Part shown: positions 1 to 64,000 of the stretch, piece by piece
Layout: the number at the start of each line of letters is the position of its first letter
Position numbering within the stretch: the stretch's first letter is position 1
NCBI GenBank assembly: GCA_000972765.1
Contig: CP011265.1
Coordinates: 2,279,501-2,343,500 of the forward strand
DNA from: Verrucomicrobia bacterium IMCC26134
GTDB lineage: Bacteria; Verrucomicrobiota; Verrucomicrobiia; Opitutales; Opitutaceae
DNA length: 64,000 nucleotides
Reading direction: 5' to 3'
Program-made: the position numbers and the translations under genes
The notes under the pieces: model-generated
Told to the model about the DNA's origin: nothing
Databases searched by the model: none
What the model saw: only the letters and a program-made list of their open reading frames with translations

Positions 1-627
1 GCGGAAGGCAGGCGGGACGAAGCGGTGGAAACCGTGCTCCCTCTTCTCGCCGCCTCGCGCAACATCCAACCCCACTCCAACAACTTGGTGCGCCGCATGA
101 TCGGCTTGGTCATGCAGCGGCTCGCCCAAAACACCCTCACTCGCGTGCTCGCGACCGGTGGGATTTCTCCCGCCAACCGCGACCGACTCTCCGCGGCCCT
201 CGCACCCGCACCTGACGCCGCCGAGCAAGCCAGTCTGCTCATCTGGTGCGAATACCCCGCGCTATCAAATCTGCTGCTCAGCATAGATGCCGAGAACGCC
301 ACCACGATTTTTTCCCTGCCAGGCTCGGAGAATTCGCTACTTCGGGGCTTGGCCCGGTTCGCCTTCTCCGTGTCGATGAACCCACAGCTCACCGTAAACC
401 AATACGGCGACTACCTCGTTCGAAGCGGCGACGCCGCCTCGCGTCGCGACCTCGCCACACTAAAAACGAATGCAAACGAGTTCATTGAACATCTCGCGGT
501 GAAATTTCCCGGTAAAAACTACGGCGGACGTATGATTTTGGCCATGGCCACTCCCGCCTACGCCAAGGTCGTGGAGAACTACTGGAAAGCCGAAGACGAA
601 CGCGCCGCCCTGCTCAAACGGCTCTAA
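1..627 (+). CDS. Hypothetical protein, 5' end cut by window edge
   Basis: The reading frame is open from the first base to a TAA at 625-627, so the N-terminus probably lies outside the window. The first usable start inside is a GTG at 25, which would give 200 residues. The visible part is mostly helical and soluble, with no signal peptide or membrane segment. It has alternating Leu/Ala-rich helices and a Lys/Glu-rich C-terminus ending in LLKRL. I do not recognise the family. The stop is 14 bp from the convergent LOG-family gene. Codon use matches the neighbours, so I regard it as a real gene of unknown function. Confidence 0.6.
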   Translation, partial: AEGRRDEAVETVLPLLAASRNIQPHSNNLVRRMIGLVMQRLAQNTLTRVLATGGISPANRDRLSAALAPAPDAAEQASLLIWCEYPALSNLLLSIDAENATTIFSLPGSENSLLRGLARFAFSVSMNPQLTVNQYGDYLVRSGDAASRRDLATLKTNANEFIEHLAVKFPGKNYGGRMILAMATPAYAKVVENYWKAEDERAALLKRL

Positions 628-640
628 GCGCCGCCCCGCC

Positions 641-1216
641 TCACCGCCAGAGCGCGTCCACCGCCGCCGGAGCGGCCGGGTTCTCCAGCAACGCCCACAC
701 CCCCGCCACCGTCGGGGTGACCACGATCTGCTCATGCAGGTTCGGCGACTTGAAATTCTCCTCCGTCATGCGCGCGAAAAACTTGAGCAGATCATCATAA
801 AACCCGTCCTGGTTCACCAGAATCAGCGGCTTCGAATGACGGTTCAGCGAGCGCGCCACAAGGATTTCCACCAACTCCTCCAGCGTGCCGATGCCGCCGG
901 GCAGGGCCACAAACGCATCCGCACGCTCCTCCATGATGCGGCGGCGTTCACGCATCGAGTCCACCACCACCAGCTCGTTGGCTTCGCGGTAAGCCAGTTC
1001 GCGCTCGACCATGAAGTCCGGGATCACTCCCACCACCTCCGATCCCGCCGCCTTCGCCGCGATGGCCACCGAGCCCATCACGCCCGCCTTGCCGCCGCCA
1101 TAGATCAGCCCCCAGCCGCGCTCGCCGAGGCCTCGCCCCGTCTCTTCGCCCGCCACATAATACTTCGCCGCCAGTCGCGTGCTGCTCGCACAGTAAACAC
1201 ATACCCATTTTTTCAT
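641..1216 (-). CDS. LOG/TIGR00730 family Rossmann-fold protein
   Basis: A predicted cytosolic protein of the LOG family ('lysine decarboxylase-like'). Characterised members hydrolyse cytokinin riboside 5'-monophosphate or related nucleoside monophosphates to free base and ribose phosphate. Hallmarks are the nucleotide-binding loop YGGGKAGVMG (residues 39-48), the MRERR segment (about 88-92) and PGGIGTLEE (106-114). Its 191 residues fit the family. I start at the ATG at 1216, giving MKKWVCVYCASS, which is how the family begins. A start 14 codons upstream would add an Arg-rich tail that the family lacks. True substrate in this bacterium is unknown. Confidence 0.9.
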   Translation of the reverse strand: MKKWVCVYCASSTRLAAKYYVAGEETGRGLGERGWGLIYGGGKAGVMGSVAIAAKAAGSEVVGVIPDFMVERELAYREANELVVVDSMRERRRIMEERADAFVALPGGIGTLEELVEILVARSLNRHSKPLILVNQDGFYDDLLKFFARMTEENFKSPNLHEQIVVTPTVAGVWALLENPAAPAAVDALWR

Positions 1217-1308
1217 CCCGACAGCCAAACGATCCGCCGCCCTCCCGCGAGCCCGCACTTTCCAATCACACGTTTATCCCCTTCTCTTTTCAAAACCTCC
1301 CTCGCCCT

Positions 1309-2187
1309 GTGTCCTCCGTGGTTAATCCCTCAGCCTCCTATGCCGGCCGTCTCGCGCCCTCCCCCACCGGGCACCTCCACCTCGGTCACGCCCGGACGTT
1401 CTGGATCGCCGCCGAACGCGCCCGCACCGCCGGCGGCCGTCTCCTCCTCCGGATCGACGACCTCGACACCGCCCGCTGCCGCCCCGACTACACCGCCGCC
1501 GCCCTCGAAGATCTCGCCTGGCTGGGTCTTGTCACCGAGCCTCCGGTCCACTTCCAATCCGCCCGTCTCACCCACTACCGCGCCGCCCTCGCCCGCCTTC
1601 ACGCCGCGCACCTCGTCTACCCCTGCCACCGCTCCCGCCGCGATCTCGCCGGCGCCCTCTCCGCCCCGCACGAGGGCAACGCACCCGCCGACGACGAACC
1701 GCTCTACCCGCCCGAATGGCGTCCCGCGCCCGGCACTCCCCTGCCTGCGCTCGACGACGCCGGCCTCGCGCTCAACTGGCGCTGCCGCGTGCCCGATGGC
1801 GAGACCATCGCCTTCAACGATGCCCTCGCCGGCCCGCAATCCGCCGTCGCCGGGCGCGATTTCGGCGATTTCCTCGTCTGGCGCAAAGACGGCATGCCCA
1901 GTTACCAACTCGCCTGCGCGGTGGACGATGCCGCCCTCGGCATCACCGAGGTGGTCCGCGGCGCGGACCTCATCCGCTCAACCTTCCGCCAACTCCTCCT
2001 GCTGCGCACCCTCAGCGCAACCGTCCCGTCCTACGCCCACGCCCCGCTCATGCTGGATGAGCACGGCAACCGCCTCGCCAAACGCCACGACTCCCTCGCC
2101 CTCCGCACCCTGCGCGCAGCCGGCGTGACACCCGCCGCCGTGCTGGCCCGCTTCGCCCCCACCGGCAGTCCGCCCACCAAACCCTGA
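1309..2187 (+). CDS. gluQ: tRNA glutamyl-Q(34) synthetase-like protein (GluQ-RS)
   Basis: A truncated glutamyl-tRNA synthetase paralogue lacking the anticodon-binding domain. Known GluQ-RS enzymes activate glutamate and attach it to queuosine-34 of tRNA-Asp. The class I signature is PSPTGHLHLGHA (about 17-28) and the KMSKS-loop equivalent is NRLAKRHDS near residue 257. At 292 residues it is far shorter than GltX. The zinc site of the E. coli enzyme (C-x-C...Y-x3-C) is not preserved: the region reads YPCHRSRRD and later LYPPEWR, with one Cys. No in-frame ATG precedes the HIGH motif; the only starts are GTG at 1309 and GTG at 1318, both inside a repeat-like motif. Confidence 0.87.
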   Translation: MSSVVNPSASYAGRLAPSPTGHLHLGHARTFWIAAERARTAGGRLLLRIDDLDTARCRPDYTAAALEDLAWLGLVTEPPVHFQSARLTHYRAALARLHAAHLVYPCHRSRRDLAGALSAPHEGNAPADDEPLYPPEWRPAPGTPLPALDDAGLALNWRCRVPDGETIAFNDALAGPQSAVAGRDFGDFLVWRKDGMPSYQLACAVDDAALGITEVVRGADLIRSTFRQLLLLRTLSATVPSYAHAPLMLDEHGNRLAKRHDSLALRTLRAAGVTPAAVLARFAPTGSPPTKP

Positions 2188-2297
2188 AACGGATTTTCAT
2201 CGCGACCGCTTTCCGCCTCGTCTCATAGTTGCCCCAAGTAAATCCCGCGAACATCCGTTCGCCCACCGCCTCGCTCAATCACCGAGGTTTTAAACCC

Positions 2298-4727
2298 ATG
2301 ACTTTCCGCGACCCCCTGCTCGCCGTCCTCCGCACCCCGGGCTACCGCCCCGTCAACGACGCGGCTCTTTTCCGCCAGCTCGACCTCCCCAAAAAACTTC
2401 GCCCGCGCTTCCTTCACGAGATCCGTCTCCTGCTCTCGCGCGGCGAGATCACCCTTGTCCACGGCGATAAATACGCCCTCCCCGAGGTGAAATTCACCGC
2501 ATCCAACCACGGCATCGTCACCGGCCGCATCCAATTCCGTCAGGGCGGCTCCGCCTTTATCGTCCCCCAGGCCGCACCCGACGCCGCCCCTGACGCCCCA
2601 CGCCCCGACTCCATCCAGATCGCCCCGGGCGACGCCTTGAACGCCCTCCCCGGCGACACCGTCGAGGTCCGCATCGACACCCGTCTGCGCAGCCACCGCC
2701 GCGACCGCGACGACGAGCCCCGCGGCCGCGTCGAACGCATCGTCGAGCGCGCCCGCGCCGAACTCGTCGGCCGCCTCGCTCAGGTCCGCACCCAGTTTGT
2801 CGTCGTCGCCGACGATCCCCGCTACCCCATCGACGTCCAGGTCGAGGACCCCGCCAAGTCCGGCCTCAAACCCACTCCCGCCCCCAACGACAAGGTCGTC
2901 GTCCGCCTCGATCCGTGGGACGACCCCCGCCGCCCCCTCACCGGCAAAATCATCGAGCGCCTGGGCAAAACCTTCGAGCCCCGCGCCGAGCTCCTCGGCG
3001 TCTACCGCAAGTTCAAGCTCGACCCCACCTTCCCCCCCGCCGTCGAACGCGAGGTCGCCGGGCTGGCCGACACCGTGCAGCCGGACCAGCTCACCGGACG
3101 CCTCGATTACCGCGATTTGCCCGTCTTCACCATCGACCCCGATGACGCCAAGGACTTCGACGACGCCCTCTCCATCGAGCACGCCCCCGGCGGCGGCATC
3201 CGCATCGGCGTGCACATCGCCGACGTCTCCGCCTACGTGCGCGCCGGCACCGCCCTCGACATCGAGGCCCAGCGCCGCGGCAACTCCACCTACCTCGTCG
3301 GCACCGTCGTGCCCATGCTGCCGGAAAAGCTCTCCAACGGCCTCTGCTCCCTCGTCGAGGCCCAGGACCGCCTCTGCAAGGCCGCCTTCCTCACCTTCGA
3401 TGCCAAGGGCCGTATCCAGGATAAACTCACCACCTACGCCGACACCGTCATCCGCAGCCGCAAGCGCCTCACCTACAAACAGGCCTACGCCCTGCTCAAG
3501 GAGGACGACCTCGCCAAAATCCGCGCCCTCCCGCTCCCGCCCAAGCACCAGACCGGCTCCACCGGACGCGCCCTCGCTTCCCTTTCGGAAAGCGAACTCA
3601 CCGATCTGCAAACCTGGATACGCCAGCTCTGGGACCTCGCCTCCCGCCTCCGCCAAGATCGCATGGCCCACGGCTCGCTCGACCTCGACATGCCCGAGAC
3701 CAAGGTCTTCGTCGACGCCGAGGGCTACGCCGACCGCCTCGAAAAAATCGAACACGACGAGAGCCACCAGCTCATCGAGGAGTTCATGCTCGCCGCCAAC
3801 GAGGCCGTCGCCCGCCTCACCCGTCGCGAAAAACTTCCTTCCATCTACCGCGTCCACGACGACGCCGACCCCGAAAAACTCAACGAGCTCCGCCAGCAGC
3901 TCGTCACCCACAACATCCGCGTCGGCGACCTCTCCGACCGCAAGGAGTTGATCAAGCTCCTCGCCCTCCTCGCCGACCACCCGCAAGGCTACACCCTCCG
4001 CACCCAGCTCCTGCGCAGCCTCAAAAAAGCCTGCTACCGCGCCAGTCCCGACGGCCATTTCGGCCTGCATAAAAACGACTACACCCACTTCACCTCGCCC
4101 ATCCGCCGCTACAGCGACCTCGTCGTCCACCGCGTGCTCGCCGCCTACTTCGCCCGCCAAAGCGAGCACCCCCACTCCGTCACCGAGGCCGCCGGTCCGG
4201 CCAAATCCCACCCCGCCGGCAAAGCCGCCCAGTCCGCCTCCGCCACCAAGGGCAGACTGCCCTACACCGCCTCCCAGGCCAACGCGATGGGCGAGCACCT
4301 CAGCCTCACCGAAATCAACTCCGCCGAGGCCGAGCGCGAGAGCGTCAAAATCAAGCTGCTCGAATTCTTCGAGCGTGAACTGAACAAGAAAACCCCGACC
4401 AAGTTCGGCGCCGTCATCACCGATATCCGGCAGAACGGCTTCTTTATCGAGCTCACCGAGTCCATGACTTTCGGCTTCGTCCCCGCCGCCGAATTGCGCG
4501 ACGACTACTACATGGCCTCGCCCGACGGCTCCGCGCTGGTCGGACGCAAGACCAAGCGCAAATTCACCGCCGGCGGCCACATCGAGGTCTTTGTCGCCAA
4601 GGTGGACCGCCTCAAACGCTTCATGGACTTCCGCCCCGCCGATCTCGCCCCCGCCCGCGCCAAAGCCGAAACCCCTCCCGCTTCCATCCCGCGCCACGCC
4701 CACCGCAAAGGTGTCACCAAATCGTAA
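2298..4727 (+). CDS. rnr: Ribonuclease R (RNB-family 3'-5' exoribonuclease)
   Basis: A processive 3'-5' exoribonuclease that degrades structured RNA. The order is an N-terminal winged-helix region, cold-shock/OB segments (about 75-240), the RNB catalytic domain with IDPDDAKDFDDA near residues 278-289 and SPIRRYSDLVVHR near 600, and an S1 domain beginning near 700. Start at the ATG at 2298 gives MTFRDPLLAVL and 809 residues, the usual size; an upstream start would add a tail without homology. A low-complexity Ala/Ser/Pro/Lys linker of about 50 residues (nt 4150-4300) lies between the RNB domain and S1 and is not typical. The glycosyltransferase follows after 48 bp. Confidence 0.93.
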   Translation: MTFRDPLLAVLRTPGYRPVNDAALFRQLDLPKKLRPRFLHEIRLLLSRGEITLVHGDKYALPEVKFTASNHGIVTGRIQFRQGGSAFIVPQAAPDAAPDAPRPDSIQIAPGDALNALPGDTVEVRIDTRLRSHRRDRDDEPRGRVERIVERARAELVGRLAQVRTQFVVVADDPRYPIDVQVEDPAKSGLKPTPAPNDKVVVRLDPWDDPRRPLTGKIIERLGKTFEPRAELLGVYRKFKLDPTFPPAVEREVAGLADTVQPDQLTGRLDYRDLPVFTIDPDDAKDFDDALSIEHAPGGGIRIGVHIADVSAYVRAGTALDIEAQRRGNSTYLVGTVVPMLPEKLSNGLCSLVEAQDRLCKAAFLTFDAKGRIQDKLTTYADTVIRSRKRLTYKQAYALLKEDDLAKIRALPLPPKHQTGSTGRALASLSESELTDLQTWIRQLWDLASRLRQDRMAHGSLDLDMPETKVFVDAEGYADRLEKIEHDESHQLIEEFMLAANEAVARLTRREKLPSIYRVHDDADPEKLNELRQQLVTHNIRVGDLSDRKELIKLLALLADHPQGYTLRTQLLRSLKKACYRASPDGHFGLHKNDYTHFTSPIRRYSDLVVHRVLAAYFARQSEHPHSVTEAAGPAKSHPAGKAAQSASATKGRLPYTASQANAMGEHLSLTEINSAEAERESVKIKLLEFFERELNKKTPTKFGAVITDIRQNGFFIELTESMTFGFVPAAELRDDYYMASPDGSALVGRKTKRKFTAGGHIEVFVAKVDRLKRFMDFRPADLAPARAKAETPPASIPRHAHRKGVTKS

Positions 4728-4775
4728 CGCAGCACCGCTCGCCGCCACCGGTAAAATCCCCCCAACTCCGCGTTC

Positions 4776-6053
4776 ATGCGCGTAGTTCTCACTTCCCACG
4801 GTTCCACCGGCGACATCTATCCGGTCATCGCCCTCGGCGTCGCTTTGCAAAAAGCCGGTCACTCGGTGCGCTTCGCCACCATCCCGAACTACAAGCCCGA
4901 TATCGAGGCCGCCGGCCTGGTCTTCTACCCGCTCTGCCCGAATTGGGAACAGGCCGACCTCGTTTACTGGATGGGCCGCCTCAACAAGATCCGCAGCCCC
5001 ATCTACCAGCTCCGCGAGATCTACGTCGGCGCCCGGGCCTACATCCCCGAGATGATCGCCCAGATGGACGCCATCATGCCCGAGACCGACCTGCTCGTCT
5101 CCAGCTACCTTTTCCCGATGAACAAGGGCATCGCCGACCGCCACGGCGTGCCCTTCGCCACCCTCGCCTTCGCGCCCCATGTCGTCCCCTCCCCGGATTA
5201 CCCGCCCGAGAACATCCCCTCCCCCGCCTGGCTCGGCCGCGCCACCCGCCGCGCCTGGAATCGCTGGCTCTGGAAAACCGGCAACGCCATCGTTGACCGC
5301 GTCATCAACACCTCCATCGCCGACGCCCTGCGCGCCGCGAAACTCCCCAAAGTCCGCAACTTTTTTTCCCGCCCGGCCGAGCGCGTGCTCGTCACCGTGT
5401 CGGATAAACTCTTCCGCCCGCCGCACACCGAGATCGATGCGCGTTTCCGCTTCACCGGCTACTTCCGCTGGCAATCCGCCGAGAGCCCCACACTCGACGC
5501 CGAGCTGCGCGAGTTCACCGCCGACGTCCCCGGCGGCAAGGTTCCCGTGCTGACCTTCGGCAGCATGGTCTACGAGCAACCCGGCGTGTGGATGGAGCGC
5601 TTCATCCGCTCCTGGCCGCGCGACCGCAAAATCATCGTCCAGCGCGGCTGGGCCCAGTTCCCCCAGTTTGGCGACGCGCCCAATATCCGCATCATCGGCA
5701 AGGTCTCGCACGACCAGCTCTTCAAACACGCCTCCGCCATCATCCACCACGGCGGCGCCGGCACCACCGCCAGCGCGCTCCACGCCGGCGTGCCCCAGAT
5801 CGTCGTGCCTCACATCGGCGACCAGGAGTTTTTCGGCTCCGAGGTCGAGCGCTTCGGCTGCGGCTTCCGGCTCAAAAAAGCAGTCTGGCCCGAGCAGCTC
5901 CACCACGCGCTCGATCGCCTTTCCGCCGCACCAGACCACGCCCGCCGCGCCACCGAGGTCAGCACCCAACTCCTCGCCGAGAACGGCCCCGCCGCCGCCA
6001 TCCGCGAACTGGAAGCCTTCGTGACGGAGTCCCGCGCCTCCGCCAGCGCCTAG
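4776..6053 (+). CDS. UGT/MGT-like glycosyltransferase (GT1/GT28 type)
   Basis: A GT-B fold sugar transferase. The N-terminal MRVVLTSHGSTGDIYPVIA (residues 1-19) is the acceptor-domain signature of the UDP-glucosyl/rhamnosyl/macrolide transferase group. The donor-binding signature IIHHGGAGTTASALHAGVPQ begins near residue 322, followed by HIGDQEFFGSEVERFGCG. Its 425 residues fit. There is no signal peptide, so it acts in the cytoplasm or at the inner membrane. Bacterial relatives glycosylate lipids, carotenoids or natural products; nothing nearby names the acceptor. Possibly co-transcribed with rnr. Confidence 0.87.
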   Translation: MRVVLTSHGSTGDIYPVIALGVALQKAGHSVRFATIPNYKPDIEAAGLVFYPLCPNWEQADLVYWMGRLNKIRSPIYQLREIYVGARAYIPEMIAQMDAIMPETDLLVSSYLFPMNKGIADRHGVPFATLAFAPHVVPSPDYPPENIPSPAWLGRATRRAWNRWLWKTGNAIVDRVINTSIADALRAAKLPKVRNFFSRPAERVLVTVSDKLFRPPHTEIDARFRFTGYFRWQSAESPTLDAELREFTADVPGGKVPVLTFGSMVYEQPGVWMERFIRSWPRDRKIIVQRGWAQFPQFGDAPNIRIIGKVSHDQLFKHASAIIHHGGAGTTASALHAGVPQIVVPHIGDQEFFGSEVERFGCGFRLKKAVWPEQLHHALDRLSAAPDHARRATEVSTQLLAENGPAAAIRELEAFVTESRASASA

Positions 6054-6120
6054 TTTCCCCGCCTGGAACGCGCGCAGTCGCCGCTTGCCCGAAGGTTCGT
6101 TTCCGCGGCAAAGTCCTCCG

Positions 6121-6555
6121 ATGCCGACCGACCTCACTCTTCGCCCGCCACGCAGCCCCCGCGCAACCCTCGGCGGCTACGTGCAACTCCCCCGGATCCT
6201 AGACAAAGCCCGCGCCTGCATCGCGGGCCGTCTGGGCGACTACGATTTTCCCGCCCCGCTCGATGGGCATTTCTACACGTTCACCGGCCTCACCAGCGAA
6301 GCCTTGCTGGAGTTCGTCCGCACCGGAGCCGACGACGCGGAGGTGCTGGCGTGGCTGGAGAGCCGCGTCACGCGCGCCCCTTTTGAGATCGCCGCCTGGT
6401 CGGCCACCCTCACGCGCCATGCCCCCGGCGATGCCGAGATGCATGCCTGGTTCGCCGGGGCGCTCGCCCGTCTCGCGCCCGGCCGCACCGATATCGTCAC
6501 CTATTTCGATCTGCTTGATCTGGACGACTACGTGAGCTTCGGCGGCCGCGCCTGA
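6121..6555 (+). CDS. DUF5069 domain-containing protein
   Basis: A small soluble protein of 144 residues that I recognise as DUF5069, a family frequent in Verrucomicrobiota and Planctomycetota with no established function. Visible signatures are LTLRPPRSPRATLGGYVQLP at the N-terminus, the DGHFYTFTG segment, and the acidic end FDLLDLDDYVSF. I start at the ATG at 6121; a TTG at 6085 would add a tail outside the domain. The stop is 20 bp from the convergent GH39 gene. Confidence 0.85.
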   Translation: MPTDLTLRPPRSPRATLGGYVQLPRILDKARACIAGRLGDYDFPAPLDGHFYTFTGLTSEALLEFVRTGADDAEVLAWLESRVTRAPFEIAAWSATLTRHAPGDAEMHAWFAGALARLAPGRTDIVTYFDLLDLDDYVSFGGRA

Positions 6556-6574
6556 TTTCCCCGCCGCCCCGGGC

Positions 6575-8284
6575 TCACCACTGCAAAACCAGCAGTGAAA
6601 CAGCCTGCCGCGGGAGCGTGACGTGCAGGCTCGCCGCGCCGCCCGCCCGCGCAGTCAGTGCCGGGGCCGCGACCTCGGCGAGCTGCCCCGCCGCCTCGAG
6701 TTGCTTGTATTCAGCAGAAGTGGGCTCAATCGGCGAACCGAGTTTCTTCCAGGCCGTGAAGGCGTTGCTATGCTCCTGATCGATCACATAGCAGGTCACG
6801 CGGGCCTTGTCGGCCTCGCCGGGCAGGGCTTTTAACAACACCTCCACCCTCGCATCCGGCCCCGCCACGTCATCGTCGTGATAATGCCAGAGCAGGACGC
6901 TGATCCGCCGCTTCCCGGCCTCAAAGGCGGCCAGGGCGCTCACGTCCGCCTCTCCGCGAACTCCCTCCTTGAGCATGGTATCGAGCGGCACTTCCCGGGT
7001 GCTGTTAACGAGGACACGCCGGCCGTCCATTTTGGCAAAAAGGCGGAAAACATTCAGGACCGGCAGATCCACGCCATTGGTCGCGAGCGCCCGAAAGCCG
7101 GCGAACCACGGTTGGTTCTCAAACTCGAAGGCCCAGGTCACCGCACCCTCCAGGTTCACGCCATGTTTGTCCGCGAGCTGGTATTTACGCGCGAAGCTGG
7201 CCGCCGTGTAGCTGGAGTAGAGCGTGCCGTTGCGGTAGCCGAGTTGCGGGCCCTGGCAGGCGGCGCAGCCATCGGGATCGGATTCACCCAGCACGATCGG
7301 CTTGTTCTTCGTCTCCGGGTAGGAGGCGACGATGGCGAAGCCTTTGTCGATCGCGGTCAGCTGGCTGGAGATGCCCATGCGCACGTGATCACCCACGAAG
7401 GTCGGTGCTCCTTTGGCGTGGAAAGAAATGAAGTCCAACGGCGTGCCGGTCCCGCCATTCGCATAGTTCACCCCGCGGATGCAGTGCTCGAGAAAGTCGC
7501 GATGAAACTGGCCGCCCGAACCGGCGGTGTGGGGCCCGCCGACGCGGGCGGTGGGCAAGGCGCGGCGCACCCCGTCGATCGCGTAGTCGTGCAGTTTGCG
7601 AAACTCCTCCGGCGTGGCTTTCCAGTAGTGCCCGTTGGGTTCATTCCAGACCTCCCAATACCACTGCTCCACCTCGGCGCGACCGTAGCGCTCCACGCAG
7701 TGTCTGGTCCACTGGTAGGCGAGTTCGCGCCATTTGTCGTAGTCCTTGGGCGGATAGGCCCAGCCGGTCATGATTTTCTCATACTTCAGCCCGGGCGCCC
7801 AGGTGTGCTGATAGGGTTCGGGATTGATGGACAGCGCCTTCGGCATGAAACCGAGCTGCACGTAGGGCCGGACCCCGCGCGCCAGATAGGTGTCAAAAAT
7901 GTCATCCACGATTTTCCAGTTATAAACGGCATGGCCCTCGGCATCCTCGGTGTAGATGTTGGTGCTGCCCCACTTCAACGCAGCCGTGCCATCGCCGGTG
8001 CATAGCAGGTTGTGCGCGCGAAAATAAACCTGATGAGGCCGCAGTTTGCCGAGTTCCCCGATCAGCTTCTGACCATCAGGCATGGTCGCGTAGTTGGGCT
8101 CGTCGGCGCCGAAAAACCGCCAGACCGGAGGCATTTCCCCCACCACCCTTCCTGCATCAATCTCGATCGCGACCGGGAACGCTGCCGCCCCCCCTTCCGG
8201 CGCGGACGACGCGGCTTGGCCAGAGCAGGAACTTAGCCCGGCTATAATCATTACAACGAGACGAGGGGTGGATAAAATAGTCAT
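6575..8284 (-). CDS. GH39-type glycoside hydrolase, predicted lipoprotein
   Basis: A 569-residue (alpha/beta)8-barrel glycosidase resembling GH39 beta-xylosidases and related clan GH-A enzymes. The acid/base glutamate is in WEVWNEPNGHYW and the likely nucleophile is Glu in KPIVLGESDPDG. The N-terminus is a short hydrophobic signal with a lipobox, AGLSSC, placing a lipidated Cys near residue 20, so it is probably membrane-anchored on the periplasmic or outer face. A beta-sandwich follows the barrel, as in GH39. It stands alone here, with convergent DUF5069 downstream, about 40 kb from the arabinose cluster. The substrate could be xylosides, but clan assignment is firmer than specificity. Confidence 0.8.
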   Translation of the reverse strand: MTILSTPRLVVMIIAGLSSCSGQAASSAPEGGAAAFPVAIEIDAGRVVGEMPPVWRFFGADEPNYATMPDGQKLIGELGKLRPHQVYFRAHNLLCTGDGTAALKWGSTNIYTEDAEGHAVYNWKIVDDIFDTYLARGVRPYVQLGFMPKALSINPEPYQHTWAPGLKYEKIMTGWAYPPKDYDKWRELAYQWTRHCVERYGRAEVEQWYWEVWNEPNGHYWKATPEEFRKLHDYAIDGVRRALPTARVGGPHTAGSGGQFHRDFLEHCIRGVNYANGGTGTPLDFISFHAKGAPTFVGDHVRMGISSQLTAIDKGFAIVASYPETKNKPIVLGESDPDGCAACQGPQLGYRNGTLYSSYTAASFARKYQLADKHGVNLEGAVTWAFEFENQPWFAGFRALATNGVDLPVLNVFRLFAKMDGRRVLVNSTREVPLDTMLKEGVRGEADVSALAAFEAGKRRISVLLWHYHDDDVAGPDARVEVLLKALPGEADKARVTCYVIDQEHSNAFTAWKKLGSPIEPTSAEYKQLEAAGQLAEVAAPALTARAGGAASLHVTLPRQAVSLLVLQW

Positions 8285-8593
8285 AGGGGTAACTCAGAAT
8301 GGCTCCATTCCATTCACTGCCCTTGCGATCGGAAGAGAAAGCCAAAAACCCAAGGAACCTTACTGGATGACCAAACTCTCGATACGTAGTGTCGTGGATG
8401 GCAGCAGGGACGCCCAAGCCTCCTCCGCCTCCCCGCTCTCGTGGACGCGACTTCAACCGCCGCACGGAAGAGGCTCGCACCGGCGCGCGCATCGGTTAGA
8501 GGAACTAAAGAGAAGTTTTAGCTACACCCTACGAGAGCGAATGAACAACGCCCCGCCGCCCCCTATCAGGCACACGCAAAGCCACCGTCTTTC
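8285..8593. other. Divergent intergenic region
   Basis: This 309-bp gap separates the divergently transcribed GH39 and tail-collar genes and must hold both promoters. I see no tRNA, terminator or convincing -35/-10 pair. Short open frames crossing it look like shadows with no recognisable product. Confidence 0.5.
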
Positions 8594-9709
8594 ATGATTA
8601 AACTTAACCTACACCACACCATGCACACCCTATTCACCCTACGTAAAATCTCGCTACTCGGAGCCCTGCTTTTTGCGTCACTCACCGCCTCCGCAGACGT
8701 GCCTCAGCTCATCAACTACCAGGGACGCGTCGCCGTCGGCAGCGTCAACTTTGATGGCACAGGCCAGTTCAAGTTCGCCTTGGTCAACGACAGTGGTTCC
8801 ACCACTTTTTGGAGCAACGACGGCACCAGCAACGCCGGCGCAGAACCCACCGCCGCAGTCTCGCTTTCAGTCACCAAGGGCCTCTATTCCGTCCAACTCG
8901 GCGACCTCGGTCTGGCTAACATGCAGGCAGTGCCGGCCTCCGTCTTCAATAACTCCGACGTGCGCCTCCGCGTCTGGTTCAAGCACGGGGTCAACGACTT
9001 CCAGCTCCTCTCCCCCGACCAGCGTCTAACCACCGTCGGCTACGCGATGACCGCTGCGTCGCTACAATCTGGCTCCGCCATCTCCGGGACCTCCGGCACC
9101 TTCAGCGATGTGGTCAGAGTCGGCACGCCGACCGAGTCTGCGACCCTCACCGTGCAAACCGGCGGCTACGGAATTCTGCACACAGATGGCGACAAGACTT
9201 TCTCGACTTACATCGACGCCAATGGCGTGGAGATCGGCACCGTGAGCAACCACCCGTTCGGCTTTTTCACCAACGACAGTAGCTACCAGATGGTGATTTA
9301 CCCCACCGGCGAAGTCGGCATCGGAACCAACCCGACCAGCACTCCCACTGCGAAACTCGAAGTCGTGGGTAGCGTCAAAGCCACCAGCTTCATCGGCAAT
9401 GGCGCTGCCTTGACCGGCGTCTCAGCCGGCGTTTTCGGGCAAAACACCAATCAGGCTGTTGCAGGCACTGGACGTGCCGGCACCGTCGGCGAAATCATCC
9501 TCTCCGCCGGCAACATCGCGAATGGCATTCCTTGCAGCGGACAAACCCTTTCCATCGCTACTTATCCTGATTTATATTCGCTCCTCGGCGTTACCTACGG
9601 TGGCGATGGCATCACCACCTTTGGCCTTCCCGATCTTCGTAACGCCGCGCCGAATGGCCTCACCTACTCCATTCTCGCCAACGGCATTTTGCCGACAACC
9701 GCTCCTTGA
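8594..9709 (+). CDS. Secreted LINYQG-type protein with tail-collar C-terminus
   Basis: A 371-residue exported protein. An N-terminal signal ends around LTASA-DVPQLINYQGRV. The first about 120 residues are the 'LINYQG' beta module ending in LSPDQRLTTVGYAMTA, common in secreted verrucomicrobial proteins. A fibre-like stretch with EVGIGTNPTS and FIGNGAALTGVSAG resembles tail-fibre trimerisation segments. The C-terminus (about 295-371) matches the short form of the phage tail-collar (MdpB-like) domain: GEIILSAGNIANGIPCSGQ, YSLLGVTYGGDGITTFGLPD and a GLTYSILANGILP ending. An ATG at 8621 is an alternative start with a tighter signal peptide. The next secreted gene follows in the same direction. Role unknown; a surface appendage or adhesin is possible. 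Confidence 0.75.
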   Translation: MIKLNLHHTMHTLFTLRKISLLGALLFASLTASADVPQLINYQGRVAVGSVNFDGTGQFKFALVNDSGSTTFWSNDGTSNAGAEPTAAVSLSVTKGLYSVQLGDLGLANMQAVPASVFNNSDVRLRVWFKHGVNDFQLLSPDQRLTTVGYAMTAASLQSGSAISGTSGTFSDVVRVGTPTESATLTVQTGGYGILHTDGDKTFSTYIDANGVEIGTVSNHPFGFFTNDSSYQMVIYPTGEVGIGTNPTSTPTAKLEVVGSVKATSFIGNGAALTGVSAGVFGQNTNQAVAGTGRAGTVGEIILSAGNIANGIPCSGQTLSIATYPDLYSLLGVTYGGDGITTFGLPDLRNAAPNGLTYSILANGILPTTAP

Positions 9710-9804
9710 GCACAGGCAGTGTTGAGTCACCCGACTGGACCCCGCCCCAGCTAAGTCCCGCCTCGAGCCCCCGCCCCATCCGCACGGTTAGCCGTCCCAC
9801 CACC

Positions 9805-10758
9805 ATGCAAAAGCAACCTTCTCCTCTCCGTCCCCTCGCCTGCGCCAATCGCTGCCGGTCCACGCTGGGCGCAAGCACCGTTCTGCTCCTCTTGCTCTCC
9901 AGCGCCGAAGCCGCCCTGCGCACCAGCGCCAGCTATTCCATAGCCACCGAGACCACCGACGCCGGAGGCCTCTCCTCCTCCAGCGCAAGCTACTCGAACC
10001 TAGGCAGCATCGGGGGCATCGCCGGCCTCTCTTCCGGCGCGGCCCCGGCCCAGTCCGCCAAAGCCGGCTACATTGCGCAGATCTCCTCCACCAGCGGGCT
10101 CCAGATCGCCGCCACCCCGGGAACAGTGAATGAGGGCTCGACCCGCCAGCTCTCCGCCCAACTGGTCATGGATGACGAAAGCGTCCTCGCTGTGCCCGCC
10201 TCCAGTGTCACGTGGAGTGTGCTGAACGGCCCGCTCAGCGGCATCAATACCGGCGGTCTCGCCACCGCCACCACCGTTTATCAAAACTCCGCCGCAACGG
10301 TGCAGGGTATCTACAACGGCGAGACCGGCACTCTCGGTCTCACCGTGCTCGACACGCTTGCGGATAACTTCGGCTCCTACTCCGGCGACGGCCTCGGCGA
10401 TGCCTGGCAGATCCAGTATTTCGGCCAGGACAACCCCTCCGCCGCCGCGACGCAGGACCCCGACGGCGACGGCCAGAACAACCTCTTCGAATACACCGCC
10501 GGCTTGGTCCCGACCGACCGCAGCTCCGTGTTCGTCCTCAGCCTCGCCATACCCGCCGGCCAGCCGACTCAGCGCAAAGTCGTCTTCAGTCCGCGCCTCG
10601 ACGGCCGCACCTACACCGTCAGGACCAGCACGACCCTCTCCAGCTGGTCCGACCTGACCGGCGCCACCGCCTCCGACAACGGCACCGAGCGCACCGTCAC
10701 CGACGTCAACGCCTCCGGCACCCGCCAGTTCTACCGCGTCGACATCAGCCTGCCCTGA
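9805..10758 (+). CDS. Secreted protein with Ca-binding-like DPDGDG C-terminal module
   Basis: A 317-residue exported protein with a signal peptide (LLLLLSSAEA-ALRTS). An N-terminal SASYS...DAGGLSSSSASYS repeat-like segment and a GYIAQI motif recur in verrucomicrobial surface proteins. A middle Ig-like region has VNEGSTRQLSAQL. The C-terminal module contains DAWQIQYFGQDNP, then DPDGDGQNNLFEYTAG, resembling a calcium-binding thrombospondin-type-3 or dockerin-like loop, and ends in a beta-sandwich. The same module style closes the 3,201-residue protein downstream. I start at the ATG at 9805; a start at 9706 would overlap the preceding gene and bury the signal peptide. Function unknown. Confidence 0.7.
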   Translation: MQKQPSPLRPLACANRCRSTLGASTVLLLLLSSAEAALRTSASYSIATETTDAGGLSSSSASYSNLGSIGGIAGLSSGAAPAQSAKAGYIAQISSTSGLQIAATPGTVNEGSTRQLSAQLVMDDESVLAVPASSVTWSVLNGPLSGINTGGLATATTVYQNSAATVQGIYNGETGTLGLTVLDTLADNFGSYSGDGLGDAWQIQYFGQDNPSAAATQDPDGDGQNNLFEYTAGLVPTDRSSVFVLSLAIPAGQPTQRKVVFSPRLDGRTYTVRTSTTLSSWSDLTGATASDNGTERTVTDVNASGTRQFYRVDISLP

Positions 10759-10782
10759 TCAACGCCGCCAGCCACGCTGCCC

Positions 10783-11940
10783 TCACAAGCCGCCGCGCCG
10801 GATCGCCCAGTCCGCCACCGTGCCGTCGGCCGGTTGGCGCAGGATCGTCTTCAAGGTTTCCGTCTGGGCCGCCGTCCGCTCGCGCCGCGCCGGGTTTTGC
10901 AGGCAATCGCGAAGCTCCGCCGCCAGCGCCTGAGGCGACGCCGCACCCTGCAAATACTCCGGATACATCGCCTTCTTCAGCAGCAGGTTGTTGATGCCGA
11001 GATACGGGATTTTCACCAGCAGCCGTCCGAGCAGATAAGTCAGCCCGTTAGCCCGATAAGCGATCGCTCCCGGCAGCCCCGCCAGCGCACAATGCAGCGA
11101 CATCGTGCCGCTCGAGGTCAGCACCGCCGACGCCGCCACCGGCTCGCCGGTGTTAGCGATCAATTCCACCCCGGCGGGAACTCCGCCCGTCGCCTCGATG
11201 ACCTCGCGGATCGCCGCGCTCGGGTAGATCACCCGCGCCCCGCGTTTGCCATAGGCCGCGTGGCCTTCGCGCAAAAGAGGCCAGATTCGCCCCACCGCCT
11301 GCTTGCGACTGCCCGGCAGCAACAGCACCGGCGCAGCCGCATCATAACGCACCGGCGGGACGTAGTCCGCCGCCAGAAAGGGATGCCCCACAAAATCCAC
11401 CGGCAGCTCCGTGTCCGCGTAGCACGCCACCTCGAAGGGGAAAATGCACGCGAGCGCGTCGAGGTTTTTTGCCATCTTGAACCGCCGCCCCGCCTTCCAC
11501 GCCCAGATTTGCGGCGAGATGTAGAACAACAACTTCACCGGCCCGCCCGCCTTCGCCGCCAGCCCGCTTTTGTTAAGCGACGCCGCCAGACGGAGGTTAA
11601 AGCCCGGGTAGTCCACAAAACACACCGCCTTCGGCCGGTGTTCGCCGATCCAGCGCAGCGTCTCCGCGAAGAGCGCCTTGAAAAATCCGTAGTGCTTCAC
11701 CACCTCGACAAAGCCGACCACTGACGACGCCGTCAGATCGAACAACACCTGTGCCCCCGCCGCCTCGAGGTGTTTCCCGCCCAGCGCGCACACCCGCAGC
11801 CCCGGACGTTTGGCCCGCAGTTCCGCGACCATCCGCGCCGCGTGCTCGTCACCCGAGTGCTCGCCTGCCACCACGAGCAGATCGACGCCATTGGCCGCCG
11901 GCGCGGCGAAGCGAAAAGGGAGGGCGGCACCGCTCTTCAT
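10783..11940 (-). CDS. lpxB: Lipid-A-disaccharide synthase
   Basis: Joins UDP-2,3-diacylglucosamine and lipid X to form the tetraacyl disaccharide of lipid A at the inner face of the cytoplasmic membrane. Family motifs include LLVVAGEHSGDEHAA (about 21-35), SSVVGFVEVVKHY, a Rossmann-like VCFVDYPGFNLRLA, YISPQIWAWKAGRRFKM and PVDFVGHPF. Its 385 residues match the family. The ATG overlaps the TGA of the upstream oxidoreductase as ATGA, indicating translational coupling. It is the last gene of the five-gene lysS-lol-lpx operon. The downstream stop is 24 bp from the convergent 9805 gene. Confidence 0.95.
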   Translation of the reverse strand: MKSGAALPFRFAAPAANGVDLLVVAGEHSGDEHAARMVAELRAKRPGLRVCALGGKHLEAAGAQVLFDLTASSVVGFVEVVKHYGFFKALFAETLRWIGEHRPKAVCFVDYPGFNLRLAASLNKSGLAAKAGGPVKLLFYISPQIWAWKAGRRFKMAKNLDALACIFPFEVACYADTELPVDFVGHPFLAADYVPPVRYDAAAPVLLLPGSRKQAVGRIWPLLREGHAAYGKRGARVIYPSAAIREVIEATGGVPAGVELIANTGEPVAASAVLTSSGTMSLHCALAGLPGAIAYRANGLTYLLGRLLVKIPYLGINNLLLKKAMYPEYLQGAASPQALAAELRDCLQNPARRERTAAQTETLKTILRQPADGTVADWAIRRGGL

Positions 11941-12935
11941 TTCCGCGCCGCTTTGATCTGCTCCGTGATCTGGATCGCCACCTCGAGAGCCGTCTTGCCC
12001 AGCGCCGCACCGACCTTCGGCTGGGTGCGCTCCGCCACGCTTTCCGTAAAATGCGCCAGCTCCAGCTTCAACGGCTCATCCTTCTCGATGGGGATCTCCT
12101 GCACCGGGATCGAGCTCGCGTCGCCCGCCTTGGCCAGGCCCACCTTCAACTTCACTCCGTAGGTGATGAGGTCACTCTTCTTCACCAGGTGTCCTTTCTG
12201 GTTCATGAAATCGAGCGACAGGTAGGCGTCGTCCTGGAAAATCCGGATCTCGCGGTTTTTCTTCAGGCTCATGCGCGAGGCGCTCAGGTTGGCCACGCAG
12301 CCGTTCTCGAACTCGATGCGCGCGTTGGCGATGTCCTCGGTTTTTGAGAGCACCTGGATACCCACGCTGTCGATCTTGCGGATGGGTGACTTCACCAGCG
12401 CGAGCACGATGCCGATGTCGTGGATCATCAAATCCAGCACCACGCCGACTTCCGTCCCGCGCGGTGTGTAAGGCGCGAGCCGCTCGGCCGTGATGTAGCC
12501 GGGCCGGTCGATGTGTTTCTCCATGAAACTCATCACCGGGTTAAAATGCTCGATGTGTCCCACCTGCACGATGCAGCCGTTGGCCTGGGCCGCGGCCAGC
12601 ACCTGCTCGGCCTCCTCGAGGGTCGCGGTGATGGGTTTTTCGATCAGGAGATGCGTCTTGCGCGCGAGCAAGGGCAGCGCGACCTCGGCGTGGCGATCGG
12701 TCGGCACAACGACGGAGATGGCGTCGCAGGCTTCGCCGAGTTCCTCGATGCTGGCGAAGCGGCGGCAATTGTGACGGGCGCAGATCTCTTTCGCGCGTTC
12801 GTCGTTGGCCTCGTAGATGCCCATGAACTCGACGTTGGGCAGCGCCGCGTAGATCCGGGCGTGATGCTGGCCGAGCGAGCCGACGCCGACCACGCCGCAC
12901 TTCACCTTGGGTTTGGGAGAGGAAAAGAAATTCAT
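11937..12935 (-). CDS. Gfo/Idh/MocA-family NAD(P) oxidoreductase linked to lipid A genes
   Basis: A 332-residue sugar-type oxidoreductase. The N-terminal Rossmann fold shows KCGVVGVGSLGQHHARIY (about 12-29), and the family EKP motif is in HLLIEKPITATLEEAEQ. The substrate-domain His motif is MIHDIGIVL. It sits between lolD (12 bp upstream) and lpxB (4-bp overlap). Established precedent: GnnA, a Gfo/Idh/MocA enzyme, oxidises UDP-GlcNAc so that GnnB can make the 3-amino sugar used for amide-linked lipid A. Whether this protein does that is inference; no GnnB-like aminotransferase adjoins it. Position strongly suggests a UDP-sugar or lipid A substrate. Confidence 0.85.
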   Translation of the reverse strand: MNFFSSPKPKVKCGVVGVGSLGQHHARIYAALPNVEFMGIYEANDERAKEICARHNCRRFASIEELGEACDAISVVVPTDRHAEVALPLLARKTHLLIEKPITATLEEAEQVLAAAQANGCIVQVGHIEHFNPVMSFMEKHIDRPGYITAERLAPYTPRGTEVGVVLDLMIHDIGIVLALVKSPIRKIDSVGIQVLSKTEDIANARIEFENGCVANLSASRMSLKKNREIRIFQDDAYLSLDFMNQKGHLVKKSDLITYGVKLKVGLAKAGDASSIPVQEIPIEKDEPLKLELAHFTESVAERTQPKVGAALGKTALEVAIQITEQIKAARK

Positions 12936-12947
12936 GGGTTTAAAAAA

Positions 12948-13610
12948 TCACACCGTGTGAAAGCCGCCTTCACGCAAAAATAAACGCCGGCCGCAACGCG
13001 CCGCATGGGCGGGATTATGCGTCACCAGCACCAAGGCGGCGCCTTCCTCCGTGCAGAGCGCGAGCAGGAGATGAATCACGGAGTCGCCGCTGCCCTCGTC
13101 GAGGTTGCCGGTGGGTTCGTCGGCGAGGATCAGTTTGGGCCGGTTCATCAGGGCGCGGGCGATGGCCACGCGCTGGCGCTCGCCGCCGGAGAGTTTCGCC
13201 GGCACATGGGTGGCCCGCTCGGCCAGCCCGACACGACGAAGCAGCTCCGCCGCCCTCGCCCGCTCCGGCGCACCGATCTTGCCGAGCAGGCGCGCGGCCA
13301 GTAGCACGTTGTCCAGGGCATCCAACTCCGGCACGAGGTAGAAGGATTGGAAAACCAGCCCGATCAAGCGCCCGCGCTCGGCCGGTGTGATCGTCGGAGC
13401 GCCTTCCCAGCGCAGCCCGCCCGCGTCCGGCGCGTCGAGGCCCGAGAGCAGGTTGAGGAGCGTGGACTTGCCCGAACCCGACTCGCCACGGATCGATACG
13501 CTCTCTCCAGAAGAAACCGTGAGATCGACCCCGCGCAACACCTCCAGACGGCGTTCGCCGCTGAGGAAGCTCTTGTGCAGGCCGTTCGCTTGCAAAATCA
13601 GGTTACTCAC
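12948..13610 (-). CDS. lolD: LolD-like lipoprotein-releasing ABC ATPase
   Basis: The ATPase of the Lol system, which extracts outer-membrane lipoproteins from the inner membrane and hands them to LolA. It has Walker [10 protein letters not shown] (residues 42-50), ABC signature LSGGERQR, Walker B LILADEP and the switch His in VLVTHN. Its 220 residues match LolD/MacB-type ATPases. Its start lies 8 bp inside the lolC reading frame. The Lol assignment rests on this partner and on sitting in an envelope operon. Confidence 0.9.
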
Positions 13611-14832
13611 TGCGCAAGGCCTCCACCGGTTTGAGTTTCGCCGCCCGCCATGCCGGCAGCAGGCCGGCTAGGGTCGAAACCACGAGTGCGCTCGTTACGA
13701 TGAGCGCCAGGTCGGTCCCTGAAAGGTAGGCGGGAAGATTACTGAACTGATAAAAACGCTCCAACGCCGCCGCACTGCCGGTCAGGCGGGTGAAGCCGGC
13801 GACGAGGTCGTTGCGGAAATGCACCACGGTAAACCCCAGCGCAAGGCCCGCCGCCGTGCCGGCCACGCCGATGATGATTCCCTGGTAACAAAAACACGCC
13901 GCCACCTGTCGCGGCGTCGCGCCCAGCGCGCCGAGCAGGCCGATCTCGCGCGTCTTTCGCACCACCGCGATGAGCAGCGAAGACGCCACCGAGAAAGCGG
14001 CCACCACGATGATAAAGAGCAGGAGGAAAAAGATCATGTTCTTCTCCAGTTGCAGCACGAAGAGGAACTCCTGGTTCGCATCCATCCAGGTCTTCGCCAC
14101 CCCGTCCATGGGCAGCGCACGGTTGATTTTATTCGCCACCTCGTCGGGGTCGGTGTCCTCGGCCAGCTTGACGTTGATGCCGTGCACCGCGTGGCCGAGT
14201 CCGTAAAGCTCCTGCATGGTGCGCAAGGTCACGATGACGACACTGCTGTCGAGCTGCTGGTGGCCGACTTCAAAGATGCCACACACCGAGAGTTCGCACG
14301 GCAGGAGCACCTCGTCGTTTTTCAACTTCTCCAGCAGCAGCGGCGAATAAACCTCGATGGTGCTGCCGATGCGCGCGCCCAGGGTGGCGGCGAGTTGCGA
14401 GCTCAGGATGACGCGGTCGTCGTCGAGGTCGTCAAACTTACCCGCGATGATGTATTTCCGCAACGGCACCACGGCGTCCACCCGTTGCAGGTCCACGCCC
14501 TGGATGGCGGGAAAGGCCGGTTTGCGCTGGTGCTCGATCATCGCCACGCCCTCGGCGAAGGGCGTAGAAGCCACCACGCCCTCGATCTTGTTGACCACCT
14601 CGAGGACTTTTCCCGGCTCGTTGATCAGGCCGAAGCTGCGCACCTGCACTTCGCCCTGGGTGTTGACGATCATCTTGCGAATCTCGCGCCCGAACCCGCC
14701 CATCACCGAGATCGAAACGATCAACAGGGCCACGCCCAGCGCCACGCCCAGGATGGAGATGGCGGTGAAAAACGGAAACCGCCGCCCCGTCGGGAAGAGT
14801 TGCTTGAGCGCGAGGTAAAGCGGCCAGGACAT
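13603..14832 (-). CDS. lolC: LolC/LolE-type FtsX-domain permease
   Basis: An inner-membrane permease of 409 residues. One membrane segment at residues 18-45 (FFTAISILGVALGVALLIVS) is followed by a periplasmic MacB_PCD-like domain of about 200 residues, then three membrane segments forming the FtsX domain, with the coupling motif VRKTREIGLLGALGATPRQ. The C-terminus ends [16 protein letters not shown], as in LolC/E. Only one permease gene is present, so a homodimeric LolF-like arrangement is likely. It starts 11 bp after lysS and overlaps lolD by 8 bp. Confidence 0.9.
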   Translation of the reverse strand: MSWPLYLALKQLFPTGRRFPFFTAISILGVALGVALLIVSISVMGGFGREIRKMIVNTQGEVQVRSFGLINEPGKVLEVVNKIEGVVASTPFAEGVAMIEHQRKPAFPAIQGVDLQRVDAVVPLRKYIIAGKFDDLDDDRVILSSQLAATLGARIGSTIEVYSPLLLEKLKNDEVLLPCELSVCGIFEVGHQQLDSSVVIVTLRTMQELYGLGHAVHGINVKLAEDTDPDEVANKINRALPMDGVAKTWMDANQEFLFVLQLEKNMIFFLLLFIIVVAAFSVASSLLIAVVRKTREIGLLGALGATPRQVAACFCYQGIIIGVAGTAAGLALGFTVVHFRNDLVAGFTRLTGSAAALERFYQFSNLPAYLSGTDLALIVTSALVVSTLAGLLPAWRAAKLKPVEALRSE

Positions 14833-14842
14833 GCGTCAAAAC

Positions 14843-16363
14843 TCAGTGCTTCGCATCGCGCAGCTGAGGAAACAGGATCACGTCGCGGATGCTTTCCGCG
14901 CCGGTGAGCAGGATGCACAGGCGGTCGATGCCGATGCCCATGCCGCCCGCCGGAGGCATGCCGTGCTCGAGCGCGAGCAGGAAGTCGTGGTCGATCTTCT
15001 GCTGCTCCTCGCCGGCCTGCGCCTCGAACATCGAGCGCTGCACGTCGGGGTCGTTCTGTTCCGAATACGCCGGCGCCACTTCCATGCCGCCGATGATCAG
15101 CTCGAACACATCGATCGTCGTCGCGTCGTCTAGCGTGATCTTGGCCAGCGGGCAAAGCTCCTTGGGCAGGTGGGTGACGAAGGTCGGCTGGATCAGCGTC
15201 GGCTCGATGAGTTTGCCGAAAATCTCGTTGGTCAGCTCAAACTCCTCCCACTTCGGATCCGCAAAGAGCCCGAGCTTCTGCACGCCCGCAACCTTCTCGG
15301 CCTTGCTGCGCGCGAACCACTCGGCGTCGCCGGTCTTCTCGATGATCAGGTCCTTGTAGCGCACCTCGCGCCACTCCGCGCCGAAGTCGATCAGCTCGCC
15401 GCTCTGCGCGTGCTTGATCTTCATGGTGGGGCGGCGAGGCGTATTCTCGCCTTCGCCGTCGGCCTCGGTCGGCTTCACCACGTCGCGCACGAGGTGGACG
15501 AGCAGGTCCTTCACCAGCGTCATCATGCCGCGGTAGTCAGAGTAGGCCTGATAAACCTCGAGCATGGTGAACTCGGGGTTGTGGCGGCGCGACACGCCTT
15601 CGTTGCGGAAATTCCGCCCGATCTCGAACACGCGGTCGTAGCCCGCCACGAGCATGCGCTTGAGGTAAAGCTCCAGCGATATGCGCAGCACGAAGTCGGT
15701 GTTGAGCGCGTTGTGATGAGTCTGGAAGGGACGCGCCGCCGCGCCGCCCGCCACGCTTTGCAAGACCGGCGTCTCCACCTCGAGGAATTGTCGATCCTCC
15801 AGGAAGCGCCGCACCGCGCTCACGATCCGGGCGCGCGTCATGAGACGATGGCGCGACTCGGCGTTCACGATTAGGTCGAGGTAACGCTGCCGATAAACCT
15901 GCTCGGCGTCGCTCAGCCCGTGCCACTTCTCGGGCAGGGGACGCAGCGCCTTCGAAACGAGGGTGAACGCATCGACGCGGATGGTGATCTCGCCGGTCTT
16001 GGTCTTGAAAAGCGGGCCGCTGACCCCGATGATATCGCCCAGATCGAGCGACTTTTTAAACACGCCGTAACGCTCCTCGCCGAGAACATCGCGCCGGAAG
16101 TAGAGCTGGATCGGGCCCTGCTGGTCCTGGATCTTCACGAAAGAGCTTCCACCCTGCACCCGGAAGGTGATGAGGCGGCCCGCCGCCGAGACCGTCGTCA
16201 CGTAGTCCTGGCCCTCAACATAAAGCGCTTTCGCGTCCTGCGAGAAGTGCGTCTGCGCCGCGTTCGCGCGAAACGGGTCGAAACCGCCCGTGCGCAGATC
16301 GGCCAGCTTCTGACGGCGCACGGCATGTTGGTCGTTGGAAATATCGTTCAGGTTCTCGCTCAT
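14843..16363 (-). CDS. lysS: Lysyl-tRNA synthetase, class II
   Basis: Charges tRNA-Lys with lysine. An N-terminal OB-fold anticodon domain (to about residue 170) is followed by the class II catalytic core. Motif 2 is FRNEGVSRRHNPEFTMLE and motif 3 is GMGIGIDRLCILLTG. The tRNA-side segment FVKIQDQQGPIQLYFRRD is typical. Its 506 residues from the ATG at 16363 match the family; a start 13 codons upstream lacks family similarity. It is the promoter-proximal gene of the operon with lolC, lolD, the oxidoreductase and lpxB, linking a housekeeping enzyme to envelope biogenesis. Confidence 0.96.
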   Translation of the reverse strand: MSENLNDISNDQHAVRRQKLADLRTGGFDPFRANAAQTHFSQDAKALYVEGQDYVTTVSAAGRLITFRVQGGSSFVKIQDQQGPIQLYFRRDVLGEERYGVFKKSLDLGDIIGVSGPLFKTKTGEITIRVDAFTLVSKALRPLPEKWHGLSDAEQVYRQRYLDLIVNAESRHRLMTRARIVSAVRRFLEDRQFLEVETPVLQSVAGGAAARPFQTHHNALNTDFVLRISLELYLKRMLVAGYDRVFEIGRNFRNEGVSRRHNPEFTMLEVYQAYSDYRGMMTLVKDLLVHLVRDVVKPTEADGEGENTPRRPTMKIKHAQSGELIDFGAEWREVRYKDLIIEKTGDAEWFARSKAEKVAGVQKLGLFADPKWEEFELTNEIFGKLIEPTLIQPTFVTHLPKELCPLAKITLDDATTIDVFELIIGGMEVAPAYSEQNDPDVQRSMFEAQAGEEQQKIDHDFLLALEHGMPPAGGMGIGIDRLCILLTGAESIRDVILFPQLRDAKH

Positions 16364-16479
16364 GGAATCGGTCACCGTGAAGCCCGTCGCGCCGTCGCGC
16401 AAACCGATTATCCAATGCGCCGCATCCCCGGCAGGTAGACCGCCTTCATCGGGCTCGCCCCCGCCCCAGCGGACTGTTT

Positions 16480-17247
16480 ATGTCGCGACTCCTCCCGCCA
16501 AACCGTCCCTCGATGACCACCTCCGCCACCCTTTCGCAGTCCTCCGCCGGACTGGCCGTCACGGACTGGGGCCGCACCCGCTACGAGCCAGCCTGGCGCG
16601 CCCAGGAAGAGCTCGTCGCCCGCCGTCTCGCCGGCGAGATACCCGACACCCTGGTGTTCACCGAGCATGAACCGGTTTATACCGTCGGCCTGCGCAGCGG
16701 CGCGGAAAAACACCTCGTCTGGGACGCCCCCCGTCTCGCCCGTGCCGGCATCGAGGTCGTCAAAACCAACCGTGGCGGCGACATCACCTACCATGGGCCC
16801 GGCCAGATTGTCGGTTATCCAATCGTGAGCCTCGACACCCACCGCGATCTCCACGCCTACCTGCGGTTTCTCGAGGAGGTGCTCATCGCCGCGGTCGCCT
16901 GTCTCGGCCTCTCCGCAGACCGTCGCGAGGGCCTCACCGGCATCTGGATTGGCGAACGCAAGGTCGCCGCCATCGGCGTCTCGGTGCGCCGCTGGGTCGC
17001 CTACCACGGCTTCGCCCTCAACGTCTCTCCCGACCTCGCCCACTTCACCGGCATCATCCCCTGCGGCATCGCCGCGACCGACGGCACCGTCACCTCCCTC
17101 GCCGCTGAACTCGCCGCCCGCAACCTGCCCGCGCCTTCGCTGGACGGGGTCCGCAGCCTGCTCGCCGCCGAATTCTCCGCCCGCTGGCCGGCCTTCCTAG
17201 CCCCCCGCAAGCAAACCCCGACCTCTCCGGCGCCCGAGACAAAGTAA
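16480..17247 (+). CDS. lipB: Octanoyl-[ACP]:protein octanoyltransferase
   Basis: Transfers octanoate from acyl carrier protein to the lipoyl domains of 2-oxoacid dehydrogenases and GcvH. Visible family features are RGGDITYHGPGQIVGYPIV (from residue 98), the catalytic Lys in GERKVAAIGV (K161) and the catalytic Cys in TGIIPCGI (C195). Its 255 residues are slightly long at the N-terminus; an ATG at 16513 is an equally plausible start. The TAA stop falls inside a 25-bp palindrome. lipA follows 111 bp downstream on the same strand. Confidence 0.94.
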   Translation: MSRLLPPNRPSMTTSATLSQSSAGLAVTDWGRTRYEPAWRAQEELVARRLAGEIPDTLVFTEHEPVYTVGLRSGAEKHLVWDAPRLARAGIEVVKTNRGGDITYHGPGQIVGYPIVSLDTHRDLHAYLRFLEEVLIAAVACLGLSADRREGLTGIWIGERKVAAIGVSVRRWVAYHGFALNVSPDLAHFTGIIPCGIAATDGTVTSLAAELAARNLPAPSLDGVRSLLAAEFSARWPAFLAPRKQTPTSPAPETK

Positions 17248-17264
17248 CCTATTAGGTTACTTTG
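17240..17264. promoter_or_regulatory. 25-bp perfect palindrome at lipB stop
   Basis: CAAAGTAACCTA at 17240-17251 and its exact reverse complement at 17253-17264 flank a single central base. The left arm contains the lipB stop codon. In RNA it would form a 10-bp stem with a 5-nt loop, but no T-run follows, so it is not a canonical terminator. It may be an operator or a processing/attenuation hairpin between lipB and lipA. Confidence 0.6.
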
Positions 17265-17308
17265 CCCGCCTAATGCACTTCAGTCCTCTTCCTTCTGTTA
17301 TGTTTTTC

Positions 17309-17338
17309 TTTTTGCGCTTTCTGCGTCTCTTTGCGGCC
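17309..17338 (+). repeat. Dispersed CTTTGCG-type intergenic motif, copy B
   Basis: A pyrimidine-rich phrase reading TTTTGCGCTTTCTGCG then TCTCTTTGCGGCC just upstream of lipA. It resembles copies at 18513-18541 (opposite strand) and 28784-28812, with about 21 of 29 positions matching. Confidence 0.5.
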
Positions 17339-17358
17339 ATCTCTCCCTTATCGCCCTG

Positions 17359-18258
17359 ATGAACGACACTTCGCGCAAACCCGCCTGGCTCCGCGCCAAA
17401 CTCCCTTCCGGCCCCGGCTACACCGCCGTGCGCAAGCTCGTGGACGACCATAAGCTCCACACCGTCTGCCAGAGCGCCCAGTGCCCCAACCTCGGCGAAT
17501 GCTGGTCGCGCGGCACCGCCACCGTGATGATCCTGGGCAACATCTGCACGCGCTCCTGTAACTTCTGCGCCATCCAGACCGGCCGCCCCACCGAATACGA
17601 TCTCGGCGAACCCGCCCGCGTCGCCGAGGCCGTAGCCGTCATGGGCCTGCGCCACTGCGTCATCACCTCCGTCGCCCGCGATGAGCTCAAGGACGGCGGC
17701 GCCGCCGTCTGGGCCGCCACCATCCGCGCCATCCGCCACCTCAATCCCCAGACCGCCATCGAGGTCCTCACCCCCGATTGGAAGGGGCAGACCGAGCTGC
17801 TCGACATCGTGCTCGACGCCAAGCCCGACATTTTCAACCACAACCTCGAAACCGTCGAGCGCCTCCAAAAGCCCGTCCGCGTGCAGGCCCGCTACGACCG
17901 CTCCCGCTCCATCCTCCGCCACGCCAAAGCGCGCGGCTTCACCACCAAGACCGGCATCATGCTCGGCCTCGGCGAGGAGCAACACGAGATCGAGCAAACC
18001 CTCCGCGATATCGCCGCCGACCAGACCGACGTCCTCACCATCGGCCAATACCTCCAACCCACCCCGCAACACTGGCCCGTCGCCCGCTGGGTCCACCCCG
18101 ACGAGTTTATCCGCTGGAAGGAAATCGGCCTCGGTCTCGGCATCGGGGTCGTCGAGAGCGGTGCGATGGTGCGTTCCAGCTACCACGCCGACGAGCAGTC
18201 CAAGAAATACACCGGCGTCGAGCACCTCAACACCGCCAACGCCCTCGCCAGCATCTGA
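17359..18258 (+). CDS. lipA: Lipoyl synthase (radical SAM)
   Basis: Inserts two sulfurs into protein-bound octanoyl chains to make lipoate. The auxiliary cluster motif is C37-x4-C42-x5-C48 (CQSAQCPNLGEC). The radical SAM motif is C63-x3-C67-x2-C70 (CTRSCNFC). The C-terminal RSSYHADEQ carries the Ser that ligates the auxiliary cluster. Its 299 residues match the family. The ATG at 17359 has no Shine-Dalgarno sequence. It forms a two-gene lipoate set with lipB. Confidence 0.96.
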   Translation: MNDTSRKPAWLRAKLPSGPGYTAVRKLVDDHKLHTVCQSAQCPNLGECWSRGTATVMILGNICTRSCNFCAIQTGRPTEYDLGEPARVAEAVAVMGLRHCVITSVARDELKDGGAAVWAATIRAIRHLNPQTAIEVLTPDWKGQTELLDIVLDAKPDIFNHNLETVERLQKPVRVQARYDRSRSILRHAKARGFTTKTGIMLGLGEEQHEIEQTLRDIAADQTDVLTIGQYLQPTPQHWPVARWVHPDEFIRWKEIGLGLGIGVVESGAMVRSSYHADEQSKKYTGVEHLNTANALASI

Positions 18259-18996
18259 CCCGGCGATGCGTTCCACCGGGTCGCCCCAAACGCCGCCCGC
18301 CTGGCAAATCGCGTCCAAGCACTCTCCACCTGCATCGCAAGGCCTCCCACCGGACTGCGAGGCGAGACCCAGCAGCCTGCACCGTGTTATTTCAGGGTTG
18401 GACACAGAGCCGACCCAGCGCGCCGCCCCCCCCCCACCCCCTTGGACTGGTCAGCGCCCCACCCCTCTACGCACTGCCGCCCTTACGCCTGCGCAGTTTG
18501 AACTGGAAGTGTAGCCGCGAAAGATCGCAGAGAGCGCAAAGACAGACCGACGGAAATGGCTTTCCTAGCGTTTTCACGATCTTTTGCGGCAAAAAAATCC
18601 TTCGGCTTTTTCTCTCTTAATCGAGGATACACTCCCGGTTAAAAACCGCGCGAAGAACTTCGTTCAGTTCCCTCGGTTAACCGTGCTCAGGCGGCCCGAA
18701 TCGAAACCGCTCTCGCTGTATAAAAAGCCCGGCGGCGTAGCCCGTTTCGATCCTGCTTTTTCGCAAAAATATTACTGGCAAAGGCTGACCATAAAACAAG
18801 CCCGCCCGCCGCCCATCGCCGCCCATTTAGCCGATCCCTATAGTAATAATTATGAATAATTTATCGTAATGAGACGCAAATTATTTTTGAAAAGATAAAA
18901 TTCTGCCCCCAGGTCGCGCCCCCGCGCCTCGGGGCTCCGGTTCACTAGGCGTCTGTCCGCCCCCCCCTCTCCAGCCACCCTTTCCAACACACTAAA
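18259..18996. other. 738-bp non-coding region before the giant gene
   Basis: No gene is convincing here. Seen inside: a GACCCGG/CCGGGTC hairpin at 18257-18282 just after lipA, without a T-run; a run of ten C at 18426-18435; one copy of the CTTTGCG repeat on the minus strand (18513-18541); an AT-rich patch at about 18836-18895 that likely carries the giant gene's promoter; and a run of eight C at 18960-18967, about 30 bp before the start. A 91-codon frame at 18584-18859 has no recognisable product. Confidence 0.6.
18513..18541 (-). repeat. Dispersed CTTTGCG-type intergenic motif, copy C
   Basis: Read on the minus strand it begins CTTTGCGCTCTCTGCG and ends TCTTTCGCGGCT. It matches the plus-strand copy at 28784-28812 at 26 of 29 positions. 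Confidence 0.6.
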
Positions 18997-21900
18997 ATGA
19001 TGACCTCCCTCCGCCGCCTCTTCACCTTGGTCGCCATTCTGGCCGCGGGGTTCATGCCTCACTTCATCCCGTCCGCGCAGGCGGCCGAAATCCAGGTCCT
19101 CAGCAATAACCTCGAGGTTGTCGATGGGGATAGCACTCCCCGCGTTGAAGACCGCACCTTCTTTGGCGTGCAGACGGTCGGTGCGGGAAACCTCACCCAG
19201 ACCTTTACGATCAAAAACCTCAGCACCACCGCCGGAGACAACCTCAACCTCACCGGCACTCCCATTGTCGTCATCGGTGGGGCCAATCCGGGAGACTTCG
19301 TGGTGACCACGCAACCGGTGGCCTCGGTGGCGCCGGGCGCATCCACCACCTTCGTGATCACCTGGACGCCGACCTTTGGCGGCATCCACAACGCGACCCT
19401 CTCGATCGCCAATAACGACAGCAACGAGACCCCCTACGACTTCGCCATCCAGACCACGGCCATGCTCAAGCTCACCTACACCGCAGGCGCCAACGGCTCG
19501 ATCTCCGGCACCACGCCCCAGGTGGTTTTTTCTACCGCCACGGGTTCGGCGGTGACGGCCGTGCCAGCCACCGGCTACCACTTCGTGAACTGGAGCGACG
19601 GATCCAGCGTCAACCCACGCACCGACACACCCGTGACGGCCAACGTGAGCGTTACCGCCAACTTCGCCACCGGTGGCTACACCCTCACCTACACGGCGGG
19701 CGCCAACGGTTCGATCACCGGGACCACGCCGCAGACCGTCATTCACGGCGCCAGTGGCACCGCGGTCAACGCCGTCCCGGCCACCGGCTACTCTTTTGAG
19801 AACTGGAGCGACGGCTCCACCGCCAATCCCCGCACCGACACCAACGTGATGACGAATAAGAACGTCACCGCCAACTTCGCCATCAACACCTACACCCTGA
19901 CCTACACCGCAGGCGCCAACGGCTCGATCTCCGGCACCACGCCCCAGACGGTCAACTACAACACCAGCGGCACCGCCGTCACCGCCGTCGCGGCCACCGG
20001 CTACCACTTCGTGAACTGGAGCGACGCCTCCACCGCCAACCCCCGCACCGACACCAACGTCATCGCCAACAAGAGCGTGAGCGCGACCTTCGCGATCAAC
20101 ACCTACACCCTCACTTACATCGCCGGCCCCTACGGAGTGATCGCCGGCACCACGCCGCAGACCGTCACCCACGGCTCCAGCGGCACCACCGTCACCGCCG
20201 TCCCGGCGGCCAACGCCCGCTTCGTGAACTGGAGCGACGGAGCGCTGACGGCGACGCGCACCGACACCAACGTGACCGCCGCCAAGAGCGTCACCGCCCA
20301 ATTCGAACTGAAAGCGCCGACGACGCCAGTGCCCACCGTCACCTTGAACGGGCCGGCGACAGTCACCATCGGCCTCAACACCGCCTACAGCGAGTTGGGT
20401 GCTTTCTCCGGGCCCAGTGCTCTTGCCGCGGGCGATTCTCACAGCCTGGCGCTACGCAGCGATGGCACGGTTGCCGCGTGGGGTAACAATGGTGACGGCC
20501 AGACGACCATCACCCCCGGTTTGAGCAACGTGGTCGCCCTTGCCTCGGGCTATTATCATAATCTGGCGCTGCGCAGTAACGGCACGGTCGCCGCGTGGGG
20601 ACGGAATTTCGACGGCCAGACGACCCTCCCCGCCAGCTTGAGCAACGTGGTGGCCATTTCCGCGGGCCTTTATCACAATCTGGCGCTGCGCAGTAGCGGG
20701 ACGGTCGTGGCGTGGGGATCCGATTACCTTGGCCAGACGACCATCCCCCCCGGCTTGAACAACGTGGTGGCCATTGCCGCGGGCGGAGCTCACAGTTTGG
20801 CGCTGCGCTACGACGGGGCGGTCTCCGCGTGGGGATACGGTGGCTCTGGCCAGACGACCATCCCCCTCGGGTTGAGTAATGTGATCGCCATTGCCGCTGG
20901 CGGAGGGCACAGTCTGGCGCTGCGCTACGACGGGACGGTCGCCGCGTGGGGATACGGTGCCTCTGGCCAGACGACCACCCCCGCCGGGTTGATCAACGTG
21001 GTCGCCATTGCCGCTGGCGGGTCTCACAGTCTGGCGCTGCGGAGCGACGGCACAGTCGTTGCTTGGGGTGACAATAGCTCTGGCCAGAGCACTATCCCCG
21101 AGGGGTTGAGCAACGTGGTCGCCATTGCCGCTGGCGGGAATCACAGTCTGGCGCTGCGGAGCGACGGCACGGTCGTCGCGTGGGGAGCCGGGCTTATCAA
21201 TGATGGGGGCGTAAGTTCCCCATCCAATAATTATGGCCAATCCATCATTCCCGCCGGAGTCTTTCTGCCTGCCACGGTCAGCGGCAGCGTGAATGCCAAC
21301 ACAGCCGGCAGCTACGTGCTGGCTTACAGCGCCACCAATTTCCTCGGAGGGAGCGGCAGCACCACCCGCACCGTAATGGTGGGGCCCACACTGACCTACA
21401 CCGCCGGCGCCAACGGTTCGCTCACCGGCACCACGCCGCAGACCGTCAACTACAACGCCAGCGGCACCGCCGTCACCGCCGTCCCGGCCACCGGCTACTC
21501 TTTCGTAAACTGGAGCGACGGCTCCACCGCCAACCCCCGCACTGACACCAACGTGACGAGCAACCGCAGCGTCACCGCGACCTTCGCGATCAACACCTTC
21601 ACCCTCACTTACACGGCGGGCGCCAACGGCACGCTCACCGGCACCACGCCGCAGACGGTCAACTACGGCGCCAGCGGCACCGCCGTCACCGCCGTCGCCG
21701 CCCCCGGCTACCACTTCGTGAACTGGAGCGACGGCACCACCGGCAACCCGCGCACCGACACCAACGTGATGACGAATGTGAACGTGACCGCGAACTTCGG
21801 CTTGGATGCGCCCCTGCCGAACGTCACCTTAAACGGGCAGGCTTCGGTGACCATGAGGGTCAACAGCGCCTACACCGAGTCGGGCGCCTTCTCCGGGCCC

Positions 21901-24900
21901 AGTGCCATATCCGGCGCCTCGAGACACAGTCTGGCGCTGCGCAGCGACGGCACGGTCGCCGCATGGGGATTCAATTACTATGGCCCGACGACCATCCCCG
22001 CCGGCTTGAGCAACGTGGTGGCCGTTTCCGCGGGCGATGAATACAGTCTGGCGCTGCGCAGCAACGGGACGGTTGTCGGGTGGGGATACAATGGCAATGG
22101 CCAGTCGGCCATCCCTGCCGGGTTGAGCAACGTGACCGCCATTGCCGCTGGCGGGAATCACAGTCTGGCGCTGCGCAGCGACGGCACGGTCGTCGCGTGG
22201 GGTAGCAATTACTATGACGAAACGACCCTCCCCGCCGGGCTGGGCAACGTGGTGGCCATTTCCGCGGGCTATAACCACAGTCTGGCGCTGCGCAGCGACG
22301 GCACAGTCGTCGCGTGGGGAAGCAATTACTATGGCCAGAGCACCATCCCCGAGGGGTTGAGCAACGTGGTGGCTATTGCCGCGGGCTGGTGGCACAGTCT
22401 GGCGCTGCGCAGCGACGGCACAGTCGTCGCGTGGGGAGCTGGGCTCTACAATGATGGAGGTGCAAGTTACCCATACTATAACTATGGGCAATCCATCATC
22501 CCCGCCGGCTTGAGCAACGTGGTGGCCATTGCCGCGGACGGGTATCACAGTCTGGCGCTGCGCAGCGACGGGACTGTCGCCGCGTGGGGAAGCAATAGAT
22601 ATGGCCAGAGCACCATCCCCGCCGGGCTGAACAACGTGGTGGCCCTTGCCGCGGGCGGGGATTATAGTCTGGCGCTGCGCAGCGACGGGTCGGTCGTAGC
22701 GTGGGGAGACAATTACTATGGCCAGACGACCATTCCCGCGAATATCTATCTGCCCGCCACCGTCAGCGGCAGCGTGGATACCAGCACGCCCGGCAACTAC
22801 GTGCTGACCTACAATGCCACCAATTTCATGGGTGGCACCGGTAGCACCACCCGCACGGTGGTGGTGCTGGCGTCCTATACCCTGACCTACGCGGCGGGCG
22901 CCCATGGCTCGCTCACCGGCTCGCCGCTGCAGACGGTTGACTACAACGCCAACGGCACCGCCGTCGCCGTCGTCCCAGCTCTCGGCTACTCTTTCGTCAA
23001 CTGGAGCGATGGATCCACCGCCAACCCCCGCACCGACACCAACGTCACGGCCAACAAGAGCGTCACCGCGAACTTCGCGATCAATACCTACGCTTTGACC
23101 TACACCGCAGGCGCTAACGGCTCGCTCACCGGCACCACCCCGCAAACGGTCAACTACGGCGCCAGCGGCACCGCCGTCGCCGCCGTCCCAGCTCTCGGCT
23201 ACTCTTTCGTCAACTGGAGTGACGGCTCCAGCGCCAACCCCCGCACCGACGGCAACGTGACGACCAACAAGAGCGTCACCGCCAACTTCGCGATCAATAC
23301 CTACGCTTTGACCTACACCGCAGGTGCCAACGGCTCGCTCACCGGCACCACCCCGCAAACGGTCAACTACGGCGCCAGCGGCACCGCCGTCGCCGCCGTC
23401 CCAGCTCTCGGCTACTCTTTCGTCAACTGGAGTGACGGCTCCAGCGCCAACCCCCGCACCGACGGCAACGTGACGACCAACCTGGGCGTCACCGCCAACT
23501 TCGCGATCAACACCTACGCTTTGGCCTATACTGCCGGCGCCAACGGTTCTCTCACCGGCACCACCCCGCAGACAGTCAACTACGGATCCAACGGCTCCGC
23601 GGTCACCGCCGTCCCCGCCACCGGCTATTCTTTCGTCAACTGGAGCGACAGCTCTACCGCTAACCCCCGCACCGACACCAGCGTGACGGCCAACCGCAGC
23701 GTCACCGCGAACTTCGCCATCAACACCTACACCCTGACCTACGGGGCAGGCGCCAACGGCTCGCTCGCCGGCACCACGCCGCAGACCGTTGATCACGGCG
23801 CCAGCGGCTCCGCCGTCACCGCCGTCCCGGTGGCCAACTACCACTTCGTGAACTGGAGCGACGGCGTGCTGACGGCGGCGCGCACTGATGGCAACGTCAC
23901 GGCCAACCAGAGCGTCACCGCCACCTTCGCCATCGACACCTTTACCCTGTCCTACACTGCAGACGCCAACGGCTCGCTCACTGGCACCGCTTCCCAGACG
24001 GTGACCTACGGCTCCAGCGGCACCACCATCACCGCCGTGCCAGCTCCCGGCTACCGCTTCGTTAACTGGAGCGACGGCTCCACCGCCAACCCGCGCACCG
24101 ACACCAACGTGACGGGCGACCTGAGCGCGACTGCCAACTACGAAATCGGTGGTTACACCCTGACCTACACCTCAGGCGCCAACGGTTCTCTCACCGGCAC
24201 CACGCCGCAGACGGTCAACTACAACGCCAGCGGCACCGCCGTCGCCGCAGTAGCGAATGCCGGCTACCACTTCGTGGGCTGGAGTGACGGCTCCACCGCC
24301 AACCCCCGCACCGACGGCAACGTGACGACCAGCCTGAGCGTCACCGCCAACTTCGAAAGCGGTGGCTACACCCTCACCTACACTGCTGGAGCAGGCGGCA
24401 CCCTCACCGGCACCACGCTGCAGACCGTTGACCATGGCACAAATGGCACCGCCGTCACCGCCGTCGCCGCCCCCGGCTACCACTTCGCGAACTGGAGCGA
24501 CAGTTCCACTGCCAACCCGCGCACCGATACCAACGTGACGGCCAGCCAGAGCGTTAGCGCAAACTTCGTCCCGAATACGCCGACGCCGCCACTGCCCACG
24601 GTCACGTTGAACGGGTCGGCGACGGTCACCATTCAGCTCAACGCCGCCTACACCGAATTGGGCGCGTTCTTCGGGCCCAGTGCCCTTGCCGCGGGCGCGT
24701 CTCACAGTCTGGCGGTGCGGAGCGACGGCACGGTCGTCGCTTGGGGTGACAATCGCTCTGGCCAGGGCACCACCCCCCCCGGGTTGAGCAACGTGGTGGC
24801 CACTGTCGCGGGTGTAGCACACAGTCTGGCGCTGCGCGGCGACGGGTCGGTCGTCGCGTGGGGATCCAATGACTATGGCCAGACGAGTATCCCCGCCGGG

Positions 24901-27900
24901 CTGGACAACGTCGTGGCCATTTCCGCGGGCATTTATCACAATCTGGCACTGCGCAGCAACGGCACGGTCGTCGCCTGGGGATACAATTACGATGGCCAGA
25001 CGGCCATACCCGCGGGCTTGAGCAACGTGGTGGCCATTGCCGCGGGCGGGTATCACAGTCTGGCGCTGCGGAGCGACGGCACGGTCGTCGCCTGGGGATA
25101 CAATGACTCCTGGGGCCAGACGGACATACCCGCCGGGTTGAGTGACGTGGTGGCCATTGCCGCGGGCGGGTATCACAGTCTGGCGCTGCGCAGCGACGGC
25201 ACGGTCGTCGCTTGGGGAAACGATAACCTTGGCCAGAGCACCGTTCCCGCCGGGTTGAGCAACGTGATGGCCATTGCCGCGGGCGGGTTTCACAGTCTGG
25301 CGCTGCGCAGCGACGGCACGGTCGCCGCGTGGGGAAAATATAACTACAACGGTAACGGTTCAGACTTTATACCCATGTATGTTCCCGACGAGTTGAGCAA
25401 CGTGGTGGCCATTGCCGCGGGCGGGGGTCACAGTCTGGCGCTGCGCAGCGACGGGACCGTCGCCGCCTGGGCATACAATGGCGATGGCCAGACGACCGTC
25501 CCCTCGAATGTCTATCTTCCTGCCACCGTCAGCGGCAGCGTGGATCCCAGCACGCCTGGCAGCTACGTGCTGACCTACAGTGCCACCAATTTCCTCGGAG
25601 GCAGCAGCAGCACCACTCGCACCGTGGTGGTGCTGGCTCCCTTAAATCTCACTTACACGGCGGGCGCCCACGGCTCGATCACCGGCACCACGTCGCAGAC
25701 GATCAGCAACAGCACTACCGCCAGGGGCACCGCCGTCACCGCTGTGCCAGATCCCGGCTACCACTTCGTAAGCTGGAGCGACGGCTCTACCGCCAACCCA
25801 CGCACTGACACAGGCCTGGTCGCAGATGTGACCGTGACCGCCAATTTCGCCATCGGTGGTAATACCCTCACCTACACCGCCGGAGCCAACGGTGCGATCA
25901 CCGGCGCCACGCCGCAGACGGTAAACCACGGCTCAGCTGGCACCACCGTCACCGCCGTGCCTGCCACCGGCTACAGCTTCGTGAACTGGAGCGATGGCTC
26001 TCCCATCAATCCACGCACCGACACCAACGTGATGATGAATGTGAACGTCACCGCGAGTTTCCGGCTCGATATACCCGGCAATCTCGATCCGGACTTTTAT
26101 CCCGATGCGAACGGCACCGTCTATAGCTCAGCGGTGCAGCCGGATGGCAAGGTGCTGATCGGGGGTTTGTTTACCACCGTGCTCGGAGTGGAGCGCAACC
26201 GCATCGCCCGACTTAATGCCGACGGCACGCTGGACATGGACTTCAATCCCAATGCGAGCGGCAGCGTCTTTAGCCTGGCGGTGCAGGCGGATGGCAAAGT
26301 GCTGATCGGTGGCGCCTTCACCACCCTCCAGCCCAACGGCGCGGCCTCGCCCACTACGCGCAACCGCTTCGCCCGGCTCAATGCCGACGGCTCTCTCGAC
26401 ATGGGCTTCGATCCCAATGCGAGCGGCAGCGTCTTTAGCGTGGCGGTGCAGGCGGATGGCAAGGTGCTGATCGGTGGCGCCTTCTTACGGCTGCAGCCCA
26501 ACGGCGCGGCCACCGCCACCGCCCGCTTGCGCTTCGCCCGGCTCAATGCCGACGGCACGCTCGACGAGGGCTTCAATCCCAGACCAAACGGTTCCGGCAC
26601 TAGCACCACAGTCACTAGCGTGGCAGTGCAGGCGGATGGCAAGGTGCTGATCGGTGGAAACTTCCGCACGCTCCAGCCCAACGACGCGGCCACCGCCACC
26701 CCGCGTCAATACATCGCCCGGCTTAATGCCGACGGCACGCTGGACCCGGACTTCAATCCCAATGCGAACAACTCCGTCCAGAGCGTGGCAGTGCAGGCGG
26801 ACGGCAAGGTGCTGATCGGGGGCGGCTTCTCCACGCTCCAGCCCAACGGCGCGGCCACCGCCACCCCGCGCAACCGCATCGCCCGGCTCAATGCCGACGG
26901 CTCTCTCGACATGGGCTTCGATCCCAATGCGAACGGCAGCGTCCTTAGCCTGGCGGTGCAGGCGGATGGCAAGGTGCTGCTCGGCGGCACTTTCGGCGCG
27001 CTCCAGCCCAACGGCGCGGCCACCGCCACCCCGCGCAACCGCATTGCCCGGCTCAATGCCGACGGCACGCTCGACGAGGGCTTCGGTCCCAAGGCGAACG
27101 GCAACGTCTCTAGCCTGGCCTTGCAGGCGGATGGCAAGGTGCTCATCGGGGGCGAATTCACCACGCTCCAGCCCAACGGCGCGGCCACCGCCACCACGCG
27201 CAACCGCATCGCCCGGCTGGACAACGACGCTGCCACGCAGAACCTCTCCATCCCCGACGGCACCCAGGCACTCTGGAGCCGCGGCGGGTCGGCACCGGAA
27301 CTCACCCGCGTGACCTTTGAGGTGAGCACCGACGGCGGCGCCACCTGGGGCACGCCCATCGCAGGCACTCGCCTCGGCACCACGGCCAACTGGCAGGCCA
27401 CCGGCCTTTCCCTGCCCGCCGGAAGCCTGCTCCGCGCCCGCGGCGTGACATCTGGCGGCTATTTAAACAGCAGCTCCGGGCTGATCGAGCAGGTGACCAG
27501 CTTCTCCACCCTGACCTACACCGCAGGCGCCAATGGCACCCTCACCGGCACCACTCCGCAGTGGGTGGCCTCCGGTGCCAACGGCACCGCCGTCACCGCC
27601 GTGCCAGCCTCCGGCTACCACTTCGTCAACTGGAGCGACGGCTCCACCGCTAATCCGCGCACCGACACCAACGTGACGGCCAACAAGAGCGTGACGGCCA
27701 ACTTCCTGGTCGATGCCCCGGTGGTAGATGTCCTCTCGCCGAGCACCGGCCTGACCACCGGCGGCACCAGTGTGACGCTCCGCGGCATCAACTTCCTCGG
27801 CACAAGCTCGGTCACCTTCGGCGGCACCGCCGCGACCATCGTCTCCGTCACGGGCACCGAGATCACCGTGACCAGCCCCGCCCATGCCGCCGTTGCGGTC

Positions 27901-28602
27901 AATGTGGTGGTCACGACGCCTGGCGGCAGTTCCACCGACGTGGCGACCTTCACCTACACCGCCCCGCCTACCCCTGTGGTAGATGTCCTCTCGCCGAGCA
28001 CCGGCCTGACCACCGGCGGCACCAGTGTGACGCTCAGCGGCATCAACTTCCTCGGCACCAGCTCGGTCACCTTCGGCGGCACCGCCGCGACCATCGTCTC
28101 CGTCACGGGCACCGAGATCACCGTGACCAGCCCCGCCCATGCCGCCGGTGCGGTCAATGTGGTGGTCACGACGCCGGGAGGCAGTTCCACCGACGTGGTG
28201 ACCTTCACCTACGAAGCCGCCCCGCTCTCCGCCCTCGAGAGCTGGCGCCAAACCAAGTTTGGCAACACCGCCACCAACACCGGCACCGCTGCCGACGCGG
28301 CGGACCCCTACCACACCGGCGTCCCGAACCTGCTGGTCTATGCCTTCTTCGGCCCGGCCCAGGATCCGGCCACGGTGCAGAGCAGCCAGCTGCCCCAGGC
28401 CACCGCCAGCGGGAATTTCCTGAGCTACGAGTTCACCGAGCCAAGCGGAGTCAGCGGCCTCACCTACGGCGCCGAGTGGAGCGCGACGCTCGGCAACGAT
28501 TGGCAGCCCGTGACCGACACCGGCATCGCTCCCGTGCACACCTTCCGCGTGCCCCTGGACGGACCCAAGAAGTTCCTGCGCCTGCGCGTCACCACGCAGT
28601 AA
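18997..28602 (+). CDS. Giant secreted repeat protein (InlB B-repeats, RCC1-like and delta-60 propellers, IPT/TIG)
   Basis: A 3,201-residue exported protein. A signal peptide (MMTSLRRLFTLVAILAAGF... to about residue 30) precedes a HYDIN/choice-of-anchor-D-like Ig domain (about 31-155). Then come 17 divergent InlB B-repeats of about 71 residues in five groups. Three arrays of seven RCC1-like 39-residue repeats (residues about 476-756, 971-1251, 1897-2173) are each flanked by the two halves of a DUF5011-type Ig domain. Seven delta-60 repeats (about 2361-2748) follow, then two nearly identical IPT/TIG domains (about 2909-3074) and a C-terminal module with ESWRQTKFGNTATNTG. No LPXTG, PEP-CTERM or membrane anchor is visible. 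Such repeats usually serve adhesion or surface structure; function here is unknown. No ribosome binding site precedes the ATG. Confidence 0.85.
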   Translation: MMTSLRRLFTLVAILAAGFMPHFIPSAQAAEIQVLSNNLEVVDGDSTPRVEDRTFFGVQTVGAGNLTQTFTIKNLSTTAGDNLNLTGTPIVVIGGANPGDFVVTTQPVASVAPGASTTFVITWTPTFGGIHNATLSIANNDSNETPYDFAIQTTAMLKLTYTAGANGSISGTTPQVVFSTATGSAVTAVPATGYHFVNWSDGSSVNPRTDTPVTANVSVTANFATGGYTLTYTAGANGSITGTTPQTVIHGASGTAVNAVPATGYSFENWSDGSTANPRTDTNVMTNKNVTANFAINTYTLTYTAGANGSISGTTPQTVNYNTSGTAVTAVAATGYHFVNWSDASTANPRTDTNVIANKSVSATFAINTYTLTYIAGPYGVIAGTTPQTVTHGSSGTTVTAVPAANARFVNWSDGALTATRTDTNVTAAKSVTAQFELKAPTTPVPTVTLNGPATVTIGLNTAYSELGAFSGPSALAAGDSHSLALRSDGTVAAWGNNGDGQTTITPGLSNVVALASGYYHNLALRSNGTVAAWGRNFDGQTTLPASLSNVVAISAGLYHNLALRSSGTVVAWGSDYLGQTTIPPGLNNVVAIAAGGAHSLALRYDGAVSAWGYGGSGQTTIPLGLSNVIAIAAGGGHSLALRYDGTVAAWGYGASGQTTTPAGLINVVAIAAGGSHSLALRSDGTVVAWGDNSSGQSTIPEGLSNVVAIAAGGNHSLALRSDGTVVAWGAGLINDGGVSSPSNNYGQSIIPAGVFLPATVSGSVNANTAGSYVLAYSATNFLGGSGSTTRTVMVGPTLTYTAGANGSLTGTTPQTVNYNASGTAVTAVPATGYSFVNWSDGSTANPRTDTNVTSNRSVTATFAINTFTLTYTAGANGTLTGTTPQTVNYGASGTAVTAVAAPGYHFVNWSDGTTGNPRTDTNVMTNVNVTANFGLDAPLPNVTLNGQASVTMRVNSAYTESGAFSGPSAISGASRHSLALRSDGTVAAWGFNYYGPTTIPAGLSNVVAVSAGDEYSLALRSNGTVVGWGYNGNGQSAIPAGLSNVTAIAAGGNHSLALRSDGTVVAWGSNYYDETTLPAGLGNVVAISAGYNHSLALRSDGTVVAWGSNYYGQSTIPEGLSNVVAIAAGWWHSLALRSDGTVVAWGAGLYNDGGASYPYYNYGQSIIPAGLSNVVAIAADGYHSLALRSDGTVAAWGSNRYGQSTIPAGLNNVVALAAGGDYSLALRSDGSVVAWGDNYYGQTTIPANIYLPATVSGSVDTSTPGNYVLTYNATNFMGGTGSTTRTVVVLASYTLTYAAGAHGSLTGSPLQTVDYNANGTAVAVVPALGYSFVNWSDGSTANPRTDTNVTANKSVTANFAINTYALTYTAGANGSLTGTTPQTVNYGASGTAVAAVPALGYSFVNWSDGSSANPRTDGNVTTNKSVTANFAINTYALTYTAGANGSLTGTTPQTVNYGASGTAVAAVPALGYSFVNWSDGSSANPRTDGNVTTNLGVTANFAINTYALAYTAGANGSLTGTTPQTVNYGSNGSAVTAVPATGYSFVNWSDSSTANPRTDTSVTANRSVTANFAINTYTLTYGAGANGSLAGTTPQTVDHGASGSAVTAVPVANYHFVNWSDGVLTAARTDGNVTANQSVTATFAIDTFTLSYTADANGSLTGTASQTVTYGSSGTTITAVPAPGYRFVNWSDGSTANPRTDTNVTGDLSATANYEIGGYTLTYTSGANGSLTGTTPQTVNYNASGTAVAAVANAGYHFVGWSDGSTANPRTDGNVTTSLSVTANFESGGYTLTYTAGAGGTLTGTTLQTVDHGTNGTAVTAVAAPGYHFANWSDSSTANPRTDTNVTASQSVSANFVPNTPTPPLPTVTLNGSATVTIQLNAAYTELGAFFGPSALAAGASHSLAVRSDGTVVAWGDNRSGQGTTPPGLSNVVATVAGVAHSLALRGDGSVVAWGSNDYGQTSIPAGLDNVVAISAGIYHNLALRSNGTVVAWGYNYDGQTAIPAGLSNVVAIAAGGYHSLALRSDGTVVAWGYNDSWGQTDIPAGLSDVVAIAAGGYHSLALRSDGTVVAWGNDNLGQSTVPAGLSNVMAIAAGGFHSLALRSDGTVAAWGKYNYNGNGSDFIPMYVPDELSNVVAIAAGGGHSLALRSDGTVAAWAYNGDGQTTVPSNVYLPATVSGSVDPSTPGSYVLTYSATNFLGGSSSTTRTVVVLAPLNLTYTAGAHGSITGTTSQTISNSTTARGTAVTAVPDPGYHFVSWSDGSTANPRTDTGLVADVTVTANFAIGGNTLTYTAGANGAITGATPQTVNHGSAGTTVTAVPATGYSFVNWSDGSPINPRTDTNVMMNVNVTASFRLDIPGNLDPDFYPDANGTVYSSAVQPDGKVLIGGLFTTVLGVERNRIARLNADGTLDMDFNPNASGSVFSLAVQADGKVLIGGAFTTLQPNGAASPTTRNRFARLNADGSLDMGFDPNASGSVFSVAVQADGKVLIGGAFLRLQPNGAATATARLRFARLNADGTLDEGFNPRPNGSGTSTTVTSVAVQADGKVLIGGNFRTLQPNDAATATPRQYIARLNADGTLDPDFNPNANNSVQSVAVQADGKVLIGGGFSTLQPNGAATATPRNRIARLNADGSLDMGFDPNANGSVLSLAVQADGKVLLGGTFGALQPNGAATATPRNRIARLNADGTLDEGFGPKANGNVSSLALQADGKVLIGGEFTTLQPNGAATATTRNRIARLDNDAATQNLSIPDGTQALWSRGGSAPELTRVTFEVSTDGGATWGTPIAGTRLGTTANWQATGLSLPAGSLLRARGVTSGGYLNSSSGLIEQVTSFSTLTYTAGANGTLTGTTPQWVASGANGTAVTAVPASGYHFVNWSDGSTANPRTDTNVTANKSVTANFLVDAPVVDVLSPSTGLTTGGTSVTLRGINFLGTSSVTFGGTAATIVSVTGTEITVTSPAHAAVAVNVVVTTPGGSSTDVATFTYTAPPTPVVDVLSPSTGLTTGGTSVTLSGINFLGTSSVTFGGTAATIVSVTGTEITVTSPAHAAGAVNVVVTTPGGSSTDVVTFTYEAAPLSALESWRQTKFGNTATNTGTAADAADPYHTGVPNLLVYAFFGPAQDPATVQSSQLPQATASGNFLSYEFTEPSGVSGLTYGAEWSATLGNDWQPVTDTGIAPVHTFRVPLDGPKKFLRLRVTTQ
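19471..20310 (+). repeat. InlB B-repeat group A (4 copies)
   Basis: Four tandem units of about 71 residues, each with the pattern LTYTAGANGS...TTPQTV...FVNWSDGS...NPRTDTNV. The fourth is the most diverged (LTYIAGPYGVIAG). Confidence 0.8.
20422..21264 (+). repeat. RCC1-like array 1 (7 units)
   Basis: Seven units of about 39 residues with the core HSLALRSDGTVVAWG and GLSNVVAIAAGG. The last unit carries a short insertion (AGLINDGGVSSPSNNYGQ). The array is preceded by TVTLNGPATVTIGLNTAYSE and followed by ATVSGSVNANTAGSYVLAYS, the two halves of one DUF5011-like domain. Confidence 0.85.
21388..21810 (+). repeat. InlB B-repeat group B (2 copies)
   Basis: Two tandem units between RCC1-like arrays 1 and 2, the second ending VTANFGLDAP directly before the next split Ig domain. 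Confidence 0.8.
21907..22749 (+). repeat. RCC1-like array 2 (7 units)
   Basis: Seven units of about 39 residues, the fifth with an insertion (GLYNDGGASYPYYNYGQ). Flanking halves are NVTLNGQASVTMRVNSAYTE and ATVSGSVDTSTPGNYVLTYN. Confidence 0.85.
22879..24573 (+). repeat. InlB B-repeat group C (8 copies)
   Basis: The longest tandem group, eight units. Units two and three (23089-23301 and 23302-23514) are almost identical at DNA level, indicating a recent 213-bp duplication. Confidence 0.85.
23089..23514 (+). repeat. 213-bp near-identical tandem duplication
   Basis: Two adjacent in-frame 213-bp copies (71 codons each) differ at only about six positions, for example in a codon pair changing KS to LG near the end. 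Other neighbouring units differ much more. Confidence 0.8.
24685..25515 (+). repeat. RCC1-like array 3 (7 units)
   Basis: Seven units; the sixth has an insertion (KYNYNGNGSDFIPMYVPDE). Flanks are TVTLNGSATVTIQLNAAYTE and ATVSGSVDPSTPGSYVLTYS. Confidence 0.85.
25645..26070 (+). repeat. InlB B-repeat group D (2 copies)
   Basis: Two tandem units between the third RCC1-like array and the delta-60 block; the first has an extra SNSTTAR insertion. Confidence 0.75.
26077..27240 (+). repeat. Delta-60 repeat block (7 units)
   Basis: Seven units of about 55 residues with VAVQADGKVLIGG, a TTLQPNGAATAT loop and RNRIARLNADGTLD. The core matches the delta-60 repeat of secreted bacterial proteins. Seven units would close one beta-propeller. 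Confidence 0.85.
27508..27717 (+). repeat. InlB B-repeat group E (1 copy)
   Basis: A single unit (LTYTAGANGTLTGTTPQWV...) between the delta-60 block and the IPT/TIG pair. Confidence 0.75.
27721..28218 (+). repeat. Tandem IPT/TIG domain duplication
   Basis: Two copies, 255 bp apart, begin VVDVLSPSTGLTTGGTSVTL and continue through SSVTFGGTAATIVSVTGTEI. They differ at only a handful of bases, for example RGIN versus SGIN and AAVAV versus AAGAV. The fold family is IPT/TIG. Confidence 0.85.
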
Positions 28603-28649
28603 ATCCCTCCACGTCGAGCACGCCTCCGGCGACCCTGCGAGAGTTCCCC

Positions 28650-28681
28650 AGCCCGCCTCCTCCAAAGGGGCGGGCTTTTTC
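28650..28681 (+). terminator. Rho-independent terminator of the giant gene
   Basis: AGCCCGCC (28650-28657) pairs with GGCGGGCT (28669-28676) across an 11-nt loop and is followed by a T-run. It lies 48 bp past the giant gene's stop. Confidence 0.85.
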
Positions 28682-28783
28682 ATGCCCTCGGCGAATAGGT
28701 GGGGCGTGACCGCTGGGCGCGCCGATTCGGTGGCGATTTTCCAGGTCACGAACGCGGCGGGCCCCTGCCACAAGGCGGTAGTT

Positions 28784-28812
28784 CTTTGCGTTCCCTGCGT
28801 TCTTTCGCGGCT
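28784..28812 (+). repeat. Dispersed CTTTGCG-type intergenic motif, copy D
   Basis: Begins CTTTGCGTTCCCTGCG and ends TCTTTCGCGGCT; 26 of 29 positions match the inverted copy at 18513-18541. It lies between the giant gene's terminator and the convergent sbp stop codon. Confidence 0.6.
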
Positions 28813-28831
28813 ACCCTGCCGGTTGGGTCGC

Positions 28832-29830
28832 CTACTTTTTCAGGTAGATCTGGTCAAAGGTGCCGCCGTCGTCGAAGTGGGTGGCCTGAGCCTGCGCCCA
28901 GCCGCCGAAGGCCTCGTCGATGGTGAAGAGCGTCACGGCGCCAAACTGCGCGGCGTATTTAGCCGCCGCCTTTTCAGAAACCGGACGATAGAAGTTCTTG
29001 CCGGCGATGTCCTGCCCCGCGTCGGAGTAGAGATACTCCAGATAGGCCTTGGCGACCTCGGTGGTGCCGTGTTTTTTGGCGAACTTTTGCACGACCGCGA
29101 CCGGCGGCTCGGCGAGGATACTCAGGGAAGGGGTGATGATCTCGAATTTATCGGCGCCGAATTCCTTGAGGGCGAGATAGGCTTCGTTTTCCCAAGCCAG
29201 AAGCACATCACCGATGCCGCGTTGCACGAAGGTCGTGGTGGAGCCGCGGGCGCCGGAATCGAGCACGGGGACGTTCTTGAGCAGCTTCTCGACAAAAGCC
29301 TTGCCGGCGGTGTCGGAGCCGCCCTTGCGCTTGCCGTATTCCCAGGCGGCAAGGTAGTTCCAGCGGGCGCCGCCGGAGGTCTTGGGGTTGGGCGTGATGA
29401 CGGAGACGCCGGGCTTCATCAAATCATCCCAATCCGTAATGACCTTCGGGTTCCCCTTGCGGACGAGAAACACGATGGTCGAGGTGTAGGGCGACGAATT
29501 ATGCGGGAAACTCTTCTGCCAATCGGCGGGCAGGCTGCGGGCGTTCTTGGCGATGGCGTCGATGTCGCCGGCGAGGGCGAGGGTGACGACGTCGGCGGGC
29601 AGACCGTCGATGACGGAGCGGGCCTGCCTGCCGGAGCCGCCGTGGGACTGCTTGACGGTGACATCGTCGCCGGTCTTGGCCTTCCAGTAGGTGGCGAAGG
29701 TGGCGTTGTATTCGACGTAGAATTCGCGCGTCGGGTCGTAGGAGACGTTGAGGAGCTCAACGGGCTTGGCGAAGGCGGCGCCGGTTAGGACGACGGCCGC
29801 GAGGGATGCGATAATGGATTTAAGTTTCAT
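28832..29830 (-). CDS. sbp: Sulfate-binding protein of an ABC importer (Sbp/CysP type)
   Basis: A periplasmic sulfate/thiosulfate-binding protein of 332 residues with a cleavable signal ([14 protein letters not shown]). Family motifs are [35 protein letters not shown], a [15 protein letters not shown] segment and the C-terminal FDQIYLKK. It lies 26 bp after the porin and shares its strand with yezD, so the three are probably one transcript for sulfur acquisition. The cognate permease and ATPase (CysT/W/A) are not in the window, which is unusual because they normally follow directly. Confidence 0.94.
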
Positions 29831-29856
29831 AAGCTATGATTTCGAAAGGTTGGAGG

Positions 29857-31305
29857 TTAGAATGAGAGCTGAAGACGGCTGAAGGCGTAGAGTTCGTCGG
29901 TCTTGGTGCCGCCGGTGGCGAGTGCGTTGCCGCCTCCCTCGAACTCGGTTTTCTCGACGTTGAGCATGACGCGGAAGTTGCGATTGAAATACCAGTTCAA
30001 GCCGAGCCCGTAGGCAAAGGCGCCCGAGGCATTGGTGAAGCGATTGATGTTGCCGCCTTGGCCGCCGGTGGCGGTGGTGAAGAACTTGTCATCGAGGTCG
30101 ATGGCGCTGAGGCGGGCAACCACCTCGAAGGCGCCCCAGGTGCCGTTTTCGACACTGAAAGGCGAGAGGGGAGCCACGCCGGCCTTGGTGGACTCTTCGC
30201 CCGTGAGCACATAGCCCACGGTCGCGCGCCAGGCGGTGTTGACGCCGGTGAACGACGTGCCTTTGACCGCGCCGGTGTAGCGGGTGTAGTCTTGTTTTTC
30301 GTAGGCGTATTCGCCGACGAGGCTCCAAGGGGTGCCGCCATACCACTCAAGGCTCGGGCTGAGCCGGACTTGGTCGCCGTTGGCGATGACCCCGTTGCCG
30401 GTGGTGGCGCTGCGGAAGCTGAGCAAGGTTTGCTGGCCGTTGGTGACGATATTTTGCAGGCCGTTGGCACCGCCGATGGTGCCGACGCCGCGCTGGTTGC
30501 CCGAACTGCCGCCGAGGCCGAGGGAAAGCTTGGAGAGCGCGCCATCTACGGATTTAAACGGGGCGACGGTCAGGCGCCCGGCGAGGGTCTTGTCGCCGTC
30601 GGCCTCATCAGTGGAGAAGGATTGGGTGTTGTTACGCGAGCCGCTGAAGAAGCCGACGCGGTAGTCCACCAGACCGTCCTGAAAGGTGCCGTTGGCCTCG
30701 ATGCCGATATCGCGGTTGGGCAGGAGAGTGTTGACGAACGGAGACTCGATGAAGTGGCGGTTGGAACCGGGCTCCAAGGCGATGGCGGTGGGGAAACGAC
30801 CTGCCTTGATGTTGAAGGCGGGGGTGAACTTCACGTTGAACCAAGCATCGATGAGACCGACCGTGGTGGTCGTGGAGCTGATCGCATTGGCGCCGAGTTC
30901 AGGAGTGATGTTGAAATCGACGTTGGAGATCGTGCCGGTGAACGGGAGGCGGATGCGGCGCAGGAAGAAGCCATCGCGATTCTTGATGCCATCATCGAGA
31001 AAGAAGCGGGCGTCAAACTGGGCGATGGCCTTGAGTTTGAGATCGAAGGATTTGTCCGCGGAGGTGATGCCGAAACCCTTGGCGTCGGCGGAGACCTTCA
31101 CGGCTTTTTTGGCGTCGGCGGCGGCAGTCTCGTCCTTCAGCTCGAGGTTGCGCTCAAGGACGCGGAGCTTCTGGTCAAGCTGGCGGATCTGCTCGCGCAG
31201 GGCTTCCACATCGGAAGCGGTTTGGGCAAAGGCCGGAGCAGCCAGAATTGCGGTTAAAACCGAGGCGACAAGCGTGCGGCGAAGGGCGTATGGGAGGGAG
31301 TTCAT
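29857..31305 (-). CDS. Outer-membrane porin, OprO/OprP-like, likely for sulfate
   Basis: A 482-residue outer-membrane beta-barrel. A signal peptide (ILAAPAFA-QTASD) is followed by a coiled coil (VEALREQIRQLDQKLRVLER, about 31-55) as in many trimeric porins, then alternating beta strands typical of phosphate-selective OprO/OprP porins (FDARFFLDDG, NVDFNITPELG, AGRFPTAIALEPGSN). It ends in an aromatic residue (LQLSF), the barrel-assembly signal. Position between yezD and sbp suggests an anion channel for sulfate; that specificity is inferred from context. Confidence 0.88.
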   Translation of the reverse strand: MNSLPYALRRTLVASVLTAILAAPAFAQTASDVEALREQIRQLDQKLRVLERNLELKDETAAADAKKAVKVSADAKGFGITSADKSFDLKLKAIAQFDARFFLDDGIKNRDGFFLRRIRLPFTGTISNVDFNITPELGANAISSTTTTVGLIDAWFNVKFTPAFNIKAGRFPTAIALEPGSNRHFIESPFVNTLLPNRDIGIEANGTFQDGLVDYRVGFFSGSRNNTQSFSTDEADGDKTLAGRLTVAPFKSVDGALSKLSLGLGGSSGNQRGVGTIGGANGLQNIVTNGQQTLLSFRSATTGNGVIANGDQVRLSPSLEWYGGTPWSLVGEYAYEKQDYTRYTGAVKGTSFTGVNTAWRATVGYVLTGEESTKAGVAPLSPFSVENGTWGAFEVVARLSAIDLDDKFFTTATGGQGGNINRFTNASGAFAYGLGLNWYFNRNFRVMLNVEKTEFEGGGNALATGGTKTDELYAFSRLQLSF

Positions 31306-31464
31306 GTGTCTAGAGCTAATGTTGGCAGGAACTGTTTTCGCCGGGTGGTCCTGGTGGAAACGCGAGTCAGGGTTGTTTGGTTGTTTTTACGCCGCCCGAA
31401 GGTCGGTTGGGTGGGCGAAAAGGGAGAAAATAATCAGAGGCGTCGGGCGGGAATGGGGAGCGCG

Positions 31465-31656
31465 TTACTCGGCCGAAGCTCCCAAACCGCCGAGACGGGT
31501 CTTCTCGGTGCGTTCAATCTGGGTGACCTTGCCGTCGTGCACGACAATCTGGACGACGCCAAAGCGAAGGGTTTCCACCTTTTGGCGCACGATTTCAACC
31601 CAGGCAGGGAGACTGGAAACGGAGAAATCTGACGTGGGAGTTTGAGGAGCGCTCAT
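31465..31656 (-). CDS. yezD: YezD-family small protein
   Basis: A 63-residue cytosolic protein of the YezD/DUF2292 family. The diagnostic core is PAWVEIVRQKVETLRFGVVQ followed by IVVHDGKVTQIERTEKTRL. Members commonly sit beside sulfate-assimilation genes in other bacteria, and this one heads a group with a porin and sulfate-binding protein. Biochemical role unknown. It begins at the ATG at 31656, with a likely operator-promoter 37-68 bp upstream, and is separated from the porin by 159 bp. Confidence 0.85.
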   Translation of the reverse strand: MSAPQTPTSDFSVSSLPAWVEIVRQKVETLRFGVVQIVVHDGKVTQIERTEKTRLGGLGASAE

Positions 31657-31692
31657 GGCTAAAAAGGATGGGTGGTGTTAAATAATCTATTT

Positions 31693-31724
31693 ATACTACA
31701 TTAGTATGGTATGGTTTAAGTCAA
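31693..31724 (-). promoter_or_regulatory. Putative promoter and palindromic operator of the sulfur-uptake genes
   Basis: On the minus strand a -35-like TTGACT (31719-31724) precedes an AT-rich stretch containing the perfect inverted repeat ATACTA-CAT-TAGTAT (31693-31707). The right arm overlaps any plausible -10 (TAGTAT), so a bound regulator would block transcription. The -35/-10 spacing is about 20 bp, longer than ideal. The site resembles operators of Rrf2-family cysteine regulators in form; the regulator is not in the window. Confidence 0.5.
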
Positions 31725-32051
31725 GTGCCTTTTTGGAAATTATGCTGAGCTTGGCGAAACCATGAAGAACTACAAGGTATTTACCCTATTAAAACCCAGG
31801 CCTGCAAAGCCAGATTCACGTGCCGACGCTCGCCGCAATAGCCAAACCAGATACCCCACGCGTTGGCCCCTTCGTCGATAAAGCCAGGCTTGTATGCCGC
31901 TTTCCAAGCGCCCGGCCGCCCAATCCGGCGCCCGAAGAACCCCGGGGGAAATAACTGCGCACGGGGAAACCGGTCCGCGGCCAACGATGACGGCAAAAAC
32001 TTAGCTGAGTTTGTTTTTGTCGCCTAGGCCCGTGTCGTGCATAACGAGCGC
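31725..32051. other. Divergent intergenic region before phoD-like gene
   Basis: Holds the upstream part of the yezD control region and the promoter of the PhoD-like gene. A 71-codon minus-strand frame (31781-31996) has plausible codon use but no family I recognise. No RNA gene is evident. Confidence 0.45.
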
Positions 32052-33614
32052 ATGTTCAACCGCTCTCTTGCCCGTTCCGGTTTAGCGCTCGCCCTAGCAT
32101 TGTTAAGCGTCCGCGCCCTTGTTGCCGCGGAATCAACTCCCGCCGGAACCCTCGTCTCCGGTCCCATGCTCGGCTACCGGGCCCATCGTGAGGTCCTGAT
32201 CTGGGTCGAGACCCGTGACGCCGCCGAAGTCAGCCTCACCTACCAACTCGCCGACACCGTCGAAGCCACCGGCCTCACCCCGGTATCACCCGCCAAGCCC
32301 ACGGCTTCGGGGCTCTCGGTCGTCCCCACCCCGTCCGCCGTCGCACCGGTGATGACCGCGCCAGTCACCCTTACCCATCTGGCACCTGCTGCCTCCCCGG
32401 CCGGCACCCAGCCGCAGAAATTCGTGCTCCCGCTGCTCGAGATGGGCCGACGCTACACCTACTCGATCGCCATCGACGGCCGCGAGCAATCGTTCCCCTA
32501 CCCGCTCGAGTTCCGCACCACCGACCAATGGGAATGGCGCCGCCCCGCACCGGAGTTCTCCTTCCTCTTCGGTTCCTGCGCCTACCTCAACGACCCCGCC
32601 TACGACCGCCCGGGGAAACCCTACGGCCAGGGCACCGAAATCTTCAAACACATGGCGGACAGCGGCGCCGACTTCTGCCTCTGGGGCGGCGACAATATTT
32701 ACCTCCGCGAGGCCGACTTCTCCTCCGAGAGCGGCATCTGGTATCGGTTTTCCCACGACCGCGCCACTTCCGACCTGCAAAAGCTCTACGCCGTCATGCA
32801 TCACTACGCCACGTGGGACGACCATGACTACGGCTCCGACAACGCCAACCAGTCCTTCGGGTTCAAAGACATCACCCTCGCCGCCTTCAAATCCTACTGG
32901 GGCAACCCCACCTACGGCGAAACCACCAACCCCGGCGTCTACACGAAGTTCATCTGGGGCGACGCCGGTTTTTTCCTCATGGACGACCGCACCTACCGCG
33001 ACGAGTCCAGCATGGATCAGGATAAAAACCTCGGCAAAACCGCCTGGGGCGACCGCCAGATCAACTGGCTCAAACAATCCCTCCTCTATGCCCAGACGCA
33101 GCAAAACCAGCGCTTCAAATTCATCATCACCGGCGGCCAGGTCCTCCAAACCATGGACAAAAAAGCCGGCCACGAGACCAGTGAGTTCTACCGCCGCGAA
33201 CGCGAGGAGCTCATCGGCTTCATCCGCGAAAATAAAATCTCCGGCGTCGTTTTCCTGACCGGCGACGTCCACCACTCCGCCCTCTACCGCCGCGCGCTGG
33301 ACGAGGATAAGACCCGGTTTATCTACGAACTCACCTCCTCGCCCTTGTCCGCCGGCTCCTGGGCCGCCGCCGCCAGCGAGAAAGCCAGCGACCCCGCCGT
33401 CATCCCCGGCACGGTCGTCGGCACCCAAAACTATTGCGTGATCAAACTCACCGGCACCAAAGAGACCCGCGCCCTCGCCATCCGCTGCTACGACAAGGCC
33501 AACGCTCTCCAGTGGGAGCAGACCATCCCGGCCTCCGCGCTCGACCCCGCCTCCACCCCGCCCGCCCAGCCCGTCCAGCCGCCCGCCTCCACCGCACCCG
33601 CCGCCGCCAATTAA
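32052..33614 (+). CDS. PhoD-like alkaline phosphatase/phosphodiesterase
   Basis: An exported metallophosphatase of 520 residues. A signal peptide (ALALALLSVRALVA-AEST) is followed by a fibronectin-like N-terminal domain, interrupted by a Pro/Ala/Thr-rich insertion, then the PhoD metallo-core: FLFGSCAYLN, CLWGGDNIYLRE, HHYATWDDHDYG, FIITGGQVLQTM and VFLTGDVHHSALY, supplying the metal-binding Asp, Asn and His residues. The C-terminus is a disordered Pro/Ala tail. PhoD-type enzymes release phosphate from monoesters or diesters outside the cytoplasm. I start at the ATG at 32052; a GTG at 32037 adds five residues. Confidence 0.9.
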   Translation: MFNRSLARSGLALALALLSVRALVAAESTPAGTLVSGPMLGYRAHREVLIWVETRDAAEVSLTYQLADTVEATGLTPVSPAKPTASGLSVVPTPSAVAPVMTAPVTLTHLAPAASPAGTQPQKFVLPLLEMGRRYTYSIAIDGREQSFPYPLEFRTTDQWEWRRPAPEFSFLFGSCAYLNDPAYDRPGKPYGQGTEIFKHMADSGADFCLWGGDNIYLREADFSSESGIWYRFSHDRATSDLQKLYAVMHHYATWDDHDYGSDNANQSFGFKDITLAAFKSYWGNPTYGETTNPGVYTKFIWGDAGFFLMDDRTYRDESSMDQDKNLGKTAWGDRQINWLKQSLLYAQTQQNQRFKFIITGGQVLQTMDKKAGHETSEFYRREREELIGFIRENKISGVVFLTGDVHHSALYRRALDEDKTRFIYELTSSPLSAGSWAAAASEKASDPAVIPGTVVGTQNYCVIKLTGTKETRALAIRCYDKANALQWEQTIPASALDPASTPPAQPVQPPASTAPAAAN

Positions 33615-33659
33615 TCACCGCTCTTAACCTCAACCTCGCCCCTAGCGCGACATCCGCAC

Positions 33660-34436
33660 ATGTCCCTCAAATCCCGTGAAGATATCGTAGCCAACTGGCT
33701 TCCCCGCTACACCGGCGTCCCTTTGGCGGAATTCGGCGACCACATCATCCTCACCAATTTTCAGCTCTACGTAAAACTCTTCGCCCAAAAGCACCGCGTG
33801 CCCATCCGCGGCCGTGACAAGCCCATGCCGAGCGCCACCGCCGGCCGCATCACCATCATCAACTTCGGCATGGGCAGCGCCACCGCCGCCACCGTCATGG
33901 ACCTGCTCTCCGCCGTCTCGCCCAAGGCCGTGCTCTTCCTCGGCAAGTGCGGAGGCATCAAGCACCGCGCCGAGATCGGCGACCTCATCCTCCCCATCGC
34001 CGCCATCCGCGGCGAGGGCACGAGCAACGACTATTTCCCGCCCGAGGTTCCAGCCCTGCCCGCCTTCGCCCTCCAGAAAGCGATCTCCACCACCATCCGC
34101 GACCGCGCGCGCGATTACTGGACCGGGACCGTCTACACCACCAACCGTCGCGTCTGGGAACACGACGAGGACTTCAAGGCCTACCTCAAAAAAATCCGCG
34201 CCATCGCCATCGACATGGAGACCGCGACCATTTTCACCACCGGCTTTTTTAACGAGATCCCCACCGGCGCCCTGCTCCTCGTCTCCGACCAGCCCATGAC
34301 GCCTGACGGCATCAAGACCTCCGTCTCCGACCAGAAAGTCGACACCGCCTACGTCGAGGATCACCTCATGATCGGCATCCAATCGCTCAACCAACTCATC
34401 AACAAGGGCCTCACCGTAAAACACCTGCTCTTCTGA
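33660..34436 (+). CDS. amn: AMP nucleosidase
   Basis: Hydrolyses AMP to adenine and ribose 5-phosphate. The 258-residue protein is the short, single-domain form of the nucleoside phosphorylase (PNP_UDP_1) family. Signatures include TIINFGMGSATAATVMDLL, VLFLGKCGGIKHRAEIGDL, the substrate-binding AIDMETATIFTTGFF and LVSDQPMTPDGIKT. It lacks the N-terminal regulatory domain of the E. coli enzyme. Adenosine deaminase lies 1.5 kb downstream on the other strand, pointing to purine salvage here. Confidence 0.9.
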   Translation: MSLKSREDIVANWLPRYTGVPLAEFGDHIILTNFQLYVKLFAQKHRVPIRGRDKPMPSATAGRITIINFGMGSATAATVMDLLSAVSPKAVLFLGKCGGIKHRAEIGDLILPIAAIRGEGTSNDYFPPEVPALPAFALQKAISTTIRDRARDYWTGTVYTTNRRVWEHDEDFKAYLKKIRAIAIDMETATIFTTGFFNEIPTGALLLVSDQPMTPDGIKTSVSDQKVDTAYVEDHLMIGIQSLNQLINKGLTVKHLLF

Positions 34437-34571
34437 GGCTCATCACGCGGCGGACTGGCCGGACTTTGCGCCACAGGCCGCAAGCCGGTTGGCCTGATTG
34501 ATTTAGCCCCGACTGCGCTCATGCGTTGACGCGACCGCTCGCTTCGTGAAGAAAACACACCACACCACGAC

Positions 34572-35912
34572 ATGAGCAGCCAAGGTTCCGGCCCAGTTCC
34601 CTCCTCCACCCCGAGTTCCGCCACGCCCATCATCAAGCCCACGGACTTGCGCGGCATCCTGCGCTACGTCCCCCGCTTTCAAGGCCAGATCTTCGTCCTC
34701 GCCCTCGATGGCTCGGTCGTCGCCGATGAAAACTTCGGCAACCTACTCGTCGATATCGCCGTTCTCCGCAGCCTCGGCATCAAGGTCGTGCTCGTCCACG
34801 GCATCGGCCACCAGCTCCAGGAGCTCTCCGAGACGCGCAAAATCCCCATCTCGAACCTCGACGGCACCGGCATCACCGACGCCGCCACCCTCGACCTCGC
34901 CATCCGCGCCTCCGCCCGCGTCTCGCACCTCATCCTCGAGGGCCTGACCCAGAACGCCCTGAAATGCGCCATCACCAACGCCGTCCGCGCCCTGCCCGTC
35001 GGCATCTTGCGCGGCGTGGAGCAACTCTTCACCGGCAAGGTGGACCGCATCGACAAGGATTTCCTCAGCCATCTCATCGAGCGCGACATCGTGCCCATCA
35101 TCCAGCCCATCGGCTACGCCCCCGAAGGCCAGTCTTTGCGCATCAACTCCGACTTGCTCGCCGCCGAGGTGGGCGAAGCGCTGGGCGCCTCCAAGGTCAT
35201 CTACCTCGGCGCCCTCGCCGGCCTTGAAATCAACGGCGAGGTGCAACGCGAGATCCCGGTCGATCGCCTGCGCGCCCTGCTCAAGGACAACCCCGGCCAC
35301 ATCGCGCCCGCAGCCCTCAGCAAGGCGCAGCACGCCGTGCGCGCGCTCGAGACCGGCGTCTCCCGCGTGCATCTGGTCGACGGCCGCACCTTCGACGGTC
35401 TCATCAACGAGATTTTCTCCAACGAGGGCGTCGGCACCCTGATCTACGCGAACGACTACCAGCAAATCCGCAAGGCCCGCCGCGCCGACGTGCGCCACAT
35501 CTACAACCTCACCCGCGCGGCCGTCCGTCGCGAGGAACTGCTGCACCGCACGCAGACGATGATCGAGAAACACATCGACCAGTTCTACGTCTTCGAGATC
35601 GACGAGAACATCATCGCCTGCGTCACCCTCACCTTCTACGCGGACAAACCGCAGCTGGCGGAGATCGGGTCGGTGTATGTCATGCCCTTCTACCAGAACC
35701 GCGGCATCGGCCGGAAGCTGATCGAATTCGCCTGCCTGCGCGCCAAAGAACGCGGCGCGACCCAGGCGCTCGCCCTCTCGACCCAGAGCTACTCCTTCTT
35801 CACCTCGGTGATGAACTTCGAGGAGGCCACGACCGCCGTGCTGCCCGAAGCGCGTCTCAAAAGCTACGCCGAGAACGGCCGCAATCCGAAGGTGTTGATC
35901 AAAGCCCTCTGA
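34572..35912 (+). CDS. argA: Amino-acid N-acetyltransferase (N-acetylglutamate synthase)
   Basis: Catalyses the first step of arginine synthesis, acetyl-CoA plus glutamate to N-acetylglutamate. The 446-residue protein has an amino acid kinase-like domain (about 30-290; KVVLVHGIGHQLQE, RINSDLLAAEVGEALGA) and a C-terminal GNAT domain (about 300-446; IGSVYVMPFYQNRGIGRKL is the acetyl-CoA loop). This is the classic ArgA order. No other arg genes adjoin it. The stop codon lies in a small inverted repeat shared with the convergent deaminase gene. Confidence 0.94.
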   Translation: MSSQGSGPVPSSTPSSATPIIKPTDLRGILRYVPRFQGQIFVLALDGSVVADENFGNLLVDIAVLRSLGIKVVLVHGIGHQLQELSETRKIPISNLDGTGITDAATLDLAIRASARVSHLILEGLTQNALKCAITNAVRALPVGILRGVEQLFTGKVDRIDKDFLSHLIERDIVPIIQPIGYAPEGQSLRINSDLLAAEVGEALGASKVIYLGALAGLEINGEVQREIPVDRLRALLKDNPGHIAPAALSKAQHAVRALETGVSRVHLVDGRTFDGLINEIFSNEGVGTLIYANDYQQIRKARRADVRHIYNLTRAAVRREELLHRTQTMIEKHIDQFYVFEIDENIIACVTLTFYADKPQLAEIGSVYVMPFYQNRGIGRKLIEFACLRAKERGATQALALSTQSYSFFTSVMNFEEATTAVLPEARLKSYAENGRNPKVLIKAL

Positions 35913-35924
35913 GCGGCGAATCGC

Positions 35925-36938
35925 TCAAAGCCCCGCCAACCGCGCGACCTCGGCCTGCATCCCGGCGCGGGTGGCGGCAGGCACATCCGCCACGGCCCAG
36001 CCATTGCAGGCGACACGGGCGAGCTCGGCGCGGGTGAAGCCCGCCTCGGTGGCGAGAACGCGGTATTCGTCGAGGAGGGTGTTGTTGAAAACCAGCTGGT
36101 CGTCGGTGCTGACGGTGCAATTCACGCCGGCCGCCATCAAGGAGCGGAGCGGATGGGCGGCCATATCCGGCACCACCTGCAAGCGGACGTTGCTGATCGG
36201 CGTCATATCGAAGGTGACTCCTCGCTCCGCCGCGAGGGCGACCACGGCAGGGTCCTCGATGGCGCGCACGCCGTGCTGCACCCGGGTGACCCCCAGCTGC
36301 TCGATGGCCTCGCGCACGCGGTGGGCGCCGTCGAACTCCCCTGCGTGGCACTTGGTGACCTTGCCGGCGGCGCGAAGACGGGCCCAGACGGGTGCCGTCC
36401 AGGCCTCGGTGGGCGCGGGCTCGTGGCCGTGCAAGTCCACGCCCGCGATGCCCTCCTGGTTTACCAAGTCGTCAATGTGGGCCTGCATCGGGCCGGCGTA
36501 GTCACTGCGCAACATGCCGGCGTAGAGCTTGACCGTGAGCCCGGCCGGCACGGCGGCATGGATGGCGGCGACGATCTCGCGGACGGGAACGTTGATGAAA
36601 TGGGCGACGGCGAGGTGAATGCTGCACTCGACGTAGCGGACATTGGCCACGACATGCTTGGCAAAGGTCAGCCGCGCGGACTCGTGGTAGCGCTCGGGAG
36701 AAGTAAACCACGGCAGGGCGTGACCGAGCAGGATCTCATCGAACTTGGGAAAACTCGGGAAACGGTAATCGGGCGCATGGAAGTAGGGCCGAGAGGGATA
36801 CGTTTCAGGTTTCCAGGCGTGCAGAAGCTCGTAGGGAAGCGAACCGTCGAGATGCAAATGCGTCTCGGTCTTGGGCAGGGCGCGGATGTAGGCGTCCAAG
36901 GCTCCGGCAGTCACGGAAGCGGGGGCGTCCAGGGACAT
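35925..36938 (-). CDS. add: Adenosine deaminase family protein
   Basis: A metal-dependent (beta/alpha)8 deaminase of 337 residues. Metal ligands are in ETHLHLDGS (residues about 21-29), KCHAGEF, and the Asp of [11 protein letters not shown]. The substrate Glu is in CHAGE. The equivalent of the usual P-T-S-N motif reads [11 protein letters not shown]. Adenosine or adenine is the likely substrate, and the amn gene nearby favours purine salvage. It converges on argA with 12 bp between stop codons. Confidence 0.85.
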
Positions 36939-36973
36939 ATCAACGTATCAAAAAGCGCCGATTGGCGTCTGAA

Positions 36974-38095
36974 TTATTTCCCGCCCAAAAGGTATTCGGG
37001 ATTCAGTTTTTCGAGCGATTTGGGAACGAAATGACCATCCCTGCGGATGAGCTTGCCGTCGAACCAGACCTCGCCGCCGCCGTATTCGGGGCGCTGGATA
37101 TTGACCATGTCCCAGTGGACCTGGCTCTTGTTGCCGTTGCCCACGCCCTCGTAGGCCTGACCTGGGGTGAAGTGGAAGCTGCCGGCGATCTTCTCGTCGA
37201 AGAGGATATCGCGCATGGGCTGGCGGATGTGGGGATTGAAACCGAGGGCAAACTCGCCGACGTAGCGGGCGCCGGGGTCGCTATCGAGGATTTCGTTGAG
37301 GCGTTTCGTGTTGTTCGAGGTGGCCTCGACGATGCGGCCCTTCTTGAAGACGAGGCGGATGTTTTCGAAGGAGGTGCCGAGATAGACGGAGGGCACGTTG
37401 TATTGAATCACGCCCTCGACGGACTCTTTGACGGGACAGGAGAAAACCTCGCCGTCAGGGATGTTGCGTTTGCCGCCGCAGGTCTGGGCGCCGATGCCCT
37501 TGATGGAGAAAGTGAGGTCGGTGCCGGGGCCCTTGAGATGCACGAGGTCGGTCTTGGCCATGAGGAGCTGGAGCGCCTTCATGCCCGGAATCATGCGGGC
37601 GTAGTCGAGGGTGCAGACCTCGAAGTAAAAGTTTTCAAAGGCCTCGGTGCTCATGCCGGCCTGCTGGGCCATGGCGGAGGTGGGCCAGCGGAGGACGACC
37701 CACTTGGTCTTGTTCACGCGGTGGTCGAGCACGGGCTTCATCAAGCGGGCGTAGAGCTGCACGCGGGCTGAGGGCACGTCGGTGGACTCGAAGATATTAT
37801 CCGAGCCGCGCAAGGCGATGTAGGCATCCATTTTCTGCATACGGAGGAGCTCGACCTCGGCTTGAGGGGCGAACTGGGCCTCCTCGGCGCCGAGCATGAG
37901 CTCGCGAGTGACCCGGGCGTGGTGCATCTGCACGATGGGATGGGCGCCGCGGGCGCGGGTGGCGCGCACCAAGGCGATGATCATGGTGTCGGGCACATCG
38001 AAAGCGTCGATGAGCACGCGCTCTCCTCTTTGCAGGTCGCAGGAAAAACTGGTGAGTCCGGCGGCTAGTTTATCGATACGGGAATCGGTGAGCAT
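36974..38095 (-). CDS. M29-family aminopeptidase
   Basis: A 373-residue metallo-aminopeptidase of family M29 (AmpS/aminopeptidase T type), acting in the cytosol on short peptides. Visible motifs are [28 protein letters not shown] with a catalytic Glu, [14 protein letters not shown] and the metal-binding segment [20 protein letters not shown] then VHWDMV. These match the conserved C-terminal half of the family. It starts at the ATG at 38095, directly after lpxK (27 bp), so the two may share a transcript. Confidence 0.9.
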
Positions 38096-38122
38096 GGGGA
38101 AAGAGGAATGGAAAGTGACACA

Positions 38123-39361
38123 CTAACTTACGGCAAGGGTGCTGCCGCCAGACGCGGACGGCAAGACCGCGCCGACGCCGGCGGGAAAACTAGGCGGAAA
38201 ACAGATGCGACCGACGGCCTCGTCAAAGTTTGCCGCGCCGTGAAGGATATCGATCTCCAGCCGCAGATAATAGATCGGCACCGGGCAAGGCATGCCTTCG
38301 GGGATGCGCACGGCGTCTTTTTCGGTGGTAACGATGTAGTCCACCTTGCGCTCCAAGGCCTCGCTGAAAATCTCCACAAAGTCCTCGTAGGTGAAACGAT
38401 AGTGGTCGAGAAACCGCCGGGCGAAGGCGATGTGGCCCCCGAGATCGCGCACGAAAGCCTCGAAACTCTCCGGCACGGCGATGCCGCTGAAAGCCCCGAC
38501 ATTGCGACCGACAAGATCGGTGAGCGGGCGGCGCTCCCCCGTGCCAGGGGCCTGCAGATACTGGGGCCGGTGGGCACACTCGATGATATCAACGCCGGGG
38601 TTGTGCTGATGGATGAGCTCCTCGAGCTCGGCATCGCGCTGGCCGTCGGACTTGGTGAGGAACACGTAGCTGGCGCGCTTGAGGTGTTTGATCGGTTCGC
38701 GCAGCACTCCGCGGGGCAAGAGCTGGCCGTTGCCGAAAGGGTTGGTTTTATCAACAAGGAGTAGATTCAGGCGGCCCTTGAGCGGAAGGTATTGGAAGCC
38801 ATCGTCGAGGATCAGGGTGTCGCAGCGGAAGCGTTTAATGGCAAAGACACCGGCTTTGACGCGGTCCTTGTCCACCAGCACGACCACCCCGGGGAGGTTG
38901 CGTGCCAGCATGTAGGGCTCGTCGCCCGCCCGCTCGGAATCCAACAACACCCGCTCCCCGTCGCTCACGATGCGCGGCGGCGGCTCGGAGGTGTGCGTGA
39001 GCCAGAACCAGGCTTTTTTCCAAAGCGGCGGGGCCTTGCTGCGGTAACCACGCGAGAGGATGGCGACCTTGCGACCGCGATCACGCAGGGCGCGGGCGAA
39101 CATCTCCACCACCGGCGTCTTGCCTGTGCCGCCGACCGTCAGATTACCCACCACCACCACGAGGCAACCCAGGGGCTGGTCGTGCAGGATACGGGTGCGA
39201 TAGAGCCAGGTGCGGGCCTGCACCACGCCGCTGAAAAGCCAGGACAGGGAGTGCAAAAACACCGCGAAGATCGTCGCCCCCACGCTCTGCCGCCGGTCGT
39301 AGATCACATCTATGGTGAACTGCTCCAGCTCGTTCAGTTTGCGTTTGATCAGGGATGACAT
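38123..39361 (-). CDS. lpxK: Tetraacyldisaccharide 4'-kinase
   Basis: Phosphorylates the 4' position of the lipid A disaccharide at the inner membrane, the step after LpxB. The P-loop is [11 protein letters not shown] (72-82), preceded by a membrane-associating hydrophobic helix (about 27-48). Further motifs are [30 protein letters not shown] and [11 protein letters not shown]. At 412 residues it exceeds the E. coli protein (about 330) through an extended N-terminus and an Ala/Ser tail. It is in a different transcription unit from lpxB, 26 kb away. Confidence 0.93.
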
Positions 39362-39505
39362 TCTGGCGGGTGAAGGATCAGGGAATTCGGTTTGACGGTA
39401 TTTGCGAGGTGACGCTTGTTAAGCCGTTGCGCGCTGCGCGCGGGGGTCAAGCTTCCGCGCGTGGCCCCCAGCATCGATCGTCGCTTCAAACCCACTTTCT
39501 TTACC

Positions 39506-40597
39506 ATGAGCTACAAACTATTCATCCCCGGTCCCATCGCCGTCTCGCAAAAGACGCTCCAAGCCATGGCCCAAGGCATGATCGGCCATCGCAGCCCGGA
39601 CTTCGTCGCGCTTTACAACGCGATCCAGCCCGACCTGCAGGCCCTTTTCTACACCACGGACCCGGTGTATCTCTCCACCAGCTCCGCTTGGGGCGTGATG
39701 GAAGGCGCCCTCCGCAATGTGGTGAAAAAGAAGGTCCTCACCTGCATGAACGGCGCCTTCTCCGACAAGTGGTATGACGTCGCCCTGCGTTGCGGCAAAC
39801 AGGCCACCGCCCTCAAGTCCGAGTGGGGCCAACCGGTCGATCCCGAGGCCGTTCGCCGCGAGCTGGCCACCGGTGCCTACGACGCAGTCACAATCATCCA
39901 CAATGAGACCTCCTGCGGCTGCATGAGCGATATCAAGGCCCTGATGGCCGTCGTCCGCGAGTTCCCCGAGGTCATCTCGATCATCGACACGGTCAGCTCG
40001 TTCTCCGTCGTGCCCATTAAGAAGGACGAACTCGGCATCGACGTGTTGATCACCGGCTCGCAAAAAGCCCTAGCCCTGCCCCCGGGGCTCGCCCTGGTGA
40101 GCGTTTCAAAGCGCACCCTCGAGCGCGCCGCTACGATGGCCGACCGCGGCTACTACTTCGACTTCGTCGAGTTCCAAAAGAACCACGAGGCCGGTATGAC
40201 CCCCAGCACTCCCTGCATCGCCCTGATCTACGCCCTCAAATCAAAGCTCGAGGACATCAAGGCCGAGGGCATCGAGGCCCGCTATGCCCGCCATGCCCGC
40301 CTCAACAAAATGGTGCGAGACCACATCACCGCCAAGGGTTTTACCCTATTCCCGAAGGCCGGCTTCGGCGCCGTCTCCTTGAACTGCTTCGCCAACAACC
40401 TCGGCTACGATCTCTCCGCGCTTAACAAGACGCTCAAGTCCAAGCACCACCTCGTGATCGACGGCGGCTACGGCAAGCTCAAGGGCAAGACCTTCCGCAT
40501 CTCCAACATGGGAGACGAGACCGATGAAACCATCGCCTCCATGCTCAAGTCCTTCGACGCCGCTCTCGCCGAGTGCCCCAAGGCACCCGTCGCTTAA
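39506..40597 (+). CDS. Class V PLP-dependent aminotransferase (serine/alanine-glyoxylate type)
   Basis: A fold-type I aminotransferase of 363 residues, close to serine- or alanine-glyoxylate aminotransferases. The PLP Lys is K187 in TGSQKALALPPGLA and the Asp pairing with the pyridine nitrogen is D161 in SIIDTVSSF. HNETSCGC (about 132-139) is the family loop. MSYKLFIPGPIAVSQKTL is a typical N-terminus, which fixes the ATG at 39506. An upstream start would add a tail without similarity. A strong terminator follows. Confidence 0.9.
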   Translation: MSYKLFIPGPIAVSQKTLQAMAQGMIGHRSPDFVALYNAIQPDLQALFYTTDPVYLSTSSAWGVMEGALRNVVKKKVLTCMNGAFSDKWYDVALRCGKQATALKSEWGQPVDPEAVRRELATGAYDAVTIIHNETSCGCMSDIKALMAVVREFPEVISIIDTVSSFSVVPIKKDELGIDVLITGSQKALALPPGLALVSVSKRTLERAATMADRGYYFDFVEFQKNHEAGMTPSTPCIALIYALKSKLEDIKAEGIEARYARHARLNKMVRDHITAKGFTLFPKAGFGAVSLNCFANNLGYDLSALNKTLKSKHHLVIDGGYGKLKGKTFRISNMGDETDETIASMLKSFDAALAECPKAPVA

Positions 40598-40646
40598 GAC
40601 AACACCCACACAGAGCATACCGAGTTCGGGCATCCCCTTGCCCATC

Positions 40647-40676
40647 AAGCGCTGGCTCACCGCCAGCGCTTTTTTA
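40647..40676 (+). terminator. Rho-independent terminator after the aminotransferase
   Basis: AAGCGCTGGC (40647-40656) and GCCAGCGCTT (40662-40671) form a perfect 10-bp stem with a 5-nt loop, followed by TTTTTATTT. Confidence 0.9.
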
Positions 40677-40689
40677 TTTCCCCATAGTC

Positions 40690-40912
40690 ACTCACCCGCG
40701 GCTTATCGTGAACGAGTAAAACTGAGCACGGGAAAGAAAAACCGCCCTTCCCTGTTCCGATGCCTTTGCCTCGGAGGACGCCTATTTCACGAGTCGGGCG
40801 GGGGTATGCGGCCATGCGCATCTTATATACCCTAGTGATGCCCACTTTCCTGGCCTCGCCGTCTTTTAACCTGAATCCAATGTTGGAACCGAGGACGTGC
40901 AACCGTCCTTTT
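40690..40912 (+). ncRNA. Candidate structured RNA or attenuator between two terminators
   Basis: The gap 40598-41050 contains no gene but has a second terminator-like hairpin, AGGACG (40892-40897) with CGTCCT (40904-40909), followed by TTT. It lies after the aminotransferase terminator and before topB, so a transcript must start between them. Inside, CCGCCC (40742-40747) can pair with GGGCGG (40796-40801), enclosing a TTCCGA/TCGGAG hairpin. A length near 200 nt would suit a small RNA, or a leader attenuator for topB. I cannot match it to a known RNA family. Confidence 0.3.
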
Positions 40913-41050
40913 AGCCATCGACGCCAAGCACCTCCGCTAAAGTTAGATCTCGCAAAACACTGAAAACAAGTTAATTACGCACTCATCTAAAGGCACATCC
41001 TGAAACTAAGCCTTGCTCTCGCCGTTTTAGCACCCTACCCGCTCGCAACC

Positions 41051-43903
41051 ATGAAGTCCCTTGTCATCGCCGAGAAGCCCTCCGTCGCCGCCGACCTTGC
41101 CCGCTCCCTTGGCAAAGTTCCGAAGAAGGGCGATTTCTACGAGAACGACGAGTGGGTGATCTCCTCCGCCGTCGGCCACGTGGTCGAACTCGAGATGCCC
41201 GAGGACATCGATAAAAAGAAATACGGCTTCTGGCGCCTCGAGACCCTTCCCATCATTCCCGAAAAGTTCGGCCTCAAGCCCATCGAGGACTCCAAGGAGA
41301 AATTCTCCCTCCTCAAAAAGCTCCTCGCCCGCAAGGACATCGACCAAGTCATCAACGCTTGCGACGCCGGCCGCGAGGGTGAACTGATCTTCGTTTACCT
41401 CTACCAGCTCGCCAAGGCCAAGCTCCCCGTCAAACGCGCCTGGATGCAGAGCATGACGACCGAGGGCATCAAAAAAGCCTTCGAAAAACTCCGCGACGGT
41501 TCCGATCTCTCCGGTCTCGCCGACGCCGCCCGCTGCCGCTCCGAGAGCGACTGGCTCATCGGCATCAACGGCACCCGAGCCCTCACCAAGCGCATGTTCG
41601 GCTCCAAAGCCGGCAACGTCGCCTCGGTCGGCCGCGTGCAGACCCCCACCCTCGCCATCGTTTACGCCCGCGAACTCGATATCCGCAACTTCAAGCCCCG
41701 AGCCTTCTGGCGCCTCACCGCCAACTTCCAGATCGCCCAAGGCGACTACGAGGGCGTTTACCAAAAGCCCGCCTTCAAGAAGGACGCCGCCAACGACCAC
41801 GACCGAGCCGACCGCCTCTGGCAACAAGCCTCCGCCGAGGCCGTGCTCGCTGATTGCCAACGCAACCCGTCCGCCACCGTCCGCGACGAGAAAAAGCCCA
41901 CCACCCAGGCCTCCCCGCGCCTCTACGATCTGACCACCCTCCAGCGCGAGGCCAACGGCCGCTTCGGCCTATCCGCCCGCCGCACCCTGCAAATCGCCCA
42001 AGCCCTCTACGAGCGCCACAAGCTCATCACCTACCCCCGCACCGACGCCCGCGCCCTGCCCGAGGACTACGCCGCCACCGTGCGCGAGACCATGCAGGCG
42101 CTCTCCGGCGATCTCTCCGCCCACGCCGCCAAGGTCGTCCAGTCCGGCTGGATCCGCCCCGGCAACAAGAAGATTTTCAACAACGCCCAGATCTCGGATC
42201 ACTTTGCCATCATCCCCACCACCGCCGAGCCCAAGTCGCTCGATGAGATGGAAGCCAAGGTCTACGACATGATCGCGCGCCGCTTCGTCGCCGCCTTCTA
42301 CCCCGAAGCCCAGTTCGACGTTACGACCCGCATCTCCACCGTCGCCGGCAAACACGATTTCAAAACCGAGGGCAAGGTCCTCACCGAGGCCGGCTGGCTC
42401 GCCGTTTACGGCAAATCCGCCGCGCTCGACGACGACATCACCGGCGCCGACTCCTCCGGAAAAAAAGAGGCCACCGGCTCCTCCAAGCCTCTCCCCGCCC
42501 TCTCCCCCGCCGACGCCGCCAAGGCCAAAACCCTCGACACCATCCTCCACGCCGAGTCCACCAAGCCCCCCGCCCGCTACACGGAAGCCACCCTGCTCTC
42601 CGCCATGGAAGGCGCCGGTAAACTCGTCGAGGACGAGGACATGGCCGAGGCCATGAAGGAACGCGGCCTCGGCACGCCCGCCACCCGCGCCGACACCATC
42701 GACGGCCTCATCAATCAGAAATACATGGATCGCCAACAACGCGAACTCGTGCCCACTCCCAAGGCCGAGTCGCTCATCCAGTTCCTCGTCGCGGTCAAAG
42801 CCGAGGCTCTCACCTCCCCCGCCATGACCGGAGAGTGGGAATTTAAACTCCGCCAGATGGAACAAGGCCGCGTCAAACGCGACGACTTCATGAAGGAGGT
42901 CATCGCCCAAACCGAGGGCATCGTGGAGCGCGTCAAGGCCTTCGAGGAGGACGAGTCCAACTCCCGCACCACCGACATCATCTCGCCCACCGACGGCAAA
43001 CCGATGTTCGAGACCCTCCGCGGCTTCAAAACCCAGGACGGCACCCTCATGATCTACAAGGTGATGACCGGCCGAAAAATCGAAGAGTCCGAGGTGCGCC
43101 AGCTCGTCACCACCGGCGAGGTCGGACCGCTCGACGGCTTCGTCTCCCCGCGCAACGGCGCCCGTTTCGCCGCCAAGCTGAAGATCGTGGACAACGAGAA
43201 AGCCAAAGAACCCGGTGGCAAAAAAGTCACCATGGACTTCGGCGACAAACTCGACGTCTCCGATCTCGTCCCCTTCTGGACCGCGCCCAAGACCGGCGCC
43301 GAACTCTGCGAGGCTCCCACCAAATATATCCTCCGCGAGAAAAATACCGAAGGCGCCTGGGAGCAGACTTTTTCGCTCTCCCGCATCCTTTGCAAACGCG
43401 AGCTCACGCGTGACGACCTCATCACCTGCATCACCACCGGACGGACCCCGCTGATCGAGAACTTCACCAGCAAGTTCAACCGCCCCTTCAAGGCCTACCT
43501 AGTCCGCGCCGGCGCCAAGGCCAACTTCGAGTTTCCGCCCCGCGAGCCCAAAACCGGCAAAGACGGCAAGCCCGTCGAGCGCAAAGCCAAGGCCAAGCTC
43601 GACCTCTCCGCCGCAATCAAGCTCGGCCCCAGCGCCTCACACAAAGACGGCGAACTCTACCAGACCGACGACGCTTACATCGTGGCCAAGCCCGGTGCCG
43701 ACGACGCCCCCCGAGCCGTCTTCACCACCAAGCTCGAGGTCTGCGGCAAAAAACTCCCCGTCGAAGAGATTCAGCTCCTGCTCGCCGAGGGTAAATCCAA
43801 TCTTATCGACGGCTTCATGTCCAAGGCCGGCCGCGCCTTCAGCGCCTACCTCGTCCTCTCCAAGGACAAGAAGAAAGCCGACTTCGAGTTCCCTCCCCGC
43901 TAA
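41051..43903 (+). CDS. topB: DNA topoisomerase III (type IA) with extended C-terminus
   Basis: A single-strand-passing type IA topoisomerase that decatenates and resolves recombination intermediates. The TOPRIM domain has KSLVIAEKPSVAADLARSL (1-20) and ACDAGREGELIF with the acidic metal ligands. The active-site Tyr is Y328 in LITYPRTDARALPED. The 950 residues exceed E. coli TopB because of a C-terminal region with at least three Topo_C-type repeats, each ending in FEFPPR or a similar beta motif (for example NRPFKAYLV and GRAFSAYLV). No zinc-finger Cys clusters are visible. Confidence 0.93.
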   Translation: MKSLVIAEKPSVAADLARSLGKVPKKGDFYENDEWVISSAVGHVVELEMPEDIDKKKYGFWRLETLPIIPEKFGLKPIEDSKEKFSLLKKLLARKDIDQVINACDAGREGELIFVYLYQLAKAKLPVKRAWMQSMTTEGIKKAFEKLRDGSDLSGLADAARCRSESDWLIGINGTRALTKRMFGSKAGNVASVGRVQTPTLAIVYARELDIRNFKPRAFWRLTANFQIAQGDYEGVYQKPAFKKDAANDHDRADRLWQQASAEAVLADCQRNPSATVRDEKKPTTQASPRLYDLTTLQREANGRFGLSARRTLQIAQALYERHKLITYPRTDARALPEDYAATVRETMQALSGDLSAHAAKVVQSGWIRPGNKKIFNNAQISDHFAIIPTTAEPKSLDEMEAKVYDMIARRFVAAFYPEAQFDVTTRISTVAGKHDFKTEGKVLTEAGWLAVYGKSAALDDDITGADSSGKKEATGSSKPLPALSPADAAKAKTLDTILHAESTKPPARYTEATLLSAMEGAGKLVEDEDMAEAMKERGLGTPATRADTIDGLINQKYMDRQQRELVPTPKAESLIQFLVAVKAEALTSPAMTGEWEFKLRQMEQGRVKRDDFMKEVIAQTEGIVERVKAFEEDESNSRTTDIISPTDGKPMFETLRGFKTQDGTLMIYKVMTGRKIEESEVRQLVTTGEVGPLDGFVSPRNGARFAAKLKIVDNEKAKEPGGKKVTMDFGDKLDVSDLVPFWTAPKTGAELCEAPTKYILREKNTEGAWEQTFSLSRILCKRELTRDDLITCITTGRTPLIENFTSKFNRPFKAYLVRAGAKANFEFPPREPKTGKDGKPVERKAKAKLDLSAAIKLGPSASHKDGELYQTDDAYIVAKPGADDAPRAVFTTKLEVCGKKLPVEEIQLLLAEGKSNLIDGFMSKAGRAFSAYLVLSKDKKKADFEFPPR

Positions 43904-44091
43904 GGAGAAAAAGCGGCACCTCACCGCGTCGATTACCTCAAGCATTTGGCTCTAGCGTCGATTCTTGCTCGGGCCCGGCTTGTAACGGGCAGCGCGGTGT
44001 AATATCGAGCTGCTTTCGTAACCCTTGCGACTGCACGGCGTCTTTCAGCGGTAGTAGCACCCATGCTTCGTTCCTCCCCTCTCCTTACGCC

Positions 44092-45015
44092 ATGAACTCG
44101 ACCTCTAAAAACTACCTGATCGCCTTCCTTGCCTGCACCACGCTTGCCGGAGCCGGTTTGGTTCTCCAGCAGCGCCAGCTTCTAGCTGAAGCAAGGGCCA
44201 AGCCGACCCTCAAGATCACCCAAAGCAACTTTACGCCCCGCCCCGCCCAAACGTTGGAAGAAAAAAAGCAGCCGGAAGCCCCGGTAGAGGCCAACGCTGA
44301 CGAAACTTCCGCACCCACCGCCCCGGACGCGGCAGTCGTAGGCAATCCAGGACAGCGCCCCGGTCAAGGCCGCGGCCAGTGGGCTGCGCGCATGACCGAA
44401 CTCATGAAGGATCCCGAATTCGTCGCCGCCATGAAGATCGAGCAGGATGCCCGCATCGAAAAACGCTATGGCTCGCTCTTTAAACAACTCAACCTGCCCG
44501 CCGATAAAATTACGGCCCTAAAAAACCTCTTGTCTGAACGCGACAACGCCCGTCGGGATGTGATGGCGACCTCGATGGCTCAAGGCCTTGATATGCGTGA
44601 CGCCGCCACCCGCGACAAGCTGAGTGAGCTGTCCAACCAGATGCAGGCCGAAGTGGATACCAACATCAAGGCCACCATCGGCGAAACCGCCTACGCCCAG
44701 CTGGAGACCTACAAGGCCACTCAAGCGCAACGGTCCGCTGTTTCCAATTTTAACGAAAAGCTGAGTATCTCCGGTCAAGCCCTGACCGAATCCCAATCGC
44801 AGCAACTCACAAAAATTCTTACCGACACCGGAACCGTAAAAGGCCGCGACATCGGCATCACCGACCAGACGATATCCGCCGCCAAGGGCGTGCTCATGCC
44901 CTCGCAAGTTAATCAGCTCCTGGAATATAAAGCGCAGCAAGACGCCCAGAAACTCATCCAAAGCAAAATGAGTGGCGGCGGTAATGGCGGCGGGCGGCAA
45001 CGCGGCGGTAATTGA
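44092..45015 (+). CDS. Membrane-anchored periplasmic helical protein, function unknown
   Basis: A 307-residue protein with an N-terminal signal anchor (YLIAFLACTTLAGAGLVL), a Pro/Ala/Glu-rich linker (about 45-100), a mostly helical domain and a Gly-rich tail. Two short motifs (LNLPADKITALKNLL and GQALTESQSQQLTKIL) recall the LTXXQ motif of CpxP/Spy-type periplasmic chaperones, but the match is too short to be certain. No operon partner is evident: topB ends 188 bp upstream and a convergent gene follows. Confidence 0.65.
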   Translation: MNSTSKNYLIAFLACTTLAGAGLVLQQRQLLAEARAKPTLKITQSNFTPRPAQTLEEKKQPEAPVEANADETSAPTAPDAAVVGNPGQRPGQGRGQWAARMTELMKDPEFVAAMKIEQDARIEKRYGSLFKQLNLPADKITALKNLLSERDNARRDVMATSMAQGLDMRDAATRDKLSELSNQMQAEVDTNIKATIGETAYAQLETYKATQAQRSAVSNFNEKLSISGQALTESQSQQLTKILTDTGTVKGRDIGITDQTISAAKGVLMPSQVNQLLEYKAQQDAQKLIQSKMSGGGNGGGRQRGGN

Positions 45016-45040
45016 TCTGATTCGGACTTTCCCCGAACGC

Positions 45041-45829
45041 TCAATGCCAGGGAGCGCCGGCGAGTATCCATTTTTCGAGCGCCTCGATCTCGGCGACGCT
45101 CAGGCCTGGATCATCCCCCAAGGGCATCGCCTCGTCGTCGTCACGAGGTAGCCGGACGCGGCGCAGCAGCTCGCTCGCTTCCGGCATTCCCGGCTTGATC
45201 GCCGGATGACCGCTGCGCCCCCCCAGCAACGCTGCCTCTCGGCTATCGAGCCTCAGCCGGCCTTTGATTTTATCGGGACCATGGCACTCTATGCAGGAGC
45301 GCTCCAGCACAGGCTGTATTTCGTTTACGAAAACAAGTGCCGCCGCTTTATCGACCACCGCTGGGTTCACCGCTGGCTTGCCAGTTGCCTGAGCGGGTTT
45401 GACCTCGGAGCCACCCCAAAAAACCATCGCGTCCGGACCATGCGTCAAAGTCGCCCCCAAGTGCCCTGACACCACCGTCGCTCCGAAAAGCGCCGCAAGT
45501 GCTGCGCGCGCCACCCACGGCCGGCCACGCATCTGGGCCAGCCAAGCCGCCACCGCCAGACCCGCGCACCCCAAGCCCGCCCAGCGATGCATTTCCAGGG
45601 GATCCGACTGATATTTCCCCGTGCTCGCGAGCACCAGGCCGGCCGCTGCCGTAAACAATGCCGCCACCGCGTTCACCGCCAGCAAGCGCCGGAGATAATT
45701 GGCGCCCTCACCTTCCGGACGTTTCCACCGCGATATCTCGAGCAGCACCGCGGCGACCACGAACCCGATGGGCAGGTGCAAAAGCACCAGATGCAGATTA
45801 CCGAGTCGTGCGAGAGAAAAACCGTCCAT
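45041..45829 (-). CDS. DUF2231 membrane domain fused to planctomycete-type cytochrome c
   Basis: A 263-residue protein from the ATG at 45829; a GTG at 45889 would add 20 residues and has a weak GAGGG upstream, so the start is uncertain. The N-terminal half has four predicted membrane helices of the DUF2231 type (LHLVLLHLPIGFVVAAVLLE onward). The C-terminal half is a PSCyt1-like cytochrome c module with heme site CIECHG, KIKGRLRLDSREAALLGG and an ending of ALEKWILAGAPWH. This arrangement recurs in Planctomycetota and Verrucomicrobiota near sulfatase and dehydrogenase sets. Here it is isolated and divergent from the aldolase. Confidence 0.8.
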   Translation of the reverse strand: MDGFSLARLGNLHLVLLHLPIGFVVAAVLLEISRWKRPEGEGANYLRRLLAVNAVAALFTAAAGLVLASTGKYQSDPLEMHRWAGLGCAGLAVAAWLAQMRGRPWVARAALAALFGATVVSGHLGATLTHGPDAMVFWGGSEVKPAQATGKPAVNPAVVDKAAALVFVNEIQPVLERSCIECHGPDKIKGRLRLDSREAALLGGRSGHPAIKPGMPEASELLRRVRLPRDDDEAMPLGDDPGLSVAEIEALEKWILAGAPWH

Positions 45830-45998
45830 TGGAGCGAGCCAATGAGTTTCCCCGCAGGTGGGGAAGCCTGAACCCTGCGATTCAGCCACGGACCCTCACA
45901 AATCCTGCGCACTTGAGTCGAGAATCCGCGACGAGAAAACCCTTGCGGCACGATTCGTGCGGTCGGTAGGTTAACCGCTCCTTTAACGGCTTTTCCCT

Positions 45999-46949
45999 AT
46001 GATCGTAACCACCGCCCAGCTCTTCAAACACGCCTACGGCAAATACGCCATCGGCGCCTACAACATCAACAACGCCGAGCAAGCCATGGGCCTCTTCAAG
46101 GGTGCCATCGACTCGAAAGCACCCTTCATCATCCAGATCTCCAAGGGCGCCCGCAACTACACCGACAAGCGCATGCTTGAGGCGATCATCCGCTCCGCCG
46201 GCGAGATTTTCCCCGAGGCCATCTTCGCCGTGCACCTCGACCACGGTGACGAGCAGACCTGCTACGATTGTATCGATTCCGGCTTCTTCAGTTCGGTGAT
46301 GATCGACGCCTCCCACGATCCATTCGAGAAGAACGTCGAGATCACCAAGCGCGTCGTGGATCGCGCTCATGCCAAGGGCATCTCCGTCGAAGCCGAACTC
46401 GGCATGCTCGGCGGCGTCGAGGAAGACATCGTGGTCGAGGAAGGTCACTCCTGCCTCACCGATCCGGCCGAGGCCGAGGAGTTCGTCAAGCAGACCGGCT
46501 GCGACTCCCTCGCCTGCGCCATCGGCACCTCCCACGGTGCCTTCAAGTTCAAAGGTAAACAGTCCCTCCACTTCGACGTCCTCGAGAAGATCAAGGCCCG
46601 CATGAACGGCTACCCGCTCGTCATGCACGGCTCCAGCTCGGTTCCCCAGGACGAGGTCGCCCGTATCAACGCCGCCGGCGGCACCATCGCCGGTTCCATG
46701 GGTGTGGACGTCAACGAATACCTCCCCGCCGCCAAGCTCGGCGTCACCAAGATCAACATCGACACCGATGGCCGCCTCGTCTGGACCCGCGTTCACCGCG
46801 AGTTCTTCCGCGACAAGCCCTCCGAGTTCGACTTCCGCCCCCCGGGCAAAATCTTCATCGTGGAATACGCCAAGTTCATCGCTTCGCGGAACGTCTTGCT
46901 CGGCTCCGCCGGCCAGCTCGACAGCCTTCGCGCCAGCCTCGGCAAGTAA
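45999..46949 (+). CDS. fba: Class II fructose-bisphosphate aldolase
   Basis: Splits fructose 1,6-bisphosphate in glycolysis and makes it in gluconeogenesis. Zinc and catalytic residues lie in AVHLDHGDEQ (D81 catalytic, H82 metal). VEAELGMLGGVEED and MHGSSSVPQDEV supply further metal and phosphate contacts. The 316 residues match class II enzymes of the long FbaA/tagatose-like branch; tagatose-bisphosphate specificity cannot be excluded. A strong terminator follows and no partner gene adjoins. Confidence 0.92.
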   Translation: MIVTTAQLFKHAYGKYAIGAYNINNAEQAMGLFKGAIDSKAPFIIQISKGARNYTDKRMLEAIIRSAGEIFPEAIFAVHLDHGDEQTCYDCIDSGFFSSVMIDASHDPFEKNVEITKRVVDRAHAKGISVEAELGMLGGVEEDIVVEEGHSCLTDPAEAEEFVKQTGCDSLACAIGTSHGAFKFKGKQSLHFDVLEKIKARMNGYPLVMHGSSSVPQDEVARINAAGGTIAGSMGVDVNEYLPAAKLGVTKINIDTDGRLVWTRVHREFFRDKPSEFDFRPPGKIFIVEYAKFIASRNVLLGSAGQLDSLRASLGK

Positions 46950-46978
46950 GCAGTCACCGAGCTCTCGCTTCCGACACA

Positions 46979-47008
46979 AACGCGCCCTTCACCGGGCGCG
47001 TTTTTTTT
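46979..47008 (+). terminator. Rho-independent terminator of fba
   Basis: AACGCGCCC (46979-46987) and GGGCGCGTT (46994-47002) make a 9-bp stem with a 6-nt loop, overlapping a run of eight T. Confidence 0.92.
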
Positions 47009-47043
47009 ACGCATAATTTCCTCCGGCTCGCGCGGATTCCGGC

Positions 47044-48978
47044 TCAGCGCACCGCCGTCACGAATCCGCCGAAGGGCTTTAACTCGATTCGCAACGTTTT
47101 CGCCGCACCGTCCAGGACGGCCTCTCGGCAGTCAAAGCCGACCGCCGGTCCGTCGGTGATCACCATCGCGGAATTCGTTTTGCCAATCCCGAGCTCGGCC
47201 AAAGACACTTCAACGGTTTTGGCCATGGCTTCACCATTCAATCCGGCCACCCACCAGCGCCCATCCGGCCCGCGCCGCGCGAACACCGCCAGCTTGCCCG
47301 GATACCCGGCAAGGAACCGCGACTCCTCCCAAACCGCAGGAATGGCCTTTAACGCCGACCTCACGTAGTCGGGTTGTTTCGCCAGCACCTCAGGAATCTC
47401 GACGTAGTGCTGGATGCCGGAGGTGAACAAGACCGCCGTCGCCAGTTCGGCGGCCAAGGTGGTGCGGCGTTTGATCTTACCAGGTCCTTCCAGACATACC
47501 GGGGTGAAATCCATCGGATCAAAAACATTCCGCGTGAAAGGCAGCATCGCCATATGCGCCGGCGCCCGGTCCGCGTTGGCTTGATCAAAAGTGATGAACT
47601 CGTAGCCGCGCACCGCCTCGACCGTCAGTAGATTTGGATACGTTCTTGCCCAACCGCGCGGCAAAGTCGCGCCATGAAAATTCACCAGCAAGCCCAAAGG
47701 CGCGCACTCCTCCAGGAGGCTTTGATAAAGCCCGATGAAGGCGCGGCCATCCCCGCCGAAGAAGTCGATTTTCACTCCGGCTACACCGTTTTCGCGAAGT
47801 CGGGCGAACTCCGCCTTTCGGCTCTCGGGTGTCAACAAGCGGTTTTTCGGCGTTTGCGGTGCGTCGTTCCAGCTGCCGTTCGAGTTATACCATACCAGCA
47901 CCGCGACTTTCTTTTCCCTCCCGTAGGCCGTCAGATCGCGTAACTTCGCCTCACCGATTTGAGCGTCCCAAAGCGCATCGATCAGACAGTAGGCCCACCC
48001 CATGTCCGCCGCATAATCGATAAAGCGTTTCTGCACCTCGAAGGTGGTCTGACGGTCGCCCAGTTTAGGCCAGCTCCACGCCGCCTTTCCGGGCTCGCCC
48101 GCCAGCTTCAAGTGCTTGATCGCGGGTTGGGCCAGATCAGTTCCGAGCGTGGACTCGACGACCGTCTTGAGATCTCCGATCGCGAGCAAACGCCAGGGCG
48201 TCGCATAGGGGGTGAAAAAACGCGGGCCAACCGGTTCTTCACCGATCGTCTCGCGCACATCAGGAAAACCGATGCGATACTCGCCGAGCGGTGATTCGTG
48301 ACGCAGGCGCGAGGCGCAGTAACCCCGGTCCAAACCCGTCTCGGAAATCAGCACCCAGGTATCGCGGGTGCGAAACAGGGCGGGAAACACCCAACCCGCA
48401 CCGAGCGTCGAGGGCGTGCCCACCGCGATCTCGCGTTCGTGATATTCTTCGTAGGAGGGGTTGGTGTGCGCCCAGCCGCTCTTCGCCACTGACATGGGTT
48501 GCAGCCACGCCTTGGCGTCTGGCGCGAATCGGAAGGTCGTGGCCTCCTCTTTCACCTCGCGCACCGTGCCGTCTTCCTTGGGGAAAACATAACGGAACGC
48601 CACGCCGCCATCCGAAACCTCAAACACGAGGTCCATCAGTTGCCCGCCGGCCGTCTCCATCCGGAATGTTTTTCGATTCGCGCGATAGACATTTACCCGG
48701 CGTTTGCTGCCGGGAAGTTCATAGCGATCCGTGACCAACTTGACCGGCGATTCACCGGAGAGCCGGAGATCGCGGGAAAAATCAGCATCCGCGCGAACCA
48801 ACCCGAGTCGCGACTCTTCAACCACCAGATCCCCGCCGCGCCGCACCGTATAGGCCGGCGCCCCGTCCCGCACCGTGACGTCGACCAGCAAACGTCCATC
48901 CGGACTGGGCACCTCGATCGCCAGGAGCGCGCCTGCGCCAAGTAAAAAACCGAGCACCCACCGTTTGCCGTTATTCAT
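47044..48978 (-). CDS. GH97 glycoside hydrolase, predicted retaining alpha-galactosidase-type
   Basis: A 644-residue exported enzyme with an N-terminal signal (WVLGFLLGAGALLA-IEVPSPDG). GH97 order is seen: an N-terminal beta-sandwich (to about 280), the catalytic barrel and a short C-terminal sandwich. The nucleophile region reads GVAGVKIDFFGGDGR, with Asp rather than the Glu of inverting SusB-type enzymes, and is followed by NFHGATLPRGWARTYPN and a TVEAVRGYEF acid/base region. This suggests the retaining branch, where alpha-galactosidase and beta-L-arabinopyranosidase activities are known. It follows the YjfF-like permease by 22 bp, so it probably belongs to that operon. Start taken at the ATG at 48978; a GTG six codons upstream is possible. 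Confidence 0.88.
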   Translation of the reverse strand: MNNGKRWVLGFLLGAGALLAIEVPSPDGRLLVDVTVRDGAPAYTVRRGGDLVVEESRLGLVRADADFSRDLRLSGESPVKLVTDRYELPGSKRRVNVYRANRKTFRMETAGGQLMDLVFEVSDGGVAFRYVFPKEDGTVREVKEEATTFRFAPDAKAWLQPMSVAKSGWAHTNPSYEEYHEREIAVGTPSTLGAGWVFPALFRTRDTWVLISETGLDRGYCASRLRHESPLGEYRIGFPDVRETIGEEPVGPRFFTPYATPWRLLAIGDLKTVVESTLGTDLAQPAIKHLKLAGEPGKAAWSWPKLGDRQTTFEVQKRFIDYAADMGWAYCLIDALWDAQIGEAKLRDLTAYGREKKVAVLVWYNSNGSWNDAPQTPKNRLLTPESRKAEFARLRENGVAGVKIDFFGGDGRAFIGLYQSLLEECAPLGLLVNFHGATLPRGWARTYPNLLTVEAVRGYEFITFDQANADRAPAHMAMLPFTRNVFDPMDFTPVCLEGPGKIKRRTTLAAELATAVLFTSGIQHYVEIPEVLAKQPDYVRSALKAIPAVWEESRFLAGYPGKLAVFARRGPDGRWWVAGLNGEAMAKTVEVSLAELGIGKTNSAMVITDGPAVGFDCREAVLDGAAKTLRIELKPFGGFVTAVR

Positions 48979-49000
48979 AAAATTAAACCCCGACACCGAC

Positions 49001-49963
49001 TCAACGCCGTCCGGCCGCTCCGCGCAGCATCACCCGTTGCAAGAGGATAAACGCCAGCAGCAGCAGCCCCACCACGATGCGAATCCACCAGGAGCTTAAC
49101 CGGCCGTCAAAAAGCAGCGCGGTCTGGATGGTGCCGAACACCAGCAGGCCGAGCAACGAGCCGACCATGTGTCCACGTCCGCCGGACAGCAAGGTGCCGC
49201 CGATCACGACCACCGCGATGGCGTCGAGCTCCAGCCCCGCCCCGGTGCTCGGGTTTCCAGAACCCGTGTAGAGTGTCGCCACCAGACCGGCCAGCGCCGC
49301 AAGCGCGCTATTCAGCGTATAGGCGGCGATCTTGGTCGTCCCCACCGGCAGGCCCATGAGCAGCGCAGAGTTTTCGTTGCCGCCCAGCGCCAGCAAATTT
49401 CTCCCGAAACGCGTGTGGTGCGCCAGGACGTAGCCGGCGATAAGCGTAGCCAACAGCACCAAGGCCGTGGTCGGGAGGGCCGCCGGCCCCAGCACCAGTT
49501 CGTAACCCGAGAGGGTATTGCAGAGGGGATGGGAAATGCCGGTAGACTCCGTGCTGATCCAAAACGCTCCGCCGCGCGCCAGGAACATGCCCGCCAGCGT
49601 GATCAAGAAGGCAGGCAGCCGGAACGCATGAATCAATACACCCATGCCGGCCCCGAGACCCGCGCCGATCGCCAGCGCCGCCGCCGCCGCCAACGCGGGA
49701 TGCACTCCGCGCGCAATCAGCGTGGCGGTAAAGATGGAGGTGAAGCCGACGACCGCGCCTACGGACAGATCAATACCGCCGGTGAATATCACCAGAGTCA
49801 TTCCCGTCGCCACGATGCCGAGCACCGCATTGTCGGCGAGCAGGTTGACTGCGACGCGGACCGATAAAAACCCTTCGTAAAAGAGCCCCGCGCTGATGAA
49901 AAGAACCAGGAAGATGCCCGCCGTGGCGAGCAGGGGGATACGCTGGCGAAAACGCGGACTCAT
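49001..49963 (-). CDS. yjfF: Sugar ABC permease, YjfF/RbsC type
   Basis: A 320-residue inner-membrane permease of the ribose/galactofuranose (RbsC/YjfF) family, with about eight to ten hydrophobic helices and the conserved cores VATGMTLVIFTGGIDLSVGA and GGTLLSGGRGHMVGSLLG. It overlaps the upstream permease by 4 bp. With its partner it would form the heterodimeric channel of the importer. Confidence 0.9.
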   Translation of the reverse strand: MSPRFRQRIPLLATAGIFLVLFISAGLFYEGFLSVRVAVNLLADNAVLGIVATGMTLVIFTGGIDLSVGAVVGFTSIFTATLIARGVHPALAAAAALAIGAGLGAGMGVLIHAFRLPAFLITLAGMFLARGGAFWISTESTGISHPLCNTLSGYELVLGPAALPTTALVLLATLIAGYVLAHHTRFGRNLLALGGNENSALLMGLPVGTTKIAAYTLNSALAALAGLVATLYTGSGNPSTGAGLELDAIAVVVIGGTLLSGGRGHMVGSLLGLLVFGTIQTALLFDGRLSSWWIRIVVGLLLLAFILLQRVMLRGAAGRR

Positions 49964-50958
49964 GCGACGCCTCCCTTTTTGAACAAGCCGCCAAACCAGC
50001 GGCGAGCGTGCGAGGATTGCAGCAGGCAGACAACGAGGATCAGCACCGCCTTGGGCACCGGCGCAACCGCCGGCGGAACCCCGAGATTATACATGGTCGT
50101 CGTGAGAGTTTGCAGCAGCAGTGCGCCAACGAAGGCGCCGAGCAGCAGAAACCGGCCGCCGGTCAAAGCCGTGCCGCCCACCACGACGGCAAAGATCGCG
50201 TCGAGCTCCATGTTCTCACCCATGCGATAGGAATCAGCCGCGCGAATGTTGGCCGCTGCCATCAATCCAGCCAGTCCCGCGCACAAACCGCAGAAAACAT
50301 AGACGAGGCCTTTTACATGGGCCGCCGCCAGACCCGCGAAACGCGCCGCCTGCTCGTTGTCGCCCGTGGCCTCGATAAACAAGCCGGCCGCCGTGCGCCT
50401 CAGGAAAAGGTGGGCCGCGATAAAAAGTCCTCCCGCCAGCAGCGGCGCGAAAGGTAATCCGAGAAAGTGTCCGTTTCCTAAAAACTCGAAGGTCGGATTA
50501 TTGATCAGCACGACTTCTCCATTGGTGATGAGTTGCGCCGCCCCGCGGCCTACCACCATGAGGATAAGCGTGGCTACGATCGGCTGGATACCAAGACGCG
50601 CAACCAGCAACCCATTCGCCCCGCCTGCCGCGATCGCCAGTCCGATGCCGGCACCCAGCGCGAGCGTCAGGCCGCAACCCTTTACGATTAACACCGCCGC
50701 CAATGCACCGGCCGCCGCCATGATAGAACCCACCGAAAGATCGACGCCTCCGGTTGCGATCACGAGCGTCATGCCAAGCGCAAGCACCAGGCCGCGCGCT
50801 CCCTGGTTGAGAATATCAATCGGCAGGCCGTAAAGACGCCCGTCCAGGATCGTGATCTTCAAAAAGCCATGGTTCAGCACCAGGTTTAGAACCACCAGCG
50901 CAATCAGCCCGAACAGTGGCCAGAGCACAGGCGAAATAGATTTCTTTCGCACACTCAT
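49960..50958 (-). CDS. ytfT: Sugar ABC permease, YtfT/RbsC type
   Basis: A 332-residue membrane permease of the same family. It has LALGMTLVIATGGVDLSVGS (typical RbsC core), GGTALTGGRFLLLGAFVGA and about nine hydrophobic segments. It overlaps the ATPase gene by 4 bp upstream and the second permease by 4 bp downstream, so the whole set is translationally coupled. Confidence 0.9.
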   Translation of the reverse strand: MSVRKKSISPVLWPLFGLIALVVLNLVLNHGFLKITILDGRLYGLPIDILNQGARGLVLALGMTLVIATGGVDLSVGSIMAAAGALAAVLIVKGCGLTLALGAGIGLAIAAGGANGLLVARLGIQPIVATLILMVVGRGAAQLITNGEVVLINNPTFEFLGNGHFLGLPFAPLLAGGLFIAAHLFLRRTAAGLFIEATGDNEQAARFAGLAAAHVKGLVYVFCGLCAGLAGLMAAANIRAADSYRMGENMELDAIFAVVVGGTALTGGRFLLLGAFVGALLLQTLTTTMYNLGVPPAVAPVPKAVLILVVCLLQSSHARRWFGGLFKKGGVA

Positions 50959-52490
50959 GAGTGTCCTCCATTCACCGGTGAAGCCCCTGCCATTGCTCGC
51001 ATCAGGGCCTCGGGCTCAATGGCATGACCTTGAAAATCCGCAGTGCGACGGCGCTCGCGCAAGACCACCACGCGGGTGCTGTTGCGCACGATCTCCTCGA
51101 TCTCGGAAGAGATCAAAAGCACCGCCAGTCCATCCGCCCGAAGCCGGCCGATCAGCGCCTCGATCTCAGCCCGCGCGCCGATGTCAATGCCCCGGGTGGG
51201 CTCATCGAGGATGATAAGCGCCGGCTTGGTGGCCAGCCAGCGGGCGAGCAGAACCTTTTGCTGGTTTCCTCCCGAGAGGTTTTTAATCGGCGTCTCCGCA
51301 TCGGGAGTCTTGATGCGCAGCGCGGCGATGTAATGCGCGCACAAGGCCTCCTGCTCAACCCGGGTGACCGTTTTCCAGATCCCCTGTTTTCCTTGCAGCG
51401 CAAGGATGAGATTTTCGCGAACCGAGAGATTAGGCAGGATGCCCTCGGACTTCCGGTCCTCCGAGCAAAAGGCCAGTCCCAGTCGCACCGCTTCGCGAGC
51501 CGAGGCCATTCGCACCGCTTCGCCGCGCACTTTCAGCTCTCCGCCGTCGGCTTGGTCGATGCCGAACAGGAGTCGCGCCGTTTCCGTGCGCCCCGAGCCC
51601 AGCAATCCGGCCAGCCCCGTCACCTCGCCTCGGCGCAGGGTGAGGTCGAGCGGATGCAGGGCATCGCGCCGTGTGAGGCCCCGGGACTCGATGATCACCG
51701 GCGCGGCATCGTCAGGCGCGGGTAATTCGCCGGAGCGGCCCGCGATGTCGTTCACCTCGCGACCGATCATTTTACTGACGAGCGCAAGACGCGGCAGGTC
51801 GGCGGTTAAATATTCGCCCACCAGCGTGCCGTTGCGCAGGACTGTTATACGATCGGTCACGGCGTAAACTTGATCGAGAAAATGCGTGACGAACACGATG
51901 CCCATTCCCTGGTCGCGGAGGCGGCGCATCACTTTGAAAAGTTCGGCGACTTCATGCTCGTCGAGACTAGCCGTGGGCTCGTCGAGAATGAGAAGTCGGG
52001 CGTTCAAATCGAGAGCGCGGGCGATGGCGACCATCTGCTGCAATGCGACCGACAGCGTGCCAAGCTCGGCCTCGACATCCAGGTCCAGCCCCAGCCTCAG
52101 CAGAGCCTCACGGGCGTGCCGTTTGGTTGCGCCCCAGTTGATAAATCCACCCAGGCCAGGCTGGCGGCCCAGCAGGAGATTTTCCGCCACCGAAAGCGCG
52201 GGCAGAAGATTCACCTCCTGATAAACGGTGCTGATGCCCAATTCCTCGGCTTCCTTGGGCGAACCCGGGCGCACCGCGCGGCCCTCGAAGCTGATCTCTC
52301 CTTCGCTCGCCTCATAAACACCGGTGAGCACCTTGATCAGCGTGGATTTACCCGCGCCATTCTCCCCCAGCAGAGCGTGGATTTCAGCGGCTCTCACCGT
52401 GAAATCCACTCCGGCCAGCGCGATTACGCCGGGAAACCGTTTTCCCACACCACGCAGTTGCAGCAAGGGGCCGGGGCTCGCCTCGTTCAT
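50955..52490 (-). CDS. ytfR: Sugar ABC ATPase with two nucleotide-binding domains (YtfR type)
   Basis: A 511-residue duplicated ATPase of the RbsA/YtfR family. The first domain has LLGENGAGKSTLIKVLTG and LILDEPTASLDEHE. The second has GLLGSGRTETARLLFGID (degenerate Walker A, usual in the family), LSGGNQQKVLLARWLATKP and LIILDEPTRGIDIGA. It lies 24 bp after the substrate-binding protein gene. Confidence 0.93.
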   Translation of the reverse strand: MNEASPGPLLQLRGVGKRFPGVIALAGVDFTVRAAEIHALLGENGAGKSTLIKVLTGVYEASEGEISFEGRAVRPGSPKEAEELGISTVYQEVNLLPALSVAENLLLGRQPGLGGFINWGATKRHAREALLRLGLDLDVEAELGTLSVALQQMVAIARALDLNARLLILDEPTASLDEHEVAELFKVMRRLRDQGMGIVFVTHFLDQVYAVTDRITVLRNGTLVGEYLTADLPRLALVSKMIGREVNDIAGRSGELPAPDDAAPVIIESRGLTRRDALHPLDLTLRRGEVTGLAGLLGSGRTETARLLFGIDQADGGELKVRGEAVRMASAREAVRLGLAFCSEDRKSEGILPNLSVRENLILALQGKQGIWKTVTRVEQEALCAHYIAALRIKTPDAETPIKNLSGGNQQKVLLARWLATKPALIILDEPTRGIDIGARAEIEALIGRLRADGLAVLLISSEIEEIVRNSTRVVVLRERRRTADFQGHAIEPEALMRAMAGASPVNGGHS

Positions 52491-52514
52491 GTAATATATT
52501 TCAAGGGGGACCGC

Positions 52515-53480
52515 TTAATACTGGCGCTCGCCAATCCGGGCCGCCGCGTTGGTGGAATCGAATACCTCGTCCACGTTGTAGGAAGTGCGCTCGACTGGCT
52601 CCCCGGCCTTTAACTTCGCGATCGTGTCATAAACTTTAGGACCGAAGAGGGGATTGCACTCCACCACGACGTTGATCTTGCCATCCACCACCGCCTGCAC
52701 GCCTTCCTTGATCGCATCGATGGATACGATGATGATGTCCTTGCCGGGTTTAAGGCCGGCTTCCTCGATGGCCTGAACCGCGCCGAGTGCCATGTCGTCA
52801 TTATGGGCGTAGACAATCTCGATCTCTTTGCCGTGCTTTTTAATGAAAGCTTCCATCACTTCTTTGCCGCCGGAACGACGGAAGTCGCCGCTTTGCGAAT
52901 CGATCAACTTGAAAGCGGGTGACTTGGCGATGGCGTCGGCAAAGGCCTTGCGCCGCACGTTTGCCGCGGCCGAGCCGGGTGTGCCCTGAAGCTCGACAAT
53001 GCGTGTCCGGGCGCCGGCGTTCTTCACCAACCACTCGGCGGCCAGCGAGCCTTCCTTGTAGAAATCAGAGCCGATATAGCAGGCAAAGAGGGACTTGTCA
53101 TCGGTCTGAATGTTGCGGTCCATCACCACGACCGGAATGCCGGCGCGCTTGGCTTCGCGGAGAACAGGGTCCCAGCCCGTCTCCACAATCGGTGCGACCA
53201 CGATCGCGTCCACACCCTGTGTCACGAAGGAGCGCAGCGCACGGATCTGATTCTCCTGCTTGCCCTGGCCATCGGCGAACTTGAGCTTGATTCCGCGCTT
53301 TTCGGCTTCGGCTTTCATCGAGTTGGTATTGGCCGTGCGCCAGGCGCTCTCGGCTCCCGTCTGGGCAAAACCGACGACCAGCGGTTTCGCGGCGGCACCC
53401 TCGGCCCGAAGACCGCAGGTGGTGAAAAGCATGAATGCGGTCGCAGTGAGGGAGATGATACGTTTAAGATTCATTAGCAT
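52515..53480 (-). CDS. ytfQ: Galactofuranose/arabinofuranose-type sugar-binding protein (YtfQ type)
   Basis: A periplasmic type I binding protein of 321 residues with a signal ending at CGLRAEGAAA. It is strikingly like E. coli YtfQ: KLKFADGQGKQENQIRALRS, VTQGVDAIVVAPIVETGWDP, SGDFRRSGGKEVMEAFIKKH and VYAHNDDMALGAVQAIEEAG. E. coli YtfQ binds galactofuranose. Given the adjacent arabinofuranosidases, a furanose sugar, perhaps L-arabinofuranose, is the likely ligand; that is inference. It heads the importer operon and diverges from the AraC gene. The start may be two codons later at 53474. Confidence 0.92.
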   Translation of the reverse strand: MLMNLKRIISLTATAFMLFTTCGLRAEGAAAKPLVVGFAQTGAESAWRTANTNSMKAEAEKRGIKLKFADGQGKQENQIRALRSFVTQGVDAIVVAPIVETGWDPVLREAKRAGIPVVVMDRNIQTDDKSLFACYIGSDFYKEGSLAAEWLVKNAGARTRIVELQGTPGSAAANVRRKAFADAIAKSPAFKLIDSQSGDFRRSGGKEVMEAFIKKHGKEIEIVYAHNDDMALGAVQAIEEAGLKPGKDIIIVSIDAIKEGVQAVVDGKINVVVECNPLFGPKVYDTIAKLKAGEPVERTSYNVDEVFDSTNAAARIGERQY

Positions 53481-53623
53481 GGGGGTTAAGGGATCGACTC
53501 GACGTTGAGTGCGCAGGAAGGCAAGGCAATGCAGCTAACTTAACTTATCGTCCTTTTCTTTTATCCATCGCCATACGGTTTAGCTTGATTTCACCTCTCG
53601 AAAACAGGCCTTCGCGCACATCG

Positions 53624-53637
53624 CGACGCAATTGCGT
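53624..53637. promoter_or_regulatory. 12-bp palindrome in the ytfQ-araC divergent promoter region
   Basis: ACGCAATTGCGT (53626-53637) is a perfect palindrome in the 213-bp gap between the divergent ytfQ and AraC genes. The 11-mer CGACGCAATTG (53624-53634) recurs at 57134-57144 between the divergent GH51 and GH43 genes, suggesting a shared operator half-site. Confidence 0.4.
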
Positions 53638-53693
53638 ATTCCTCCTAGACCTGATTCAAGGCCATCCCCATACTGATTGATAATCTCCCCGTA

Positions 53694-54599
53694 ATGCCCG
53701 CCCCTACCCCCTCTCTGCTCAGCGTCGCCCGCCTCGGCGTCGGCTGGGAACACGATGAAAGCTTTGTCATCGACCGCCCCGGCACCGGGGACTACCTTTT
53801 TATTCACTTCACCCGTGCCGCCCTCGTCACGATAGACGCGGAGGACATCCAGTGCGCGGCCAACACGTGCATACTTTACACCCCCGATCACCATCAAAAA
53901 TACCAGGGCGACGGCTGCGGTTTATCCGATAACTGGATACATTTTCTCGGCGATTCGGCCGACACGCTGGCGAGTCTTCACGAGATCCCGCTAAACCGCC
54001 CCTTTCGGCTGGCCCAGGCTGGCTTTGTGCCGCTTTTGATCAATGAAATGCGGACCGAAATCCACCGCAAGGAGCCTCATTACGAAGAGGTTGTCGACCT
54101 GCTCTTGCGGCAGATTTTCCTGCTGCTTCAGCGTCATATCGAACTCAACACAAGGCAGCGTTTAACCGGTCGGAAGGCAGAGTTGGCGGTCAGTTTCGGC
54201 GAGTTGCAGGCCAATGTGCTCGGCACCCTCGATCATCCTTGGACGGTCGTCGAGATGGCCCAAAAGGTTCACCTCAGCCGCTCGCGGTTCATGGGCATTT
54301 ATCGAGAGTTATTCGGCGGATCTCCCGTCGAAGACTTGATCAACGCCCGGATCAAGCATGCCAAATGGCTTCTGACCGCCACCACGCTGTCGGTCGGTCA
54401 GATCGCCTCCGAGTGTGGTTTCCGGAGTCTCTTTCACTTCAGCCGACTCTTTAAGAAACGCGCAGGATGCTCACCTTCAGAATTTTCCACTAAATTTGGC
54501 AAGTCGACTTCGCTGAGCTGGGGTGCAAACGAGACTATCGCCGACAAGGGCGTCAGCTTCCAGTTCGTTATCCCGCCCAGCATGAAGAAAAAACGTTAA
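53694..54599 (+). CDS. AraC-family transcriptional regulator
   Basis: A 301-residue regulator. A cupin-like sugar-binding domain (about 1-150) is followed by a C-terminal double HTH domain (about 180-285) with WTVVEMAQKVHLSRSRFMGI and a second helix set ending LFHFSRLFKKRAGCSPSEF. It diverges from the ytfQ-led transporter operon and its 3' end converges with a GH51 gene 13 bp away. Control of this sugar locus is the obvious role; the effector is presumably an arabinose-derived sugar, not proven. Confidence 0.9.
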   Translation: MPAPTPSLLSVARLGVGWEHDESFVIDRPGTGDYLFIHFTRAALVTIDAEDIQCAANTCILYTPDHHQKYQGDGCGLSDNWIHFLGDSADTLASLHEIPLNRPFRLAQAGFVPLLINEMRTEIHRKEPHYEEVVDLLLRQIFLLLQRHIELNTRQRLTGRKAELAVSFGELQANVLGTLDHPWTVVEMAQKVHLSRSRFMGIYRELFGGSPVEDLINARIKHAKWLLTATTLSVGQIASECGFRSLFHFSRLFKKRAGCSPSEFSTKFGKSTSLSWGANETIADKGVSFQFVIPPSMKKKR

Positions 54600-54612
54600 A
54601 CCCGAAAACCGC

Positions 54613-57093
54613 TTATCGCGTGATTCCCATGCGCAAAACCCCGAATGTGTTGGCCGGTATCATCTGAATAAAGGCACCCGACTCGACTCGCACCGAGACC
54701 GCTTCTACCCGGGGTTCAATCGATTCCGGTGCTTCAAAGGTGTTCACTGCATCCGGCAAAGCTGACAATACGGTCCAGCGCGCATCGTGTTTTCCGTCCG
54801 CCAGCGGGGTTTTTTCGCCAAATTCAAATCGGGCCGCAACAGGTTGGGAGGATGGATTCGCGACGAAAAACACAACCTCGCGATGCTTTTCGTCCCGACC
54901 GACAGCAGCGTATAATGCTTCACGATTCGTGCCGGCGAGCGTTGCGGATTGAATGAGTTTTTCGTCGAGATAAGCTTTGATATCCGCCCCACGCAGCTCG
55001 ATGCGGATGTCATACCAGCGACCGGTTTGAATCGCGCCATTAACTTTTTTTGACTCCAGTCCGGGCACATCCAAGCCATGCTGCTTGTTGCCCCAACCGC
55101 CTAGATTCCAATGCCCCGACCCCGACTCGCCCGCTCCAAAGTAGATCATGAAGCCCTCTTGCCCGCTCAATTTTCGCGCCTTTAAACGCAGGGTGTAATC
55201 GTGCCATTTCTCCTCCCCTAGATAGGCCACTCGATCCGTCGTCTCGTCGGTTTGACGAAGCACGCCATCGGTTGCCGTCCAACTGCCACGCGCAAAATCC
55301 CAGCCTGCGACCGTATTGGCCAGATCACTGCGATAGAGTGTCCGACCATCCGCCGTGGTGACCGTGATTTCTTTAAACTCCGCACTGGTATTCCAGGTTC
55401 CCACTCCGATCCTGCCGCCGTTGGTGGCGACCGTCTGGATTTTTGAAGCCAGGACACGGGAACTTAATACGGTGTCGGGACGATTTTGTCCGTAAATCGC
55501 CTGCACGTGATAAGAGGCCGTGCGAAGGACCCTCGAATTATCAAACCAAACCAAATTGGGTTCCCATTGCACATGTCCCATCTTGGCGAGCAACGGCGCG
55601 TAGGCCGCCATCACCACGACGTCGGCATTACGAAGCAAACCGGTCATATAAGCTGCCTCCGCTACCGCCGCGCGCTGTGTGCTGCGACGACCCCGATCAT
55701 GCGCGGCGAATTCACCTACGAATACCTTGGGGCCCTTTCGGTCGTAGTTCGAATAGCGATCCGAGTTTCCCTGCAACCAGTCCGGCGCGACATAGTAGTG
55801 TTCGTCAACAATGTCGGCCGGCGTTCCCGACTTAAATTTTTCCCACGCAAAGTTCCAATGCTGGTCGTCCACAAAGGGTCCCGACGAACTGATGATTCGA
55901 AGATCAGGATAGCGGGCTTTGAGCGCGCGATTAAACACCTCGTAGTGATTGAAATACGACTGCGACCACTGCTCGTTACCGACCGCCAGGATTTTTAGAT
56001 GAAAGGGCGCGGGGTGTCCCATCGCCACTCGCACTGCACCCCACTTCGACTCAGCCGGTCCGTTGGCAAATTCAACGAGATCGAGCGCATCCTGCACCCA
56101 TTGGCCTAGCTCTTCCGGCGAGCAGGGACCACCTTTGCGCGCCTGGCAGGACATTCCGCAATTCACCACCGGCACCGGTTCGGCCCCGATGTCCTCCGCA
56201 AACTGGAAATACTCAAAAAAACCGAGGCCGTAGGTCTGGTTGTATTCCGGCGATTTCTGATTCTTCCAAAGATTCCAATTCTGCCGCCGCGACGCAATGT
56301 CGCCCAGGGTATCCTTCCACCGGTAGGCATTTGAAAGACCGTTGCCTTCGACTATGCAGCCGCCGGGGAAACGCAGAAACCCTGGTTTCATATCTGCCAG
56401 GGTTTGCGCGAGGTCGGCACGCAGTCCGTTGCGCCTGCCCTTGAATGTCTTCGCGGGAAACAGGGACACCATGTCGATATCGACGCGTCCCGCCTCAACT
56501 GCAAACAGGGCCAGGGATGCCTTTGCGTCAGTCTTGATCGAAACGAGTTCGAGATCCCGGCGCATCCAGCTCGTGCCGATATCTTCAAGTTTTGCACGGG
56601 CCAGCTCCGAGCCGTCTTCGCCTAGCAATGCCACGGCCATGACCATGCCAGGCCGCTCCGATCGGATATGCACGGCGAGACGATACACTTCACCGGCCTT
56701 CAGGGCGATGCCGTCAAACCCCGAGTTCACGACGCCATAACCACCACCCGGTCGGACTACATTCATACGGAGGTAGGTCGGGTTGCTCGAGTTGAGCGCT
56801 TCCTGGGTCGCAACGGAAAACCGTCCTTCCGCGCCGGTTCTCGCCACCTCACTCCACGCATAAAGTTTATCTTGATGCTCAAAAGAGCGGTTCTGCACCA
56901 ACTCCGCATAGAGTCCTCCGTCCGCGGCATAATTAATATCTTCGAAAAAAAGCCCATGCATAGTTCTCGCCACGGCGTTTCCTGCGGCCGTCGCATCCAC
57001 CTGGACGCGAACTACGGGAGGCTCAGCTGCATTAGCCATGGCAAGCTGAAGTGAAACGACCGCGAAAGAAACCAGGCTGCTTAGGGTATTCAT
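54613..57093 (-). CDS. GH51 alpha-L-arabinofuranosidase with nested LamG-like domain
   Basis: An exported enzyme of 826 residues. A signal peptide (VSLQLAMANA-AEPPVVR) precedes a CBM4-like beta-sandwich (about 25-210) and the GH51 barrel. The acid/base Glu is in LKILAVGNEQWSQSYF and the nucleophile Glu in VFVGEFAAHDRGRR. The C-terminal sandwich is interrupted at about residues 590-720 by a LamG/DUF1080-like domain (GSWTATDGVLRQTDETTDRV, WHDYTLRLKARKLSGQEGF, WYDIRIELRGADIKAYLDEK). The second GH51 in this window lacks this insert. The ATG at 57093 directly precedes the signal peptide; a longer frame exists. It faces away from GH43. Confidence 0.92.
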   Translation of the reverse strand: MNTLSSLVSFAVVSLQLAMANAAEPPVVRVQVDATAAGNAVARTMHGLFFEDINYAADGGLYAELVQNRSFEHQDKLYAWSEVARTGAEGRFSVATQEALNSSNPTYLRMNVVRPGGGYGVVNSGFDGIALKAGEVYRLAVHIRSERPGMVMAVALLGEDGSELARAKLEDIGTSWMRRDLELVSIKTDAKASLALFAVEAGRVDIDMVSLFPAKTFKGRRNGLRADLAQTLADMKPGFLRFPGGCIVEGNGLSNAYRWKDTLGDIASRRQNWNLWKNQKSPEYNQTYGLGFFEYFQFAEDIGAEPVPVVNCGMSCQARKGGPCSPEELGQWVQDALDLVEFANGPAESKWGAVRVAMGHPAPFHLKILAVGNEQWSQSYFNHYEVFNRALKARYPDLRIISSSGPFVDDQHWNFAWEKFKSGTPADIVDEHYYVAPDWLQGNSDRYSNYDRKGPKVFVGEFAAHDRGRRSTQRAAVAEAAYMTGLLRNADVVVMAAYAPLLAKMGHVQWEPNLVWFDNSRVLRTASYHVQAIYGQNRPDTVLSSRVLASKIQTVATNGGRIGVGTWNTSAEFKEITVTTADGRTLYRSDLANTVAGWDFARGSWTATDGVLRQTDETTDRVAYLGEEKWHDYTLRLKARKLSGQEGFMIYFGAGESGSGHWNLGGWGNKQHGLDVPGLESKKVNGAIQTGRWYDIRIELRGADIKAYLDEKLIQSATLAGTNREALYAAVGRDEKHREVVFFVANPSSQPVAARFEFGEKTPLADGKHDARWTVLSALPDAVNTFEAPESIEPRVEAVSVRVESGAFIQMIPANTFGVLRMGITR

Positions 57094-57300
57094 AAGGTGT
57101 GGTATCGTCTTGGCTTTGCTTAACCTGAAGAGCCGACGCAATTGGCTTCGTAAAACAGTAGACTAAAGCACAAAGACTCAGGCGTTCGCAGTGCTAACGT
57201 AAATGCACGATTATCCTATCGCATCCATCATTTGACTAATCATCCCGCCGAGGGGCATTCCGATTGCCCGAACAGAGATTCGTCCGCTTCAATCTTAGTC
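57094..57300. promoter_or_regulatory. Divergent GH51/GH43 promoter region
   Basis: A 207-bp gap carrying the promoters of the divergent glycosidase genes. It holds the CGACGCAATTG half-site at 57134-57144 shared with the regulator region. No clear sigma-70 hexamers and no RNA gene are visible. Confidence 0.4.
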
Positions 57301-58326
57301 ATGATTGAACGCTCACACCCCATACGAATCCTGCCCCTTTTCACTTTCTTTCTATCACTCATGTCCGCTTTCTCCCTTTCCACGGCAAAACCTGCCCCAC
57401 AAACCGGCACATGGAAAAATCCCCTGATATCGCAACGCGCTGATCCCTGGGTGCTGAGAGAGGAAGGTGCTTATCTCTTCACCGCCACCGTTCCTGAATA
57501 CGACCGCATTGAACTACGCCGCGCCGACGCTCTCTCGGGGTTAGGCGCCGCAGCCCCCGTCGTCATCTGGCGCAAACACGCCTCAGGTCCGGCCAGCCAT
57601 CACATTTGGGCGCCCGAGTTGCACCACATCGACGGTAAATGGTATGTCTATTTCGCCGCTGGACGCGCCGACAGCATCTGGGCCATTCGCATTTACGTGC
57701 TGGAATGCACTGGCGCCGATCCTCTAGCCGGTCCCTGGGTCGAGCGCGGTCAACTCGACACCGGCATCGACTCTTTCGCCCTAGATGCGACCACCTTTAC
57801 CCATAAGGGCTCACGCTACCTTGCCTGGGCCCAGCACGATCCCAAGATCGGCGGCAACACCAACGTCTACCTGGCCCGCATGGACACGCCGTGGTCCATC
57901 ACCGGTCCGAAAGCCATGCTTTCCAAACCTGATTTCAAATGGGAAACCGCCGGCTTCCGCGTCAATGAGGGTCCAGCCGTTCTTATCCGCAAGGGACGCG
58001 TTTTCCTGACCTACTCCGCCAGCGCCACCGACGCCAACTACTGCATGGGCATGCTCACCGCCGACGAGAACGCCGATCTGCTTAACCCGGAATCCTGGAA
58101 AAAATCTCCGGTTCCGGTTCTCTCCACCTCGGAGTCGGCAAAGGTTTTCGGTCCCGGCCACAACAGCTTTACCACCCTGCCCGACGGCAGCGATGTGCTG
58201 GTGTATCATGCTCGAGACTACCGCGACATCGTGGGCGATCCGTTACAAAATCATGACCGTCACACCCGCGCTTCGATCATTCGCTGGCGGGACGACGGGA
58301 CCCCTGAGTTTGGCTACGGCCCCTGA
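57301..58326 (+). CDS. GH43-family glycosidase (arabinosidase-type)
   Basis: A secreted five-bladed propeller enzyme of 341 residues with a signal peptide (FTFFLSLMSAFSLSTA-KPAPQ). GH43 signature residues are visible: the base Asp in SQRADPWVLREEGAYLFT, the pKa-modulating Asp in DSFALDATTFTHKG and the acid Glu in FRVNEGPAVLIRKG. A late His motif is in KVFGPGHNSF. Start is the ATG at 57301, next to the signal peptide; an in-frame start 69 bp upstream adds an unlikely tail. It precedes the second GH51 on the same strand, suggesting joint arabinan or arabinoxylan attack. Confidence 0.9.
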   Translation: MIERSHPIRILPLFTFFLSLMSAFSLSTAKPAPQTGTWKNPLISQRADPWVLREEGAYLFTATVPEYDRIELRRADALSGLGAAAPVVIWRKHASGPASHHIWAPELHHIDGKWYVYFAAGRADSIWAIRIYVLECTGADPLAGPWVERGQLDTGIDSFALDATTFTHKGSRYLAWAQHDPKIGGNTNVYLARMDTPWSITGPKAMLSKPDFKWETAGFRVNEGPAVLIRKGRVFLTYSASATDANYCMGMLTADENADLLNPESWKKSPVPVLSTSESAKVFGPGHNSFTTLPDGSDVLVYHARDYRDIVGDPLQNHDRHTRASIIRWRDDGTPEFGYGP

Positions 58327-58554
58327 GTGAAGCCGCAGCCGCCGTTTGCGGCTCTGCCAGTCCGTCGCTCTGGGACTTCGCATTCCCCGAGCGAATCCGC
58401 CCCTTGGAACCCCATTCTCACCCTCAAACAAACCGCCGGCGGCGCATCTTTCAAGACCGGGATGTATGACTCCAGCCATTTGGAAGTCCCCTGAAATTCG
58501 CCGCCCGCCCCGAGCACCCGATCGATCGCGTTAAACCACACACCCCCCAAAAAA

Positions 58555-60558
58555 ATGCGTTTTACCGCCCCAAAAACACTTCCCCTTGCGCTACTGCCAC
58601 TCCTTTCCGTTATGCTCTCCGCGCAACCCGCTTTTGATCTTGTTATCGACACTGGCTCGCCGGGAAAGGCCATCAGTCGCGACCTGGTCGGCATTTTCTT
58701 TGAGGATTTAAACTATGCTGCGGACGGCGGCCTCTACGCCGAGCTCATCCAGAATCGCTCGTTCGAATATGGACCGCTCGATCACACCGACTGGAATAGT
58801 TTCACCTCATGGGATCTTGTGGCGCGAAGCGGCAAGGGTTCGCTGGTTCTCGACGGCGCCTTCCCGCTTCATCCCAATAACCCGCACTACGCCGTTTTAG
58901 AGGTTACGCAGCCCGGCGAAATCGCCATGGTCAATGCCGGCTTCGATGGCATTCCGGTGCAGGCAGGCGAGAAATACGACCTGACCGTTTTCACCCGATA
59001 CCTTTACACCGGCGGCCGTTGGGATGCCAAAAAGTCCTCCGATACGCTGCCCTTAATCGCACGGCTTGAAACCCGGGAGGGCGTCGTCCTTGCCGAGATT
59101 TCATTCACCGTCACCACCCCGGATTGGACCCGATTCTCCGCCTCCTTCGCCCCATCCGCCTCGTGCGTGGACGCGAGACTTGTGCTCATCGCCCGCGATC
59201 GCGGCGGTTTCGCGGTCGACGAGGTTTCGCTCTTCCCAAAAAACACTTTTAAGGGCCGCGCCAACGGCCTACGCGCCGACCTCGCCCAGACCATCGCCGA
59301 CTTGAAGCCGCGCTTTATGCGCTTCCCCGGCGGTTGCCTCGTCCACGGAAACGGACTGCCTAATTTTTACCGCTGGAAGGATACGATCGGACCGGTTGAA
59401 CAGCGCCGCCACCAATCCAATCTTTGGGGCTACCACCAAAGCGTAGGACTCGGCTACTACGAGTTCTTCCAGTTTTGCGAGGACCTAGGCGCCCTGCCCC
59501 TGCCCGTCGTGCCCGCCGCAGTCTCCTGCCAGAACTCCGGTCACACCGGCGGCACCGGTCAGCAATGCCTGCCCCTCGCCGATCTGCCCGCCTACATTCA
59601 GGACCTCTGCGACCTGATCGAGTGGGCAAACGGTCCCGCCTCCTCCCCGTGGGGAGCTAAGCGTGCCGCCGCCGGACACCCCGCCCCGTTCGGGCTAAAA
59701 TTACTCGGCGTGGGCAACGAGGACCACATCACGCCCGGCTTCCGTGAACGCTTCCGTATCATCCACGATGCGCTGCGGGAGAAACATCCCGAGATCACCC
59801 TGATCGGCACCGCAGGCCCCGCGCCCGATGGCGAGGACTTCGAACAAGGATGGAAATTCGCCAACGAACTCAAGGTGGCGATGGTGGATGAGCATTACTA
59901 CAAATCGCCGCAATGGTTCTGGGACAACCTCGCCCGCTATGACGCCTACGACCGCACGAAATCAAAGGTCTACTTAGGCGAATACGCCGCCCACGACAAC
60001 AAACGGCGCACTACTCTGCGCGCCGCCCTCGCCGAGGCCGCCTATCTGACTTCATTGGAGCGCAACGGCGACATCGTCACCTTCGCCTCCTACGCGCCGC
60101 TGCTCGCGAAGCGCGGCCACACCCAGTGGAACCCCAACCTGATCTACTTCACCAATACCGGGGTATTCCCCACCATCAGTTACCAGGTCCAGCGACTTTT
60201 CGCCCTGAACGCCGGCGATCACGTCCTCGCCACGTCGCTCAAATCGCGGCCCGAATCCACCGCCCCCGCCGATCTGGCCGTTTCCTCCGTGCGAGATTCT
60301 CACACCGGCGATCTTATTTTAAAAGTAGTCAGTGCCGCGTCAGAACCGCTTCTCGTGCATCTGGTTTTCAAGGGCGCCACGATTCTCGCAACCACCGGAT
60401 CGCTCACCGTGCTCACCGCCACAGATCCATCGGTATCGAGCGACTTCGATCACCCAGACGCCGTCCTGCCCGCCCAGTCGACTATCCCCGTGTCCGCTGC
60501 CTTCGACCTGCGCGTCCCTCCCCATTCGCTCACCATTCTGCGGCTGGCGAATCCTTGA
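58555..60558 (+). CDS. GH51 alpha-L-arabinofuranosidase (second paralogue)
   Basis: An exported enzyme of 667 residues, signal LLPLLSVMLSA-QPAFDLV. It is collinear with the minus-strand GH51: FFEDLNYAADGGLYAELIQN near the N-terminus, FPGGCLVHGNGLPNFYRWKD, acid/base Glu in LKLLGVGNEDHITPGF and nucleophile Glu in VYLGEYAAHDNKRRTT. The C-terminal sandwich has no nested LamG domain, which explains the shorter length. The ATG at 58555 follows a run of C and A bases and has no Shine-Dalgarno. Confidence 0.94.
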   Translation: MRFTAPKTLPLALLPLLSVMLSAQPAFDLVIDTGSPGKAISRDLVGIFFEDLNYAADGGLYAELIQNRSFEYGPLDHTDWNSFTSWDLVARSGKGSLVLDGAFPLHPNNPHYAVLEVTQPGEIAMVNAGFDGIPVQAGEKYDLTVFTRYLYTGGRWDAKKSSDTLPLIARLETREGVVLAEISFTVTTPDWTRFSASFAPSASCVDARLVLIARDRGGFAVDEVSLFPKNTFKGRANGLRADLAQTIADLKPRFMRFPGGCLVHGNGLPNFYRWKDTIGPVEQRRHQSNLWGYHQSVGLGYYEFFQFCEDLGALPLPVVPAAVSCQNSGHTGGTGQQCLPLADLPAYIQDLCDLIEWANGPASSPWGAKRAAAGHPAPFGLKLLGVGNEDHITPGFRERFRIIHDALREKHPEITLIGTAGPAPDGEDFEQGWKFANELKVAMVDEHYYKSPQWFWDNLARYDAYDRTKSKVYLGEYAAHDNKRRTTLRAALAEAAYLTSLERNGDIVTFASYAPLLAKRGHTQWNPNLIYFTNTGVFPTISYQVQRLFALNAGDHVLATSLKSRPESTAPADLAVSSVRDSHTGDLILKVVSAASEPLLVHLVFKGATILATTGSLTVLTATDPSVSSDFDHPDAVLPAQSTIPVSAAFDLRVPPHSLTILRLANP

Positions 60559-60662
60559 ACGCCTTGCTCGGAGGCCCGTGATTCATACAGTCAACCTTTG
60601 TCAGGGTCGTAAGTTCGCTAATTTCGAGGAACTTAGATCGGTCACTTCTGTGAACACTGTGC

Positions 60663-62411
60663 ATGTCCAATCTCGCCGTCCCGTCTATCCTGCCTGAGAG
60701 TCTGCTTCGTTTTCTGTGGACTCAACGACGCGCGTTTCTGCCCGGACTCGGGTTGGCCATCCTGCGCATCCTCACCATCGCTCCGCTGCCGATCATCTTT
60801 CAGCGCATCCTGGATGTTTACCTGACCGCCAAGGACGTGCAGGGCATCCTGATCCTCTCCGCCGTCACCATAGTATTGTTGATCATCCACCAGATTTGCA
60901 GCGTGCAGGGCGCATCCCTGCTCGCCACCACCGTCACGCGAGTCGTGCTAGAGCTGCGAGGCAGGATTTTTCAGAAGGTTCAGTTCCTCAGCTTCGGTTA
61001 CCTCGACCGGCAGCAGACCGGTCGCCTGCTTTCCAAATACGCTTTTGATACCCAGAAGGTCGAGGGCGTCATCATGCCGGTGCTCAACAGCTTCATCCCG
61101 GATTCGCTCTACAGTTTAATCACCCTTGGCGTCCTGGTCTCGCTCAACTTAAAACTCTCACTCGTCGTTGTGTTGATGCTTCCGGTCTTCGCCATCATGC
61201 GGGCGCGTTACTTCGACCGCTTCCGCGCCAAAAACGAGGCCAACCGCGTCGCCCAGGAAAACCTCACCGGTGCCGCCAACGAGATGTTCACGGCGCTCAA
61301 ACTCGTCCGGGTTTACGGAGAAGAGGCGCAGGCCGCCGACCACCTCGCGGCCAGCAACGACGCCGTGGCGCGCTCCCGCGTCGAGTTGATCACCGTCTCC
61401 ACCAGTTTCGGCGCGTTCAGCTTCGCCGCCATCAAGGTGCTCTCCCTGGTGGTCGTCGCCGGCGGCGCGCTCCTCGCCATCCACGGCGAGGTCAGTGTCG
61501 GCACCGTCATCGCCTTCGTCGCCGGTGTGCCTATACTCGTCGGGCCCATCCAGATGTTCGCCGGCGTGAGCGAGCAATACTTCACCGCCGAGGCCGGTTA
61601 CCGCAGTATCCACGAATTAATCAACGCCCCCTACGTCGAGGAGTGGCACGGCGTCCGCCGCCCCGAACCCTTGCGCGGGCGCATCACCTTTGAGCACGTC
61701 CAGTTTCGCTACCCTGAGAGTGATCGGGGCGCGATCAACGACCTCAGCCTCGACATCGCCCCCGGCGAGAAGATCGCCTTCGTAGGCCCTTCCGGCGCCG
61801 GCAAGAGCACCCTCGCCAACCTGCTGCTCGGGCTCCACCGCGCCCAGTCCGGCGAGATTCGTATCGATGGCATCCCGCAGGCCGAGCTCGACCTTCGCTG
61901 GTTCCGCCGCCGCACCGCGCTCGTGATGCAGGAGAGTATCCTTCTTTCCGGCTCGGTGGCAGACAACCTGCGTTTCGCCCGCACCGACGCCACCGACGAG
62001 GAGCTCCACGCCGCCGCCCGCCTGGCCCACGCCGAGGAGTTCATCCTGCGTCTTCCCGATGGCTACGCGACCCGCATCGGCGAGCGCGGCGCCCTGCTCT
62101 CCGGCGGCCAGCGCCAGCGCCTCGCCATCGCCCGCGCCATCCTGCGAGACCCGGCTTTACTCATTCTCGACGAGCCCACCTCCGCCCTCGACTACGAGAG
62201 CGAACGCCTTATCCAGAGGGCCTTGGACAACCTCGCCCGCGGTCGCACCGTCATCACCATCGCGCACCGCCTCAGCACCATCCGCCACGCCGACCGTATC
62301 ATTGTGCTCAAGGAGGGCCGGATCGTCGAGCAAGGCACGTTCGCCCAACTCTCCGCCGCCGGCGGCTATTTTTCACATCTTCTCGGCTCTCAGCCTGCCG
62401 AGTCCGCCTAA
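60663..62411 (+). CDS. ABC exporter, MsbA-like half-transporter
   Basis: A fused permease-ATPase of 582 residues. Six membrane segments span about 20-310; the ATPase follows with Walker A GPSGAGKSTLANLLLG, Q-loop VMQESILLSGS, signature LLSGGQRQRLAIARAI, Walker B LLILDEPTSALD and the switch His in ITIAHRLSTI. As a type I exporter half it would act as a homodimer. Substrate unknown: lipid A flippase (MsbA) or export of an oligosaccharide or peptide are both possible. It lies 26 bp before the last glycosidase gene. Confidence 0.88.
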   Translation: MSNLAVPSILPESLLRFLWTQRRAFLPGLGLAILRILTIAPLPIIFQRILDVYLTAKDVQGILILSAVTIVLLIIHQICSVQGASLLATTVTRVVLELRGRIFQKVQFLSFGYLDRQQTGRLLSKYAFDTQKVEGVIMPVLNSFIPDSLYSLITLGVLVSLNLKLSLVVVLMLPVFAIMRARYFDRFRAKNEANRVAQENLTGAANEMFTALKLVRVYGEEAQAADHLAASNDAVARSRVELITVSTSFGAFSFAAIKVLSLVVVAGGALLAIHGEVSVGTVIAFVAGVPILVGPIQMFAGVSEQYFTAEAGYRSIHELINAPYVEEWHGVRRPEPLRGRITFEHVQFRYPESDRGAINDLSLDIAPGEKIAFVGPSGAGKSTLANLLLGLHRAQSGEIRIDGIPQAELDLRWFRRRTALVMQESILLSGSVADNLRFARTDATDEELHAAARLAHAEEFILRLPDGYATRIGERGALLSGGQRQRLAIARAILRDPALLILDEPTSALDYESERLIQRALDNLARGRTVITIAHRLSTIRHADRIIVLKEGRIVEQGTFAQLSAAGGYFSHLLGSQPAESA

Positions 62412-62436
62412 CTAAGCCTCCGAATAGTTTAACCGA

Positions 62437-63849
62437 ATGCCTACTCCCGCTTCGACACCCCAGGCCTCGCGACGCAACTTTCTCACCGGAATGGCATTTC
62501 TTGGCGCCTCATCCCTCGTCACGGGAAACACGCCCCTGCAGGCCGGGTCGGCCAACGAGCCGAACCCCGATCCCCTGTGGCCTGCGGAGGATCGGAAAAA
62601 CGCGACCACCAAGCTCCTCACCTATTTTGGCAAGACGGTGCCGCAGCTCTTGCGGCCAGCCGAGGGGGCCCTCGCGCATCCGAACATCGCCTGCAGCCTT
62701 CCGGGCAAGGCCTACTCCACCACCCTTTGGGACTGGGACACGTATTGGACCATGCGCGGTCTCTTCCGTTTCGCCGCCATCTCACGGGACTCCGCTTTTC
62801 GGAAAAAGACGGGGGAACATGCCATCGGCAGCTTGTTGGTTTTCCTGGATAATCAGTCTGACGAGGGCCGCATCCCCATGGTTCTTACGGTGAAAAACGC
62901 GGATCCACTGGGCGTATTGAAGACAGATCGACCCAAGGCGCAAAACCAAGCCAAGCCCGTTTTTGCCCAGATGGCGCTCTTGATCGCCGACGAACTGGGC
63001 ACGGTGGAGTGGCTTGCCCCTCACTTCGATAAACTCCTGCGCTTTTACGCGTCCTGGACCTCGGGCAATCAAAGTTCCGTGGGCCTGTTTGTGTGGGGAA
63101 ACGATGTCGCCATTGGAAACGACAATGACCCGACCACCTTTGCCCGGCCTGATTTTTCCTCGGCAAATCTGCTGCTGAATTGCCTCTTCTACGAGGACCT
63201 GAAGGCGGCCGCCGAGCTGGCGCGCCGCCTAAAGCGCCCCGCGGAGGAGCAGAGCCTCGGCGCCCAGACCCGCACGCTGGGGGAGAAGATTCAGAAACAC
63301 TGCTGGGACCCGCGAGACCACTTTTACTACACCGTCGACGTGCAATGCGTAGATCGCCGGCGGGAGCTGATTCCCAGCGTCAAACCCGGCATGGAGACAT
63401 CGTGGCAATGTTTGCCTCTACGCATCCAGACCTTCACTGGGTTCCTGCCCCTTTGGTGCGGTCTGGCGACACCGGTTCAGGCCAAGGCGCTGGTGCGGGC
63501 AAACTACCTGGCGGATGATCGCTTTCGCGCCCTAGGAGGCGTTCGCTCCCTGTCGTCCAGGGAGTCCATGTATTCGCTGGAATACAGTAAGGGAAATCCC
63601 AGCAATTGGCTGGGCCCGATCTGGATCATCACAAATTATTTTGTGTGGAAAGGGCTCAAGGACTCCGGCTTCCAAACCGAGGCGATGGAGCTCGCGGACA
63701 AGACCATTCGCATGCTGGCCGCCGACCTGGAAAAAAACGGCTCGTTAAACGAATATTATAACCCGGATACCGGCGTGGCGATCAGCCACAAGGGTTTCAT
63801 GGATTGGAACCTCCTCGTAATAGAAATGATGGAGAGTGGTTCCGCGTAA
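62437..63849 (+). CDS. Tat-exported MGH1/GH63-like glycoside hydrolase
   Basis: A 470-residue (alpha/alpha)6-barrel glycosidase. The N-terminus ASRRNFLTGMAFLGAS is a twin-arginine signal. Barrel motifs are LWDWDTYWTMRGLFRFA, NDNDPTTFARPDFSSANLLL, NPSNWLGPIWIITNYFVW and HKGFMDWNLLVIEM, resembling the mannosylglycerate hydrolase-like and GH63/GH37 groups. The substrate could be a trehalose-like, glucoside or mannoside sugar; context suggests plant polysaccharide use. The Tat route implies folding, perhaps with a cofactor, before export. Confidence 0.8.
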   Translation: MPTPASTPQASRRNFLTGMAFLGASSLVTGNTPLQAGSANEPNPDPLWPAEDRKNATTKLLTYFGKTVPQLLRPAEGALAHPNIACSLPGKAYSTTLWDWDTYWTMRGLFRFAAISRDSAFRKKTGEHAIGSLLVFLDNQSDEGRIPMVLTVKNADPLGVLKTDRPKAQNQAKPVFAQMALLIADELGTVEWLAPHFDKLLRFYASWTSGNQSSVGLFVWGNDVAIGNDNDPTTFARPDFSSANLLLNCLFYEDLKAAAELARRLKRPAEEQSLGAQTRTLGEKIQKHCWDPRDHFYYTVDVQCVDRRRELIPSVKPGMETSWQCLPLRIQTFTGFLPLWCGLATPVQAKALVRANYLADDRFRALGGVRSLSSRESMYSLEYSKGNPSNWLGPIWIITNYFVWKGLKDSGFQTEAMELADKTIRMLAADLEKNGSLNEYYNPDTGVAISHKGFMDWNLLVIEMMESGSA

Positions 63850-64000
63850 AAAAACCCTCCGCACGCCCCATCTGCAGCTCCGGTCCTCTCTCCAACCAGT
63901 CCGCCGCAACCGGCCTGATCCCTTTACTTAAACGTAACTCTTAAATCTGTCGCCCGTTCGCCGCTCAGCCCATGCCCTGCATCTCCATTCCCGTCCCGCC

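Follow-up and report, generated by a model that had tools for sequence, protein, structure and literature searches.

A repeat protein of 3201 residues is encoded on the forward strand of the window, by which we mean the whole 64,000-nucleotide stretch of DNA that was analysed (Table 1). Judged by eye, its N-terminus resembles a signal peptide, and the protein is probably exported. The 14 Pfam families listed for it account for 21 RCC1_2 stretches (605 bits in total against a curated cut-off of 22), three PF16403 stretches and seven DUF5122 stretches; a type I secretion signal, RTX nonapeptides and an N-terminal retention domain are not among them. Three modules, joined by B-repeats, share one order: the opening third of an Ig-like domain of family PF16403 (Bact_surface_Ig-like; we take DUF5011 to be its earlier name), seven RCC1_2 blades and the remainder of PF16403. 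The un-nested DUF5122-type array is probably a fourth propeller, and the C-terminal domain, which recurs across the genome, is a possible sorting or anchor domain.

An earlier note on this DNA had described three RCC1-like blocks flanked by Ig-like halves; all three lie where it placed them, within a single ORF, and the count of exactly seven units was borne out in each. Its unit length of 39 residues holds for 15 of the 21 blades; one blade has 40 residues, three blades are lengthened by insertions of 7 to 12 residues, and every array ends in a blade that is shortened at the start of the PF16403 C-half.

Table 1. Position of the repeat protein and its parts within the window.
Feature	Position	Strand	Basis
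Repeat-protein ORF, 3201 aa	18997..28602	+	Pfam
B-repeats (Flg_new_2, divergent InlB B-repeat), period 213 nt, ahead of module 1	19471..20305	+	Pfam
Module 1 overall	20332-21381	+	
Module 1, PF16403 N-terminal part	20332..20418	+	
Module 1, seven RCC1_2 blades, blade 7 with insertion	20419..21258	+	
Module 1, PF16403 C-terminal part	21259..21381	+	
B-repeats linking modules 1 and 2	21397..21799	+	Pfam
Module 2 overall	21814-22866	+	
Module 2, PF16403 N-terminal part	21814..21903	+	
Module 2, seven RCC1_2 blades, blade 5 with insertion	21904..22743	+	
Module 2, PF16403 C-terminal part	22744..22866	+	
Eight B-repeats linking modules 2 and 3	22874..24568	+	Pfam
Module 3 overall	24592-25632	+	
Module 3, PF16403 N-terminal part	24592..24681	+	
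Module 3, seven RCC1_2 blades, blade 6 with insertion	24682..25509	+	
Module 3, PF16403 C-terminal part	25510..25632	+	
DUF5122-type tandem array, un-nested	26193..27218	+	Pfam
C-terminal domain	28222..28599	+	matches at 27 other sites in genome

Predicted propeller fold and the interrupted PF16403 domain

Each array is predicted to be a closed seven-bladed propeller of the BLIP-II type. An AF2 model of one module, built on nine aligned sequences, contains 7 x 3 strands, with most blade blocks at pLDDT 80-93, and the array forms a closed ring like those of UVR8 and BLIP-II, in keeping with the seven-blade closure that had been anticipated. Over the span 24-315 the model aligns with UVR8 at 280 residues (Z 34.6); the comparison with BLIP-II gave Z 32.9, an rmsd of 1.9 and 46% identity, and a profile search also returned BLIP-II (E 3e-58). 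Both BLIP-II (1jtd, 3qhy) and these arrays have seven blades, each of three strands and about 39 residues. BLIP-II is free-standing, however, and its sequence starts within a blade, whereas the complete PF16403-nested arrays start and stop at blade borders, with no BLIP-II-style split-blade closure, so that the ring is opened at a border between blades and enclosed in a host domain. Split-blade closure is a trait of BLIP-II and not of the fold.

When the halves flanking each array are joined, modules 1-3 match PF16403 from end to end (43.2, 51.0 and 49.3 bits over positions 2-71; cut-off 27), which is the result that the earlier note had expected of an HMM search with joined half-domains. Alone, the C-halves score 35.8-42.3 bits and the N-halves at most 13.1 bits, below the Pfam reporting or curated cut-off. 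Both parts thus match the family in order, and the difference from an ordinary PF16403 domain is the interruption: the array, some 275-280 residues long in the three window modules, stands where the family has a loop, at profile positions of about 23-35. Three paralogues in the same genome hold six further modules. In all nine, the N-part corresponds to PF16403 positions 1-22/23 and the C-part to 34/35-71 (34-59 in one), and the joined score exceeds that of either part. The halves also align collinearly with 13 PF16403 domains elsewhere in the genome. All 9 half-length PF16403 matches of this genome lie immediately 3' of a seven-blade array and the 13 others are full or nearly full-length, a co-occurrence far beyond chance.

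Model confidence in the flanks is low (pLDDT about 28-55, and below 50 at model residues 1-27, 313-320 and 332-345). The idea of a propeller within the loop of an Ig domain is borne out by the sequence order and by the closed ring of the model, and the putative Ig sandwich rests on sequence. Among solved Ig structures, chitinase 60, BT_2262 and bacillolysin are relatives of the C-half; matches were found for the C-halves only and not for the N-halves. From their profile matches, the two halves together would form one folded Ig-like sandwich.

Variable columns, blade copying and distribution of the modules

Five blade columns (6, 7, 23, 25 and 26) are hypervariable, with entropies of 2.7-3.1 bits against at most 1.9 in every other column. 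As in the likeness of fold, BLIP-II is the point of comparison: these columns hold 17 of the 20 β-lactamase contact residues looked up (binomial p 5e-13, with the residues of repeated blades treated as independent). The contacts come from the part of PMC10817188 that lists them; its 'Tyr19' was taken as Tyr191, and Ile229 and Asn304 are not among the 20. The three residues outside are Asn50 (column 24), Thr57 (column 30) and Asn51 (in an insertion), in the numbering of the contact comparison, where HMM columns are one lower than the entropy columns. The BLIP-II contact columns differ between blades here. The pN/pS ratio is 1.08 in the five columns and 0.45 in the rest of the blade; the former value is compatible with relaxed constraint and equally with selection for diversity. 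These five columns also show the greatest variability in 714 blades of non-nested arrays, indicating that the variable face is a trait of the propeller family and not of nesting.

Across the nine modules of the genome, distances between N-halves correlate with those between C-halves (Mantel r 0.52, p 0.014). The C-half does not track the array (r -0.05, p 0.57) and the N-half is intermediate (r 0.37, p 0.075), and blades at matching positions of different modules are about as alike as those at differing positions (0.714 vs 0.699). The suggestion that the unit was copied as a module thus stands for the two Ig halves, which track each other, but not for the blades. Blades show signs of recent copying in these nine modules of four paralogous proteins, yet there are always seven.

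Seven further complete modules were found in other genomes, and HMM counts gave seven blades in 16/16 complete arrays, a set that leaves aside L034 and the second L033 array, both interrupted by contig ends. A regular expression undercounts the blades of the paralogues (16, 11 and 12 in all). Relatives were taken from genome contigs (the best 80 of 552, 78 loci). Of 130 arrays examined, some from overlapping loci, 13 have both halves in order; the order N-part, array, C-part recurs in L031, L032, L033 and L151. Four arrays have one half only: the two at contig ends and both L035 arrays, in which the N-part has diverged. The N-side scores 5.4-20.5 bits in the 13 two-half arrays and 16.4 in L034, against at most 7.1 bits in 113 arrays without the split pattern (a 20-bit line gives 115 'not nested' arrays, of which L034 and the second L035 array were reassigned as modules); one true N-half, that of L032 at 5.4 bits, therefore falls within the background. 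In L035, the genome's own Ig HMM detects the C-half only, and the joined flanks match Pfam PF16403 at 41.2 bits over 7-71 in one array and at 27.9 bits over 29-71 only in the other.

A profile of the last blade plus the C-half matched in 66 of 200 family genomes at E 1e-6; among the matches listed, the whole junction was covered in the window's genome only. Partial junction matches in G146 and G026 proved, on inspection of the sequences, not to be split Ig domains. Of 387 phylum genomes searched at E 1e-13, two matched: the window's genome, with 9 junctions plus 2 matches to blades alone, and G343, with 1 junction.

Proposed display of the propeller and competing explanations

We consider it fairly probable that the split Ig domain displays a BLIP-II-type propeller as a diversified binding head on an exported fibre. 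A proposal is made, starting from the observed sequence anatomy, seven blades and variable columns and from the closed propeller of the model, in which the PF16403 loop at about positions 23-35, probably that between strands B and C, was replaced by a complete seven-bladed propeller. The chain would run through the first Ig strands, enter the propeller and return to complete the Ig domain, which would stay in the line of B-repeats and grip both propeller ends, so that the head stands out to the side and turns its free face outward. Since the array is opened between blades rather than within one, the Ig domain may replace the within-blade 'velcro' closure. The five hypervariable positions per blade, where BLIP-II grips β-lactamase, would form the diversified binding face, and the protein as a whole would act as an exported fibre bearing several such heads. 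The folded Ig domain, export, surface location and ligand binding by the putative heads are inferred.

An alternative that we regard as unlikely, though worth weighing, accepts the split Ig and the propeller but makes the latter a rigid spacer or bulky cap, whose variable loop positions drift because they are under no constraint. The neutral-like pN/pS of 1.08 in the five columns and their variability in non-nested relatives would fit such drift, and the binding head is itself putative. The match of these columns to the BLIP-II contact face (17/20) argues against it, as do the constraint on the remaining blade (0.45) and the known split-domain adhesins, in which, according to the sections consulted of PMC12077191, the guest is the ligand-binding part.

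The C-side could instead be a truncated Ig domain and the N-side a strand or linker unrelated to it, with the propeller merely in series. This agrees with the sub-threshold scores of the N-halves alone and with the low confidence of both flanks in the AF2 model, but it is hard to reconcile with complementary PF16403 spans in 9/9 own modules with joined scores above either part, with the same order in the four other loci named above and with the co-variation of N- and C-halves, and we judge it improbable. Least credible of all is that the Ig strands complete a blade as molecular velcro with no separate Ig domain, since in the model each of the seven blades already draws three strands from its own repeat, and the joined flanks retain the PF16403 signature, even if arrays lacking the BLIP-II within-blade cut may need another closing device.

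Related systems and other host domains

The proposed display of the propeller by a split Ig domain has its closest parallel in the split-domain RTX adhesins, as described in the available parts of PMC12077191 and PMC10865825: there too, a long repeat protein has an Ig-like domain that is interrupted by a guest, whose ends exit on one side. The sequence likewise places a guest domain inside an Ig-like host within a long repeat protein here. The RTX guests are the binding part (a carbohydrate or sugar-binding module, PA14, a peptide-binding domain or an RTX roll, with vWFA emerging from the RTX roll and not from the Ig), whereas binding by the present guest is putative. Further differences are the seven-bladed propeller as guest, the PF16403 host, the B-repeat neighbours, the verrucomicrobial bacterium and the three split modules in one protein. 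The split-domain rule for spotting heads in giant adhesins would thus apply to a guest and a host family that are both new, and probably to a new bacterial group as well, and unnamed giant proteins could be searched for heads from their sequences.

Blades of close similarity and signs of recent blade copying are shared with the highly repetitive β-propellers of Pereira and Lupas (2022, PMC9218822, consulted in part), but here every complete module has seven blades, which are copied from one another inside a host loop; 'insert' and 'Ig-like' gave no match in the main text of that paper. A search of titles and abstract openings, with most subscription literature outside its range, returned no paper on a propeller inside a split Ig domain. 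Nine seven-blade modules with recent blade copying make it possible to test how a ring of repeats maintains its number of blades, and the hypervariable columns predict residues for binding tests and point to a natural scaffold on which binders could be designed.

More tentatively, and with some doubt on our part, BLIP-II-type propellers could be a travelling bacterial binding cassette, of which whole rings of seven blades, singly or in pairs, were independently inserted into loops of unrelated Ig-like hosts (PF16403, Big_5, He_PIG and perhaps MBG). The host would fix the ring at seven blades, with blades being swapped and homogenised within it, and the five hypervariable columns of each blade would provide many different binding faces, a repertoire similar in principle to that of leucine-rich-repeat receptors. 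The flanks of seven arrays without the PF16403 pattern, chosen by eye, were tested for other hosts. A B-repeat host in L068 found no support: the joined matches (24.7 and 13.1 bits) start at profile position 7, which already lies in the C-part, and thus owe nothing to the N-part, and the C-part of the second array alone scores 13.4 bits. MBG_3 is a weak candidate, with 34.5 bits joined vs 34.0 alone in the second L038 array, 15.4 (16.9 in another cut) vs 18.8 in the first, and 17.4 or 20.2, depending on the cut, vs 16.8 in L150, under the cut-off. Two L061 arrays lie in He_PIG, with joined matches of 45.6 bits (9-95) and 44.7 bits (4-95); the shared C-part alone scores 36.1 bits (44-95) and the N-parts alone were unreported by the search. 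A model of a He_PIG-nested array, built on two sequences, was set aside (pLDDT 39.9). By its profile matches, Big_5 is clearly the host in L036, where the flanks of a 14-blade array score 26.9 bits at 5-45 and 24.0 bits at 61-105, and 51.1 bits at 5-105 when joined.

Split Ig-like domains and the arrays between their halves

Pfam analysis of the 3201 aa window protein revealed 21 RCC1_2 stretches, 17 Flg_new_2 B-repeats, seven DUF5122 and two TIG matches, and three stretches of PF16403 (Bact_surface_Ig-like). Each of its three modules consists of a PF16403 N-part (29 or 30 aa), a seven-blade array (276-280 aa) and a PF16403 C-part (41 aa). Alone, the C-parts matched PF16403 positions 36-71 (35.8-42.3 bits) and two of the three N-parts matched positions 2-22 (12.6 and 13.1 bits), the third not being reported; when fused without the array, the parts of all three modules matched positions 2-71 at 43.2, 51.0 and 49.3 bits (cut-off, 27 bits). 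An Ig HMM whose only input was 13 other PF16403 matches of this genome agreed with this result: across the genome's nine modules, the N-part covered positions 1-22/23 and the C-part 34/35-71 (once 34-59). There are 22 PF16403 matches in this genome, 12 of them full-length, one starting at position 6 and nine starting at 29-36, and a seven-blade array immediately precedes each of these nine.

Seven blades occur in all nine modules, three in the window protein and six in three paralogues (open frames of 2757, 2555 and 1760 aa). The earlier note had proposed exactly seven units per array, and this held for 16 of 16 complete modules once those at loci L031 (two), L032, L033, L035 (two, included despite a diverged N-part) and L151 were counted. 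An AF2 model of module 2 from nine aligned sequences (mean pLDDT 74.8, pTM 0.75) has seven blades of three strands, most blade blocks scoring 80-93; confidence drops below 50 in residues 1-27 and in parts of 313-345, and the model therefore bears on the propeller and not on the Ig-like domain. Foldseek returned the seven-bladed BLIP-II as top match (E 1e-25). VIA-align 2 gave Z 32.9 for BLIP-II (rmsd 1.9, 244 aligned, model 25-290, 46% identity) and Z 34.6 for UVR8 (rmsd 2.3, 280 aligned, model 24-315).

The DUF5122 region is probably a fourth seven-bladed propeller, outside any host domain. DUF5122 stretches likewise number seven in paralogue L018. Long repetitive minus-strand ORFs antisense to the repeat gene (18850-28773) were interpreted as a side effect of repeats and composition.

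Features of the window protein and of arrays nested in other host domains
Feature	Location	Strand	Detail
Window protein	18997-28602	plus	single ORF
Module 1	20332-21381	plus	
Module 2	21814-22866	plus	
Module 3	24592-25632	plus	
DUF5122 region	26193-27218		seven stretches (Pfam)
C-terminal domain	28222-28599		last 126 residues
Array in Big_5 domain	L036:2819-4771		14 blades
He_PIG-nested array	L061:2935-4023		
He_PIG-nested array	L061:5233-6324		

Evolution of the halves, the blades and their variable face

Mean identity across the nine modules was 0.74 for the N-part, 0.75 for the C-part and 0.72 for the array. N-part distances correlated with those of the C-part (Mantel r 0.52, p 0.014) and less with those of the array (r 0.37, p 0.075); no correlation was found between C-part and array in these modules (r -0.05, p 0.57). 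Blade identity was 0.714 for equivalent positions of separate modules, 0.699 for different positions and 0.704 within a module. Eleven of 18 identical DNA tracts of at least 45 nt lie within modules (189 blade pairs); between modules, three join the same position (252 pairs) and four different positions (1512 pairs). Together, these patterns indicate that the two halves behave like a single domain, while the blades are copied from one another with their number staying at seven. Blade 7 of module 1 and blade 5 of module 2 have a similar insertion in common.

Entropy in the 63 blades peaks at columns 6, 7, 23, 25 and 26 (2.66-3.07 bits; next column, 1.86), and these contain 17 of the 20 BLIP-II contact residues looked up from the 22 listed in the discussion of PMC10817188. 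Non-nested arrays (714 blades) show their highest variability at the same five columns, thus indicating a family trait. At these columns pN/pS is 1.08, against 0.45 in the others, a difference that is not proof of selection for diversity.

Opening of the ring and other hosts

BLIP-II residues 5-258 align with profile positions 46-298, which places the start of BLIP-II in strand three of a blade. We compared 130 arrays from the window protein, six regions of its genome and 78 loci, some overlapping. Joined scores exceeded 20 bits in 15 (two with a C-part only), of which 14 start and end within six positions of a blade border, the remaining one being cut by a contig end. Among arrays without the PF16403 pattern, 78 of 113 start within a blade; contig-cut arrays and double rings are among the remaining 35, which do not. 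The Ig-like domain may grip the array in place of the usual velcro closure. The He_PIG-nested arrays of L061 are opened inside a blade, and nesting and a between-blade cut are therefore not always coupled.

The PF16403-nested arrangement is rare, occurring in this genome and one other among 387 of the phylum and, within the best 80 contig matches, in L031-L035. Big_5 (L036) and He_PIG (L061) are well supported as further hosts, and MBG is a weak candidate. MBG-like parts, with weak Pfam support, flank arrays of 14 blades in L150 and of 7 and at least 6 blades in L038. The L036 contig is titled Candidatus Nanosynbacter and may be misbinned. In L074 (Pontiella sulfatireligans), stretches rich in DxDxDG-type calcium-repeat motifs flank the arrays.

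Sister proteins and the closest known arrangement

In RTX adhesins, a split Ig-like domain projects a ligand-binding domain off the fibre (PMC12077191 and PMC10865825), and this is the known arrangement closest to the modules. The window protein would resemble RTX adhesins in working principle, a likeness limited to that and not implying membership.

Its C-terminal domain, possibly a sorting or anchoring signal, matches 28 places in the genome (open frames of 485-3217 aa). Identity to the query is 87-100% in five copies, those of the four module proteins and of L156 (1351-6093), which has a very similar N-terminus, B-repeats and, by eye, tail-collar-like repeats, with no RCC1 blades. Paralogue L019 carries phage tail-collar-type domains (Pfam). 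The window protein and its sisters could thus form an exported scaffold with swappable heads.
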